Virus record (IMG/VR): IMGVR_UViG_3300034073_000559
Span: 1-35,141 of that record
Strand: one strand, 5' to 3'
From: a virus
Length of the DNA stretch: 35,141 nucleotides
Made by a program: the position numbers and the translations under genes. Shown piece after piece: positions 1 through 35,141 of the stretch (its first letter is position 1; each line of letters starts with the position of its first letter). The notes below the pieces were generated by a model that did not search any database, was not told the origin of the DNA, and saw nothing but the letters and a program-made list of their open reading frames with translations.

Positions 1-61
1 GGGTCGTAACCGCACCTGCAGCAAACAAGTGTTTATGGTTGACTAGAGAAGAGGAACTTTT

Positions 62-538
62 ATGGGTGCAAAAGGCAGCGGTGGTCACAATCGAAAGCCC
101 GATTCGGTCAAGGCGCGGATCGGCAACCCGGGTGGGCGCAAGTTGGCTTCGGCTGACGTCGTGGCCCTACCTGTGTCGGCTTCGACTTTGCCTGAACCGC
201 ATCGACCGTTGGGCAAGGCTGGTTCGGAACTGTGGCAGCGGGTGTGGTCGTCGTGTTGGGCGTGGCTCAAACCTTCAACCGATGGTGAAACAGTTTTGTT
301 GGTGTGCGAGTCGGTAGACGAGCGACAGCAGTTGCGTCATAGAGTGTTGTCCGATCCTGATGCGTGGCGTGAACGCAAAGCCCTGCGCGAACTGGAGAAG
401 CAAATCTATTCTGCGCTAGGTGATTTGGGGATGAACCCTGTTGACCGTTCGCGCATTGGTCTTAGCGAAGTGAAGGAATCAGAGTTTGTCAAACTCAACC
501 AAAAGATCGCGCAGCGACGTAACGCAGCCTCATCCTGA
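62..538 (+). CDS. terS: Terminase small subunit, P27-like
   Basis: The 158-residue basic protein has the N-terminus typical of P27-family small terminases (MGAKGSGGHNRKP, then GNPGGRK near residue 20). This subunit recognises the packaging site and hands DNA to the large subunit. A GAGGAA ribosome site lies just before ATG 62. It overlaps the large terminase gene by 53 bases, and if the window ends join it follows the HNH endonuclease gene, the usual order in cos-type phages. The family call rests on the N-terminal motif, length and position; I could not run a profile search. Confidence 0.85.
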   Translation: MGAKGSGGHNRKPDSVKARIGNPGGRKLASADVVALPVSASTLPEPHRPLGKAGSELWQRVWSSCWAWLKPSTDGETVLLVCESVDERQQLRHRVLSDPDAWRERKALRELEKQIYSALGDLGMNPVDRSRIGLSEVKESEFVKLNQKIAQRRNAASS

Positions 539-1982
539 CTGGTCGCCAAAGTTCTATACGCCGATGCAGTCGGCGTTGTCTGACGGCCCTGAAGTAGTTG
601 AGTTTGCTGAATCGTATTGTTCTGTCACTAAAGGTTTCTTGGCTGGTCAGTCGCTGATCTTTACCGACTGGCAGAAGTGGTTGATGCGTGGCCTGTATGA
701 GCGCGACCCGGTGACTAAGCGGTTGCGGTATCGACGCGCCTTGATCATGCTGCCACGGAAGAACGGCAAATCGCTGATGGGTTCTGCGATTGCGCTGTAC
801 GGGATGTTCGCTGGCGAGCCGGGTGCAGAAGTGTATTCGGCGGCTGGTGATCGTCAGCAGGCTCGCATCGTGTTCGGTGAAGTGAAGCAGCAGATTCTTT
901 CCAACCCGCTACTGGCTGCGGAATGCAAGGTTTATCGTGACGCGATTGAAGTGCCGCTGTTCGGGTCGGTGTACCGCGTGTTGTCGGCTGACGGCAAACT
1001 GGCGCAGGGCTTGAACCCGACCACGGTCATCTTTGACGAATTGCACGTTCAACGCACAACAGATTTGTACGACGCTCTGACTCTGGGTTCGGGTGCGCGT
1101 AAGGAACCGCTGGTTGTCGGAATCACGACACCCGGGTATGACTTGGATTCCCCGTGCGGTCTGCTCTATCAGTACGGCAAAAAGTGTGCGTCGGGCGAAC
1201 TGGATGACCCAACCTTCGGGTTCTGGTCGTGGGAGTCCGACGAGGACTGCGACATTTTCGATCAAGCCCAATGGCGGCAGGCGAACCCAAATCTTGCCGA
1301 AGGTCTCATGGATTTGGGCGACATGGAATCCGCTGCGAAGCAGACAAGCGAGATGGCCTACCGCCGATACCGTCTGGGCCAATGGGTGCGTTCGCAGGAA
1401 TCGTGGCTACCCGCAGGCGCGTGGGAACTGTGCCGGGGTGATCAAGAACTGATCCCGCATGAACCAACGTGGGTCGGCGTGGACATGGCTTTGAAGCACG
1501 ACACGATTGCAGTTGTTGCAGTCCAGAAGCAGGGTGATCTATTCGTAACCGAACCGCACATCATCCAGCCCGATTCGCAGTCAGTAGACGTTGCCGCTGT
1601 CGAACACTTGCTGCGCGAACTGCACATGAAATACAGCCTGAAAGAAGTTGCGTTTGACCCGGCGTTTTTCCAGCGGTCAGCCGAAGTCCTACAGGATGAC
1701 GGGTTACCGATGGTGGAGTTTCCGCAGTCGGCGGCTCGCATGGTTCCTGCCTGCGGTCAGGCTTACGAACTGATCGTGACTGGCAAGGTGCGCCACCGGG
1801 GACAACCGACCTTCACCGATCAGGTTCTGTCTGCCGCGCAACGTATGACAGATAACGGGTGGCGACTGTCGAAGGGCAAAAGCAAGCGCAAGATCGACGC
1901 GGCAATTGCGCTGGTCATGGCATTGGATCGCGCATCAACGAACCCGCCTGAAGAGATGGTTCCGATGTTCTATGACGTATAA
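486..1982 (+). CDS. terL: Terminase large subunit
   Basis: ATP-driven DNA packaging motor with a C-terminal nuclease, 498 residues, of the HK97-like Terminase_1 type. The Walker A-like loop PRKNGKS is at residues 90-96, Walker B VIFDE at 181-185, and the nuclease begins at GVDMALKHD near 331, with a further acidic residue in KIDAAIALVMALD near 475. The start is TTG 486, supported by AAGGA at 473-477 with 8 bases spacing; the first in-frame ATG (564) would remove the conserved PHPDW segment. The 53-base overlap with terS suggests translational coupling. Confidence 0.95.
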   Translation: MSNSTKRSRSDVTQPHPDWSPKFYTPMQSALSDGPEVVEFAESYCSVTKGFLAGQSLIFTDWQKWLMRGLYERDPVTKRLRYRRALIMLPRKNGKSLMGSAIALYGMFAGEPGAEVYSAAGDRQQARIVFGEVKQQILSNPLLAAECKVYRDAIEVPLFGSVYRVLSADGKLAQGLNPTTVIFDELHVQRTTDLYDALTLGSGARKEPLVVGITTPGYDLDSPCGLLYQYGKKCASGELDDPTFGFWSWESDEDCDIFDQAQWRQANPNLAEGLMDLGDMESAAKQTSEMAYRRYRLGQWVRSQESWLPAGAWELCRGDQELIPHEPTWVGVDMALKHDTIAVVAVQKQGDLFVTEPHIIQPDSQSVDVAAVEHLLRELHMKYSLKEVAFDPAFFQRSAEVLQDDGLPMVEFPQSAARMVPACGQAYELIVTGKVRHRGQPTFTDQVLSAAQRMTDNGWRLSKGKSKRKIDAAIALVMALDRASTNPPEEMVPMFYDV

Positions 1983-1992
1983 GGGGACACAA

Positions 1993-2166
1993 ATGATTCC
2001 GTTGCTCATTGAGTTGGTCGGCCTCATCGCCATCGCTATCGGCTGCTTCCTGTGGTGGCTTCCACTAGGCTTCATCGTTTCAGGAATTCTTTTGGTACTT
2101 TGGGGGATTGCAACCGGGCGCAAAGGTGAACTGAATGCTGGAACGACTACTGCCGAACGCAACTGA
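1993..2166 (+). CDS. Small membrane protein
   Basis: A 57-residue protein made almost entirely of two hydrophobic helices (IELVGLIAIAIGCFLWW and GFIVSGILLVLWG) with a short polar tail. The start at ATG 1993 is chosen for the AAGGGGAC ribosome site at 1981-1988; a longer in-frame reading overlaps the terminase gene and has no ribosome site. Its last 32 bases overlap the portal gene. Small membrane proteins often sit between terminase and portal genes in actinophages, with no assigned role. I do not recognise a specific family. Confidence 0.7.
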   Translation: MIPLLIELVGLIAIAIGCFLWWLPLGFIVSGILLVLWGIATGRKGELNAGTTTAERN

Positions 2167-3484
2167 ACAACGCGCTATCTCGTTTCAGACCCTGTGGGGC
2201 GCAGGCGACTCTTACGCGCTGACCACTAACGCTGGCACAATCATCACGCAGGAAGATTCGATCAGGCTTGGCACGGTCTACGCCTGCGTTCGCCTGATCA
2301 GCGACAGCATTTCCACGATGCCTGTCGGCCCGTTCCGTAGGGTGAATGGCGAGCGTGTACCCGTGTTCCCGCGCCCAACGTGGATCGACTACCCAGATAC
2401 GAACATCACAAAGACAGATCACTTTCAGGAAGTTCTGTTCAGCCTGCTGATCGACGGAAACGCTTTCGTTCGGATCGTGCGCGACGACAGCGGTATTGCC
2501 GCCTTGATCGTCTTGAACCCGCAGCACGTTCACGTTCACCGCAACGCCGAAGGGCGGCTGGTCTACACCACCACGCACGATGACCGCCCGATGTTTTCTG
2601 ACGAAATCTTGCACATCGTTGAAATGCGTAAGCCCGGTCACCTTCGCGGTGAGTCACGCATTGAACTGATCAAGCAGTCATTGGGTCTGGCAAAAGCCCT
2701 AGAAGAATTCGCAGCACGGTTCTTCGGGCAGGGTTCGACCACCAGCGGAATCATCGAATTCCCCGGCAACCTTACGAAGGAACAGGCAACCCAACTCGTT
2801 GATGGGTTCGAGAACAAGCACCGTGGGCTTCGCAAGGCGCACCGCCCCGGACTACTCACGGGTGGCGCGAAGTTCACTAAGACTGGCGTTGACCCCGACG
2901 CGGCACAGATGCTGGAATCCCGCAGGCTTTCGATTGAAGAGATTGCACGGGCGTTCCGTTGTCCCCCGTCAATGCTTGGCGTAACCACACCCGGGGCCAT
3001 GTCGTACGCATCGGTTGAAGCAAACGCGATTCACTTCGTCACCCATACGCTTCGGCCTTACGTCGCCAAACTGGAAGATGCCTATTCGCGCCTTCTGCCC
3101 GAAGGCGTGTTCTTGCGGTTCAACATGGAAGCCCTTTTGCGTGGCGACTCGCAGACCCGCGCACAGGTTTATTCGACCGCGCTTCAGGCTGGGTACATGA
3201 GCATCAACGATGTGCGCCGCCTAGAGGACTTCTCGCCTGTTGACGGTGGCGACAACTACCGCGTTCCGCTTGCGAACGTCGATGTGGCAGCAGCGAACCT
3301 TACAGAAACTGACCGCAAGGTGCTGATGGCGCAACGCTTGATCCTGTCAGGCTTTGAGCCGTCTGGCGTACTCGAAGCGATGGGGCTACCTGACATTCCG
3401 CATACGGGCGTACCTTCGACGCAGTTGCAGCCGCTTTCCACGATTGACCCGACCGATCCAGCCAGCGCGTACCCGGTGGGCTGA
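2135..3484 (+). CDS. Portal protein, HK97 family
   Basis: Forms the dodecameric ring at the DNA entry vertex and docks the terminase. The 449-residue length is typical. Family-like segments are TVYACVRLISDSISTMP near residue 48, the LLIDGNAFV region near 105, and IARAFRCPPSMLGV near 270, a hallmark of HK97-type portals. It follows terL with only a small membrane gene between them and its stop overlaps the next start (GATGG at 3484), indicating one head operon. The C-terminal 60 residues are low in recognisable motifs. High confidence on motifs and order. Confidence 0.95.
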   Translation: MLERLLPNATEQRAISFQTLWGAGDSYALTTNAGTIITQEDSIRLGTVYACVRLISDSISTMPVGPFRRVNGERVPVFPRPTWIDYPDTNITKTDHFQEVLFSLLIDGNAFVRIVRDDSGIAALIVLNPQHVHVHRNAEGRLVYTTTHDDRPMFSDEILHIVEMRKPGHLRGESRIELIKQSLGLAKALEEFAARFFGQGSTTSGIIEFPGNLTKEQATQLVDGFENKHRGLRKAHRPGLLTGGAKFTKTGVDPDAAQMLESRRLSIEEIARAFRCPPSMLGVTTPGAMSYASVEANAIHFVTHTLRPYVAKLEDAYSRLLPEGVFLRFNMEALLRGDSQTRAQVYSTALQAGYMSINDVRRLEDFSPVDGGDNYRVPLANVDVAAANLTETDRKVLMAQRLILSGFEPSGVLEAMGLPDIPHTGVPSTQLQPLSTIDPTDPASAYPVG

Positions 3485-3747
3485 TGGCGATTACAACGGG
3501 GCAGACGAGCATTGGCACGACAGCGACCGCGATTGACGGCCTGAATCAGATGCCGTATCGGATCAAGTTTCAGAACATTGACAACACCGATGCCGTGTTC
3601 ATCGGTAACGAAACCGTGACCACGACTACGGGGTTTCGCATTGACAAAGGGCAAACCGTGGAAATGATCATCAACCCGCTGGATGTTCTGTACGCAGTAT
3701 CGACAAAGGCGGGTCACCCCGTCTGCTGGATTCGGGAGACGCTCTAA
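3484..3747 (+). CDS. Likely head decoration/structural protein
   Basis: An 87-residue protein predicted to be mostly beta strand, with the pattern of small phage structural proteins: a first strand block (YRIKFQNID), then VFIGNETVTTTTGFRIDKG, then a closing block LYAVSTKAG. Similar short proteins between portal and protease genes are usually annotated as decoration or head-fibre-like proteins. The start overlaps the portal stop and the stop shares one base with the next start (TAATG), so it is tightly coupled to the head genes. The decoration role is inferred from position and fold pattern only. Confidence 0.75.
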   Translation: MAITTGQTSIGTTATAIDGLNQMPYRIKFQNIDNTDAVFIGNETVTTTTGFRIDKGQTVEMIINPLDVLYAVSTKAGHPVCWIRETL

Positions 3748-5234
3748 TGCCGTACTACATCAAGCAAGGCGTGGTTGGTTGCTCTGGTTGGGCGACGATC
3801 AAAGATGACGGTGAAACCATCGGTTGCCATCAGTCCAAAGCCGATGCCATCGCGCAAATGGTCGCAGTCTCGCTGGAAGAGGGAATCGAACCGGGCGGTG
3901 AACGTGCGTTGCCTGACAACTACCGACCTTCGCTTTCTGAAGATGTGCCTGCTGGTCGGGCTTGCGGTAACTGCGCTTTCTACGACGAAACAATTGTTCA
4001 GGAACAGGGTGAAGGCATAGTTGCCTACTGTCACCGTTGGGATGACTTCGTGCGCGGTGACTTCTACTGCAACGCTTGGCAGGAAGCCGAAGAATCTGAA
4101 GAGGAACCTGAAGAGGAACCTGAACTGATCGAAGAGGAATCACGGCAGGTCGATCTGTCCCCGCCTGAATACATGAGGGCAGCAGCCCGACGCGGTTTGG
4201 AACTTTACGCCGATGGCGAAGCAGGCGATGGCCTGCAACCCGCCACGGTGCGCGAAGCCCGACTAATGGCACAAGGTCAAGTCAGCGAAGCAAAGTGGCG
4301 CAGAATCGGGCCGTGGATCGCCCGACACATTGGCGACCTCGCAGCGGTAGACGAGGAAACCCCGATCACACCCGGGCTGGTCGCGCACCTGCTCTGGGGT
4401 TCAGGGCCAAGCAGAGCCGCAGCGGAAAGGGCGCAAGAGTACGCTGAAGGCGTTGTTGCCCGTCTAGACGCGGAACAGGATCGTTCGTTCAACGTGGGCA
4501 AGCGAGTGAAGGAAATCGAAATGATGCGAAAAAAGACCGAAGTCGAAACCCGCAGGTTGGTTGTTCAGGACTTTGAGATACGGCAGGAAGGCGACGGGAT
4601 GACCTTCCGTGGTTACGCAGCCGTTTTCAACAGCGACAGCGAGCCGCTGCCGTTCATCGAACGGATCATGCCGGGGGCGTTCGACAAAACGCTGAAGTCC
4701 CGCAACAACGTGAAGATGTACCTGAACCACGATTCGACGCTGGTTCTGGGTTCGACCCGCGCCAAGACTCTTCGGCTGTCGGTTGACGGCAAGGGGCTTC
4801 TGGCTGACGCTGATCTGCCGAACACTTCCTACGCTCGTGACCTTGCCGAACTGATGAAGCGTGGCGACGTTGATTCAATGTCGTTCGGCTTCAGCGTTCC
4901 GCGCAATGGTGATCGCTGGTCGGAAGATGGGATGCGCCGCGAACTGCGTGAAGTGCGCCTGCACGAAGTGTCGGTGGTGACTGGCTTCCCTGCATACAAG
5001 GCGACGAGCGCAAGCCTGCGTTCAATTGACGCGCTCGCAGAAGTGACCGGGCTTGACGCTGACCAACTAGCGGAAGCGTTGACAATCTTGGAGAACGGCA
5101 AACCGCTGTCACCTGATCAGGCTTCGATGCTGGAAGAGACGGTCAACAAACTTCGCGTCAAGCCCGACCCGGAGATGGTCAACACCATCGGCTTGAAGTT
5201 GAAGCATCTTGATCTGCTGTCAAAGCAGTTCTAG
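3747..5234 (+). CDS. Multidomain prohead protease (fusion)
   Basis: 495 residues, about twice the usual size of an HK97-type (U35) prohead protease. Residues 1-45 resemble a small phage domain (SGWATIKDDGETIGCHQSKADA). Residues 71-112 hold CGNC-(18)-CHRW-(12)-CNAW, a high-potential-iron-sulfur-like cysteine set (C73, C76, C95, C108). An acidic linker (113-135) leads to a helical domain (138-242) with PPEYMRAAARRGLELYADG and VAHLLWGSGPSRAA. The protease occupies about 268-425, with H328 in MYLNHDST and a serine in DSMSFGF (376-382). It would cleave the capsid delta domain and scaffold. A separate internal start lies at 4521. Confidence 0.9.
   Translation: MPYYIKQGVVGCSGWATIKDDGETIGCHQSKADAIAQMVAVSLEEGIEPGGERALPDNYRPSLSEDVPAGRACGNCAFYDETIVQEQGEGIVAYCHRWDDFVRGDFYCNAWQEAEESEEEPEEEPELIEEESRQVDLSPPEYMRAAARRGLELYADGEAGDGLQPATVREARLMAQGQVSEAKWRRIGPWIARHIGDLAAVDEETPITPGLVAHLLWGSGPSRAAAERAQEYAEGVVARLDAEQDRSFNVGKRVKEIEMMRKKTEVETRRLVVQDFEIRQEGDGMTFRGYAAVFNSDSEPLPFIERIMPGAFDKTLKSRNNVKMYLNHDSTLVLGSTRAKTLRLSVDGKGLLADADLPNTSYARDLAELMKRGDVDSMSFGFSVPRNGDRWSEDGMRRELREVRLHEVSVVTGFPAYKATSASLRSIDALAEVTGLDADQLAEALTILENGKPLSPDQASMLEETVNKLRVKPDPEMVNTIGLKLKHLDLLSKQF
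4521..5234 (+). other. Candidate internal start giving protease alone
   Basis: Within the prohead protease gene, GAAGGAAA at 4508-4515 lies about 7 bases before an in-frame ATG-ATG pair at 4521. Starting here gives 237 residues, close to the normal size of a stand-alone HK97-type prohead protease, and starts just before the protease domain (RLVVQDFEIRQEG). This could yield two products from one gene: full fusion and free protease. It is an inference from ribosome-site quality and domain boundary. Confidence 0.5.
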
Positions 5235-5263
5235 TTGCAAACTGTTTTAGCCTGATCTACATT
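5235..5263 (+). promoter_or_regulatory. Candidate promoter for major capsid gene
   Basis: In the 118-base gap before the capsid gene, TTGCAA (5235-5240) and TACATT (5258-5263) are separated by 17 bases, a sigma70/SigA-like arrangement with four of six matches in each box. The leader that follows carries AAAGGAAG before ATG 5353. A dedicated promoter would make sense for the most abundant virion protein. Prediction by eye only. Confidence 0.4.
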
Positions 5264-5352
5264 TTCTTTCGGGTTGTGTGAGCCGCGCCCACGATTGCGG
5301 AACCGCGTCGTTGTAATCAACCATCCACAAACCCACAAAAGGAAGTGAAACC

Positions 5353-6531
5353 ATGTCGTACATTGACCGACAGATTGAACTTCGTAACCGTGCATGGGAA
5401 GAGGCAAAAGCCCTTCTTGACGCAGCGGCTGCGGAGAAGCGTGACCTTTCTGCTGAAGAAGAGCAGAAGTACGCCCGTATCAACGATGATCTGAACAAGC
5501 GTTCGGAAATCATCAAGCAACTTCAGGCTGACGAAGCCCGTGAACTCAACATCGCAGAAGCCACCCGTGGCAAGCGCACCGTCGAAGAGACGCGTGAGGT
5601 TCAGAATGACGCTGACCTTGTTCGCGCCCTTTGCCGTGGCGAAGTTCGTTCGGTGACCTTCGAGAAGCGTGACGTTCTCACCTCTTCGACTGGCGCACCT
5701 GTCCCGACCTCGTTCTACGACCAGATCGTTGAACACATGGTGGTCGCAGGCCCGATGCTTCAGACCAGCACGATGATCAACACCGCAGGTGGCGAGGCTC
5801 TTCAGATTCCTCGTACCAGCGCGTACAGCACCGCATCGCTCACCGCGCAGGGTTCTGCGTTCAGCGAGTCTGACCCGACCTTCCAGTCGTTCATCACCTT
5901 GAACGCCTACAAGTACGGTCACCTTATTCAGGTGTCGCGTGAAATGATTGACGACTCGGGCGTTGACCTGCTGGGCTTCCTTGCCCGTCAGTCGGGTATC
6001 GCCATCGGCGTTGCAGTCAACACCGCGCTCACCACGGGTACAGATTCCACGATGCCGAACGGTATCGCGGTTGCCGCTGGTTCGGGTGTCACGGGTGGAA
6101 CGGGTGTCGTCGGTGCGTTCACCGCTGACAACCTCATCGACCTGTCGTACAGCGTGAACAGCGCGTACCGTCGTATGCCCGGCACGGGCTGGATGATGGC
6201 GACTTCGGCACTTGCGGCTACCCGTAAGTTGAAGGACACCTACGGTCAGTACCTGTTCCAGCCTTCGCTTCAGGCGGGTCAGCCCGACCAGTTGCTGGGC
6301 TACGCGATCTACGAGAACCCGGATGTGGCTGCGGTCGGAACCGCTGCCAAGTCGGTGCTTTTCGGAAATCTCCGCGAATACTACGTTCGCATGGCTGGCG
6401 GCATCGCTTTTGAGCGTTCCGACGACTACGCCTTCGCAAACGACCTCATCACGTTCCGTGCGCGAGTGCGGATCGACGGTGACCTGCCGCAGACCGCTGC
6501 GGTCAAATACTTCATCGGTGGGGCATCCTGA
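5353..6531 (+). CDS. Major capsid protein, HK97 fold
   Basis: 392 residues. Residues 1-80 are a charged coiled-coil-like delta domain (EEEQKYARINDDLNKRSEI) that acts as built-in scaffold and is expected to be removed by the prohead protease. The shell-forming part begins around DVLTSSTGAPVPTSFYDQI (about 110-128), with the P-domain and E-loop pattern following (IPRTSAYSTASLTAQGSAF, then GHLIQVSREMIDDS) and C-terminal VRIDGDLPQTAAVKYF. A strong AAAGGAAG ribosome site and its own candidate promoter precede it, and a 13-bp hairpin follows it. The exact cleavage site cannot be read from sequence alone. Confidence 0.97.
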   Translation: MSYIDRQIELRNRAWEEAKALLDAAAAEKRDLSAEEEQKYARINDDLNKRSEIIKQLQADEARELNIAEATRGKRTVEETREVQNDADLVRALCRGEVRSVTFEKRDVLTSSTGAPVPTSFYDQIVEHMVVAGPMLQTSTMINTAGGEALQIPRTSAYSTASLTAQGSAFSESDPTFQSFITLNAYKYGHLIQVSREMIDDSGVDLLGFLARQSGIAIGVAVNTALTTGTDSTMPNGIAVAAGSGVTGGTGVVGAFTADNLIDLSYSVNSAYRRMPGTGWMMATSALAATRKLKDTYGQYLFQPSLQAGQPDQLLGYAIYENPDVAAVGTAAKSVLFGNLREYYVRMAGGIAFERSDDYAFANDLITFRARVRIDGDLPQTAAVKYFIGGAS

Positions 6532-6546
6532 CCTACTGATTGAGTC

Positions 6547-6583
6547 GCGGGTGAGCCAGATCGCGCAGGGCTGGCTCACCCGC
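6547..6583 (+). terminator. 13-bp hairpin after capsid gene
   Basis: GCGGGTGAGCCAG (6547-6559) and its perfect complement (6571-6583) flank an 11-base loop, 16 bases after the capsid stop. No T-tract follows, so it may be a partial terminator of the T-less kind, or an RNA stability/processing element that keeps capsid mRNA more abundant than the downstream sugar genes. The structure is certain, the function inferred. Confidence 0.7.
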
Positions 6584-6623
6584 AACCTGCGTACATCCTG
6601 CGCCTTACCTGCGAGGAAGGGCT

Positions 6624-7880
6624 ATGAATGCAAGTCGTGATCAAAGGCGTGGTGGTCGAACTGCCAGCCCCGGAAGCGGAACGCCTGATGCAGTTGGGCT
6701 ACGCGCACCGGATGGAAACCGCCAGCGCGGAATCGGGAGACAGATTCTCTTCTACACAAACGCGCCGTGGGCAAAGACCGGGTACGGGCAGCAAGCAGCA
6801 CAACTCACCCCCCGCCTCATCAGAGCAGGCCACCAAACCGCGATCCACGCAAACTACGGGCTTGAAGGGGCAAACACCGTCTGGAACGGGATCGAAGTCT
6901 ACCCGAAAGGGATGAGTGCCTACAGCGACGATGTGACCGTTGCCCACTATCAGGAATGGGCGCACCGCGCACCAGAACGCAAACCGCTGCTGCTCACCCT
7001 GTTCGATGCGTGGGTGTTCAAGTCAAAGGCGTTTGACATGGTTCCGCGCATCTTGTCGTGGGTTCCCGTTGACCACACGCCCTGCCCACCCGATGTGGTG
7101 GCGTGGTGCAAACGTGAGAACGTCACGACTGTTGCCATGTCGAAGTTCGGGCAGACGATGCTTCACAACGCTGGCGTGGATGCGCTGTACGCACCGCACG
7201 GAATCGAAAAACACTTTATGCCAACCGCAACCTATAACGGCATGACGGGTCGCCAGTTGGCAGGCGTTCCCGAAGATGCGTTTATGGTGATGATCAACGC
7301 AGCAAACAAAGGCAACAACCCACCGCGCAAGTCGTGGGGCGAGAACCTTTTAGCGTTCGCCATGTTTGCCAAGACCCACCCCGACGCTTGGCTGTATGTC
7401 CATTCCGACATAGCCGGGGCGCAAGGCGTTCACCTTCAGCACCTCGCCGAAGCAGCAGGCATTCCGTCTGACCGCATCGTGTTCGCTGATCAGTATGTGA
7501 TGCGTACCGGGGTTGACCAGACCGCGCTTGCCGCGCTGTATTCCGCAGCCGATGTTTTGCTGGCGTGTTCAATGGGCGAAGGGTTCGGTATCCCCGTGGT
7601 TGAAGCGCAGGCTTGCGGCACTCCCGTCATTACCACGAACCAGACCGCCCAAAAAGAACTGAACGGTTCTGGCTGGCTGGTTGATTGTCAGCCGTTCTGG
7701 GATGGAAGCCAACGGGCATGGTTCCACCTGCCCTACATCCGCGAGATAATCGAAGCCCTGAATCAGGCGTATAACGCCCCTCTAGACGCTTCTGACGCTG
7801 CTGAAGCCTTTGCACAGCAGTACGAGGCAGACCACGTTTTTAGTACGTTCTGGGAACCGATCATGGCGGTCGTTGAGTGA
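6624..7880 (+). CDS. Glycosyltransferase, GT4-like (GT-B fold)
   Basis: Transfers a sugar from a nucleotide-sugar donor; acceptor unknown. The N-terminal Rossmann domain starts at about residue 40 with ILFYTNAPWAKTGYGQQ, a pattern of phage GT4-like enzymes; the C-terminal donor-binding signature is EGFGIPVVEAQACGTPVI at 319-336. The only standard start ahead of the conserved core is ATG 6624 (GAGG at 6613-6616, 7 bases away), but residues 1-39 (MNASRDQRRGGRTASPGSG...) look like non-coding-frame sequence, whereas the +1 frame is coherent there. An ATG at 6912 would lose the conserved core. It heads a four-gene sugar cluster between capsid and connector genes. Confidence 0.85.
   Translation: MNASRDQRRGGRTASPGSGTPDAVGLRAPDGNRQRGIGRQILFYTNAPWAKTGYGQQAAQLTPRLIRAGHQTAIHANYGLEGANTVWNGIEVYPKGMSAYSDDVTVAHYQEWAHRAPERKPLLLTLFDAWVFKSKAFDMVPRILSWVPVDHTPCPPDVVAWCKRENVTTVAMSKFGQTMLHNAGVDALYAPHGIEKHFMPTATYNGMTGRQLAGVPEDAFMVMINAANKGNNPPRKSWGENLLAFAMFAKTHPDAWLYVHSDIAGAQGVHLQHLAEAAGIPSDRIVFADQYVMRTGVDQTALAALYSAADVLLACSMGEGFGIPVVEAQACGTPVITTNQTAQKELNGSGWLVDCQPFWDGSQRAWFHLPYIREIIEALNQAYNAPLDASDAAEAFAQQYEADHVFSTFWEPIMAVVE
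6628..6915 (+). CDS. Small head protein overlapping glycosyltransferase
   Basis: An open frame of 95 residues whose first 35 (MQVVIKGVVVELPAPEAERL, then MQLGYAHRMET) look like a real small phage head protein of the type often found just after the capsid gene. After about residue 38 the translation turns into low-complexity S/T/R/G/Q sequence, as expected of an out-of-frame reading, while the glycosyltransferase frame becomes coherent there. AAGG at 6617-6620 sits 7 bases before ATG 6628. Its stop overlaps an in-frame ATG of the glycosyltransferase (ATGA at 6912-6915). It could be a separate gene, or the true front of a frameshifted fusion. Confidence 0.5.
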   Translation: MQVVIKGVVVELPAPEAERLMQLGYAHRMETASAESGDRFSSTQTRRGQRPGTGSKQHNSPPASSEQATKPRSTQTTGLKGQTPSGTGSKSTRKG

Positions 7881-8647
7881 TCGCGTGGGTGACGCATCAT
7901 CTGCCCGTCGAAGATACGGGTGGGGGCCGCTGGCTTCCCGGCAAGTATCGGGGCGGGGCTGAAATGTCCGATGCCGCGTATCGTGACTGTGCGCCACCGT
8001 GGGCAGAAATCGAACTGATCCCACCGCACGAATGGGAACGCGCACTAGGCGCGGAACGCATCGTGATCACGGGAACCGACCAGTTGAGTGAACAGGCGAT
8101 GGTCACTTTGGCTGACGAAAACCCGATGGTGTTCCTGCACCATGAACAGACTGAATCGCCCGGGCGCAACGCGCTGCTGAACGCTGCCGACCCGCTGGTT
8201 GTCCACACGCCTGCCCACATGGAACGCGAACTTGAATGGTGCGAGCCACGGTCAGTCGAACTGGTCTTGAGTCATTTTGATACCACCGAATGCCAGAACA
8301 AAGAGAAAAAGAACTTTGCGCTTTGGGCCGCGAGGAACCATCCGCTGAAAGGTTTGCAGCAGGCGAAGGTATGGGCGTACAACTTTGGCATCGACCTGCT
8401 GGCGGTATCGACGCTGCCACGCGAGGAAGTGCTGACGCTGATGAGCCAAGCAGAATGGTTCGTGCATCTGCCCCTGAACTTTGAGTCCGAAGGCCGTGCC
8501 GTAATGGAAGCGGTGCTGTCGGGCTGTCAGATTCACACCAGCCGCAACGTAGGTATTACCAGCGTCGAAGGTTGGGATGATCCGTCTAGGTTGCGGGAAC
8601 TGGTTGACAATGCCGGGGTTTATTTTTGGGAGTGTGTGTACCAATGA
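7877..8647 (+). CDS. Second GT-B-type glycosyltransferase-like protein
   Basis: 256 residues, starting at GTG 7877 in a GTGA overlap with the previous stop. The front carries HHLPVEDTGGGRWLPG and VFLHHEQTESPG; the rear has EGRAVMEAVLSGC at 205-217, matching the E-x7-E donor-site pattern of GT4-type enzymes. It is shorter than typical GT4 proteins (350-400), so the acceptor domain may be reduced. Overlaps on both sides (GTGA before, ATGA after) show tight translational coupling within the sugar cluster. Glycosyltransferase assignment is probable, the substrate unknown. Confidence 0.65.
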   Translation: MIAWVTHHLPVEDTGGGRWLPGKYRGGAEMSDAAYRDCAPPWAEIELIPPHEWERALGAERIVITGTDQLSEQAMVTLADENPMVFLHHEQTESPGRNALLNAADPLVVHTPAHMERELEWCEPRSVELVLSHFDTTECQNKEKKNFALWAARNHPLKGLQQAKVWAYNFGIDLLAVSTLPREEVLTLMSQAEWFVHLPLNFESEGRAVMEAVLSGCQIHTSRNVGITSVEGWDDPSRLRELVDNAGVYFWECVYQ

Positions 8648-9297
8648 AATGCGCTGTTCTGATCCCGACCTTTCAGCGACCGCACCGCCTGTGGGAAGTC
8701 GCAGAGAACGCGCTGCAATCCTCGCCTAACGTGGTCGTGTATTTCGTGGTCGAAGCCGACGACGCAGGCACGATGGAGATGATTCCCGCCAAGCCATATA
8801 GGAACGTCAACTTCATCTACAACGAGCGCAGCCGCAACTACGCAGGGGCGATCAACACGGGGGTTCACCGCACGACTGAACCGCTGGTATTCGCTGGGGC
8901 TGACGATCTGAACTTTTACCCGGGCTGGCTGGAAATAGCCACCGCCCAGATGGTTGACCCGATCAAGGTGGTCGGCACAAACGATCTAGCGAACCCCGAC
9001 GTTCTGGCGGGTAGCCACGCCACCCACTATCTCGTTTCCCGTGACTATTCCACGAACGGGGTCGTAGACGCACCCGGGCTGATGCTGCACGAGGGCTACA
9101 ACCACAACTGGACTGATACAGAATTCATCGCTACCGCCCGTCACCGTGGCGCGTTTACCCCTTGCCTTGCGTCGGTCGTTGAACACAACCATTGGTGTTG
9201 GGGTAAAGCCAGCATTGACGAGACGTACAACAAGGGCAGTCGTACTGAACCCGCCGACCGTGTTCGGTTCCTAGAAAGGCAACACTTGTGGACATAG
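8644..9297 (+). CDS. Glycosyltransferase family 2-like (GT-A)
   Basis: 217 residues. MKCAVLIPTFQRPHRLWEV at the start is the classic GT2 opening, and FAGADDLNFYPGW (83-95) carries the paired aspartates D87-D88 used for metal and nucleotide-sugar binding. HNHWCWGKAS near the end could supply the catalytic region. ATG 8644 overlaps the previous stop (ATGA); the longer reading from GTG 8626 is not needed. With two GT-B-type enzymes and an epimerase alongside, it probably helps build a glycan on a phage or host component. Confidence 0.82.
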   Translation: MKCAVLIPTFQRPHRLWEVAENALQSSPNVVVYFVVEADDAGTMEMIPAKPYRNVNFIYNERSRNYAGAINTGVHRTTEPLVFAGADDLNFYPGWLEIATAQMVDPIKVVGTNDLANPDVLAGSHATHYLVSRDYSTNGVVDAPGLMLHEGYNHNWTDTEFIATARHRGAFTPCLASVVEHNHWCWGKASIDETYNKGSRTEPADRVRFLERQHLWT

Positions 9298-10229
9298 CAA
9301 TCACCGGGGCCGCAGGCTTCATCGGATCGAACATGGCGAAGTACCTGCTCGAAGAGGGTCACAGGGTTCACGCCATTGACCACGCAGAACCCACCGACCA
9401 GTTCAGGCTTGGCATCTGGAATGAGTGTCATAACAAATCTGTTATAGACCTGACCACGACCGAACCCGTGATTCCGACCGCTGACATGGTGATCCACCTC
9501 GCCGCCAACATGGGGGGCGTTGGGTTCTTCCACAAGCACGACTACCAGCCCTACATCGACAACAGTCGCATCACGTTCAACGTGCTGTCGGCAATCGCCC
9601 GGTGGGAAATTCCCACAAGTTTTGTCGCCTCATCTGCCTGCATCTACCCGACGCATCTTCAGATGGATGAACGCCACCCGGCGTTGTTGCATGAGGACTT
9701 GATTGAATTCGGTTGGCCTGACCAAATGTACGGTCGTGAAAAGTTGATGATGCTTCGACTTGCGGAACGTCACGAACAGGATGTGCGTGTAGGCATCTTG
9801 CACACCGTCTACGGCATCGGGCAGGAATGCGAGGGTGAGCGAATGAAGTTCCCGACTGCTGCTGCGACGAAGGCATTGAAGGCGCGTGACACGGGCTTCG
9901 TAAAGATGTGGGGCAACGGAGAACAGAAGCGTTCGTATCTTTACATTGACGATGCCGTGAACAAGATTTGGGCGATCCTCAACGAGGACTATGACGGCCC
10001 GGTGAACGTGGGCTACGAAGGCGCGATTTCGTGCAACGAAGTGCAGACCCTGTGCCTGCAACTAGCAGGGGTTCCCGAAGCCAAGATTTACTACGACGAA
10101 ACCGAACCGTCTGGGGTGCTGGGTCGGGACTGCGACAACACGAAGTTCAATGACCTATACGGGGATTTGTGTCTTGTGAATTATGCTGAAGGCTTTGAAC
10201 GTCTCATCAACTGGCTAGGAACACGATGA
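9288..10229 (+). CDS. NAD-dependent epimerase, GDP-mannose-3,5-epimerase-like
   Basis: 313-residue extended short-chain dehydrogenase. The NAD-binding GAAGFIG is at residues 7-13. AANMGGVGFF (72-81), SSACIYP (115-121), YGREK (148-152) and WGNGEQKRSYLYIDDAV match the distinctive pattern of GDP-mannose 3,5-epimerase, including the catalytic-type cysteine (C118), Y148 and K152. Such enzymes convert GDP-mannose to GDP-L-galactose or GDP-L-gulose. Start is GTG 9288, overlapping the GT2 gene by 10 bases. It may supply an unusual donor sugar for the three transferases. Other SDR nucleotide-sugar epimerases are the main alternative. Confidence 0.85.
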   Translation: MDIAITGAAGFIGSNMAKYLLEEGHRVHAIDHAEPTDQFRLGIWNECHNKSVIDLTTTEPVIPTADMVIHLAANMGGVGFFHKHDYQPYIDNSRITFNVLSAIARWEIPTSFVASSACIYPTHLQMDERHPALLHEDLIEFGWPDQMYGREKLMMLRLAERHEQDVRVGILHTVYGIGQECEGERMKFPTAAATKALKARDTGFVKMWGNGEQKRSYLYIDDAVNKIWAILNEDYDGPVNVGYEGAISCNEVQTLCLQLAGVPEAKIYYDETEPSGVLGRDCDNTKFNDLYGDLCLVNYAEGFERLINWLGTR

Positions 10230-10831
10230 CGATAACGAACGGCTATACAACTCTGAACGATGTGAAGGCTGCGTTACGCATTGTCGATGCGGTCGATGAC
10301 GGCCTAATCGAACTGGCTATTGAAACTTCGTCGCGGGAAATCGACGGGTACTGCAACCGCATCTTCTACAACGCTGGCACAGCAGCCCGATACTTCGCAG
10401 CGCAGAACGAACTTGTTTGCGACGTTGACGACCTCGCCGGGACAGCGATCACGCTGCAAACCGACCAGAACGCTGACGGCAACTTTGCTCTGACATGGAC
10501 ACCGTCGAACTACCAGTTGGAACCGTTGAACGGGTACAGCAACGGTCAGGTGTGGCCCTACACGCGCATCCGCGCCAGCCTGAACTACCTGTTCCCGAAC
10601 ACTAACGATCTGGCTTTGGTCAAGGTGACCGGGGTTTGGGGTTGGCCTTCCGTGCCTACCGCAATCAAATACGCCTGCACGATTCAGGCGCAGCGGCTCT
10701 ACAAGCGGTACGACTCCCCACTTGGCATTATCGGATTCGGTGACATGGGCGGCATCCGTGTCGGCAGCAGGCTTGACCCAGACGTTGCCATGTCTATCGA
10801 CCCGTACCGAAAGATGGATGGCATTTCGTGA
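10226..10831 (+). CDS. Head-tail connector (gp6-like adaptor)
   Basis: 201 residues. The opening TTLNDVKAALRI followed by AIETSSREIDGYCNRIFY matches the helical core of gp6/YqbG-type adaptors that form the ring below the portal, and the end region VPTAIKYACTIQAQRLYKR is also typical. ATG 10226 overlaps the epimerase stop (ATGA), so structural and sugar genes are one transcriptional unit. The next gene starts inside its stop (GTGA). Family assignment from pattern and position. Confidence 0.85.
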   Translation: MTITNGYTTLNDVKAALRIVDAVDDGLIELAIETSSREIDGYCNRIFYNAGTAARYFAAQNELVCDVDDLAGTAITLQTDQNADGNFALTWTPSNYQLEPLNGYSNGQVWPYTRIRASLNYLFPNTNDLALVKVTGVWGWPSVPTAIKYACTIQAQRLYKRYDSPLGIIGFGDMGGIRVGSRLDPDVAMSIDPYRKMDGIS

Positions 10832-11238
10832 CTGCCACTATCAGCGAGGTAAAGGCTGGTCTTGCGGCTCGTCTGGCGACGATCACCGGGCTTCGCACCT
10901 ACGCCTACCAGCCTGACCAGATGAACGCGCCGATGGCGTACCCGAACATTGAGCAAGTTTTGTATCACCGCACGATGCGGTCGGGGCTAACCGAATTCGT
11001 TTGCACCGTCAGCGTGTTCGTGGCGCGACCGACAGAGCGACCAGCCGAAGCCAGTCTTGACGCATACGCATCGCCTACGGGTAGCGCGTCGATCAAGGCA
11101 GCCATCGAAGGTGACCGCACGTTGGGTGGCAAAGTGGATGACTGTCAGGTTGAACAGGTGTCGGGGATCAGTTCGATCACCGCGAACGAAACTGAATACC
11201 TGTCAATGGATTTCACCGTGCGCGTGTATTCTTCGTGA
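10828..11238 (+). CDS. Tail terminator-like protein
   Basis: 136 residues: an N-terminal helix (ISEVKAGLAARLATITGLR), then strands including MAYPNIEQVLYHRTM, and FTVRVYSS at the end. This layout and the position between connector and major tail protein fit the ring protein that caps the tail tube and joins it to the head. GTG 10828 overlaps the previous stop. A neck or head-closure role is the alternative. No unique sequence motif is available, so the call depends largely on gene order. Confidence 0.65.
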   Translation: MTATISEVKAGLAARLATITGLRTYAYQPDQMNAPMAYPNIEQVLYHRTMRSGLTEFVCTVSVFVARPTERPAEASLDAYASPTGSASIKAAIEGDRTLGGKVDDCQVEQVSGISSITANETEYLSMDFTVRVYSS

Positions 11239-11417
11239 GCATGAAGTTCAAGATCGTTGGCCCGTGTGCCGTGCATGACAACCTGCCGGGGGAAGTGGTT
11301 GAAGCAACCCCCGCATGGGATGTAGATTTCTTGCTGGCAACGGGTCACATTGAGCCTGCCGAAGTTCCTGCGCCGAACAAATCAAAACCTGAACCCGTTG
11401 GAACGGAGAACGAATAA
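11235..11417 (+). CDS. Small structural-region protein
   Basis: 60 residues from GTG 11235 (GTGA overlap with the previous stop); ATG 11241 is an alternative. It has a compact front (MKFKIVGPCAVHDNLPGEVV, then DVDFLLATGHIEP) and a disordered Pro/Lys/Glu tail. The layout resembles the small protein encoded at 6628: short strand-rich head with a LLATG or LMQLG motif and a charged tail. Such small proteins are common between head-completion and tail genes. Function unknown. Confidence 0.65.
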   Translation: MSMKFKIVGPCAVHDNLPGEVVEATPAWDVDFLLATGHIEPAEVPAPNKSKPEPVGTENE

Positions 11418-11827
11418 TGGCAAAGCAAGTTGCAACCGCAGTCGTCGTCAAGGTCGGTGGCGTTGATCTTTCTTCCTACGTCGCATCGGTCAACCTGACC
11501 AGCAACGTCGCAGAAGTTGGAACGACGACGTTCGCATCGGGTGGCAACACAGAGCGCGTCGGTGGTCTGAAGGACAATTCGCTTCAGATTTCGTTCATGC
11601 AGGACTTCGCTGCTGCCGCTGTCGAAGCCACGGTCTACCCGCTGATCGGTGGCACGGCTGCGTTCGAGGTTCTCCCGAACGGTACTGGCGTTTCTTCGAC
11701 CAACCCGAAATACACGGGTACGGTTCTCGTCACTTCGTGGTCGCCTGTCGCGGGTGCTGTTGGCGAACTGCTGACCGCCGATGTGACTTGGCCCATCACG
11801 GGCGCAGTCACGAAGGCCACCGCCTAA
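11417..11827 (+). CDS. Major tail protein
   Basis: 136 residues, Ala/Val/Thr/Gly-rich and mostly beta (VKVGGVDLSSYVASVNL at the front, YTGTVLVTSWSPVAGAVGE near the end), as in tail-tube proteins of siphoviruses. It is followed by the chaperone pair and the tape measure, the standard order. It would polymerise into the tail tube, with length set by the tape measure. Its start shares one base with the previous stop (TAATG). Confidence 0.85.
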   Translation: MAKQVATAVVVKVGGVDLSSYVASVNLTSNVAEVGTTTFASGGNTERVGGLKDNSLQISFMQDFAAAAVEATVYPLIGGTAAFEVLPNGTGVSSTNPKYTGTVLVTSWSPVAGAVGELLTADVTWPITGAVTKATA

Positions 11828-11858
11828 TTCATTCACTACCTACCTGCGAGGTTTCTAA

Positions 11859-12164
11859 ATGAGACAAGCACTTGAAGTGCTGTTCCAAGATGGCACGGTT
11901 GAAAAGGTCATCGCGTTCTACCCGGACTATGTCAAGTTCGAGGAACGCTTTGACCGCAACCCCATCGTTGTTACGTTCGATGATTTCCGTTTGACTAATC
12001 AAGGCTTCCTTGCGTGGGCTGCATTGACCCGCGAAAAGCGCACAGCGTTGCCGTGGGAAGAATGGATCAACACGGTAGAGAACGTGAAAGCGTTAGATGA
12101 CGAGGTTGAGCATCCCCCTTTGGAGAGCAGTCAGCCCATTGGTTCATTGCCCGACTCGCAGTAG
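11859..12164 (+). CDS. Tail assembly chaperone (G-like)
   Basis: 101 residues, acidic and helical (LEVLFQDGTVEKVIAFYPDY at the front, FLAWAALTREKR later). It sits between major tail and tape-measure genes, where siphoviruses encode the G chaperone that binds the tape measure. GAGG at 11848-11851, 7 bases before ATG 11859, is within an 11-base string (TACCTGCGAGG) also present at 6606-6616 before the first sugar gene, at the same distance from an ATG. Near its end is the slippery CCCTTTG that makes the longer GT product. Confidence 0.85.
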   Translation: MRQALEVLFQDGTVEKVIAFYPDYVKFEERFDRNPIVVTFDDFRLTNQGFLAWAALTREKRTALPWEEWINTVENVKALDDEVEHPPLESSQPIGSLPDSQ

Positions 12165-12265
12165 AAACGGGCATTGCACCTTCGGTGCTGATGCAAGAAT
12201 CATCTAGGATGCTCTACACAATGAATGCCTACCTGCGGTGGCGAAGGATCAAGGAAGGCAGGTAA
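11859..12265 (+). CDS. Tail chaperone GT fusion by -1 frameshift
   Basis: At CCCTTTG (12116-12122, zero-frame codons CCT TTG) a -1 slip extends the 101-residue chaperone into a second open frame that runs to TAA 12263-12265. The result is about 135 residues, the last 47 reading GEQSAHWFIARLAVETGIAP and on through MNAYLRWRRIKEG. The heptamer has the X-XXY-YYZ form and is correctly phased. The T part normally recruits tail-tube subunits to the tape measure. Without the shift, 12165-12271 would be an odd gap. Frameshift efficiency cannot be judged. Confidence 0.85.
12116..12122 (+). promoter_or_regulatory. Slippery heptamer for -1 frameshift
   Basis: CCCTTTG in the phase C-CCT-TTG. After a -1 slip both tRNAs re-pair (CCT to CCC, TTG to TTT), with mismatches only at wobble positions. 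The conserved downstream frame starts immediately after. Confidence 0.85.
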
Positions 12266-12271
12266 GCACAG

Positions 12272-12949
12272 ATGCCCGGTACACGGTCGGTGACTGATCT
12301 TGCCGTACTCATCGAACGTGCGGGGCAGGCTGCGCTTGAGTCCCAGAAGGAAGGCGTGTTCAAGGCTGCGCTGATGCTGAAGAACAGCATTGAAGGCGAA
12401 CGCACGAAAGCCTTGAAAGGCAAAGACCACTTCTCGCGCATGAAGCAGAAGAAACAGCGCAGCGGTTCGTTCACGGGTATCAGACCCGAAACGTACAAGT
12501 TGAAGATTTGGTTTGACATGAAAGGGACATACAACCCGACCGCCCTGCTGGTGGCGCGTGGCCCGTGGGGACTCATTGAGTACGGTTCGCCTGAACACGA
12601 AATCACCGCTGCGCTTGGCAAGGTGCAGTACGAGAAGGGCAAGAAAGGCGCACGGGCGTATGCGTTGCGTCAGCGTTCGCTAGACATTGCCTACGGTGGG
12701 GCAGGGCTGTTCAGCGGTGCAACCCCGTTGCGTACCCCACAGGGGCCGCGCTACCGGGTACGAAAGCACCCGGGCTTCAAGGGCAAGGAACCTTTCAAGA
12801 AAGGTTTGGAAGCCAAGAAAGACGATGCCGCGAGGGTGGCTACCGCGCTGGTGCAGTCGCGTGTTGTCGATGTGTGGCGCATGGGTCGGGAAACGGTAAT
12901 CACCGTTCGTGGTAGTGGCAAGACCTTCGGGCAAGGCATGGTCGGCTGA
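12272..12949 (+). CDS. Tail completion-like protein (HK97 gp10-like?)
   Basis: 225 residues, strongly basic. WGLIEYGSPEHEI near 105 resembles the E-x-G-T segment of HK97 gp10/neck-type proteins, and EPFKKGLEAKKDDAARVA near 180 resembles their C-terminal helix. Its place between the chaperones and the tape measure is unusual for that family, which normally sits before the major tail protein, so either the order is rearranged or it is a minor tail protein. The GGAAGG before it is inside the GT frame. The stop overlaps the tape-measure start (TGATG). Confidence 0.55.
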   Translation: MPGTRSVTDLAVLIERAGQAALESQKEGVFKAALMLKNSIEGERTKALKGKDHFSRMKQKKQRSGSFTGIRPETYKLKIWFDMKGTYNPTALLVARGPWGLIEYGSPEHEITAALGKVQYEKGKKGARAYALRQRSLDIAYGGAGLFSGATPLRTPQGPRYRVRKHPGFKGKEPFKKGLEAKKDDAARVATALVQSRVVDVWRMGRETVITVRGSGKTFGQGMVG

Positions 12950-15546
12950 TGGCAACCGTTACGCAACGTCTCGCATTCCTCATTTCAGCCAATGCTGATT
13001 CGGCTATCCGTGCATTTGAGAAAACGTCTGGGTCTGCTGCTAAGGAAATGGCGAAAGCCGAAAAGAGTTTGGAGAAGGCTGGCGCAAGCCTTACGAAGTT
13101 CGGTGCTGCCGGACTTGCAGCGGCAGGCACTTTGGGTGGCGGTCTGTTCAAGTTGGCGCAGGGCGCGATTGACGACCAGAAGGCACAGGCGTTGCTGGCT
13201 GAACAGTTGCGTAATTCGACTGGCGCAACCCAGAGGCAGATTGACGCTGTAGAGGATTTGATTGACAAGACCGCCCGCGCGACGGGCGTTGCTGACGATC
13301 AGTTGCGACCCGCGTTGGGCAACCTCGTTCGCGCCTTCGGTGATACCGACAAGGCAACGAAGGTACTGAATACAGCCCTTGACATAAGCGCGGCGACGGG
13401 GCGCGATTTGGAAACCGTCACGATTGCATTGGGTCGCGCAGCATCTGGGAATGTCGGTTCGTTGTCGCGGTTGGGTATCCCACTTGACGAGAACGTAAAG
13501 AAGTCAAAGGACTTCAACGCTGCGCTTCAGGCGTTGAATGAGCAGTTCGGTGGGGCGGCTGCTGCACGGGCTGAAACCTATGCAGGCAAGTTGGATCGTG
13601 CGCGGGTGGCGATCAGCGAGGCTGGCGAATCTATCGGTTCAGCCTTTATCCCGGTGGTGGAGAAGTCTGCTACTGCGATTGCTGGCACGGTCAACAAACT
13701 GGGGGAAATCAACAATGCGACGGGCGGTGCTATCGGCAAGTTCGCAGCCTTCGGGACTGTGGGACTTGGCGTGGTTTCGACCCTCTCGCTGGTGGCGGGG
13801 CAGGCGATCAAACTGCGTGACAGGTTCACGACGCTTGGCGATGACGGTGAACGGTCGCTGACGAAACTAGGTAACGCTGCAAAGTTTGCGAGCATCGGTC
13901 TGGGTGCGATTGCTTTGAGCGAAGCCACCTTTGCGGTGATCAACGAAATCAACGATTCGTCGCAGAAACTTGAACAGGGTTTGCAGGATTTGACGGTTGC
14001 CCTGTCAGAGGTTGACGCAAGCGCGATGCTTCAACAGTTCCGCGAACTGGTCAAACAGCAAGACAACGTGCTTCGGTTCTCAAACATCTGGTCAGACTTC
14101 GGCAAAGAAATCACGATCGTCGGTGGCGAATCGTCGCGGAACATTGAGGACATCGACCGGGCGTTCAACCAGTTGCTCAAGCAGTCTGGCCCGAAGGCGG
14201 CACAGGCTTTGCTTGATGCGTGGTCGGCGCAGAACGCCACGCTGGATCAAGCCAGCGGTCAATACAAAGACAATACGATGCTCATTGAGCGTTACCAGTC
14301 GCGGGTCGATTCGTTGACTGGTTCGCAGAAGGCGTTGAACCAGATCAACGCTGAAGGCGTAACCGGGCTTACTGACCTGAAGAAAACGTACGAGGATTAC
14401 TCACGGGCGATTCTGCGCAATGAGGAACGCCAGCAGCAGTTGGACATTGACAAGGCGATTGCCGCGACCCGTGAACGTCAGAGCGCAGCCGACAAGAAAG
14501 CGGCAGAGGCTGCCGCCAAGTTCAAGTCTGAAGTCGAAGCCCTAGCGCAGGCACTTGAAACGAAACTGGCTAAGGCTCTGTCTGACGCTGAACAGAACGC
14601 AGAGAAGGCGAACACGGCCTATAAGAACTACCGCGACAGCATCGGGGGTTCTGTCTCTGGCGTGGTCAACTTTGCGAACGCGCAGAAGATCGCTGAAGAT
14701 AACGTCAAGGCTTTGGCTGACGCGACGACGAAGCGCACCGAAGCACAGCAGAAACTTGACGACCTGCTGAAGGACAAAGACGCTACGCCTGAAGCGGTGG
14801 CTGAAGCCCGACGCGAGTTGGCTGACGCGACGAAGGAAGTGACCGACGCAGAGAAACTGCCGATGACATTTGACGCAGCCCTGAAGGGGCAGGTCGGTTC
14901 GGCAGAGACGTTCAAGACACAGTTGCAGACGCTGCTGGATTTGGGTGCGGATCAGGCGTTGATCGACCAGTTGACTTCGGCTGGTGCTGACGCTGGCGGC
15001 TCGATCATCAAGGGCATTCTGGCTTCGGCTGATCCGAAAGCCCGGGTGGAAGAACTTGACGCAACCCTTGCTTCGGTGTCCACGCTGGCTGACACCATCG
15101 GCAAGAGCGCAGCCGATGCGTTCTTTGGGGCTGGCGTGAAACTGGCAACCGACCTGCTGGCTGGTGTGAAAGACACCGTTGACAGCATCGACGTTGAGAA
15201 ACTCAAGACGGGCAAGAACCCGAAGCGAGCGTTGAAGCGCAAGACCGCTGCGGTCGATGCGTCGTTCGGCGCGTTGTTCGGGCTGGCTGGTCTGGACATT
15301 CCCGCGATGGCTGACGGTGGCATTGTCAAGGCTTCGGCTGGTGGCACGTTGGTTCGCGTGGGCGAGGGCGGTCGTGATGAAGCGATCCTGCCCCTGCCAT
15401 CTCCGATGCAACAGCCAACTATCATCAACGTTACGGTCAATGCCGGGATGGGTGCGGATGGTACGCAGGTCGGTAAGCAGATCGTGGATGAACTTGTTGC
15501 GTATCAGCGTCGGGTTGGTGCGCTACCGATAAAGGTGAGTGGCTAA
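12949..15546 (+). CDS. Tape measure protein
   Basis: 865 residues, the longest gene in the window. It is mainly alpha helical, with Ala/Lys/Glu-rich coiled-coil stretches (about 20-60 and 480-640), and a hydrophobic segment (GKFAAFGTVGLGVVSTLSLV, about 263-282) that may help DNA pass the host membrane. GSAFIPVVEKSATAIAG and the early TFGDTDKATKVLN-like region are typical of phage tape measures. By the usual rule of about 0.15 nm per residue, a tail around 130 nm is expected. The C-terminus has a conserved-looking GGTLVRVGEGGRDEAILPLP segment typical of this family. Confidence 0.95.
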   Translation: MATVTQRLAFLISANADSAIRAFEKTSGSAAKEMAKAEKSLEKAGASLTKFGAAGLAAAGTLGGGLFKLAQGAIDDQKAQALLAEQLRNSTGATQRQIDAVEDLIDKTARATGVADDQLRPALGNLVRAFGDTDKATKVLNTALDISAATGRDLETVTIALGRAASGNVGSLSRLGIPLDENVKKSKDFNAALQALNEQFGGAAAARAETYAGKLDRARVAISEAGESIGSAFIPVVEKSATAIAGTVNKLGEINNATGGAIGKFAAFGTVGLGVVSTLSLVAGQAIKLRDRFTTLGDDGERSLTKLGNAAKFASIGLGAIALSEATFAVINEINDSSQKLEQGLQDLTVALSEVDASAMLQQFRELVKQQDNVLRFSNIWSDFGKEITIVGGESSRNIEDIDRAFNQLLKQSGPKAAQALLDAWSAQNATLDQASGQYKDNTMLIERYQSRVDSLTGSQKALNQINAEGVTGLTDLKKTYEDYSRAILRNEERQQQLDIDKAIAATRERQSAADKKAAEAAAKFKSEVEALAQALETKLAKALSDAEQNAEKANTAYKNYRDSIGGSVSGVVNFANAQKIAEDNVKALADATTKRTEAQQKLDDLLKDKDATPEAVAEARRELADATKEVTDAEKLPMTFDAALKGQVGSAETFKTQLQTLLDLGADQALIDQLTSAGADAGGSIIKGILASADPKARVEELDATLASVSTLADTIGKSAADAFFGAGVKLATDLLAGVKDTVDSIDVEKLKTGKNPKRALKRKTAAVDASFGALFGLAGLDIPAMADGGIVKASAGGTLVRVGEGGRDEAILPLPSPMQQPTIINVTVNAGMGADGTQVGKQIVDELVAYQRRVGALPIKVSG

Positions 15547-16749
15547 ATGGCGAGCGTGTTTCCTTATACGAACGGAACTGCAACCACGGATTCGTTCAGC
15601 GATCCGTTGTCCACTTCCCCGCTGAACAGTCCTTCGCATTCGCAGTTACATCAAGACATAAACACGGCTGTCGAAACGATTGAAACTGTTTTGCAGTCTG
15701 GTGGCGGGTCGCGGAACATTCTCTATAACGGTGCGATGCAGGTAGCGCAACGTGGAACCAGCACAGCGAGTATCACGGCATCTGGGTATTACACGGCTGA
15801 CCGCTATTCGACCGTGCTTGCGACTCTCGGAACATGGACACAGAGCGTTGAAAATGATGCGCCGACTGGTTCAGGGTTTGCTAAATCTCTGAAAGTTCTC
15901 TGCACTACTGCTGACGCATCACCTTCAAGCAGCGATGTGTTTCTGCTGAAGCAGGTTCTTGAAGGTCAAGATTTGCAGGCATTTCGCAAAGGGACTGCAT
16001 CAGCACAGCAGTTCACGTTGTCGTTCTGGGTCAAAGCCAACACGACTGGCACATACATCGTTGAACTTTACGACACAGACAATACTCGTCAAATAAGCAA
16101 GTCGTACACGATTTCTGCATCTGCGACATGGGAATTCAAGACAGTCACATTTGCTGCTGACACGACTGGCGTTTTCAATAATGACAATGGGGCGAGTTTG
16201 GAAGTTGCGTTTTGGTTGGCTGCTGGTTCAACATACACATCAGGCACGTTGAATAGTTCAGCGTGGGCATCTGTTACGACCGCCAACCGTGCCGCAGGTC
16301 AAACCAACCTTGCTTCTGCTACTAACAACTACTGGCAGATTACTGGTGTGCAGTTGAATGTTGGTGCAGTCGCTGCACCGTTCGAGTTCAAGTCGTATGG
16401 GCAAGAGTTGGCTGAATGTCAGCGGTACTACATGAAATGGGCTTCAGAAAACTCATCAGGGCGTATCGCAGCAGGAATCGGGGTAAGTACCACGGTAAGC
16501 AACTTTCTGCTTCCGTACAAAGTTCAACCCCGCACCACGCTGGGGACATTGAGTGTGACTGGCAACTATGGGACATCGGATACCGCTGCTTACATAGCGG
16601 GTACTGCTATGACCCGTTTTGACGGCGTATGTAGCGATGCCTATTACGCTGTCCAAGTAACAGTTGCTTCGGGCGGCACGCAATATCGACCGTATTTTCT
16701 TGAGAGCAACAATGGCACTCTGGTTGTTGCTTCCAACATGGAGTTGTGA
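15547..16749 (+). CDS. Tail fibre protein with carbohydrate-binding-like module
   Basis: 400 residues. SRNILYNGAMQVAQRG at about 55-70, LSFWVKANTTGTYIVELYD near 160, YWQITGVQLNVGAVAAPFEF near 260 and YGQELAECQRYY near 285 form a repeated pattern seen in fibres of many environmental phages, resembling a CBM-type jelly roll. It probably binds a host-surface glycan. It starts directly after the tape-measure stop. Codon use is more A/T-rich than in the head genes, and the last 110 residues look like a variable tip. Receptor role is inferred. Confidence 0.8.
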   Translation: MASVFPYTNGTATTDSFSDPLSTSPLNSPSHSQLHQDINTAVETIETVLQSGGGSRNILYNGAMQVAQRGTSTASITASGYYTADRYSTVLATLGTWTQSVENDAPTGSGFAKSLKVLCTTADASPSSSDVFLLKQVLEGQDLQAFRKGTASAQQFTLSFWVKANTTGTYIVELYDTDNTRQISKSYTISASATWEFKTVTFAADTTGVFNNDNGASLEVAFWLAAGSTYTSGTLNSSAWASVTTANRAAGQTNLASATNNYWQITGVQLNVGAVAAPFEFKSYGQELAECQRYYMKWASENSSGRIAAGIGVSTTVSNFLLPYKVQPRTTLGTLSVTGNYGTSDTAAYIAGTAMTRFDGVCSDAYYAVQVTVASGGTQYRPYFLESNNGTLVVASNMEL

Positions 16750-16916
16750 TGTACCAACGGTTTGTTATCTCAACAATATATGGTGACCAAGAATGTGTTA
16801 TCCGAACGGCAGACAAAGCGCATATTAGTAGCGATGAGTCGCACCCTGACTACCAGCAGTACCTAGCGTGGCTTGCTGATGGCAACACACCCGAACCGTG
16901 GCAACCTGAAACCTGA
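16749..16916 (+). CDS. Small tail-fibre-linked protein
   Basis: A 55-residue gene starting MYQRFVISTIYGDQECVI and ending YLAWLADGNTPEPWQPET. It is tied to both neighbours by TGATG overlaps at 16747-16751 and 16914-16918. The ending (YLAWLA-x-GNTPEP) is a common closing pattern of small proteins next to phage fibre genes, often treated as fibre assembly or attachment factors. Function is inferred from that pattern. Confidence 0.75.
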   Translation: MYQRFVISTIYGDQECVIRTADKAHISSDESHPDYQQYLAWLADGNTPEPWQPET

Positions 16917-18922
16917 TGCCTGCGCTTTACGATTCCACCAGCACCTACGACGATCTTGCTTTATCGTTTGATGGGTATGGCGCACCGCTGGCAAATATGC
17001 CTGCGGTCGGAATCTACATCGCGTGGGATGCGACACCTTACGAAGTCAGCCCGGTATGGACTGATGTAACGCCCTACGTCAGGCAGATCAGTATTCGTCG
17101 CGGTAGGCAAGACGACCTGCAACAGTTCGGCCCGGGTACAGCCTCGCTGGTACTTGATAACCGTGACAGGTTGTTTGACCCGTTCAACACATCGGGTGCG
17201 AATTATGCGAATTTGAAGCCGCGCAAGCAACTAAAAATAGTGGCGAACTGGAACGGTACAGAGTATCCGCTGTACCGGGGCTACGTCTCTGGCTGGCCTG
17301 TGGAATACACCGAAGCAGGACTGGATTCCACGGTGACCATCGAATGCTTCGACCTGCTAGGGCTGTTGGCAACAGAAATTCTTGACACGAATTTGCTGTT
17401 CAACTACATCATGGCCTTGAACCCGACACAGTTCTACACGCTTGATTCTTTGACTTCGGTAGCGACAGTCACAAATGCTTTCGGTGGTATTACAGAACAA
17501 CTGTTGATCACCAAAAATTACGGGTCTGACGCAAACAACATTTCCAACGTCACATTCAATTCGGTTTCTACACCTATTGCAGCAGGGTATGCCCCGGTGC
17601 ATCTCGTGTCGTCGGTACAAAGCGTTGCTCTAGAAAATTCAATTATCCCTAGCGTTTCTAGTCGGGCATTGGCTGAAACACGCGCATTCGTCGGCATACA
17701 AGGCGTTAGCACTAGCGCATCATCTGCGACCTACACGCAGAATTCTGTCTGCTTCTGGTACAAATACAATTTGGGTTCAACGTCTGCCGTAATCCTCATT
17801 ACAAGTGCCGCAACGGGTGGGCAGTTTCAAGTGCAGTTAGACGGTTCTAATCGTCTGCTTGTCAACTTTGGCAGTTCCAGCGCACGTTCATCTGTATCAG
17901 TAAATGACAGCACCGCGCATTGTGTGGTTCTTACTTGCAATACGGCAGGTCAGACAAACATTTACATCGACGGTCGTGACTGCACAGACAACATCACAAC
18001 CAGCACAACTAACGCAATCGCATCACCGCTAGGCACGTTTTACACGGGTTTAGGGGTTCGCGCAGAAACCTTGCAATACATCGCGTTCTTTAGCAATCTC
18101 TGTCTGACGCAGGCGCAGGCACAAACCTTGTACGAACTGGGTTTGGGTTCGCAAGAAGAGTCAGGGCAGACCCGGGTGACCGATTACTTTATTGACACAG
18201 GGCTGCCGTCAGACTTTTATTCGGTCGATTCAACGCTGTCTACAACGGTTGACGAATTCCCACGCACCAATTCACCACTACTGCCAGCCCTGAAAAAGGT
18301 GATCGACGGAGATGACGGGAACACATTCGTTGACAAGTCTGGGGTCGTCAACGCAGTCGGTCAGAATTATCTGTTCGCTGAAAGTCGCTGCAACACATCG
18401 CAGATGACATTTACGGATAGCGGTACTGGCGTTGCTTACGATGCGTCATCTATCCGCATCGACTTCAACGCAGATCAAGTGCGTAACCAATTTATTCTGC
18501 AAGGCTCGTTCGGTATTCAGGCGACGGTCGAAGATGCAACATCGGTGACGCAGAATGGTGTAGCGGGTCAGAACGTGGAGACTGCGGTGCAGTCTGTTGA
18601 CGATCTGGAAAGTCTCGCTAGTCGCAGGCTTACGATCTACAAAAACCCGAAGATGCAGATAGAACCGTTCATGTCGAAGGGTCAGGCGAACCCGTCTTAC
18701 AACTGGCCTCGCCTGCTGTCGCTGGAACTGCTTGACCGGGTGACGTTCAAGAGGACACCTAGCGTCGGCTCTGCGATACAGAAGGATTTGCTGGTGCAAA
18801 GTATTGAACACAGGATCACCCCGGGGGAGTGGCAGACTGTGGTGAATGGTTCGACCCGTTACACGGGCTGGTTTATTATCGGCGTTTCGCTGATCGGTTC
18901 AAGTGAGGATGTGCTTTTGTAA
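16916..18922 (+). CDS. Minor tail protein with LamG-like insert
   Basis: 668 residues. Residues 1-150 match the tail-tip type (VWTDVTPYVRQISIRRGRQ, then FGPGTASLVLDNRDRLFDP), and the region after 420 resembles the second half of such proteins (RLLSLELLDRVTFKRTP, then VQSIEHRITPGEWQTVV). Between about 275 and 410 lies an inserted concanavalin/LamG-like beta sandwich (SVCFWYKYNL, GQTNIYIDGRD, YIAFFSNLCLTQAQ). The insert likely binds sugars at the tail tip. Start overlaps the previous stop (TGATG), and its own stop overlaps the next start. Confidence 0.85.
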   Translation: MPALYDSTSTYDDLALSFDGYGAPLANMPAVGIYIAWDATPYEVSPVWTDVTPYVRQISIRRGRQDDLQQFGPGTASLVLDNRDRLFDPFNTSGANYANLKPRKQLKIVANWNGTEYPLYRGYVSGWPVEYTEAGLDSTVTIECFDLLGLLATEILDTNLLFNYIMALNPTQFYTLDSLTSVATVTNAFGGITEQLLITKNYGSDANNISNVTFNSVSTPIAAGYAPVHLVSSVQSVALENSIIPSVSSRALAETRAFVGIQGVSTSASSATYTQNSVCFWYKYNLGSTSAVILITSAATGGQFQVQLDGSNRLLVNFGSSSARSSVSVNDSTAHCVVLTCNTAGQTNIYIDGRDCTDNITTSTTNAIASPLGTFYTGLGVRAETLQYIAFFSNLCLTQAQAQTLYELGLGSQEESGQTRVTDYFIDTGLPSDFYSVDSTLSTTVDEFPRTNSPLLPALKKVIDGDDGNTFVDKSGVVNAVGQNYLFAESRCNTSQMTFTDSGTGVAYDASSIRIDFNADQVRNQFILQGSFGIQATVEDATSVTQNGVAGQNVETAVQSVDDLESLASRRLTIYKNPKMQIEPFMSKGQANPSYNWPRLLSLELLDRVTFKRTPSVGSAIQKDLLVQSIEHRITPGEWQTVVNGSTRYTGWFIIGVSLIGSSEDVLL

Positions 18923-19482
18923 TGGCTGTCAAGACGTTTACCGACAACACGGCTCTGCCTGCTAGTGACATAAACACCTATCTGGCTAACAGCGGTTTGG
19001 TCTACATTACGTCAGCAACGGTTACCGCAGCGGCTACGGCGTACATCGACGGGTGCTTCACTTCAACATACGACAATTACACCGTTACATGGGAAACAAC
19101 CGACCAAAGCGGCACGGGGTCTTTCCAATTTCGTCTGCGTACTGGCGGCACGGCATCCGCAGCAAACTATTACTACAGCGGTTTTCAGTATTACTTCACC
19201 GCCGCGGCAGGAGCGGAACAAGGTAACAACGTAAACCAAGTCTTATTTTCCGCAGCAACGACTAGCGGGAAAACGTACAGCGTGTTGCAACTGAACGACC
19301 CCTATGTTGCCAAACAAACAAACTATATTTTTGACTATGTATCGGCGTACTCAAACTACGCAGGTGGCTCTGTTCGAGGCCAACACACCCCGGCGACGTC
19401 ATACGACGGCTTCCAAATAAACATGAACACCGGCGCAACCATGACTGGTGTGTTGCGCGTCTACGGATGGAGACAAGCATGA
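18922..19482 (+). CDS. Tail fibre/receptor-binding-like protein
   Basis: 186 residues. The opening AVKTFTDNTALPASDINTYL followed by ANSGLVYI is a standard N-terminal attachment sequence of small fibre proteins in environmental phages; the rest is Tyr/Thr/Ser/Gly-rich beta structure ending in GVLRVYGWRQA. It resembles single-domain receptor-binding proteins that cap a tail tip. The TAATG overlap links it to the minor tail gene. Which of the three fibre-type proteins contacts the receptor cannot be told here. Confidence 0.75.
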   Translation: MAVKTFTDNTALPASDINTYLANSGLVYITSATVTAAATAYIDGCFTSTYDNYTVTWETTDQSGTGSFQFRLRTGGTASAANYYYSGFQYYFTAAAGAEQGNNVNQVLFSAATTSGKTYSVLQLNDPYVAKQTNYIFDYVSAYSNYAGGSVRGQHTPATSYDGFQINMNTGATMTGVLRVYGWRQA

Positions 19483-19661
19483 CCCGACCAATAATTAGCG
19501 GCCTTAACTATCTAACGGGCGAACACATTGAGCGTGAAATGAACGATGACGAACTAGCCCAATACGAAGCCGACAAAGCCGCCGCACCTGATTACGTTGA
19601 ACCTATTACGGAAGTACCTGCGCCTGTTGAAGAGGCGCAAACATCAACCGACGCTGGCTGA
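19479..19661 (+). CDS. Small fibre-associated protein
   Basis: 60 residues, acidic: MTRPIISGLNYLTGEHIERE, then MNDDELAQYEADKAAAP and a Pro/Glu tail. The pattern (I-x-x-NYLTGE-x-IEREM-x-x-x-E) is widespread in small proteins just downstream of fibre genes, some annotated as fibre chaperones. ATG 19479 overlaps the previous stop (ATGA); a longer start at 19467 is not required. The last 19 bases overlap the next gene if that begins at 19643. Confidence 0.75.
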   Translation: MTRPIISGLNYLTGEHIEREMNDDELAQYEADKAAAPDYVEPITEVPAPVEEAQTSTDAG

Positions 19662-20809
19662 TCGCAGCCCCCGCGCTACTTCTCGCTTTCGCATCGACCG
19701 CGAACGCCGACAACCCGCGCATCACAGGAACACCCGCTGACTACTGGTTCACCTTCGATGAGCAACAGCAGTTCGTTGCCCGAACATACGCGGTACAAGG
19801 CTACGGGTCTGACCCGATGCTGTGGCTTTACACGCAGGCAGGTGAACTGGTCGCACAGAACGACGACTGGTACGGCCTGCAATCCAACCTTGATCTGCTG
19901 CTAGCCCCCGGCACTTACCGTCTACGGGCAGGGTTCTGCTGTGGCGATCCTGACGCAACCCGCCTCGGGCAGGTCTACGACTTAGGGACTTCCGCAGCCC
20001 CGGTCACTCCCAATGCCGATCCGACGACGACCTATCCGCAACCCACGACCACCAGCGTTGAACCGTCAACAACAACGCAACCACCAGAAACGACTTCGAC
20101 CACCGACGCACCGACTACGACCCTTCCTGAAACGACAAGTACGGAAACAATACCGTTCACCACCGTTACGGAAACGACACAGCCCGTGGTGACTGACGCG
20201 CCAACCACCACGGGCGAGCCTGACCGTCGAAACGAGCAGGTGGGTACAACCATCGTAGATGTGTCCACAACGGTAGAGATACCAACCACAACAAGCACAA
20301 CGACGACCACCACGGTTGCGGATGTTGCGCCGACGACCAGTAGCGCAGAACCCCAACCAACTGTAGTGACCACGATCTTGCCCAACATCTTGCCCACCTC
20401 TAGCCGCCCGTTGCCAGAGCCACGCCCGACAGCCACCATTCCCCCGACAACCGCCCTAGAAGCGACGACAACCACCGAACCGCCTACGACTAGCACCACC
20501 GAACTTTTAGTAACCACGACGCTTGTAGAGCCTGAACCGATCAGCCCCGAACCGATCACCGAACTGCCAGCAGACATACAAAACTTGACAGAGACGGAGA
20601 AGGCGCAACTAGTTGAGCAACTGAACGATGCCCCGGTGGAACTGAAACGCGAGTTTGAACAGACCGTGAACGTCTTTGGCGGTGGCTTTGATGACTATGT
20701 GCCAGCAGACCAGCGCGTACCCGTAGGCACACGCAGAACACTCATCGCAGTAACGGGTGCGCTGGTAACTTTGTCGTCAACTGCGCCAGCCCGAAGGAAC
20801 AGACGATGA
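19643..20809 (+). CDS. Secreted Thr-rich protein with C-terminal membrane anchor
   Basis: About 388 residues. The first ATG in frame (19817) lies inside a domain; extending upstream reveals a signal peptide, INRRWLIAAPALLLAFASTA followed by NA-D, with an A-x-A cleavage site. The only start that keeps it and has a ribosome site is ATC 19643 (GAGG 19632-19635, 7 bases away); CTG 19658 is possible. Then come a pre-peptidase-C-like beta domain (YWFTFDEQQQF to GTYRLRAGFCCGD), about 180 residues rich in Thr/Pro/Glu, a conserved block FGGGFDDYVPADQRVPVGTR, a hydrophobic helix and a basic end ARRNRR. It looks surface-anchored, either on the host or the virion. Confidence 0.75.
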   Translation: MNRRWLIAAPALLLAFASTANADNPRITGTPADYWFTFDEQQQFVARTYAVQGYGSDPMLWLYTQAGELVAQNDDWYGLQSNLDLLLAPGTYRLRAGFCCGDPDATRLGQVYDLGTSAAPVTPNADPTTTYPQPTTTSVEPSTTTQPPETTSTTDAPTTTLPETTSTETIPFTTVTETTQPVVTDAPTTTGEPDRRNEQVGTTIVDVSTTVEIPTTTSTTTTTTVADVAPTTSSAEPQPTVVTTILPNILPTSSRPLPEPRPTATIPPTTALEATTTTEPPTTSTTELLVTTTLVEPEPISPEPITELPADIQNLTETEKAQLVEQLNDAPVELKREFEQTVNVFGGGFDDYVPADQRVPVGTRRTLIAVTGALVTLSSTAPARRNRR

Positions 20810-20970
20810 AAGTTTGGCGCGAAATCACAGCACTAGCCTTCACCCTGCTCGCTTCGGTCATCACGATCCTGACCCTTTCAGGCAGGCTGCAAGCGTGGGC
20901 CTTGTGGCTCACCTTCGGGGCATTAGCCCTGCACCTTGCCGGGGTCATCACAGACAAGGAAGATGAATGA
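20806..20970 (+). CDS. Holin-like small membrane protein
   Basis: 54 residues, short basic start (MKVWRE), two hydrophobic helices (TALAFTLLASVITILTL and LWLTFGALALHLAGVI) and an acidic end DKEDE. ATG 20806 overlaps the previous stop (ATGA), and the stop overlaps the next start. Two helices with charged ends, close to the endolysin, fit a class II holin or antiholin. No family motif is visible, so the assignment rests on topology and position. Confidence 0.7.
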   Translation: MKVWREITALAFTLLASVITILTLSGRLQAWALWLTFGALALHLAGVITDKEDE

Positions 20971-21200
20971 AAACTGTTCTCCTACGCATTGTGTCGGTCT
21001 TTGGTTCAAGCGCATTGGGTGCGCTTGCTGGCGGGGCGGTGCTTGACATAGCCCTCTGGAAATCCGCTGCGCTCGCAGGATTCATGGCGACCGCGAAGGT
21101 TGTTGAATCGTTGCTTCGCGCCTTCGCTGACGATGGAAAGATCGACGCTGAAGAACTGAAAGCCGCCTTCGCCTTCATCGACCAGAAAGACGAAGCGTGA
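20967..21200 (+). CDS. Holin candidate
   Basis: 77 residues with a glycine/alanine-rich hydrophobic region (IVSVFGSSALGALAGGAVLD, then SAALAGFMATAKVVESL) and a charged C-terminal helix GKIDAEELKAAFAFID. It lies immediately before the M15 endolysin gene, overlapping its start, so it is the leading candidate for the pore that releases or activates the lysin. Related phage proteins of this shape are annotated as holins. Which of the four small membrane proteins in this cassette sets lysis timing is unknown. Confidence 0.7.
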   Translation: MKTVLLRIVSVFGSSALGALAGGAVLDIALWKSAALAGFMATAKVVESLLRAFADDGKIDAEELKAAFAFIDQKDEA

Positions 21201-21811
21201 TGTACCCGGTCAAGAAGTTCGTTCTACCTGAAGAGTTGCAGGGCGTTCCGAACGGTGATATTCCCCCTGCCTTGCTTGCCAACATCAAACCGTATGGGCA
21301 GTTGTATTGGAAGGCTGCGAAGGCATGGCAGGCGATGATCGACGCTGCGAAAGTCGATGGGCTTGAATTCTCGCACGTTGGCGCACTACGCACCTTGAAA
21401 GAACAGATCGCACTCTTTGAGTCTCGTTACACGAAGAAGCCGACGAAGCGCATTCCGCAGGTCACCCGCACTTACAAGGGCAAGACGTTTTTCCTGAAGG
21501 AAAATTGCGCCCCAGCAGGGACACCCGGTACGAGCAAGCATGGGAACGGCTGCGCCATTGACATAGCGGCAATCGTCAACAAGAAACTGGTAAGCGTCGG
21601 GTCATCGAAGAAGCACGTTGATTGGTTGGTTGCGAATGCTGGCACGTTCGGCTGGTCGTGGGAAGTTGCCGACCCGAAGAACCCCAACTTCGAGATTTGG
21701 CACTTGATCTGCTTTGACTGTGACAGCCTGCAAGCCACAGGCGACGAGCCAGAACGCGCAACAAAAGTTGTCAAGCCAAAGCGCAAAGAGAAGAAAGGCC
21801 GTAAGGCATGA
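21200..21811 (+). CDS. Endolysin, M15 peptidase (D-Ala-D-Ala carboxypeptidase-like)
   Basis: 203 residues from ATG 21200 (GTG 21197 adds one). The zinc-peptidase signature SKHGNGCAIDIA (112-123) supplies H114 and D121, and FEIWHLI supplies E165 and zinc ligand H168, as in VanY/M15B enzymes that cut peptidoglycan cross-bridges. GALRTLKEQIALFESRY earlier fits the substrate-side region. The C-terminus is strongly basic (KVVKPKRKEKKGRK), which may bind the negatively charged cell wall. No signal peptide is seen, so it needs the holins. It overlaps holin-like genes on both sides. Confidence 0.92.
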   Translation: MYPVKKFVLPEELQGVPNGDIPPALLANIKPYGQLYWKAAKAWQAMIDAAKVDGLEFSHVGALRTLKEQIALFESRYTKKPTKRIPQVTRTYKGKTFFLKENCAPAGTPGTSKHGNGCAIDIAAIVNKKLVSVGSSKKHVDWLVANAGTFGWSWEVADPKNPNFEIWHLICFDCDSLQATGDEPERATKVVKPKRKEKKGRKA

Positions 21812-21900
21812 TCGCCTTTGTGGTGTTCCTTGCCTTCGTCGGTATCACCATCTGGGCTGTGAACACTCTGCTGAATGCGTTGCGTGATTTCGATGACTGA
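21808..21900 (+). CDS. 30-residue membrane peptide
   Basis: Reads MIAFVVFLAFVGITIWAVNT followed by LLNALRDFDD: one hydrophobic helix and a short polar end. ATG 21808 overlaps the endolysin stop (ATGA) and its end overlaps the next gene by 8 bases, a coupling pattern that supports real translation. In a lysis cassette such peptides can be antiholins or accessory pores. Short length limits certainty. Confidence 0.55.
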   Translation: MIAFVVFLAFVGITIWAVNTLLNALRDFDD

Positions 21901-22069
21901 AGCAATCATCGTTGCCATCATCACGGGCGGGTTCGCTGTCGTCGTGGCGGTGCTACAAACTTTTCGCAAAGAGAACCGCGAGGATCACAACTTCGTTGTA
22001 ACCTCGTTGAACAGGATTGAACACAAGATCGACGACCACGTTAGGGATCACGCCACCGGGGAACTGTGA
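21893..22069 (+). CDS. Small membrane-coiled-coil lysis protein
   Basis: 58 residues: an N-terminal transmembrane helix (IIVAIITGGFAVVVAVLQTF) followed by a charged helix with heptad spacing (VTSLNRIEHKIDDHVRDH). This topology matches small proteins beside actinophage lysins annotated as second holins (DUF2746-like) or spanin-like. ATG 21893 is preferred over GTG/TTG alternatives because a longer reading from 21875 only extends into the preceding gene. Role inferred from topology and position. Confidence 0.65.
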   Translation: MTEAIIVAIITGGFAVVVAVLQTFRKENREDHNFVVTSLNRIEHKIDDHVRDHATGEL

Positions 22070-22085
22070 GAGGGGCCGAAGGGGT

Positions 22086-22319
22086 ATGGGAATCAAAGAC
22101 GAACTAGAAGCCGAACTGAAGTTTGGCGCGGAACGATGCAAGGTCGGCAGGTTTCTTGACACGCTCGACCCGAAAGATGCGGAAGAAATACAAGCCGCGC
22201 TTGTGTCGAAGAACTACCCGCTTGAAGCGGTGCGCCGCGTGATGATCAAACGGGGCTTCGATGGCGGCATCACGATCTGCCACCGTCACGCCAAGAAAGA
22301 CTGCTGCTGTGTCAATTGA
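22086..22319 (+). CDS. Small HTH-like protein with C-terminal His/Cys cluster
   Basis: 77 residues. A helical front (IKDELEAELKFGAERCKVGR) is followed by LEAVRRVMIKRGFDGGITIC and HRHAKKDCCC. The arrangement, a helix-turn-helix-like pair then R-H-x-x-x-x-C-x-C, is common to a small DNA-binding protein type in actinophages. The clustered His/Cys residues could bind a metal. ATG 22086 follows GAAGGGG, though the spacing is short; the preceding AGAGGGG is an alternative. DNA binding is inferred. Confidence 0.65.
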   Translation: MGIKDELEAELKFGAERCKVGRFLDTLDPKDAEEIQAALVSKNYPLEAVRRVMIKRGFDGGITICHRHAKKDCCCVN

Positions 22320-23364
22320 AGAGGAACTGAACTCCATCGGCAACGACCGCATCGAATCGCTGCGGTACAAACGGCAACGCGACGACCTACAGAACCAGTT
22401 GAACCTGACGGTTGCCGAACTGGAACAGACTCGCACCGCACTTCGGTTCATTGAGTCCACGCAGGCTGCGACGATCCAACCGCCCCGCTGGTTGTCACCA
22501 GAGAAACCAAAGCAGTCATCTGCGACCCTCGCCCTGTTGCTGTCCGATACGCACTTTGACGAGGTGGTGAACCCCGACGAGATACACGGGCTGAACGCCT
22601 ACAATCGCGAAATAGCCACGCTACGCCTGCACAAGTGGGGAACGAACGTGGTGAAACTGGCACGGCACTACCTAGCCGGGATCAAGTATGACGGTGTGGT
22701 GCTGATGCTGGGCGGCGACACGTTCAGCGGCGACATTCACGAGGAACTGTCAGAGACGAACGAAGATTCGATGCTGGGCAGTTTGCTTTACTGGTCGGAA
22801 CAGATCGCTGCGAGCATCGACCTACTGCACGGGGAATTCGGGAAGGTTCATGTTGTGGCAGTACCGGGCAACCACGGGCGCACGACCCGCAAGCCACGGG
22901 CGAAGATGCGAGCCAAGACGAACTTCGACTGGCTGCTGGCGAAGATGGTTGAACGCCACTTCGCCGGCAACAAGGCGGTGACGTTTCAAGTGCCTGAATC
23001 TGCGGACTGCCTGTTCACGGTCTACGGGCGCGGTCACCTTTTGACCCACGGCGATCAGGCGCGGGGCGGTGGCGGCATCGGTGGCATTTGGCCCCCGATC
23101 ATGCGCCTTCGCGCACAGAAGATGCAGCGGTACATGGCGACAGGTGGACAGTTCTCAACGCTGTGGATGGGGCATTGGCATCAACTGATTCAGACACCCG
23201 GAATGGTTGTGAACGGGTCGATGAAAGGCGCAGACGAATACTCAATCGTCATGGGCTTTGGCTACGAGGAACCGCAGCAGGCGTTCAGCGTCATCGCGCC
23301 AGAGAAAGGCATCGTGTGGCAAGCCCCGGTGTTCTGCATGGATCGGGCTAAAGAAAAATGGTGA
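22309..23364 (+). CDS. Calcineurin-like metallophosphoesterase
   Basis: 351 residues from GTG 22309, preferred over the longer reading from 22261, which lies within the previous gene. The two-metal motifs are in order: LSDTHFDE (D80, H82), GGDTFSGDIH (D137), PGNHGR (N188, H189), THGDQ (H247) and GHWHQ (H289, H291). A predicted coiled coil occupies residues 10-50. Such enzymes cut phosphodiesters in DNA, RNA or nucleotides; a substrate cannot be named. It ends the rightward late block together with one small gene, with which it overlaps. Confidence 0.9.
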   Translation: MSIEEELNSIGNDRIESLRYKRQRDDLQNQLNLTVAELEQTRTALRFIESTQAATIQPPRWLSPEKPKQSSATLALLLSDTHFDEVVNPDEIHGLNAYNREIATLRLHKWGTNVVKLARHYLAGIKYDGVVLMLGGDTFSGDIHEELSETNEDSMLGSLLYWSEQIAASIDLLHGEFGKVHVVAVPGNHGRTTRKPRAKMRAKTNFDWLLAKMVERHFAGNKAVTFQVPESADCLFTVYGRGHLLTHGDQARGGGGIGGIWPPIMRLRAQKMQRYMATGGQFSTLWMGHWHQLIQTPGMVVNGSMKGADEYSIVMGFGYEEPQQAFSVIAPEKGIVWQAPVFCMDRAKEKW

Positions 23365-23597
23365 CCTACGATCTGGTGCTGGTCGTCTGGCATGACGCGC
23401 ACAGCCTGAATCACGGTTGGCTGACCGTCGATGACATTGACGACGAACCGTGCGAGGTGCGAACAGTCGGGTATCTGATCCCTGACAGCAAACCGAATCA
23501 CGTTGTTGTTGCACAGTCTGTGAACACGAACGAAGGCATTGACTCTGTGATGGCGATACCTGTTGGTATGGTTCAGCGTTTGACGATTCTTTCGTAG
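23358..23597 (+). CDS. Conserved-type small protein
   Basis: 79 residues, acidic, starting MVTYDLVLVVWHDAHSLNHG and containing CEVRTVGYLIPDSKPNHVVV and IPVGMVQRLTIL. The strand-rich SH3-like or Tudor-like look and the ending I-P-x-G-M-V are seen in small actinophage proteins next to metallophosphoesterases. It overlaps the phosphoesterase stop by 7 bases and is the last rightward late gene before two terminators. Function unknown. Confidence 0.75.
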   Translation: MVTYDLVLVVWHDAHSLNHGWLTVDDIDDEPCEVRTVGYLIPDSKPNHVVVAQSVNTNEGIDSVMAIPVGMVQRLTILS

Positions 23598-23600
23598 TCT

Positions 23601-23639
23601 TGCGGGGGGTCGGGTATTCCCCTTCCCCGATCCCCCGCA
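23601..23639 (+). terminator. Terminator hairpin 1 (end of late block)
   Basis: TGCGGGGGGTCGGG (23601-23614) pairs with CCCGATCCCCCGCA (23626-23639) with one G-T wobble and an 11-base loop. It begins three bases after the last late gene's stop. There is no T-run, so it may act with the second hairpin. Confidence 0.8.
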
Positions 23640-23650
23640 CCCCCAAATGC

Positions 23651-23686
23651 AAAAGCCCCCCGCGAGTCATGGCGCAGGGGGCTTTT
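23651..23686. terminator. Bidirectional intrinsic terminator
   Basis: AAAAGCCCCC (23651-23660) and GGGGGCTTTT (23677-23686) form a perfect 10-bp stem with A-tract and T-tract on either side, so it can stop transcription in both directions. It separates the rightward late genes from the leftward pair at 23705-24101. Confidence 0.9.
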
Positions 23687-23704
23687 GTGTTGGTTGCGTT
23701 GTGG

Positions 23705-23905
23705 TTAGAGCCAGCGCAGTTCGTTGTCCTTCAGCGCGAGGATCAGACCCTGTTCGCCATTCTCAATGATGTGAACGACGCTGATTGTTTCGTCGTTCGC
23801 ACCGCTGAAGAACGGGCAGTCCATCGAATCGGTGCAGGGCTTGACGATTGCGCCCTTGTAGCGACCCTTTGTGATCTGTGCGATGGTGCGTGTCTTGGTT
23901 GTCAT
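23705..23905 (-). CDS. Small leftward protein
   Basis: 66 residues: MTTKTRTIAQITKGRYKGAI, then CTDSMDCPFFSGANDETISV and ending LALKDNELRWL. The start has AAGGGGAACACA directly upstream on the minus strand, the same leader seen before ATG 32762. It may be an SH3-like small beta protein. It is second in a leftward pair transcribed towards the terminators and away from the divergent control region. I do not recognise a family; a role in gene control or host takeover is only a possibility. Confidence 0.7.
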   Translation of the reverse strand: MTTKTRTIAQITKGRYKGAIVKPCTDSMDCPFFSGANDETISVVHIIENGEQGLILALKDNELRWL

Positions 23906-23915
23906 TGTGTTCCCC

Positions 23916-24101
23916 TTACTTGTTGTGCTTGTTGATGTAGGTAGTGGACTCGCCAGTTTCGTCGTTGGTCATGGTTGCCGATGAGTAGCCATCGGCTCGC
24001 ATGAACTGACGAATTGACCCCAACGCCTGTGCGCGAGTCGCGTAGGCGACTGCAACGATTGGCCCGGTTGCGGTTTCGACTGTCACTCGGTAGGTGTCCA
24101 T
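23916..24101 (-). CDS. Small leftward protein, leaderless start
   Basis: 61 residues: MDTYRVTVETATGPIVAVAY, then ATRAQALGSIRQFMRADGYS and a short polar tail. It has a beta-beta-alpha pattern with a surface-exposed helix. The ATG is 7 bases after a TATAGT -10 box and lacks a ribosome site, so the transcript is probably leaderless. Being first in the leftward operon, controlled opposite to the recombination genes, it could be a regulator or early effector. I do not recognise a family. Confidence 0.7.
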   Translation of the reverse strand: MDTYRVTVETATGPIVAVAYATRAQALGSIRQFMRADGYSSATMTNDETGESTTYINKHNK

Positions 24102-24108
24102 GAACAGA

Positions 24109-24138
24109 ACTATACACCCAAAGAACAGAAGTGTGCAA
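24109..24138 (-). promoter_or_regulatory. Leftward promoter (leaderless type)
   Basis: On the minus strand TTGCAC (24138-24133) and TATAGT (24114-24109) are 18 bases apart, and the start codon of the leftward gene follows 7 bases after the -10 box. The string GGTGTATAGTTCTGTTCATG (24118-24099) recurs exactly at 32721-32740 on the plus strand. TTCTGTTC occurs twice, 21 bases apart, which suits an operator. Confidence 0.75.
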
Positions 24139-24186
24139 GTACCCTGCCAAACCCCTAAAAATGGGGCTTTCCGCAGGGTTCTTGCA
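24134..24186. promoter_or_regulatory. Inverted repeat between divergent promoters (operator candidate)
   Basis: TGCAAGTACCCTGC (24134-24147) is mirrored by GCAGGGTTCTTGCA (24173-24186) with 13 of 14 bases matching. A nested CCCC/GGGG pair lies in the middle. The outer ends overlap the -35 hexamers of the leftward promoter (TTGCAC) and of a weaker rightward candidate (TTGCAT 24182-24187, TACCTT 24206-24211, 18 apart). A protein bound here could switch both directions. Confidence 0.65.
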
Positions 24187-24254
24187 TCGTGCTACACCCA
24201 CGCATTACCTTCCTGACCGTGGGCAATTCAGCCCACCACAAGCAAGGGGAAAAC

Positions 24255-25190
24255 ATGAAACGGATACCCAAACCCGAACACGGGTCGGTCGAATGGCGCA
24301 ACCTGCGCCATCGGGACACGAACGGCAACTGCATCTTCGGTGCGTCAGAAGCGGGTGCGCTGATGGGCGCAAGCGAATTCACGACACGCGCAGAACTGTT
24401 CGCATCGAAGATGAGTGAACCCGTGATCACGCCACCAACCGCCGCGATGCTGAAAGGCATCTACTTTGAGTCGGGGCTAGGTCGGTTCGCAGCAAGCGAA
24501 CTTGGCATGAACCTGCATGAGCCGACAGAAATGTTTGCGCGCGGTCGTTGGGTGGCAACGCTGGACTTCGCCAGCGACGACTACGCAACGGTCGTGGAAT
24601 GCAAAGTCACGAACGCGAAAGTGATTCGTGACGAATCCGATCTGATGCCTGCGTGGGTTCTGCAAGGTCACGTTCAGCACTACTGCACAGGGGCGCAGAT
24701 TTACTTCAGCGTGTTCGACCGTCAACAGCAGTTGTCGCTGATCCCGATGCAGATTCAGCCCGGTGTCATCGACCAACTGAATGAGATGGCAGAACTGCTG
24801 GGTAGCGCGGTCGATGAACAGACGATCCCCGGCTGGTTGGAAGATGAGATGACCGCTGACCTGATTCAACAGTTGGTTCCTGTTGAGGAAGGCAAAGGCA
24901 TTGAAGCCGACGAGCATTTGGTGAACTGGATCACCGATCTTGAAACGTCGAAGAAGATGAAGAAAGACGCTGAAGAGGCTGAACAGTACGCACGGGATCA
25001 GATCGCTAAGCGCATGGGCGATGCCGAATTCGTGGTGGCTGACGGGCGCACGATTCTTTCGTGGAAGCGTCAGAAGGGCCGCGCACGTTTCGATCTGGAA
25101 GGGTTCAAGACCGCGCATCCAGACCTTGCAAAGCAGTTCATGACGGAAGGCGCACCCATTCGGGTTATGCGCTTCGGAAAGGGGAAGTGA
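24255..25190 (+). CDS. YqaJ-type exonuclease (recombination)
   Basis: 311 residues. The lambda-exonuclease-like core is visible: FGASEAGALMGAS near 29, GIYFESGLGRFAA (E72), WVATLDFASD (D104) and VVECKVTNAK (E115, K117), giving the acidic residues and Lys of the PD-(D/E)XK active site. It chews one strand of double-stranded DNA to make single-stranded tails for the annealing protein encoded next. ATG 24255 follows AAGGGGAAAAC; upstream in-frame ATG 24189 lies in the control region. The pair makes a recombination/replication system in place of a phage polymerase. Confidence 0.88.
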   Translation: MKRIPKPEHGSVEWRNLRHRDTNGNCIFGASEAGALMGASEFTTRAELFASKMSEPVITPPTAAMLKGIYFESGLGRFAASELGMNLHEPTEMFARGRWVATLDFASDDYATVVECKVTNAKVIRDESDLMPAWVLQGHVQHYCTGAQIYFSVFDRQQQLSLIPMQIQPGVIDQLNEMAELLGSAVDEQTIPGWLEDEMTADLIQQLVPVEEGKGIEADEHLVNWITDLETSKKMKKDAEEAEQYARDQIAKRMGDAEFVVADGRTILSWKRQKGRARFDLEGFKTAHPDLAKQFMTEGAPIRVMRFGKGK

Positions 25191-25191
25191 A

Positions 25192-25917
25192 ATGAAGCCA
25201 GATACAACACCGTTCAACCCGGGCATCGTCGCAGCGTTGTCGCGGGTCATGGAAGATGTGGGAGCGGTACGAAAAGGCGACCGCAACACGCATCAGAACT
25301 TCAACTTCAGGGGCATCGACGCGGTAGTAAACGCTGTGTCGCCAGCCCTGCGCAAGCACGGCATCGTCGTCACGCCACAGGTGCTGGACTACCAGTACGA
25401 GACTGTGCAGGTCGGCAACCCACCGAAGAACATGGCGAGCGTTCGCGTGATGGTGCGCTACACGTTCAACGCAAGCGACGGCTCAAGCATTGAAACGGTC
25501 GTGCCTGCGGAATCGTTTGATTCGGGTGACAAGGCGACAGCGAAGGCGATGAGCGTGGCTTTTCGCACCGCGCTGTTGCAAACCCTCTGCTTGCCAACCG
25601 ACGAAACCGATCCTGATGCACAGTCTTACGAACGGGCGAACCATCCGACCGCCCATACGCCTGCCCCACGCAAGGCGACAGGCCCAGTCAAGGAACCCGG
25701 CGAACCCGCCCCCGTCATCAACATCAATGACGGTGGCGCATCGCAAGCGCAGATCGGCACGATCAAGAAACTGGTGCGTGAATGCAACCTTGAGTCGGCA
25801 AAAGACGTTGCCAGCAACGTGACCGGGCGCACGATCACCAGCGCAACCGACTTGACGAAGGCTGAAGCGTCGGCGGTCATCAAGCGACTGCTCGAAATGA
25901 AAGAGGCTCTGTCGTGA
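25192..25917 (+). CDS. ERF-family single-strand annealing protein
   Basis: 241 residues. The N-terminal two-thirds show the ERF pattern: DRNTHQNFNFRGIDAVVNAV near 30, HGIVVTPQV, and FDSGDKATAKAMSVAFRTAL near 108-127, which includes the conserved GDKATAKA-x-S block. A flexible Pro/Ala-rich linker leads to a C-terminal helical domain (SQAQIGTIKKLVRE). It anneals complementary strands produced by the YqaJ exonuclease, one base after its stop. The two are standard partners in phage recombination. Confidence 0.92.
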   Translation: MKPDTTPFNPGIVAALSRVMEDVGAVRKGDRNTHQNFNFRGIDAVVNAVSPALRKHGIVVTPQVLDYQYETVQVGNPPKNMASVRVMVRYTFNASDGSSIETVVPAESFDSGDKATAKAMSVAFRTALLQTLCLPTDETDPDAQSYERANHPTAHTPAPRKATGPVKEPGEPAPVININDGGASQAQIGTIKKLVRECNLESAKDVASNVTGRTITSATDLTKAEASAVIKRLLEMKEALS

Positions 25918-26144
25918 AGCACGGTCGAAGCGCGTTCGTCAACCTGAAGTGTCGCTGCGACATTTGTCGTAAGGCACAGACGGACTACATGAAGGAATAC
26001 AGGGGTACGCCCATCGGCAAACGCAAACACGCGATCAACGCCCGGAAGAAAGCAAGGCGTGACGCGATGTGTCGCCAATGGATCAAAGCGAACCGACCCG
26101 ATGTGTTCAAGCGAATCTGGCAGGCGGTGGAAAGTGGAAGTTGA
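25914..26144 (+). CDS. Small basic protein with CxCxxC motif
   Basis: 76 residues, very basic, from GTG 25914 (GTGA overlap). KHGRSAFVNLKCRCDICRKA shows HG-x-x-x-F/Y-x-x-x-C-x-C-x-x-C, a pattern seen in many small actinophage proteins, followed by DYMKEYRGTPIGKRKH and a Lys/Arg-rich helix. The cysteines likely bind zinc and the basic helix nucleic acid. It sits right after the recombinases. DNA/RNA binding is inferred. Confidence 0.75.
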   Translation: MKHGRSAFVNLKCRCDICRKAQTDYMKEYRGTPIGKRKHAINARKKARRDAMCRQWIKANRPDVFKRIWQAVESGS

Positions 26145-26469
26145 ACGACTCAACAACGCTTTGCAGTTGATCGGCGGCGCGAACGAGAACCTGCGTCGGC
26201 AGGGCATCGACCCGGGCTTCGGTGACGATTTGCGTGACCTGCTCGAAGAAACCCGCGACTACATCGAACGCCTACGCACCACCATCGCAGGCTTCGTGGA
26301 AGCAGATCAGGCAGGCTACTTCCCGTTCGTGGTCAACGACTTCTGCGGTATCGGGCAGGTGCTGGTGCAAATCTTCCGCGAGGATGACGGCACGATGACC
26401 TGCGCTCTGGCGCACCGGGCAGACCAATGGCAAACGTGGTCACCGCCGACGAAAGCGGTTGAATCGTGA
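26134..26469 (+). CDS. Hypothetical acidic protein
   Basis: 111 residues from GTG 26134, overlapping the previous stop. The first half is helical (VERLNNALQLIGGANENLRR, then LRDLLEETRDYIERLRTTI); the second half is probably beta (FPFVVNDFCGIGQVLVQIFR, then MTCALAHRADQWQTW). A longer reading from 26059 would run through the previous gene. I do not recognise a family. It overlaps the next start by 4 bases. Confidence 0.65.
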   Translation: MEVERLNNALQLIGGANENLRRQGIDPGFGDDLRDLLEETRDYIERLRTTIAGFVEADQAGYFPFVVNDFCGIGQVLVQIFREDDGTMTCALAHRADQWQTWSPPTKAVES

Positions 26470-26675
26470 GCAACTACAACCGCAAGTCACGCGCACAGCG
26501 TCGGCTACCCGTCGAACCAATTCTGAAATACATCCCGCCTGTGAACTACCGCAAATACAGCGGCCTGTTCAAGGAAGGGCGCACGATCCGGCAATACGAC
26601 GCAGACGAGTTCTGCATCAAGGAACTGGGGCTACACCCGTTCATCGTATACGGGGACATTTGGTATGCAGAGTGA
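26466..26675 (+). CDS. Hypothetical basic protein
   Basis: 69 residues from GTG 26466, overlapping the preceding stop by 4 bases. The front is basic (SNYNRKSRAQRRLPVEPILK), the end hydrophobic/aromatic (FCIKELGLHPFIVYGDIWYA). It resembles small linker-type proteins of early actinophage operons, but I do not recognise a family. An alternative frame over the same region (26459-26716) has poorer composition and no fitting coupling. Confidence 0.6.
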   Translation: MSNYNRKSRAQRRLPVEPILKYIPPVNYRKYSGLFKEGRTIRQYDADEFCIKELGLHPFIVYGDIWYAE

Positions 26676-27108
26676 CGTTGTGCAACACCTACGCGACCTG
26701 CGAAGCATTGCGCTGAACGGGCAGTTGGATCAGATCGACCCGCAGGTTGTGGCTGCTATCTGTTCGCTGGCGATCAACGCGGTGCAACCTTCGCTGCCTG
26801 TTCGGGCGAGCGCACCGACTACCACCAGAAAGGCGGCACAGTCGGTTGCGCCCCGGGCGGGTTCGCAACGGCATCGACTACTGGAACAGTATTGGCTGAA
26901 CGGTGAACTGACCGACGAGGAAGCAGGGCAGGCTTCGGGGCTACGCACCCCGGGCTGCGCCTACTGGATGCGTTGCAGCGAACTACGCCAGCAAGGATTC
27001 ATCGAACCTACGGGCCGAACGCGCACCAGCACAGCAGGCGAGCAGCAGAATGTGTGTCGGATCACCGACGAGGGAAGGCGCATCTTTGAGTATTCAACTG
27101 TGGCGTGA
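26665..27108 (+). CDS. Winged-helix DNA-binding-like protein
   Basis: 147 residues. The first 50 form helices (VVQHLRDLRSIALNGQLDQI). After a Thr/Ala-rich linker, residues 65-140 follow a winged-helix pattern: RHRLLEQYWLNGELTDEEAG as helix 1-2, GLRTPGCAYWMRCSELRQQG as the recognition helix with preceding turn, FIEPTGRTRT...VCRITDEGRRIF as the wing. Such proteins are small regulators or RusA-neighbour factors in actinophages. ATG 26665 overlaps the previous gene by 11 bases; its end overlaps the WhiB gene by 23. Confidence 0.7.
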   Translation: MQSDVVQHLRDLRSIALNGQLDQIDPQVVAAICSLAINAVQPSLPVRASAPTTTRKAAQSVAPRAGSQRHRLLEQYWLNGELTDEEAGQASGLRTPGCAYWMRCSELRQQGFIEPTGRTRTSTAGEQQNVCRITDEGRRIFEYSTVA

Positions 27109-27397
27109 ACGGGCAGCGTGTCAAGGTATGCAACCGAACGAGGCCATACGCACGTTCTTCCCTGTCGGTCACGGTGTACGCAAAGACAGGTGGGATGCAG
27201 CGTGGTCGTATTGTCGAAGGTGCGAAGTTCATCGGGAGTGTCTAGCGATGCAAATGGAAGTTGACGCGATTGACGACAAGATCGGGATGTTTGGCGGGTT
27301 GACCCCGAATGAGCGTTTGCAGATTCGTCGCGGTCGCGTGTTGTTTGACAAGGAATTCGATGACGGCTTTGGCTACAGAAGTGGTCTCAAACTATGA
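27086..27397 (+). CDS. WhiB-family iron-sulfur transcription factor
   Basis: 103 residues from TTG 27086 (GGAAGG 27073-27078, 7 bases spacing); a longer start at 27050 has no clear ribosome site. The four cluster cysteines are C12 (RAACQG) and C43, C46, C52 (YCRRCEVHREC). The GMFGG turn (67-71; GVWGG in host proteins) precedes a basic C-terminal segment (RRGR) that contacts DNA. WhiB proteins bind the host sigma factor SigA domain 4 and occur only in Actinobacteria and their phages, so this gene fixes the host group. It may redirect host promoters during infection. Confidence 0.92.
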   Translation: MSIQLWRERAACQGMQPNEAIRTFFPVGHGVRKDRWDAAWSYCRRCEVHRECLAMQMEVDAIDDKIGMFGGLTPNERLQIRRGRVLFDKEFDDGFGYRSGLKL

Positions 27398-28221
27398 CTG
27401 TACGCACAATTTCGTATGGCGGTGGCGTTCAGTCAACGGCCCTTCTTGTTCTAGCAACGCAAGGCAAACTTGAACCGATCATGGGTGGGTCGATTACGGC
27501 TGCTCTGTTCTCAAATACGGGCGATGATTCTGAACACCCAGCGACGTTGGAGTATGTGCGAAACATTGCGATTCCGTGGGCAGCGGAACGTGGTTTGACT
27601 GTGCATGAACTACACCGACGCACAAAGGATGGTCAGATTGAGACTCTTTATGGTCGGGCCACGCATCCCGATAAACGGTCGCTTCCGATACCTGTGCGCC
27701 TGTCTAACGGTGCGCCTGCATCAAGGCATTGCACCGTTGATTTCAAGGTCAAGGTGCTTCAGAAGTGGATCAAGCAGGCAGGCGCAACAGCAGACAATCC
27801 AGCGATCGTCGCAGTCGGCATTTCAACAGACGAGATACAACGGGCAAACAACAAATCTGATGCCGCGTTTGAGCGTCGGGTATTCCCATTGCTGCAACTT
27901 GGCTTGTCAAGAGCCGACTGCGCTCAACTGATACAAGATTCAGGGCTGCCAATACCGCCTAAATCGTCGTGCTATTTCTGCCCGTGGCATTCACGCCTTG
28001 TATGGGCTGAAATGCGCCGCGATGAGCCAGAACTGTTTGAGAAGGCTGCGGTGCTAGAGGACATTCTGCACGACAAAGCAGACCGCTTTGGACACAAACG
28101 CGCTTATTTGACTGATCGACTCGTGCCACTACGCGAGGCAATCCCGGTCGCGCAAGACACGCTGTTTTCAAGCCTTGAATTCAATGACGGAAAATGTGAT
28201 TCGGGGTATTGCTGGACATGA
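27394..28221 (+). CDS. PAPS-reductase-like PP-loop ATPase
   Basis: 275 residues. The PP-loop SYGGGVQSTALL (7-18) binds ATP; FSNTGDDSEHPATLEYV (39-55), ASRHCTVDFKVKVLQ (109-123) and GISTDE (142-147) match phage phosphoadenosine-phosphosulfate-reductase-like proteins. Cysteines C193 and C196 (CYFC) and a C-terminal CDSGYC may hold metal or sulfur. Family members activate substrates by adenylation; in phages the product is unknown, and nucleic-acid thiolation or modification is one idea. Start ATG 27394 overlaps the WhiB stop (ATGA). Confidence 0.85.
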   Translation: MTVRTISYGGGVQSTALLVLATQGKLEPIMGGSITAALFSNTGDDSEHPATLEYVRNIAIPWAAERGLTVHELHRRTKDGQIETLYGRATHPDKRSLPIPVRLSNGAPASRHCTVDFKVKVLQKWIKQAGATADNPAIVAVGISTDEIQRANNKSDAAFERRVFPLLQLGLSRADCAQLIQDSGLPIPPKSSCYFCPWHSRLVWAEMRRDEPELFEKAAVLEDILHDKADRFGHKRAYLTDRLVPLREAIPVAQDTLFSSLEFNDGKCDSGYCWT

Positions 28222-28640
28222 CTGACTACCTGAAGGCAAAGGCAGACTGTGTGTGCGGCTGCGGTCTATTCGGTACGCCACTCAAGCGACCTGAAGGCCA
28301 CATACGCGGCTGCAAGTGTCCCCGGTGCATGGGCAAACGCAACCGTGCCAAAGGCGATGCAAAGGCTCGTAAGGCTCGTAAGGCTCTAGGCATCACCGGG
28401 GTCAATTCGCGGCACGAGGAAGTTTGGGGCGGTGATGTGCGTGTCGAAGTCAAGGCTGGCGCACAGATCAAACCTGTCGTCACCGCGTTCCTGCGTTGCG
28501 AGATACAAAGTGAACAACACAGACCTATCGGGGATACACGACCGTTCATGCTTGTTGCGATGCCCGATGGTTCGACTGACGGGCTGATCGTCATGCGGTT
28601 GAAGGACTATGTGAAGCATCACGGCATTCAGCCCGTGTAG
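28218..28640 (+). CDS. Nuclease/resolvase-like protein with Zn-type N-terminus
   Basis: 140 residues. CVCGCGLFG and GCKCPRCMGKRNRAKG form a cysteine set (about 11-16 and 31-37) likely to bind zinc. NSRHEEVWGGDVRVEVKAGA near 63-82 has the spacing of a PD-(D/E)XK-type active site (E, D, E-x-K), and FMLVAMPDGSTDGLIVMRL follows. Similar actinophage proteins are called Holliday-junction-resolvase-like, but catalysis is unproven. ATG 28218 overlaps the previous stop. A 9-base tandem repeat (AAGGCTCGT, 28362-28379 plus a variant to 28388) encodes KARKARKA. Confidence 0.65.
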   Translation: MTDYLKAKADCVCGCGLFGTPLKRPEGHIRGCKCPRCMGKRNRAKGDAKARKARKALGITGVNSRHEEVWGGDVRVEVKAGAQIKPVVTAFLRCEIQSEQHRPIGDTRPFMLVAMPDGSTDGLIVMRLKDYVKHHGIQPV

Positions 28641-28660
28641 AATTGCCAGACAAATTGAAA

Positions 28661-28689
28661 GCCCCCGCGAAGCGCAAACTCCCGGGGGC
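28661..28689 (+). terminator. GC-rich hairpin between operon segments
   Basis: GCCCCCG (28661-28667) pairs with CGGGGGC (28683-28689), 20 bases after the previous stop, with no T-tract. It could be a weak terminator or leader element for the replication gene. The rest of the 122-base gap (28641-28762) contains an AT-rich patch (AAATTGTAATACGCATTT, 28723-28740) that could hold a promoter, but no convincing -35 box. Confidence 0.5.
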
Positions 28690-28762
28690 GTGACCTAAGA
28701 AAGTGTGGTTCCTAGATGAGTCAAATTGTAATACGCATTTCCCTTCGTGGGCAGGTGCAGCG

Positions 28763-29500
28763 ATGATCGTTCGTGCGCCTAGACCTGAAGCGAACTTTGT
28801 CATGGTGCGGAATGCCGTTGCCCGTGATGAACGCCTGTCATTCCGCGCTAGGGGGGTTCTGGTGGCAATCCTGTCGCGGCCTGATGACTGGTCGATCAGC
28901 GCGGAGAACCTCGCCCGTGAAGGAAGCGAGTCGGTCGGTGTGATCTACAAGACCCTGAAGGAACTTGAAGAGGCTGGCTACGTCAAACGTCGCCGGGTCA
29001 GGAACGAACTAGGGCAGGTGCGTACAGAAACACTTGTGTTCGATGAACCGACTAGCGAAAAACCGTCAGACGGTGAACCGAAGAACGGTAAAACCGATAG
29101 TCGGTTTTTAGCGAGTGATACAAAGACAGAGTTACAAAAACAGAATACAAATACTGAACACAAAGTTACCCGTTCGCCTAAAAGCGAACAGGCGCGTGGC
29201 ATTACGCAGGCATGGTGGGAAAAACAAGATCGACCCACAGGCAAGTTCATTGCCTTACAGAAGATCGTTGAACGAACACTTGATGCCGGGTGGGAACCGC
29301 AGATCGTGTCACAGGCTTTGAGTACCTTCGTGGTCATACCGTCGCTGGCTCAACTGGAATTGCAGATGAAGGGCAAGCGCGGTCTGCAAACGAAGTACGA
29401 CAGGAACCGTCAGGTTCTGGAACAGACTCTGCAACAGCAGAAGAATGATGCAATACGTCTCGCGTTCGACGCACTAGAGAAGGGGAAAGAGAATGACTGA
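28763..29500 (+). CDS. Replication-initiator-type HTH protein
   Basis: 245 residues. IVRAPRPEANFVMVRNAVAR, then DERLSFRARGVLVAILSRPD, WSISAENLA and YKTLKELEEAGYVKRRR form the winged helix-turn-helix of phage replication organisers. The middle is a Lys/Thr/Ser-rich linker and the C-terminus a helical domain (AWWEKQDRPTGKFIALQKIV) typical of DnaD-like or loader-contacting regions. ATG 28763 follows AGGTG; GTG 28703 would add 20 unlikely residues. It probably recruits host helicase to a phage origin. No iteron set was seen in the gene itself. Confidence 0.75.
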   Translation: MIVRAPRPEANFVMVRNAVARDERLSFRARGVLVAILSRPDDWSISAENLAREGSESVGVIYKTLKELEEAGYVKRRRVRNELGQVRTETLVFDEPTSEKPSDGEPKNGKTDSRFLASDTKTELQKQNTNTEHKVTRSPKSEQARGITQAWWEKQDRPTGKFIALQKIVERTLDAGWEPQIVSQALSTFVVIPSLAQLELQMKGKRGLQTKYDRNRQVLEQTLQQQKNDAIRLAFDALEKGKEND

Positions 29501-29582
29501 TGACATTGTTGCAACTATTTGTGGTTGTTGTCTTGGGCTGGCTATGTCAGCGTTGATTTTTCATTGGGCAGGTTTGTTGTGA
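29493..29582 (+). CDS. Short MTDDIV peptide with membrane helix
   Basis: 29 residues: MTDDIVATICGCCLGLAMSA, then LIFHWAGLL. It shares its first six residues and the DNA string GACTGATGACATTGT with the next two genes but diverges into a hydrophobic helix. ATG 29493 overlaps the previous stop and its stop overlaps the next start. It may be a small membrane peptide or the rump of a duplication. Confidence 0.5.
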   Translation: MTDDIVATICGCCLGLAMSALIFHWAGLL

Positions 29583-29761
29583 CTGATGACATTGTGACCC
29601 GGTTACGGGAAATCGGTTGCCCTGAAGGGGAAATCGAGTCATGCGGATATTGCCTTTCATGTATCGCCGCTAATGAAATTGAGTTTTGGCGAGAGCGAGC
29701 AACAAATGCAGAAAAGTGCTTAGACCACATTTACGGCAAGAAGAAATGGTGGAAGCAATGA
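29579..29761 (+). CDS. MTDDIV-family small protein 1
   Basis: 60 residues from GTG 29579: MTDDIVTRLREIGCPEGEIE, then SCGYCLSCIAANEIEFWRER and NAEKCLDHIYG. The pattern (T-D-D-I-V-T-R-L-R, cysteine pairs, then A-A-x-E-I-E) is very common in small phage proteins of unknown role; here four to five cysteines could bind a metal. It is preceded and followed by relatives. A longer reading from 29519 would run through the first copy. Confidence 0.7.
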   Translation: MTDDIVTRLREIGCPEGEIESCGYCLSCIAANEIEFWRERATNAEKCLDHIYGKKKWWKQ

Positions 29762-29994
29762 CTGATGACATTGTGACCCGACTACGGGGGTCGTGTGACC
29801 ACCTTTGTATTGGTTGCACAGCGGAAAATGCGCACGATGTAGGGCTAATCGCCGCTGATGAGATTGAACGCCTGCGGGCCTTGAATAAAACGTGGCGTAC
29901 AGTTGCGGAAGCATTTGCTGTGTCTGGTGATCCTGAATCTTTACGTCATGCAGGCGACCTATACGCAAAGGCGGTGCGCCGTGAATCTGACTGA
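29758..29994 (+). CDS. MTDDIV-family small protein 2
   Basis: 78 residues from ATG 29758, overlapping the previous stop: MTDDIVTRLRGSCDHLCIGC, AENAHDVGLIAADEIERLRA and a helical end (AVSGDPESLRHAGDLYAKAV). It shares TRLR, a Cys-x-x-Cys core and the AADEIERLR helix with the family and is a paralogue of the gene just upstream. Metal binding through the cysteines is likely, function unknown. Its end overlaps the next gene by 14 bases. Confidence 0.7.
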   Translation: MTDDIVTRLRGSCDHLCIGCTAENAHDVGLIAADEIERLRALNKTWRTVAEAFAVSGDPESLRHAGDLYAKAVRRESD

Positions 29995-30475
29995 AGTGAC
30001 CGGGCTGCTCGCCATGATCAACGAGTACGACCAGCGGATGACGATCACCGAACACACAGCAGGCGCGTGGCTGAAAGCACTAGACCCGTCGATGCCACTC
30101 GCCTACGCATCGGATCAGGTGATCAAGTATTACTCCAAGCAGCACTACGGTTCGTGTTCGATTTCGTGGCTGAACCAGATGTGGCGCGACGAAAAGCGGA
30201 TGCACAAGATTGCGCCCGGTCTGCCCGAATTCACAGGCCCGAACAAAGAACTGTCACGGTGGATGTGTATGTACGGCATTCTGGAAGGCGTAGAGGACTT
30301 GAACTTGTGCAGGTCGCGTGACCCGCACGTTGCCCACGTTCTGCGCCTGCGCGATGAATACCAGCAACGCACAGGGATACCGATGCCTGAACTGGATGCG
30401 CGAAAACTGTTCCGTCACCTTGACTGGAACTGGTTTGATCAGCGTCGTGACGAGTACGCGAATCGGGTAAGGTGA
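29981..30475 (+). CDS. Replication loader-like protein
   Basis: 164 residues from GTG 29981. The opening NLTEVTGLLAMINEYDQRMT, then EHTAGAWLKALDPSMPLAYA and DQVIKYY resembles phage proteins that follow replication initiator genes and are suggested helicase-loader partners. The C-terminal half (FTGPNKELSRWMCMYGILEG) is helical. A longer reading from 29903 overlaps the previous gene and lacks a ribosome site. The loader function is inferred from N-terminal pattern and from neighbouring the initiator gene. Confidence 0.6.
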   Translation: MNLTEVTGLLAMINEYDQRMTITEHTAGAWLKALDPSMPLAYASDQVIKYYSKQHYGSCSISWLNQMWRDEKRMHKIAPGLPEFTGPNKELSRWMCMYGILEGVEDLNLCRSRDPHVAHVLRLRDEYQQRTGIPMPELDARKLFRHLDWNWFDQRRDEYANRVR

Positions 30476-30578
30476 CCCCATAACTTCAGGCGTGTCGGGA
30501 AAGGAAACTTCCTGCACTATGTCGGGTTCGACGCGCCGCAACTGAATCGCCCTGCGGGGCTTGATCGAAGGAAGTCTG
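30476..30578 (+). other. Intergenic region with short palindrome
   Basis: A 103-base gap with the palindrome AGGAAACTTCCT (30502-30513), a GCCC-TGCG-GGGC mini hairpin near 30550-30561 and GAAGGAAG before ATG 30579. It may hold a promoter or operator for the transglycosylase and methyltransferase genes, but I see no convincing pair of promoter boxes. Confidence 0.35.
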
Positions 30579-31007
30579 ATGAAACGTCTTATCGCTGTTC
30601 TATTTGCCGTATCCGCTTTGACTGCCAGCCCTGCCCGGGCTGCTGATGCGCCTGCGTGGGTGGTCAAGAAATACAACGAGGGTTCACGGTGCAAGAAGTG
30701 GGAACCGCTCTTCAAGAAACACGGTCTGCCCGTGGTGTTGTTCTCGTACATTTCGTTTCGTGAGTCGCGTTGCCGCCCGGGTGCGGTGAACGCTCGCTGG
30801 CGTGATGGTCGCATTGTCTGGACTCTGAACCGCAACGGGACTTACGACAGCGGCATTTTGCAGATCAACAGCAGTTGGCGAACCGTGACCCGCAACGTCT
30901 GTGGCGGGGGGCTAGATCGCCTGTTCGACCCGGTGTGCAACGTCAAGGTTGCGGCATTCTTGTACCATGATTCAGGCGCAGGCCATTGGGGATTCAAGGG
31001 GTACTAA
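30579..31007 (+). CDS. Secreted lysozyme-like transglycosylase
   Basis: 142 residues. A signal peptide (MKRLIAVLFAVSALTASPAR then A-A) is followed by a lysozyme-like fold: SYISFRESRC with the catalytic-type glutamate E62, YDSGILQINSSW (89-100), a motif of SLT/lysozyme-like enzymes, and several cysteines (C38, C65 and others) suited to disulfides outside the cell. It would cut the glycan strands of peptidoglycan from the outside. ATG 30579 is chosen for its GAAGGAAG site. It lies in the early/middle region, far from the M15 lysin cassette. Stop overlaps the methyltransferase start (TAATG). Confidence 0.85.
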   Translation: MKRLIAVLFAVSALTASPARAADAPAWVVKKYNEGSRCKKWEPLFKKHGLPVVLFSYISFRESRCRPGAVNARWRDGRIVWTLNRNGTYDSGILQINSSWRTVTRNVCGGGLDRLFDPVCNVKVAAFLYHDSGAGHWGFKGY

Positions 31008-31855
31008 TGACAACTGAAGGGGAACGACCTACATTCGGCAGTCTGTTCGCAGGTGTCGGCGGCTTTGATCTAGGCATGGAAGCAGCAGGCTGGCGATGTG
31101 GATTTCAAGTTGAATGGGACAAGAACTGTCAACAGACGCTTGCTTACCATTGGCCTGATGTACCGCGATGGGGCGACGTATGCGAAGTAAACGGTGCAGA
31201 CCTACCGCCCGTGGACTGCATCACGTTCGGTTCACCATGTCAGGACTTGTCTGTTGCCGGCAAACGTGCAGGTTTGTCCGGCGGTCGATCATCCATGTTC
31301 TACGAAGCCATGAGAATTATTAGGGAGATGCGAAATGCAACTGGAAATGTTTACCCCCGATACATCATCTGGGAAAACGTCGTGGGAGCCCTGTCTAGCC
31401 GAAATGGTGACGACTTTGAGGCGGTCTTGCGAGAAATGGCAGACGCAGGGGCGACTTTCCTTGAATGGGCCGTGCTTGACGCGCAGTTCTTCGGAGTCCC
31501 CCAAAGGCGTAGAAGAGTGTTCGTCATCGCTGGCTTTGATTCTGCAAAAGCCAACGGAAGTGGACAAGAAATACTCTCTGTCGGTGAAGGCCGCGCAAGG
31601 CATTCTTCGACGGGCGACGAATCGTGGGAAGAATCTTCCGAAGAAACTGATGACGGCTTTGGAACAGATTGCGAGCAGTTAGACCTGTTCGGTGAATCAA
31701 GCCACGCAACCTATTCACCCGGTTTCGGCACTCTTCGTGCGTCTAGCGGAACTGTGGGGGGGGGGCAGCGAGACATTGTTGGTTCGCTCAACACGAGCGA
31801 TGCGAAATGGGTGAATAATCAGTATGTCGCAGAAGGGAAACTCATTGTCCAATGA
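31007..31855 (+). CDS. C5 cytosine methyltransferase, N-terminal part (split)
   Basis: 282 residues ending early. Motif I FAGVGGFDLG (14-23) binds AdoMet; motif IV FGSPCQDLS carries the catalytic C78; motif VI is WENV (122-125); motif VIII is QRRRR (166-170). The protein breaks off (…EGKLIVQ-stop) in the variable region, before motifs IX and X, which lie in another frame at 31948-32583. The bases 31756-31765 are ten G. The gene would methylate cytosine in phage DNA, perhaps against restriction. Translation of a functional enzyme needs two frame changes, so the gene is broken, recoded, phase-variable or mis-assembled. Confidence 0.85.
   Translation: MTTEGERPTFGSLFAGVGGFDLGMEAAGWRCGFQVEWDKNCQQTLAYHWPDVPRWGDVCEVNGADLPPVDCITFGSPCQDLSVAGKRAGLSGGRSSMFYEAMRIIREMRNATGNVYPRYIIWENVVGALSSRNGDDFEAVLREMADAGATFLEWAVLDAQFFGVPQRRRRVFVIAGFDSAKANGSGQEILSVGEGRARHSSTGDESWEESSEETDDGFGTDCEQLDLFGESSHATYSPGFGTLRASSGTVGGGQRDIVGSLNTSDAKWVNNQYVAEGKLIVQ
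31335..31682 (+). CDS. Nested gene inside the methyltransferase (other frame)
   Basis: 115 residues, read +1 relative to the methyltransferase. It begins MQLEMFTPDTSSGKTSWEPC and ends with KAAQGILRRATNRGKNLPKK then LMTALEQIA. The pattern Y-x-L-S-x-K-A-x-x-G-I-L-R-R-A-x-x-R-G-K-x-L-P is one I know from small phage proteins linked to methyltransferase genes, including stand-alone copies, so it is not a chance frame. AGGGAG at 31322-31327 lies 7 bases before ATG 31335. The same bases encode motifs VI and VIII and part of the variable region in the methyltransferase frame. Role unknown. Confidence 0.7.
   Translation: MQLEMFTPDTSSGKTSWEPCLAEMVTTLRRSCEKWQTQGRLSLNGPCLTRSSSESPKGVEECSSSLALILQKPTEVDKKYSLSVKAAQGILRRATNRGKNLPKKLMTALEQIASS
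31756..31765 (+). repeat. Poly-G tract 1 (G10)
   Basis: Ten consecutive G bases inside the methyltransferase variable region. The zero frame stays coherent on both sides (TVGGGQRDIVGSLN). Confidence 0.9.
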
Positions 31856-31931
31856 TCCAATCGTATTCGGGCATACGCAGGGTCTTGACGTTCAAGCCTC
31901 TGATGTAGCCAGCCCGACCCTGCGAGCAAAC

Positions 31932-31941
31932 GGGGGGGGGG
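31932..31941 (+). repeat. Poly-G tract 2 (G10)
   Basis: Ten consecutive G bases between the two methyltransferase parts. With nine G the frame reading SPTLRANGGG would continue into LAVAFQPG and the C-terminal part; with ten it runs into a stop. Confidence 0.9.
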
Positions 31942-31947
31942 CTTGCC

Positions 31948-32583
31948 GTGGCATTTCAACCCGGTCTAATGGTTCGACAAGGTGCAGACATGGCAGGTGA
32001 AATCTCACCAACCTTGCGAGCCGAAGCACACGCAGGGGACAACGCACCGCACGTTTTGATTATTGACGGAAGGCGCACAGACGATGTGCGCGTGAATGAA
32101 GGGGTGGTTCATACTTTGGAAGCAAGAATGGGTACTGGTGGTAACAATGTTCCGATGGTTGCAGAAACCACTTCCGATGTGGTCGGCTCGTTGCAGGAAC
32201 GAAACTATAAAGGGCCTAATCATGAGAACGCCCGTGACGGTCAATTGGTCATCGTCAAAGATGAAGCATTCGGTTTGCAAGGAACAATGATCAACAGGCA
32301 AGACCACAACGGGCCTAGCGGTCAGGGGGTGTCAAAACCCGGTGAGCCGATGTATACGCTCACATCTACAGACGTTCACGCTGTTGCTACGCCACAGATG
32401 ACTGTTCGACGTTTGACCCCCATTGAATGCGAACGCCTAATGGGTTGGCCTGACGACCACACGCTTCACAGGGCAGACGGCAGAACCAATGCGGATTCCA
32501 CCCGGTACAAGATGTGTGGCAACGGGGTCGCCAGCCCGGTAGCAGAGTGGATCGGGCGAAACCTGCTGGAAAAGGGCTTTTAG
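31948..32583 (+). CDS. C5 cytosine methyltransferase, C-terminal part (split)
   Basis: 211 residues from GTG 31948 if translated alone. The first 140 are the variable, repeat-like region typical of large phage C5 methyltransferases (GEISPTLRAEAHAGDN, VVHTLEARMGTGGNN, DVVGSLQERNYKG). Motif IX begins at RRLTPIECERLMGWPDDHT and motif X at RYKMCGNGVASPVAEWIGR. Alone it lacks the AdoMet site and catalytic Cys, so it must be joined to the upstream part to be active. In frame it can extend back through the second poly-G tract to the coherent AAC-(GGG)3 reading if one G is removed. Confidence 0.8.
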   Translation: MAFQPGLMVRQGADMAGEISPTLRAEAHAGDNAPHVLIIDGRRTDDVRVNEGVVHTLEARMGTGGNNVPMVAETTSDVVGSLQERNYKGPNHENARDGQLVIVKDEAFGLQGTMINRQDHNGPSGQGVSKPGEPMYTLTSTDVHAVATPQMTVRRLTPIECERLMGWPDDHTLHRADGRTNADSTRYKMCGNGVASPVAEWIGRNLLEKGF

Positions 32584-32601
32584 AGCCGTTTATTTGCCCC
32601 C

Positions 32602-32656
32602 TAAGCCCCGATAGCCCCTAGATCGGGCATGGGTAGCCCCTACCGCTGGTAGCCCC
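32602..32656 (+). repeat. TAGCCCC repeats and hairpins (operator/origin candidate)
   Basis: TAAGCCCC (32602) and three TAGCCCC copies (32612, 32634, 32650) lie in a 55-base stretch upstream of the second promoter. CCCGAT/ATCGGG (32607-32612, 32622-32627) and GGTAG/CTACC (32632-32636, 32640-32644) can form small hairpins. Irregular spacing (10, 22, 16) argues against classic iterons. Binding of a regulator is possible. Confidence 0.45.
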
Positions 32657-32699
32657 GTACAGGCGGTCTATGTAACTTTTCTGTGACAATGAACAAAAC

Positions 32700-32730
32700 T
32701 TGCCACAAGCACCCCGAATTGGTGTATAGT
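32700..32730 (+). promoter_or_regulatory. Promoter of second operon (copy of leftward promoter)
   Basis: TTGCCA (32700-32705) and TATAGT (32725-32730) are 19 bases apart (18 if TGCCAC is used). GGTGTATAGTTCTGTTCATG (32721-32740) is identical to the leftward promoter's start region. ATG 32738 is 7 bases after the -10 box, so the transcript would begin at or near it. A second in-frame ATG (32762) has a ribosome site. Confidence 0.75.
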
Positions 32731-32761
32731 TCTGTTCATGACAACAACGAAGGGGAACACA

Positions 32762-33013
32762 ATGGAAACCACAAACCGCTACTTCCGTCACGGGCAAATC
32801 ATGTTCGCTCTGCCAATGGCAATCGGTGACACGGCAGTTACCAACAAAGACCTGTCGCCTACCAAGACCACGATCAAGAACATCACGAAGGTTCAGTCGG
32901 GCGAGGCAGTCAAGGGTTACGCAGGCAGGTACATCTACCCGAACGGTTACGCCTACGTTCTGCACCTCTCAACTGGCACAACCGCCATCTACGCAGGTGA
33001 CGAGATCGCATGA
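32762..33013 (+). CDS. Small basic beta protein, first in second operon
   Basis: 83 residues: ETTNRYFRHGQIMFALPMAI, then TKTTIKNITKVQSGEAVKGY and YAYVLHLSTGTTAIYAGDEI. ATG 32762 has AAGGGGAACACA upstream (same leader as the leftward gene at 23905) and is my choice; ATG 32738 would give 91 residues from a leaderless transcript. No family recognised; the pattern suggests a small beta-rich protein. It overlaps the next gene (ATGA). Confidence 0.65.
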   Translation: METTNRYFRHGQIMFALPMAIGDTAVTNKDLSPTKTTIKNITKVQSGEAVKGYAGRYIYPNGYAYVLHLSTGTTAIYAGDEIA

Positions 33014-33384
33014 GCAACTGGTTACACGCACCCGAACTGTGGCGAGCGCAAGCCTGCCAACGCACATCGCCACACATGACGATCAAAGAACTGGTCGCCT
33101 ACTACGCCATAGATCGCAAGGTGGCGCAGGAACTGTGGGGCGACGACGCAACACCTGAAGTCAAGGCGAGGAAGGTCAAACCAGTCGATGCCTTGATGAC
33201 CTATGCAAGAACAAACCTGTTCGCACACATCACCAGCAAGCAGGTCTGCGAGATGTGTCAATGCTCGCTACCCACCGCATTACGCTTGCTGGAAGCACGA
33301 CCAGATGTGTTCCGCAAGTTGAAGCGTGGAACGTGGGAAGTACGCGACCCGCAAGCAGATCGACAAGCAGAGAAGGGGAAATGA
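33010..33384 (+). CDS. HTH DNA-binding-like protein
   Basis: 124 residues. NWLHAPELWRAQACQRTSPH starts a helical front; the C-terminal part (ITSKQVCEMCQCSLPTALRL, LEARPDVFRKLKRGTWEVRD) fits a winged helix-turn-helix whose wing ends in the basic KRGTWEV. ATG 33010 overlaps the previous stop. Such proteins occur in actinophage early operons as regulators. A role in controlling the copies of the TATAGT promoter is conceivable but not shown. Confidence 0.65.
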   Translation: MSNWLHAPELWRAQACQRTSPHMTIKELVAYYAIDRKVAQELWGDDATPEVKARKVKPVDALMTYARTNLFAHITSKQVCEMCQCSLPTALRLLEARPDVFRKLKRGTWEVRDPQADRQAEKGK

Positions 33385-33385
33385 A

Positions 33386-33595
33386 ATGAGCAACGAAATC
33401 AAACGCACCGACTACCGGGTTGAACCGGGTCTTTATCAAGTTGGTGAACTACAGATCATGAATGGCGGCCCTCGTCATTGGCAACTTCGAGACGAGTACG
33501 GAGACATCATTGAGTTTTACCCGACGCTGAAGGCAGCGTTTGAATCGTGGTACGTCTTGAACGAGATGCTCAAGATGAAAGACGCGGTGGCGTGA
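33386..33595 (+). CDS. Small protein, unrecognised family
   Basis: 69 residues: SNEIKRTDYRVEPGLYQVGE, then LQIMNGGPRHWQLRDEYGDI and FESWYVLNEMLKMKDAV. It looks like a small alpha-beta fold (three strands, then a helix). ATG 33386 has AAGGGGAA at 33373-33380; an upstream reading from 33326 overlaps the previous gene. It overlaps the next start (TGATG). Confidence 0.65.
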   Translation: MSNEIKRTDYRVEPGLYQVGELQIMNGGPRHWQLRDEYGDIIEFYPTLKAAFESWYVLNEMLKMKDAVA

Positions 33596-33882
33596 TGAGC
33601 GCAACAAAAGAATTCATTCACGAGATGATGCAACGCATTGAAGATCAGACCGCCGAACACCTACCCGGGCGAGTCGTCAACGCAGTTGCATGGGACATGG
33701 GCGATTCGGGAACCGATCTAAACGTGACCGTGTACGGGGGCTTCTGCTGCAACGTGGCGATGAACCCCTACACGATCACATACACGGTCGCTACACGACA
33801 ATTCACTTCGACCTTCACGGGCGAAGATGCACACCTAGCCGCAGCACAAATCGTGTCGTGGCTGATCACAGAGGGAGAATAA
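33595..33882 (+). CDS. Small protein, unrecognised family
   Basis: 95 residues from ATG 33595 (TGATG overlap). N-terminal helix (SATKEFIHEMMQRIEDQTAE), then strands (VVNAVAWDMGDSGTDLNVTV, NPYTITYTVATRQFTSTF) and a last helix (DAHLAAAQIVSWLI). The helix-strand-strand-strand-helix layout suggests a compact single domain. No family or catalytic residues recognised. An out-of-frame reading over 33690-34034 is a shadow. Confidence 0.65.
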   Translation: MSATKEFIHEMMQRIEDQTAEHLPGRVVNAVAWDMGDSGTDLNVTVYGGFCCNVAMNPYTITYTVATRQFTSTFTGEDAHLAAAQIVSWLITEGE

Positions 33883-33885
33883 GAA

Positions 33886-34074
33886 ATGGGAATCATCAGA
33901 GCATTCGGGGTCGCATGCGACAAGTGCGGTCACGAACACGCAACGCCGATGCCATCAGCAACGATCCTGCGGTCGATCCTGAAGAGCATGGGCTGGACTA
34001 TCTCCGGCAACAAGTTCACCTGCGGCAACTGTAACGGCAACTGGAAGCCCCAACCCGAAGGTGACGCGGCATGA
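33886..34074 (+). CDS. Zinc-ribbon-like small protein
   Basis: 62 residues with two cysteine pairs, CDKC (11-14) and CGNC (46-49), separated by a helix (ATILRSILKSMGWTI), a zinc-ribbon spacing. It may bind nucleic acid or a host protein; such ribbons are common in small early phage proteins. ATG 33886 follows AGGGAGAATAAG. It overlaps the next gene by 4 bases. Confidence 0.7.
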   Translation: MGIIRAFGVACDKCGHEHATPMPSATILRSILKSMGWTISGNKFTCGNCNGNWKPQPEGDAA

Positions 34075-34265
34075 TGCGAGTAACCAACCGCGCCCGGTGG
34101 AACCGAACAAAAGGCTGGACAGCGTTTGCCTGCTGGCTAACCGCCATCATTGCGGTCGGTGGACTTGAAGATCCTGACGCAACCCGCCCGTCGAACTATC
34201 CGCTGGGAATCATCATGCTGGCCTGCTGCGCGTACATCATGTCCACGATCTACCGCAGACGCTGA
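34071..34265 (+). CDS. Small two-helix membrane protein
   Basis: 64 residues: a basic start (MMRVTNRARWNRTKG), two membrane helices (WTAFACWLTAIIAVGGL and LGIIMLACCAYIMSTIY) and an RRR end. ATG 34071 overlaps the previous stop. It may be inserted in the host inner membrane, for example as a superinfection or host-control factor. No family recognised. Confidence 0.65.
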   Translation: MMRVTNRARWNRTKGWTAFACWLTAIIAVGGLEDPDATRPSNYPLGIIMLACCAYIMSTIYRRR

Positions 34266-34285
34266 ACACAACCTGACGCACGTTG

Positions 34286-34305
34286 GCCCCCGTTTCGGCG
34301 GGGGC
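34286..34305 (+). terminator. Intrinsic terminator
   Basis: GCCCCC (34286-34291) and GGGGGC (34300-34305) form a stem with an 8-base loop, followed by CTTTCGTG. It lies 20 bases after the previous stop and probably ends the second operon. Confidence 0.75.
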
Positions 34306-34327
34306 TTTCGTGTATCTTGACGCACCT

Positions 34328-34489
34328 ATGAAGCGTCAAACCCTGCTGAACGCAATCCACTTCCTGCAACGGGTCGTAGTCCGGGGCGACGACGAACAAC
34401 TGCTGGTGCAGACCGTCGAAGAACTACAACGCGAACTGAACAAAACAAATCAGAAGAAAGCACCCAACCAGAACACAACTGGTGCGTAA
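34328..34489 (+). CDS. Small helical protein after terminator
   Basis: 53 residues: KRQTLLNAIHFLQRVVVRGD, LLVQTVEELQRELNK and a polar tail. Predicted as two helices. The start lies just beyond the terminator hairpin, with no clear ribosome site; TATCTT at 34313-34318 may be a -10 box, giving a leaderless or near-leaderless transcript, but no -35 is apparent. It overlaps the next gene by 8 bases. Confidence 0.55.
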   Translation: MKRQTLLNAIHFLQRVVVRGDDEQLLVQTVEELQRELNKTNQKKAPNQNTTGA

Positions 34490-34706
34490 CATTTCGTTCA
34501 TGGGCGAATCCTACGAAGCCGACTACTACGCAGCCGTAGTTGATGACCTGCGCGTTGCCAACGAACGCCTGAACGACGCAGTAGCCACAGTACGCACCCG
34601 GGCATCCAACGCCGATCAACTGATCTGTGAACTACTGAAGTGCCTTGAAGATGGCAACCCCATTGAAGATGTGGTGATCCGTATGCACCACCACGTTGCC
34701 CTGTGA
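34482..34706 (+). CDS. Small acidic helical protein
   Basis: 74 residues from GTG 34482: RNISFMGESYEADYYAAVVD, DLRVANERLNDAVATVR and LICELLKCLEDGNPIEDVVI. Mostly helical with coiled-coil-like spacing. It overlaps both neighbours. No family recognised. An alternative minus-strand reading over the same bases has no ribosome site or coupling. Confidence 0.6.
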   Translation: MRNISFMGESYEADYYAAVVDDLRVANERLNDAVATVRTRASNADQLICELLKCLEDGNPIEDVVIRMHHHVAL

Positions 34707-34771
34707 ACATCATTGTTCTAACGCTTGTTTCATTTGCGATACTTCACTACGCAGCGCGACACATTCACTAA
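34703..34771 (+). CDS. 22-residue membrane peptide
   Basis: GTG 34703 in a GTGA overlap gives MNIIVLTLVSFAILHYAARH then IH, a single hydrophobic helix with a basic end. Its stop shares a base with the HNH gene start (TAATG at 34769-34773). The exact coupling supports translation, but the length makes it uncertain. Confidence 0.45.
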   Translation: MNIIVLTLVSFAILHYAARHIH

Positions 34772-35073
34772 TGCCGATCCCCAAACCTTGCCTTGACTGC
34801 GGAGAACCTACCACCAACGGCACACGCTGCACAGACTGCGAACAACAGAAACAGCGCAAACGCAACGCCAGACGCGACCACTACAAAGGCGACTACAAAC
34901 GCCTAGCCGCAGCAGTACGAGCCAATGCCATCACCTGCCACCTCTGCGGACAAGGCGCAAGACCAGACGACCCGTGGCAAGCAGACCACATCCGACCGGG
35001 CGACCCCACCAGCCCACTAGCGGCAGCCCATCGCACCTGCAACGCATCGAAGGGCAACCGAACCCCCGACTGA
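34771..35073 (+). CDS. HNH endonuclease
   Basis: 100 residues. An N-terminal zinc-type set (C7, C10, C20, C23) is followed by CHLC (56-59), the HNH core ADHIRPGD (71-78, with D72-H73) and AAAHRTCNASKGN (H87, N91). HNH enzymes of this type, coded beside the terminase genes, assist DNA cleavage at the packaging site in cos-type phages. If the ends of this window join, the terminase genes begin 129 bases downstream. ATG 34771 overlaps the preceding stop. Confidence 0.9.
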   Translation: MPIPKPCLDCGEPTTNGTRCTDCEQQKQRKRNARRDHYKGDYKRLAAAVRANAITCHLCGQGARPDDPWQADHIRPGDPTSPLAAAHRTCNASKGNRTPD

Positions 35074-35141
35074 ACCCGACGACCCCCACCCGGCAAATTC
35101 GGGGGGTGGGTGCAAACTCGTCAGATTGGGTGACGCAGTAC
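35074..35141. other. End region, possible packaging-site neighbourhood
   Basis: The last 68 bases hold ACCCCC (35083-35088) and GGGGGT that can pair across a 14-base loop, then a non-coding tail. With bases 1-61 they would make a 129-base gap between HNH and terminase genes, where cos sites usually lie. No repeat shared by the two ends is visible. Confidence 0.4.

Follow-up and report, generated by a model that had tools for sequence, protein, structure and literature searches.

An out-of-frame gene, very likely genuine and old, nested within the C5-cytosine methyltransferase genes of phages and prophages

M.EcoHK31I is a C5-cytosine methyltransferase made of two polypeptides, the smaller of which carries the motif IX that is absent from the larger (PMC3404938, citing Lee, Kam and Shaw 1995). 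The gene for its small subunit lies inside the gene for the large one, in another reading frame, and M.EaeI is alike in this respect. M.AquI is a naturally split enzyme: the break follows motif VIII and part of the target region, and a second ORF encodes motifs IX-X (PMC3404938). A second protein encoded out of frame within phage methylase genes has also been described in the form of the ShiLan domain, an HNH endonuclease (PMC11855218), which is a mobile homing insertion of disjunct distribution. Here we describe a gene nested in the +1 frame of the C5-cytosine methyltransferase ORF of a virus record of 35,141 bases (the window, that is, the whole stretch of DNA analysed). It resembles the ShiLan domain in being a second protein encoded out of frame within a phage methylase gene, but, unlike that domain, it is not an insertion: it shares its bases with the catalytic motifs themselves, and no examined member of its clade lacks it. 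On evolutionary evidence, and without expression data, it is very likely a genuine overprinted gene with a coding function, widespread and old. No description of it was found in the open-access literature searched, subscription papers and preprints being outside the scope of that search.

The nested gene occupies positions 31335..31682 of the window (115 codons; all window features given here are on the plus strand) and sits entirely within the N-terminal part of the methyltransferase, its stop falling about 55 codons past motif VIII. It covers both motif VI (Glu-Asn-Val, ENV, 31373..31381) and motif VIII (QRRRR, 31502..31516) of the enzyme, whose motif IV (Pro-Cys-Gln) is at 31235..31243. A Shine-Dalgarno-like AGGGAG (31322..31327), which also codes for the R-E of the methyltransferase motif R/K-E-M, stands 7 nt before ATG 31335, and the conserved C-terminal domain of the nested protein is encoded by 31572..31679 (YSLSVKAAQGILRRATNRGKNLPKKLMTALEQIASS). 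A preliminary description of the window had reported this frame with its length, position, ribosome site and two enclosed motifs, together with a K-A-x-x-G-I-L-R-R-A-x-x-R-G-K-x-L-P pattern at the end of the protein; all of this held, the pattern being real and conserved in relatives. Its further statement that some copies of the pattern protein are encoded alone failed, no free-standing nested homologue having been found at any of the 324 loci assembled below or in the phage and plasmid records searched.

The N-terminal part of the window methyltransferase (31007..31855; PF00145, E 1.8e-45) comprises motifs I-VIII and part of the target region; the ORF as listed begins at TTG 30986, its true start probably being ATG 31007. 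The next module of the target region lies in an ORF of a further frame (31824..32000, SNDPIVFGHTQGLDVQASDVASPTLRANGGG), and the C-terminal part, in a third frame (31948..32583; PF00145, E 1.1e-9), contains motif IX from 32407 (RRLTPIECERLMGWPD) and motif X. The window enzyme satisfies PF00145 with motifs IV, VI, VIII and IX, spread over two ORFs in different frames. This division, which concerns the methyltransferase and not the nested gene, recalls M.AquI in its placement, after motif VIII and part of the target region and with motifs IX-X in a second ORF, but differs in involving three reading frames and in coinciding with runs of 10 G, one at 31756..31765 in the target-recognition region 3' of the nested gene and another at 31932..31941 between the second and third methyltransferase frames; the gene may be split, slippery or mis-assembled. 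Runs of 7-11 G recur in the same region, 3' of the nested gene, in other loci (L002, L010, L016, L018, L036, L047, L052 and others), and runs of at least 8 G number 41 in 426 kb of that region, all on the sense strand with no C runs, as against 8 runs of G or C in 1.47 Mb elsewhere in the loci. Near them the frame changes in many of these methyltransferases, the upstream part remaining under selection; phase variation or slippage is a possible cause, as is assembly error. In the window (at 31855) and in L010, L018, L019, L052 and L062, the methyltransferase ORF ends just after a module NQYVxExKLVV and resumes in another frame, which might be a natural split of the M.AquI style.

With the single window protein as query, a first search returned no viral relative, and an alignment-based query was required. 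A tblastn search with the nested protein matched 198 phage records; in each of the first eight examined, the matching frame is +1 relative to a methyltransferase ORF. When sequences were then retrieved with a profile of the nested protein, 324 were assembled, counting the copies from phage records and the window itself; the nested ORF is present in 324/324, and the methyltransferase frame is open across the whole overlap, in the same register, in about 317. Because retrieval by the nested protein favours loci with an open nested frame, it was repeated with the methyltransferase N-terminus alone as query. This fetched 80 loci, 54 of them with a QRRRR-type motif VIII, and every one of the 54 has the nested ORF. 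The sister type described below, likewise fetched by methyltransferase sequence, has a +1 ORF of 106-319 aa in 50/50, codon shuffling having predicted 0.74, so that no loss of the nested ORF was seen in the 104 methyltransferase-fetched loci (54 + 50). When codons were resampled with the methyltransferase protein held fixed, the +1 frame stayed open in only 2.8% of trials for the window and 5.3% on average; among 178 dereplicated loci of the window's type (fetched by the nested frame), all 178 are open, against 9.4 expected. Single changes silent in the methyltransferase, each of which would abolish the nested ORF, number a median of 15 in the window's class and 10 in the window. Twelve chromosomal C5 methyltransferases with a generic motif VIII have +1 ORFs of just 13-55 aa through that motif, and prophage-type enzymes from the same genomes do carry the nested ORF. 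In two further chromosomal enzymes, of a GAWHERKR type, the +1 frame is open over 188 aa and gives no profile match, and two of the antisense frames are often open as well (39-52% at least 100 aa).

That both frames are under purifying selection in the overlap is shown by their sequence evolution. Across 152 independent sequence pairs, each difference was scored for its consequence in each of the two frames. Inside the overlap the nested frame gave a dNN/dNS of 0.54 (95% 0.51-0.57) and a dSN/dSS of 0.32 (0.28-0.37), while the same +1 frame outside it is approximately neutral, both upstream (0.99 and 0.87, respectively) and downstream (1.05 and 1.11). The methyltransferase is constrained throughout (dNS/dSS 0.28 inside, 0.27 and 0.43 outside), and the rate of change silent in it falls from 0.40-0.44 outside the overlap to 0.18 inside. 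Examined by sub-region, the nested-frame signal begins at the nested start (in the short class the stretch immediately before it is unconstrained in the nested frame, with NN/NS at 1.11 and SN/SS at 1.05) and stops at the nested stop, and it peaks between motif VIII and the nested stop, where the nested SN/SS is 0.26 and the methyltransferase NS/SS 0.41. For the window against its own relatives and clade, the nested dSN/dSS is 0.32 inside and 0.80 and 1.25 outside, from pooled pairs that are not independent. The proposal in the preliminary description that the same bases must satisfy both proteins, for which it had suggested looking for dual-frame purifying selection and synonymous-site constraint, is thus borne out, the constraint being confined to the overlap. 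Its suggestion that the nested protein explains an odd segment of phage methyltransferases after motif VIII fits as well, the nested frame being the more constrained of the two there.

Evidence on initiation comes from codon choice around the start. Nested starts lie at a few fixed distances from the ENV codons, clade by clade, and in most short-class loci a +1-frame stop lies close upstream of the start. Among 71 loci with a K/R-E-M-R-x-A-T segment, 23 use one ATG and 46 another ATG 9 nt later. Users of the earlier ATG have GGAG at the K-E codons in 23/23 and never an AGG Arg codon (0/21). Users of the later ATG never have GGAG (0/46), and their Arg codon is AGG in 41/42, so that a ribosome site stands at a suitable spacing before that ATG (Fisher p 8e-19 for GGAG and 8e-16 for AGG, uncorrected for relatedness). 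Where Asn/Asp codons supply the ATG, they are xAT in 22/22 and 24/24, compared with 43% in the rest of the gene. Since the methyltransferase protein requires none of these choices, independent initiation is strongly indicated: the nested start codon moves in step with its ribosome site, by way of codon choices that leave the methyltransferase protein unaltered, and we consider it very likely, though inferred from sequence alone, that ribosomes initiate there. The absence of any translation signal from ATG 31335, which the preliminary description had named as an outcome that would refute it, is not what was found; the signals are present and conserved.

The window's nested product is a protein of 115 aa, 12.7 kDa and pI 9.4 (family median pI 9.2). 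AlphaFold2, run with 103 relatives, predicts residues 1-75 to be disordered and the C-terminus to form a hairpin of two helices (84-97 and 103-114, pLDDT about 90), which corresponds to the KAxxGILRRAxxRGKxLP region. Foldseek gave no PDB hit better than E 2 and its BFVD hits belonged to the same family only, the best predicted-structure hit being gp104 of mycobacteriophage Thibault; neither Pfam nor NCBIfam had a family match, no match to PDB sequences was convincing, and PADLOC returned only a weak match, to a methyltransferase. Part of the resemblance among nested proteins is imposed from outside: codon-shuffled controls that keep the methyltransferase protein score a median of 42 bits (maximum 78) on the nested profile because some of the +1 frame is fixed by methyltransferase motifs IV, VI and VIII. 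For genuine nested proteins the median is 153 bits (minimum 103; window 139). Weak profile matches, like that of PHROG 16143 to the window protein (38.5 bits, E 1.5e-9, without a shuffled control against the PHROG 16143 profile), therefore prove nothing on their own; the proof lies in the selection and start-site data.

The nested frame occurs, unannotated, in the dmt gene of phage P1 (NC_005856, about 66710-67198; L170 2746-3234), and also in P7 and several hundred P1-like plasmids, in mycobacteriophages, in Caulobacter, Roseobacter, Vibrio and streptococcal phages, and in many clostridial prophages. Dmt itself has been seen, with two peptides, in an LC-MS/MS data set of P1 virions (PMC9024508). 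It is listed as a gene in a few records, namely ORF14 of Streptococcus phage MM1 (NP_150146), Thibault gp104 and, possibly, PHROG 16143, where it is named 'DNA methyltransferase' or hypothetical and has no analysis or function attached; the copies annotated alone (Thibault gp104 and MM1 ORF14) sit in or between parts of methyltransferase genes. Several loci are rearranged. In those of Thibault (L173) and Schatzie (L516) an HNH gene is inserted just past motif VIII, breaking both the methyltransferase and the nested frame, and in Thibault the methyltransferase frame stays open through the insertion, as in the ShiLan domain. Another locus (L113 1479-4217) has an intein-like insertion at methyltransferase motif VI (ENV|C...HN|CG) that separates the nested gene from its usual start, and in L109, near 2870-2950, the methyltransferase N-terminus has given way to recombinase/integrase genes up to a point just before motif VI, and both frames persist beyond it. 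In L020/L021, L193, L320 and L321 a stop codon breaks the methyltransferase frame within the overlap, and the nested ORF is intact; the stop in L020 and L021 lies in motif VIII (Gln to TAA) and is synonymous in the nested frame.

A sister (V) class comprises methyltransferases with the motif X GNAVVPQIPE and a longer nested ORF (L404-L483, 106-319 aa). Here not one of the 50 methyltransferase frames contains motif IX, and 43/50 nested frames have LNPxWVEWLMGFPxGWTDL at their end, a tail that matches canonical motif IX in profile comparison (probability 96%, E 1.5e-9). Nested-frame constraint in this class gives an SN/SS of 0.32 from ENV to motif VIII and 0.64 (0.49-0.89) from there to the stop. 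The sister class thus divides its labour as M.EcoHK31I does. The window's class differs: motif IX is encoded in the methyltransferase frame in 211/299 and in the nested protein in 0/299, the latter ending instead in the two-helix GILRRA domain. Being without motif IX, the nested protein of the window's class is not a subunit of the EcoHK31I type. The two cases also differ in that M.EcoHK31I is part of a restriction-modification system, whereas the nested-bearing enzymes are those of phages or prophages. The M.EcoHK31I sequence itself was sought among plasmids without being recognised; of two small enzymes retrieved from E. coli plasmids, the one that was testable lacks the nested ORF (+1 ORF of 15 aa).

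In a tree of methyltransferase N-termini the two nested-bearing types form one clade with support of 100/100, streptococcal enzymes group with another nested-bearing chromosomal enzyme, and enzymes without the nested ORF fall outside the clade. It is on this tree, and not on the HMM resemblance between the GILRRA and motif IX classes, that a shared origin of the two nested classes rests; that resemblance was rejected as evidence of protein homology, methyltransferase motifs alone giving such scores. The simplest reading would be a single old overprinting event in an ancestral phage methyltransferase that gave rise to a partner polypeptide, after which one branch would have shifted motif IX into the nested partner, and the other would have kept a complete methyltransferase and elaborated the GILRRA hairpin.

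What the nested product does is inferred, there being no expression, binding or activity data. In the reading that we favour, ribosomes would start independently at ATG 31335 from the Shine-Dalgarno site within the methyltransferase ORF, one mRNA would give both the methyltransferase and the nested protein, and the latter would be a small basic partner subunit of the enzyme. Its N-terminal tail would be unstructured, with a sequence largely dictated by methyltransferase motifs VI and VIII. The working part would be the C-terminal helical hairpin, which would probably bind the methyltransferase and help it to fold, to act or to choose its target. We put the probability of such a role in the window's class at roughly 0.55, because of the sister class and of a strict two-way linkage, the nested ORF never having been lost in 104 loci and never having been found apart in 324. 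Among the roles that the preliminary description had raised, that of partner is favoured by the sister architecture, and those of inhibitor or specificity factor remain possible. Against the partner reading stand the motif IX that the window-class methyltransferase has of its own, so that the need for a second subunit is not obvious; the intact nested ORF beside broken methyltransferase frames in the few loci listed above, which a pure partner would not lead one to expect if those breaks are neither errors nor recent; and the absence of a fold or family match, together with the part of the nested resemblance that methyltransferase motifs impose.

The most serious rival is that the nested protein acts on the host or in regulation, either countering Type IV restriction of methylated cytosine, to which the methyltransferase would itself expose the phage, or serving as a basic DNA/RNA-binding regulator, the nesting being kept as two traits that are useful together. 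This is possible, and the small, basic character of the product, its strict co-inheritance with C5 methyltransferases and its survival in the few loci with a broken methyltransferase frame all suit it. However, counter-defence genes come and go, while this one is kept in 54/54 and 50/50 across phages of very unlike hosts; it has never been relocated to an independent gene (0/324), its frame carries a methyltransferase motif in the sister class, and PADLOC offers no match save the weak one to a methyltransferase. A brake on the methyltransferase, controlling timing or toxicity, would account for the same linkage data, since lineages would keep an antagonist, too, along with its target, both being products of one mRNA; it seems unlikely, since a pure inhibitor would be expected to be lost in some lineages and none of the 104 methyltransferase-fetched loci has lost the nested ORF.

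The remaining alternatives deny an independently translated protein. Programmed frameshifting could yield a chimera of the methyltransferase N-terminus and the nested C-terminus without independent initiation, and occasional joins between the frames (in L507, on the reverse strand, a +1 ORF of 451 aa) and a BFVD entry (A0A8S5LZA8), a 521-aa methyltransferase that matches the nested model, speak for it. Yet the start codon is conserved and the ribosome site shifts along with it, constraint in the short class begins at the nested start and not upstream, and most short-class loci have the +1-frame stop close before that start, all of which make this account very improbable. Lastly, the open +1 frame might be a mere by-product of base composition or of constraint on the methyltransferase, with no second protein; the motifs do impose part of the nested sequence, as the shuffled controls show, and two antisense frames are often open too. 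This view is all but excluded by the excess of open frames over expectation in the 178 loci and their universal presence in the two methyltransferase-fetched sets, by the codon choices at the start, by the short +1 ORFs of generic C5 methyltransferases, and by a selection test that is aware of codon position and has internal controls, which it could survive only through a non-protein constraint of exactly such periodicity.

Returning to the partner subunit, a bolder reading can be stated as a joint claim, for which the evidence seems to us evenly balanced: that the overprinted gene predates the split of the two branches, that a large clade of phage and prophage C5 methyltransferases, including P1 Dmt, consists of two-protein systems with an out-of-frame second subunit, that in one branch this subunit provides motif IX, and that the window's branch has a new kind of subunit, built on the GILRRA hairpin, which is probably an activity or specificity factor. 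If the partner reading is true, hundreds of phage methyltransferases annotated as single proteins, that of the long-studied P1 included, would be missing a conserved partner, and results from expressing or assaying them may be misleading when the nested product is left out or when the codons are optimised, a step that destroys the second frame. The odd conserved segment after motif VIII may be explained as the shadow of the nested protein. As an example of overprinting in dsDNA phages the nested gene is clear, deep and widely distributed, methyltransferases that lack it provide a natural control, and the old question of why some C5 methyltransferases need two polypeptides would become testable.
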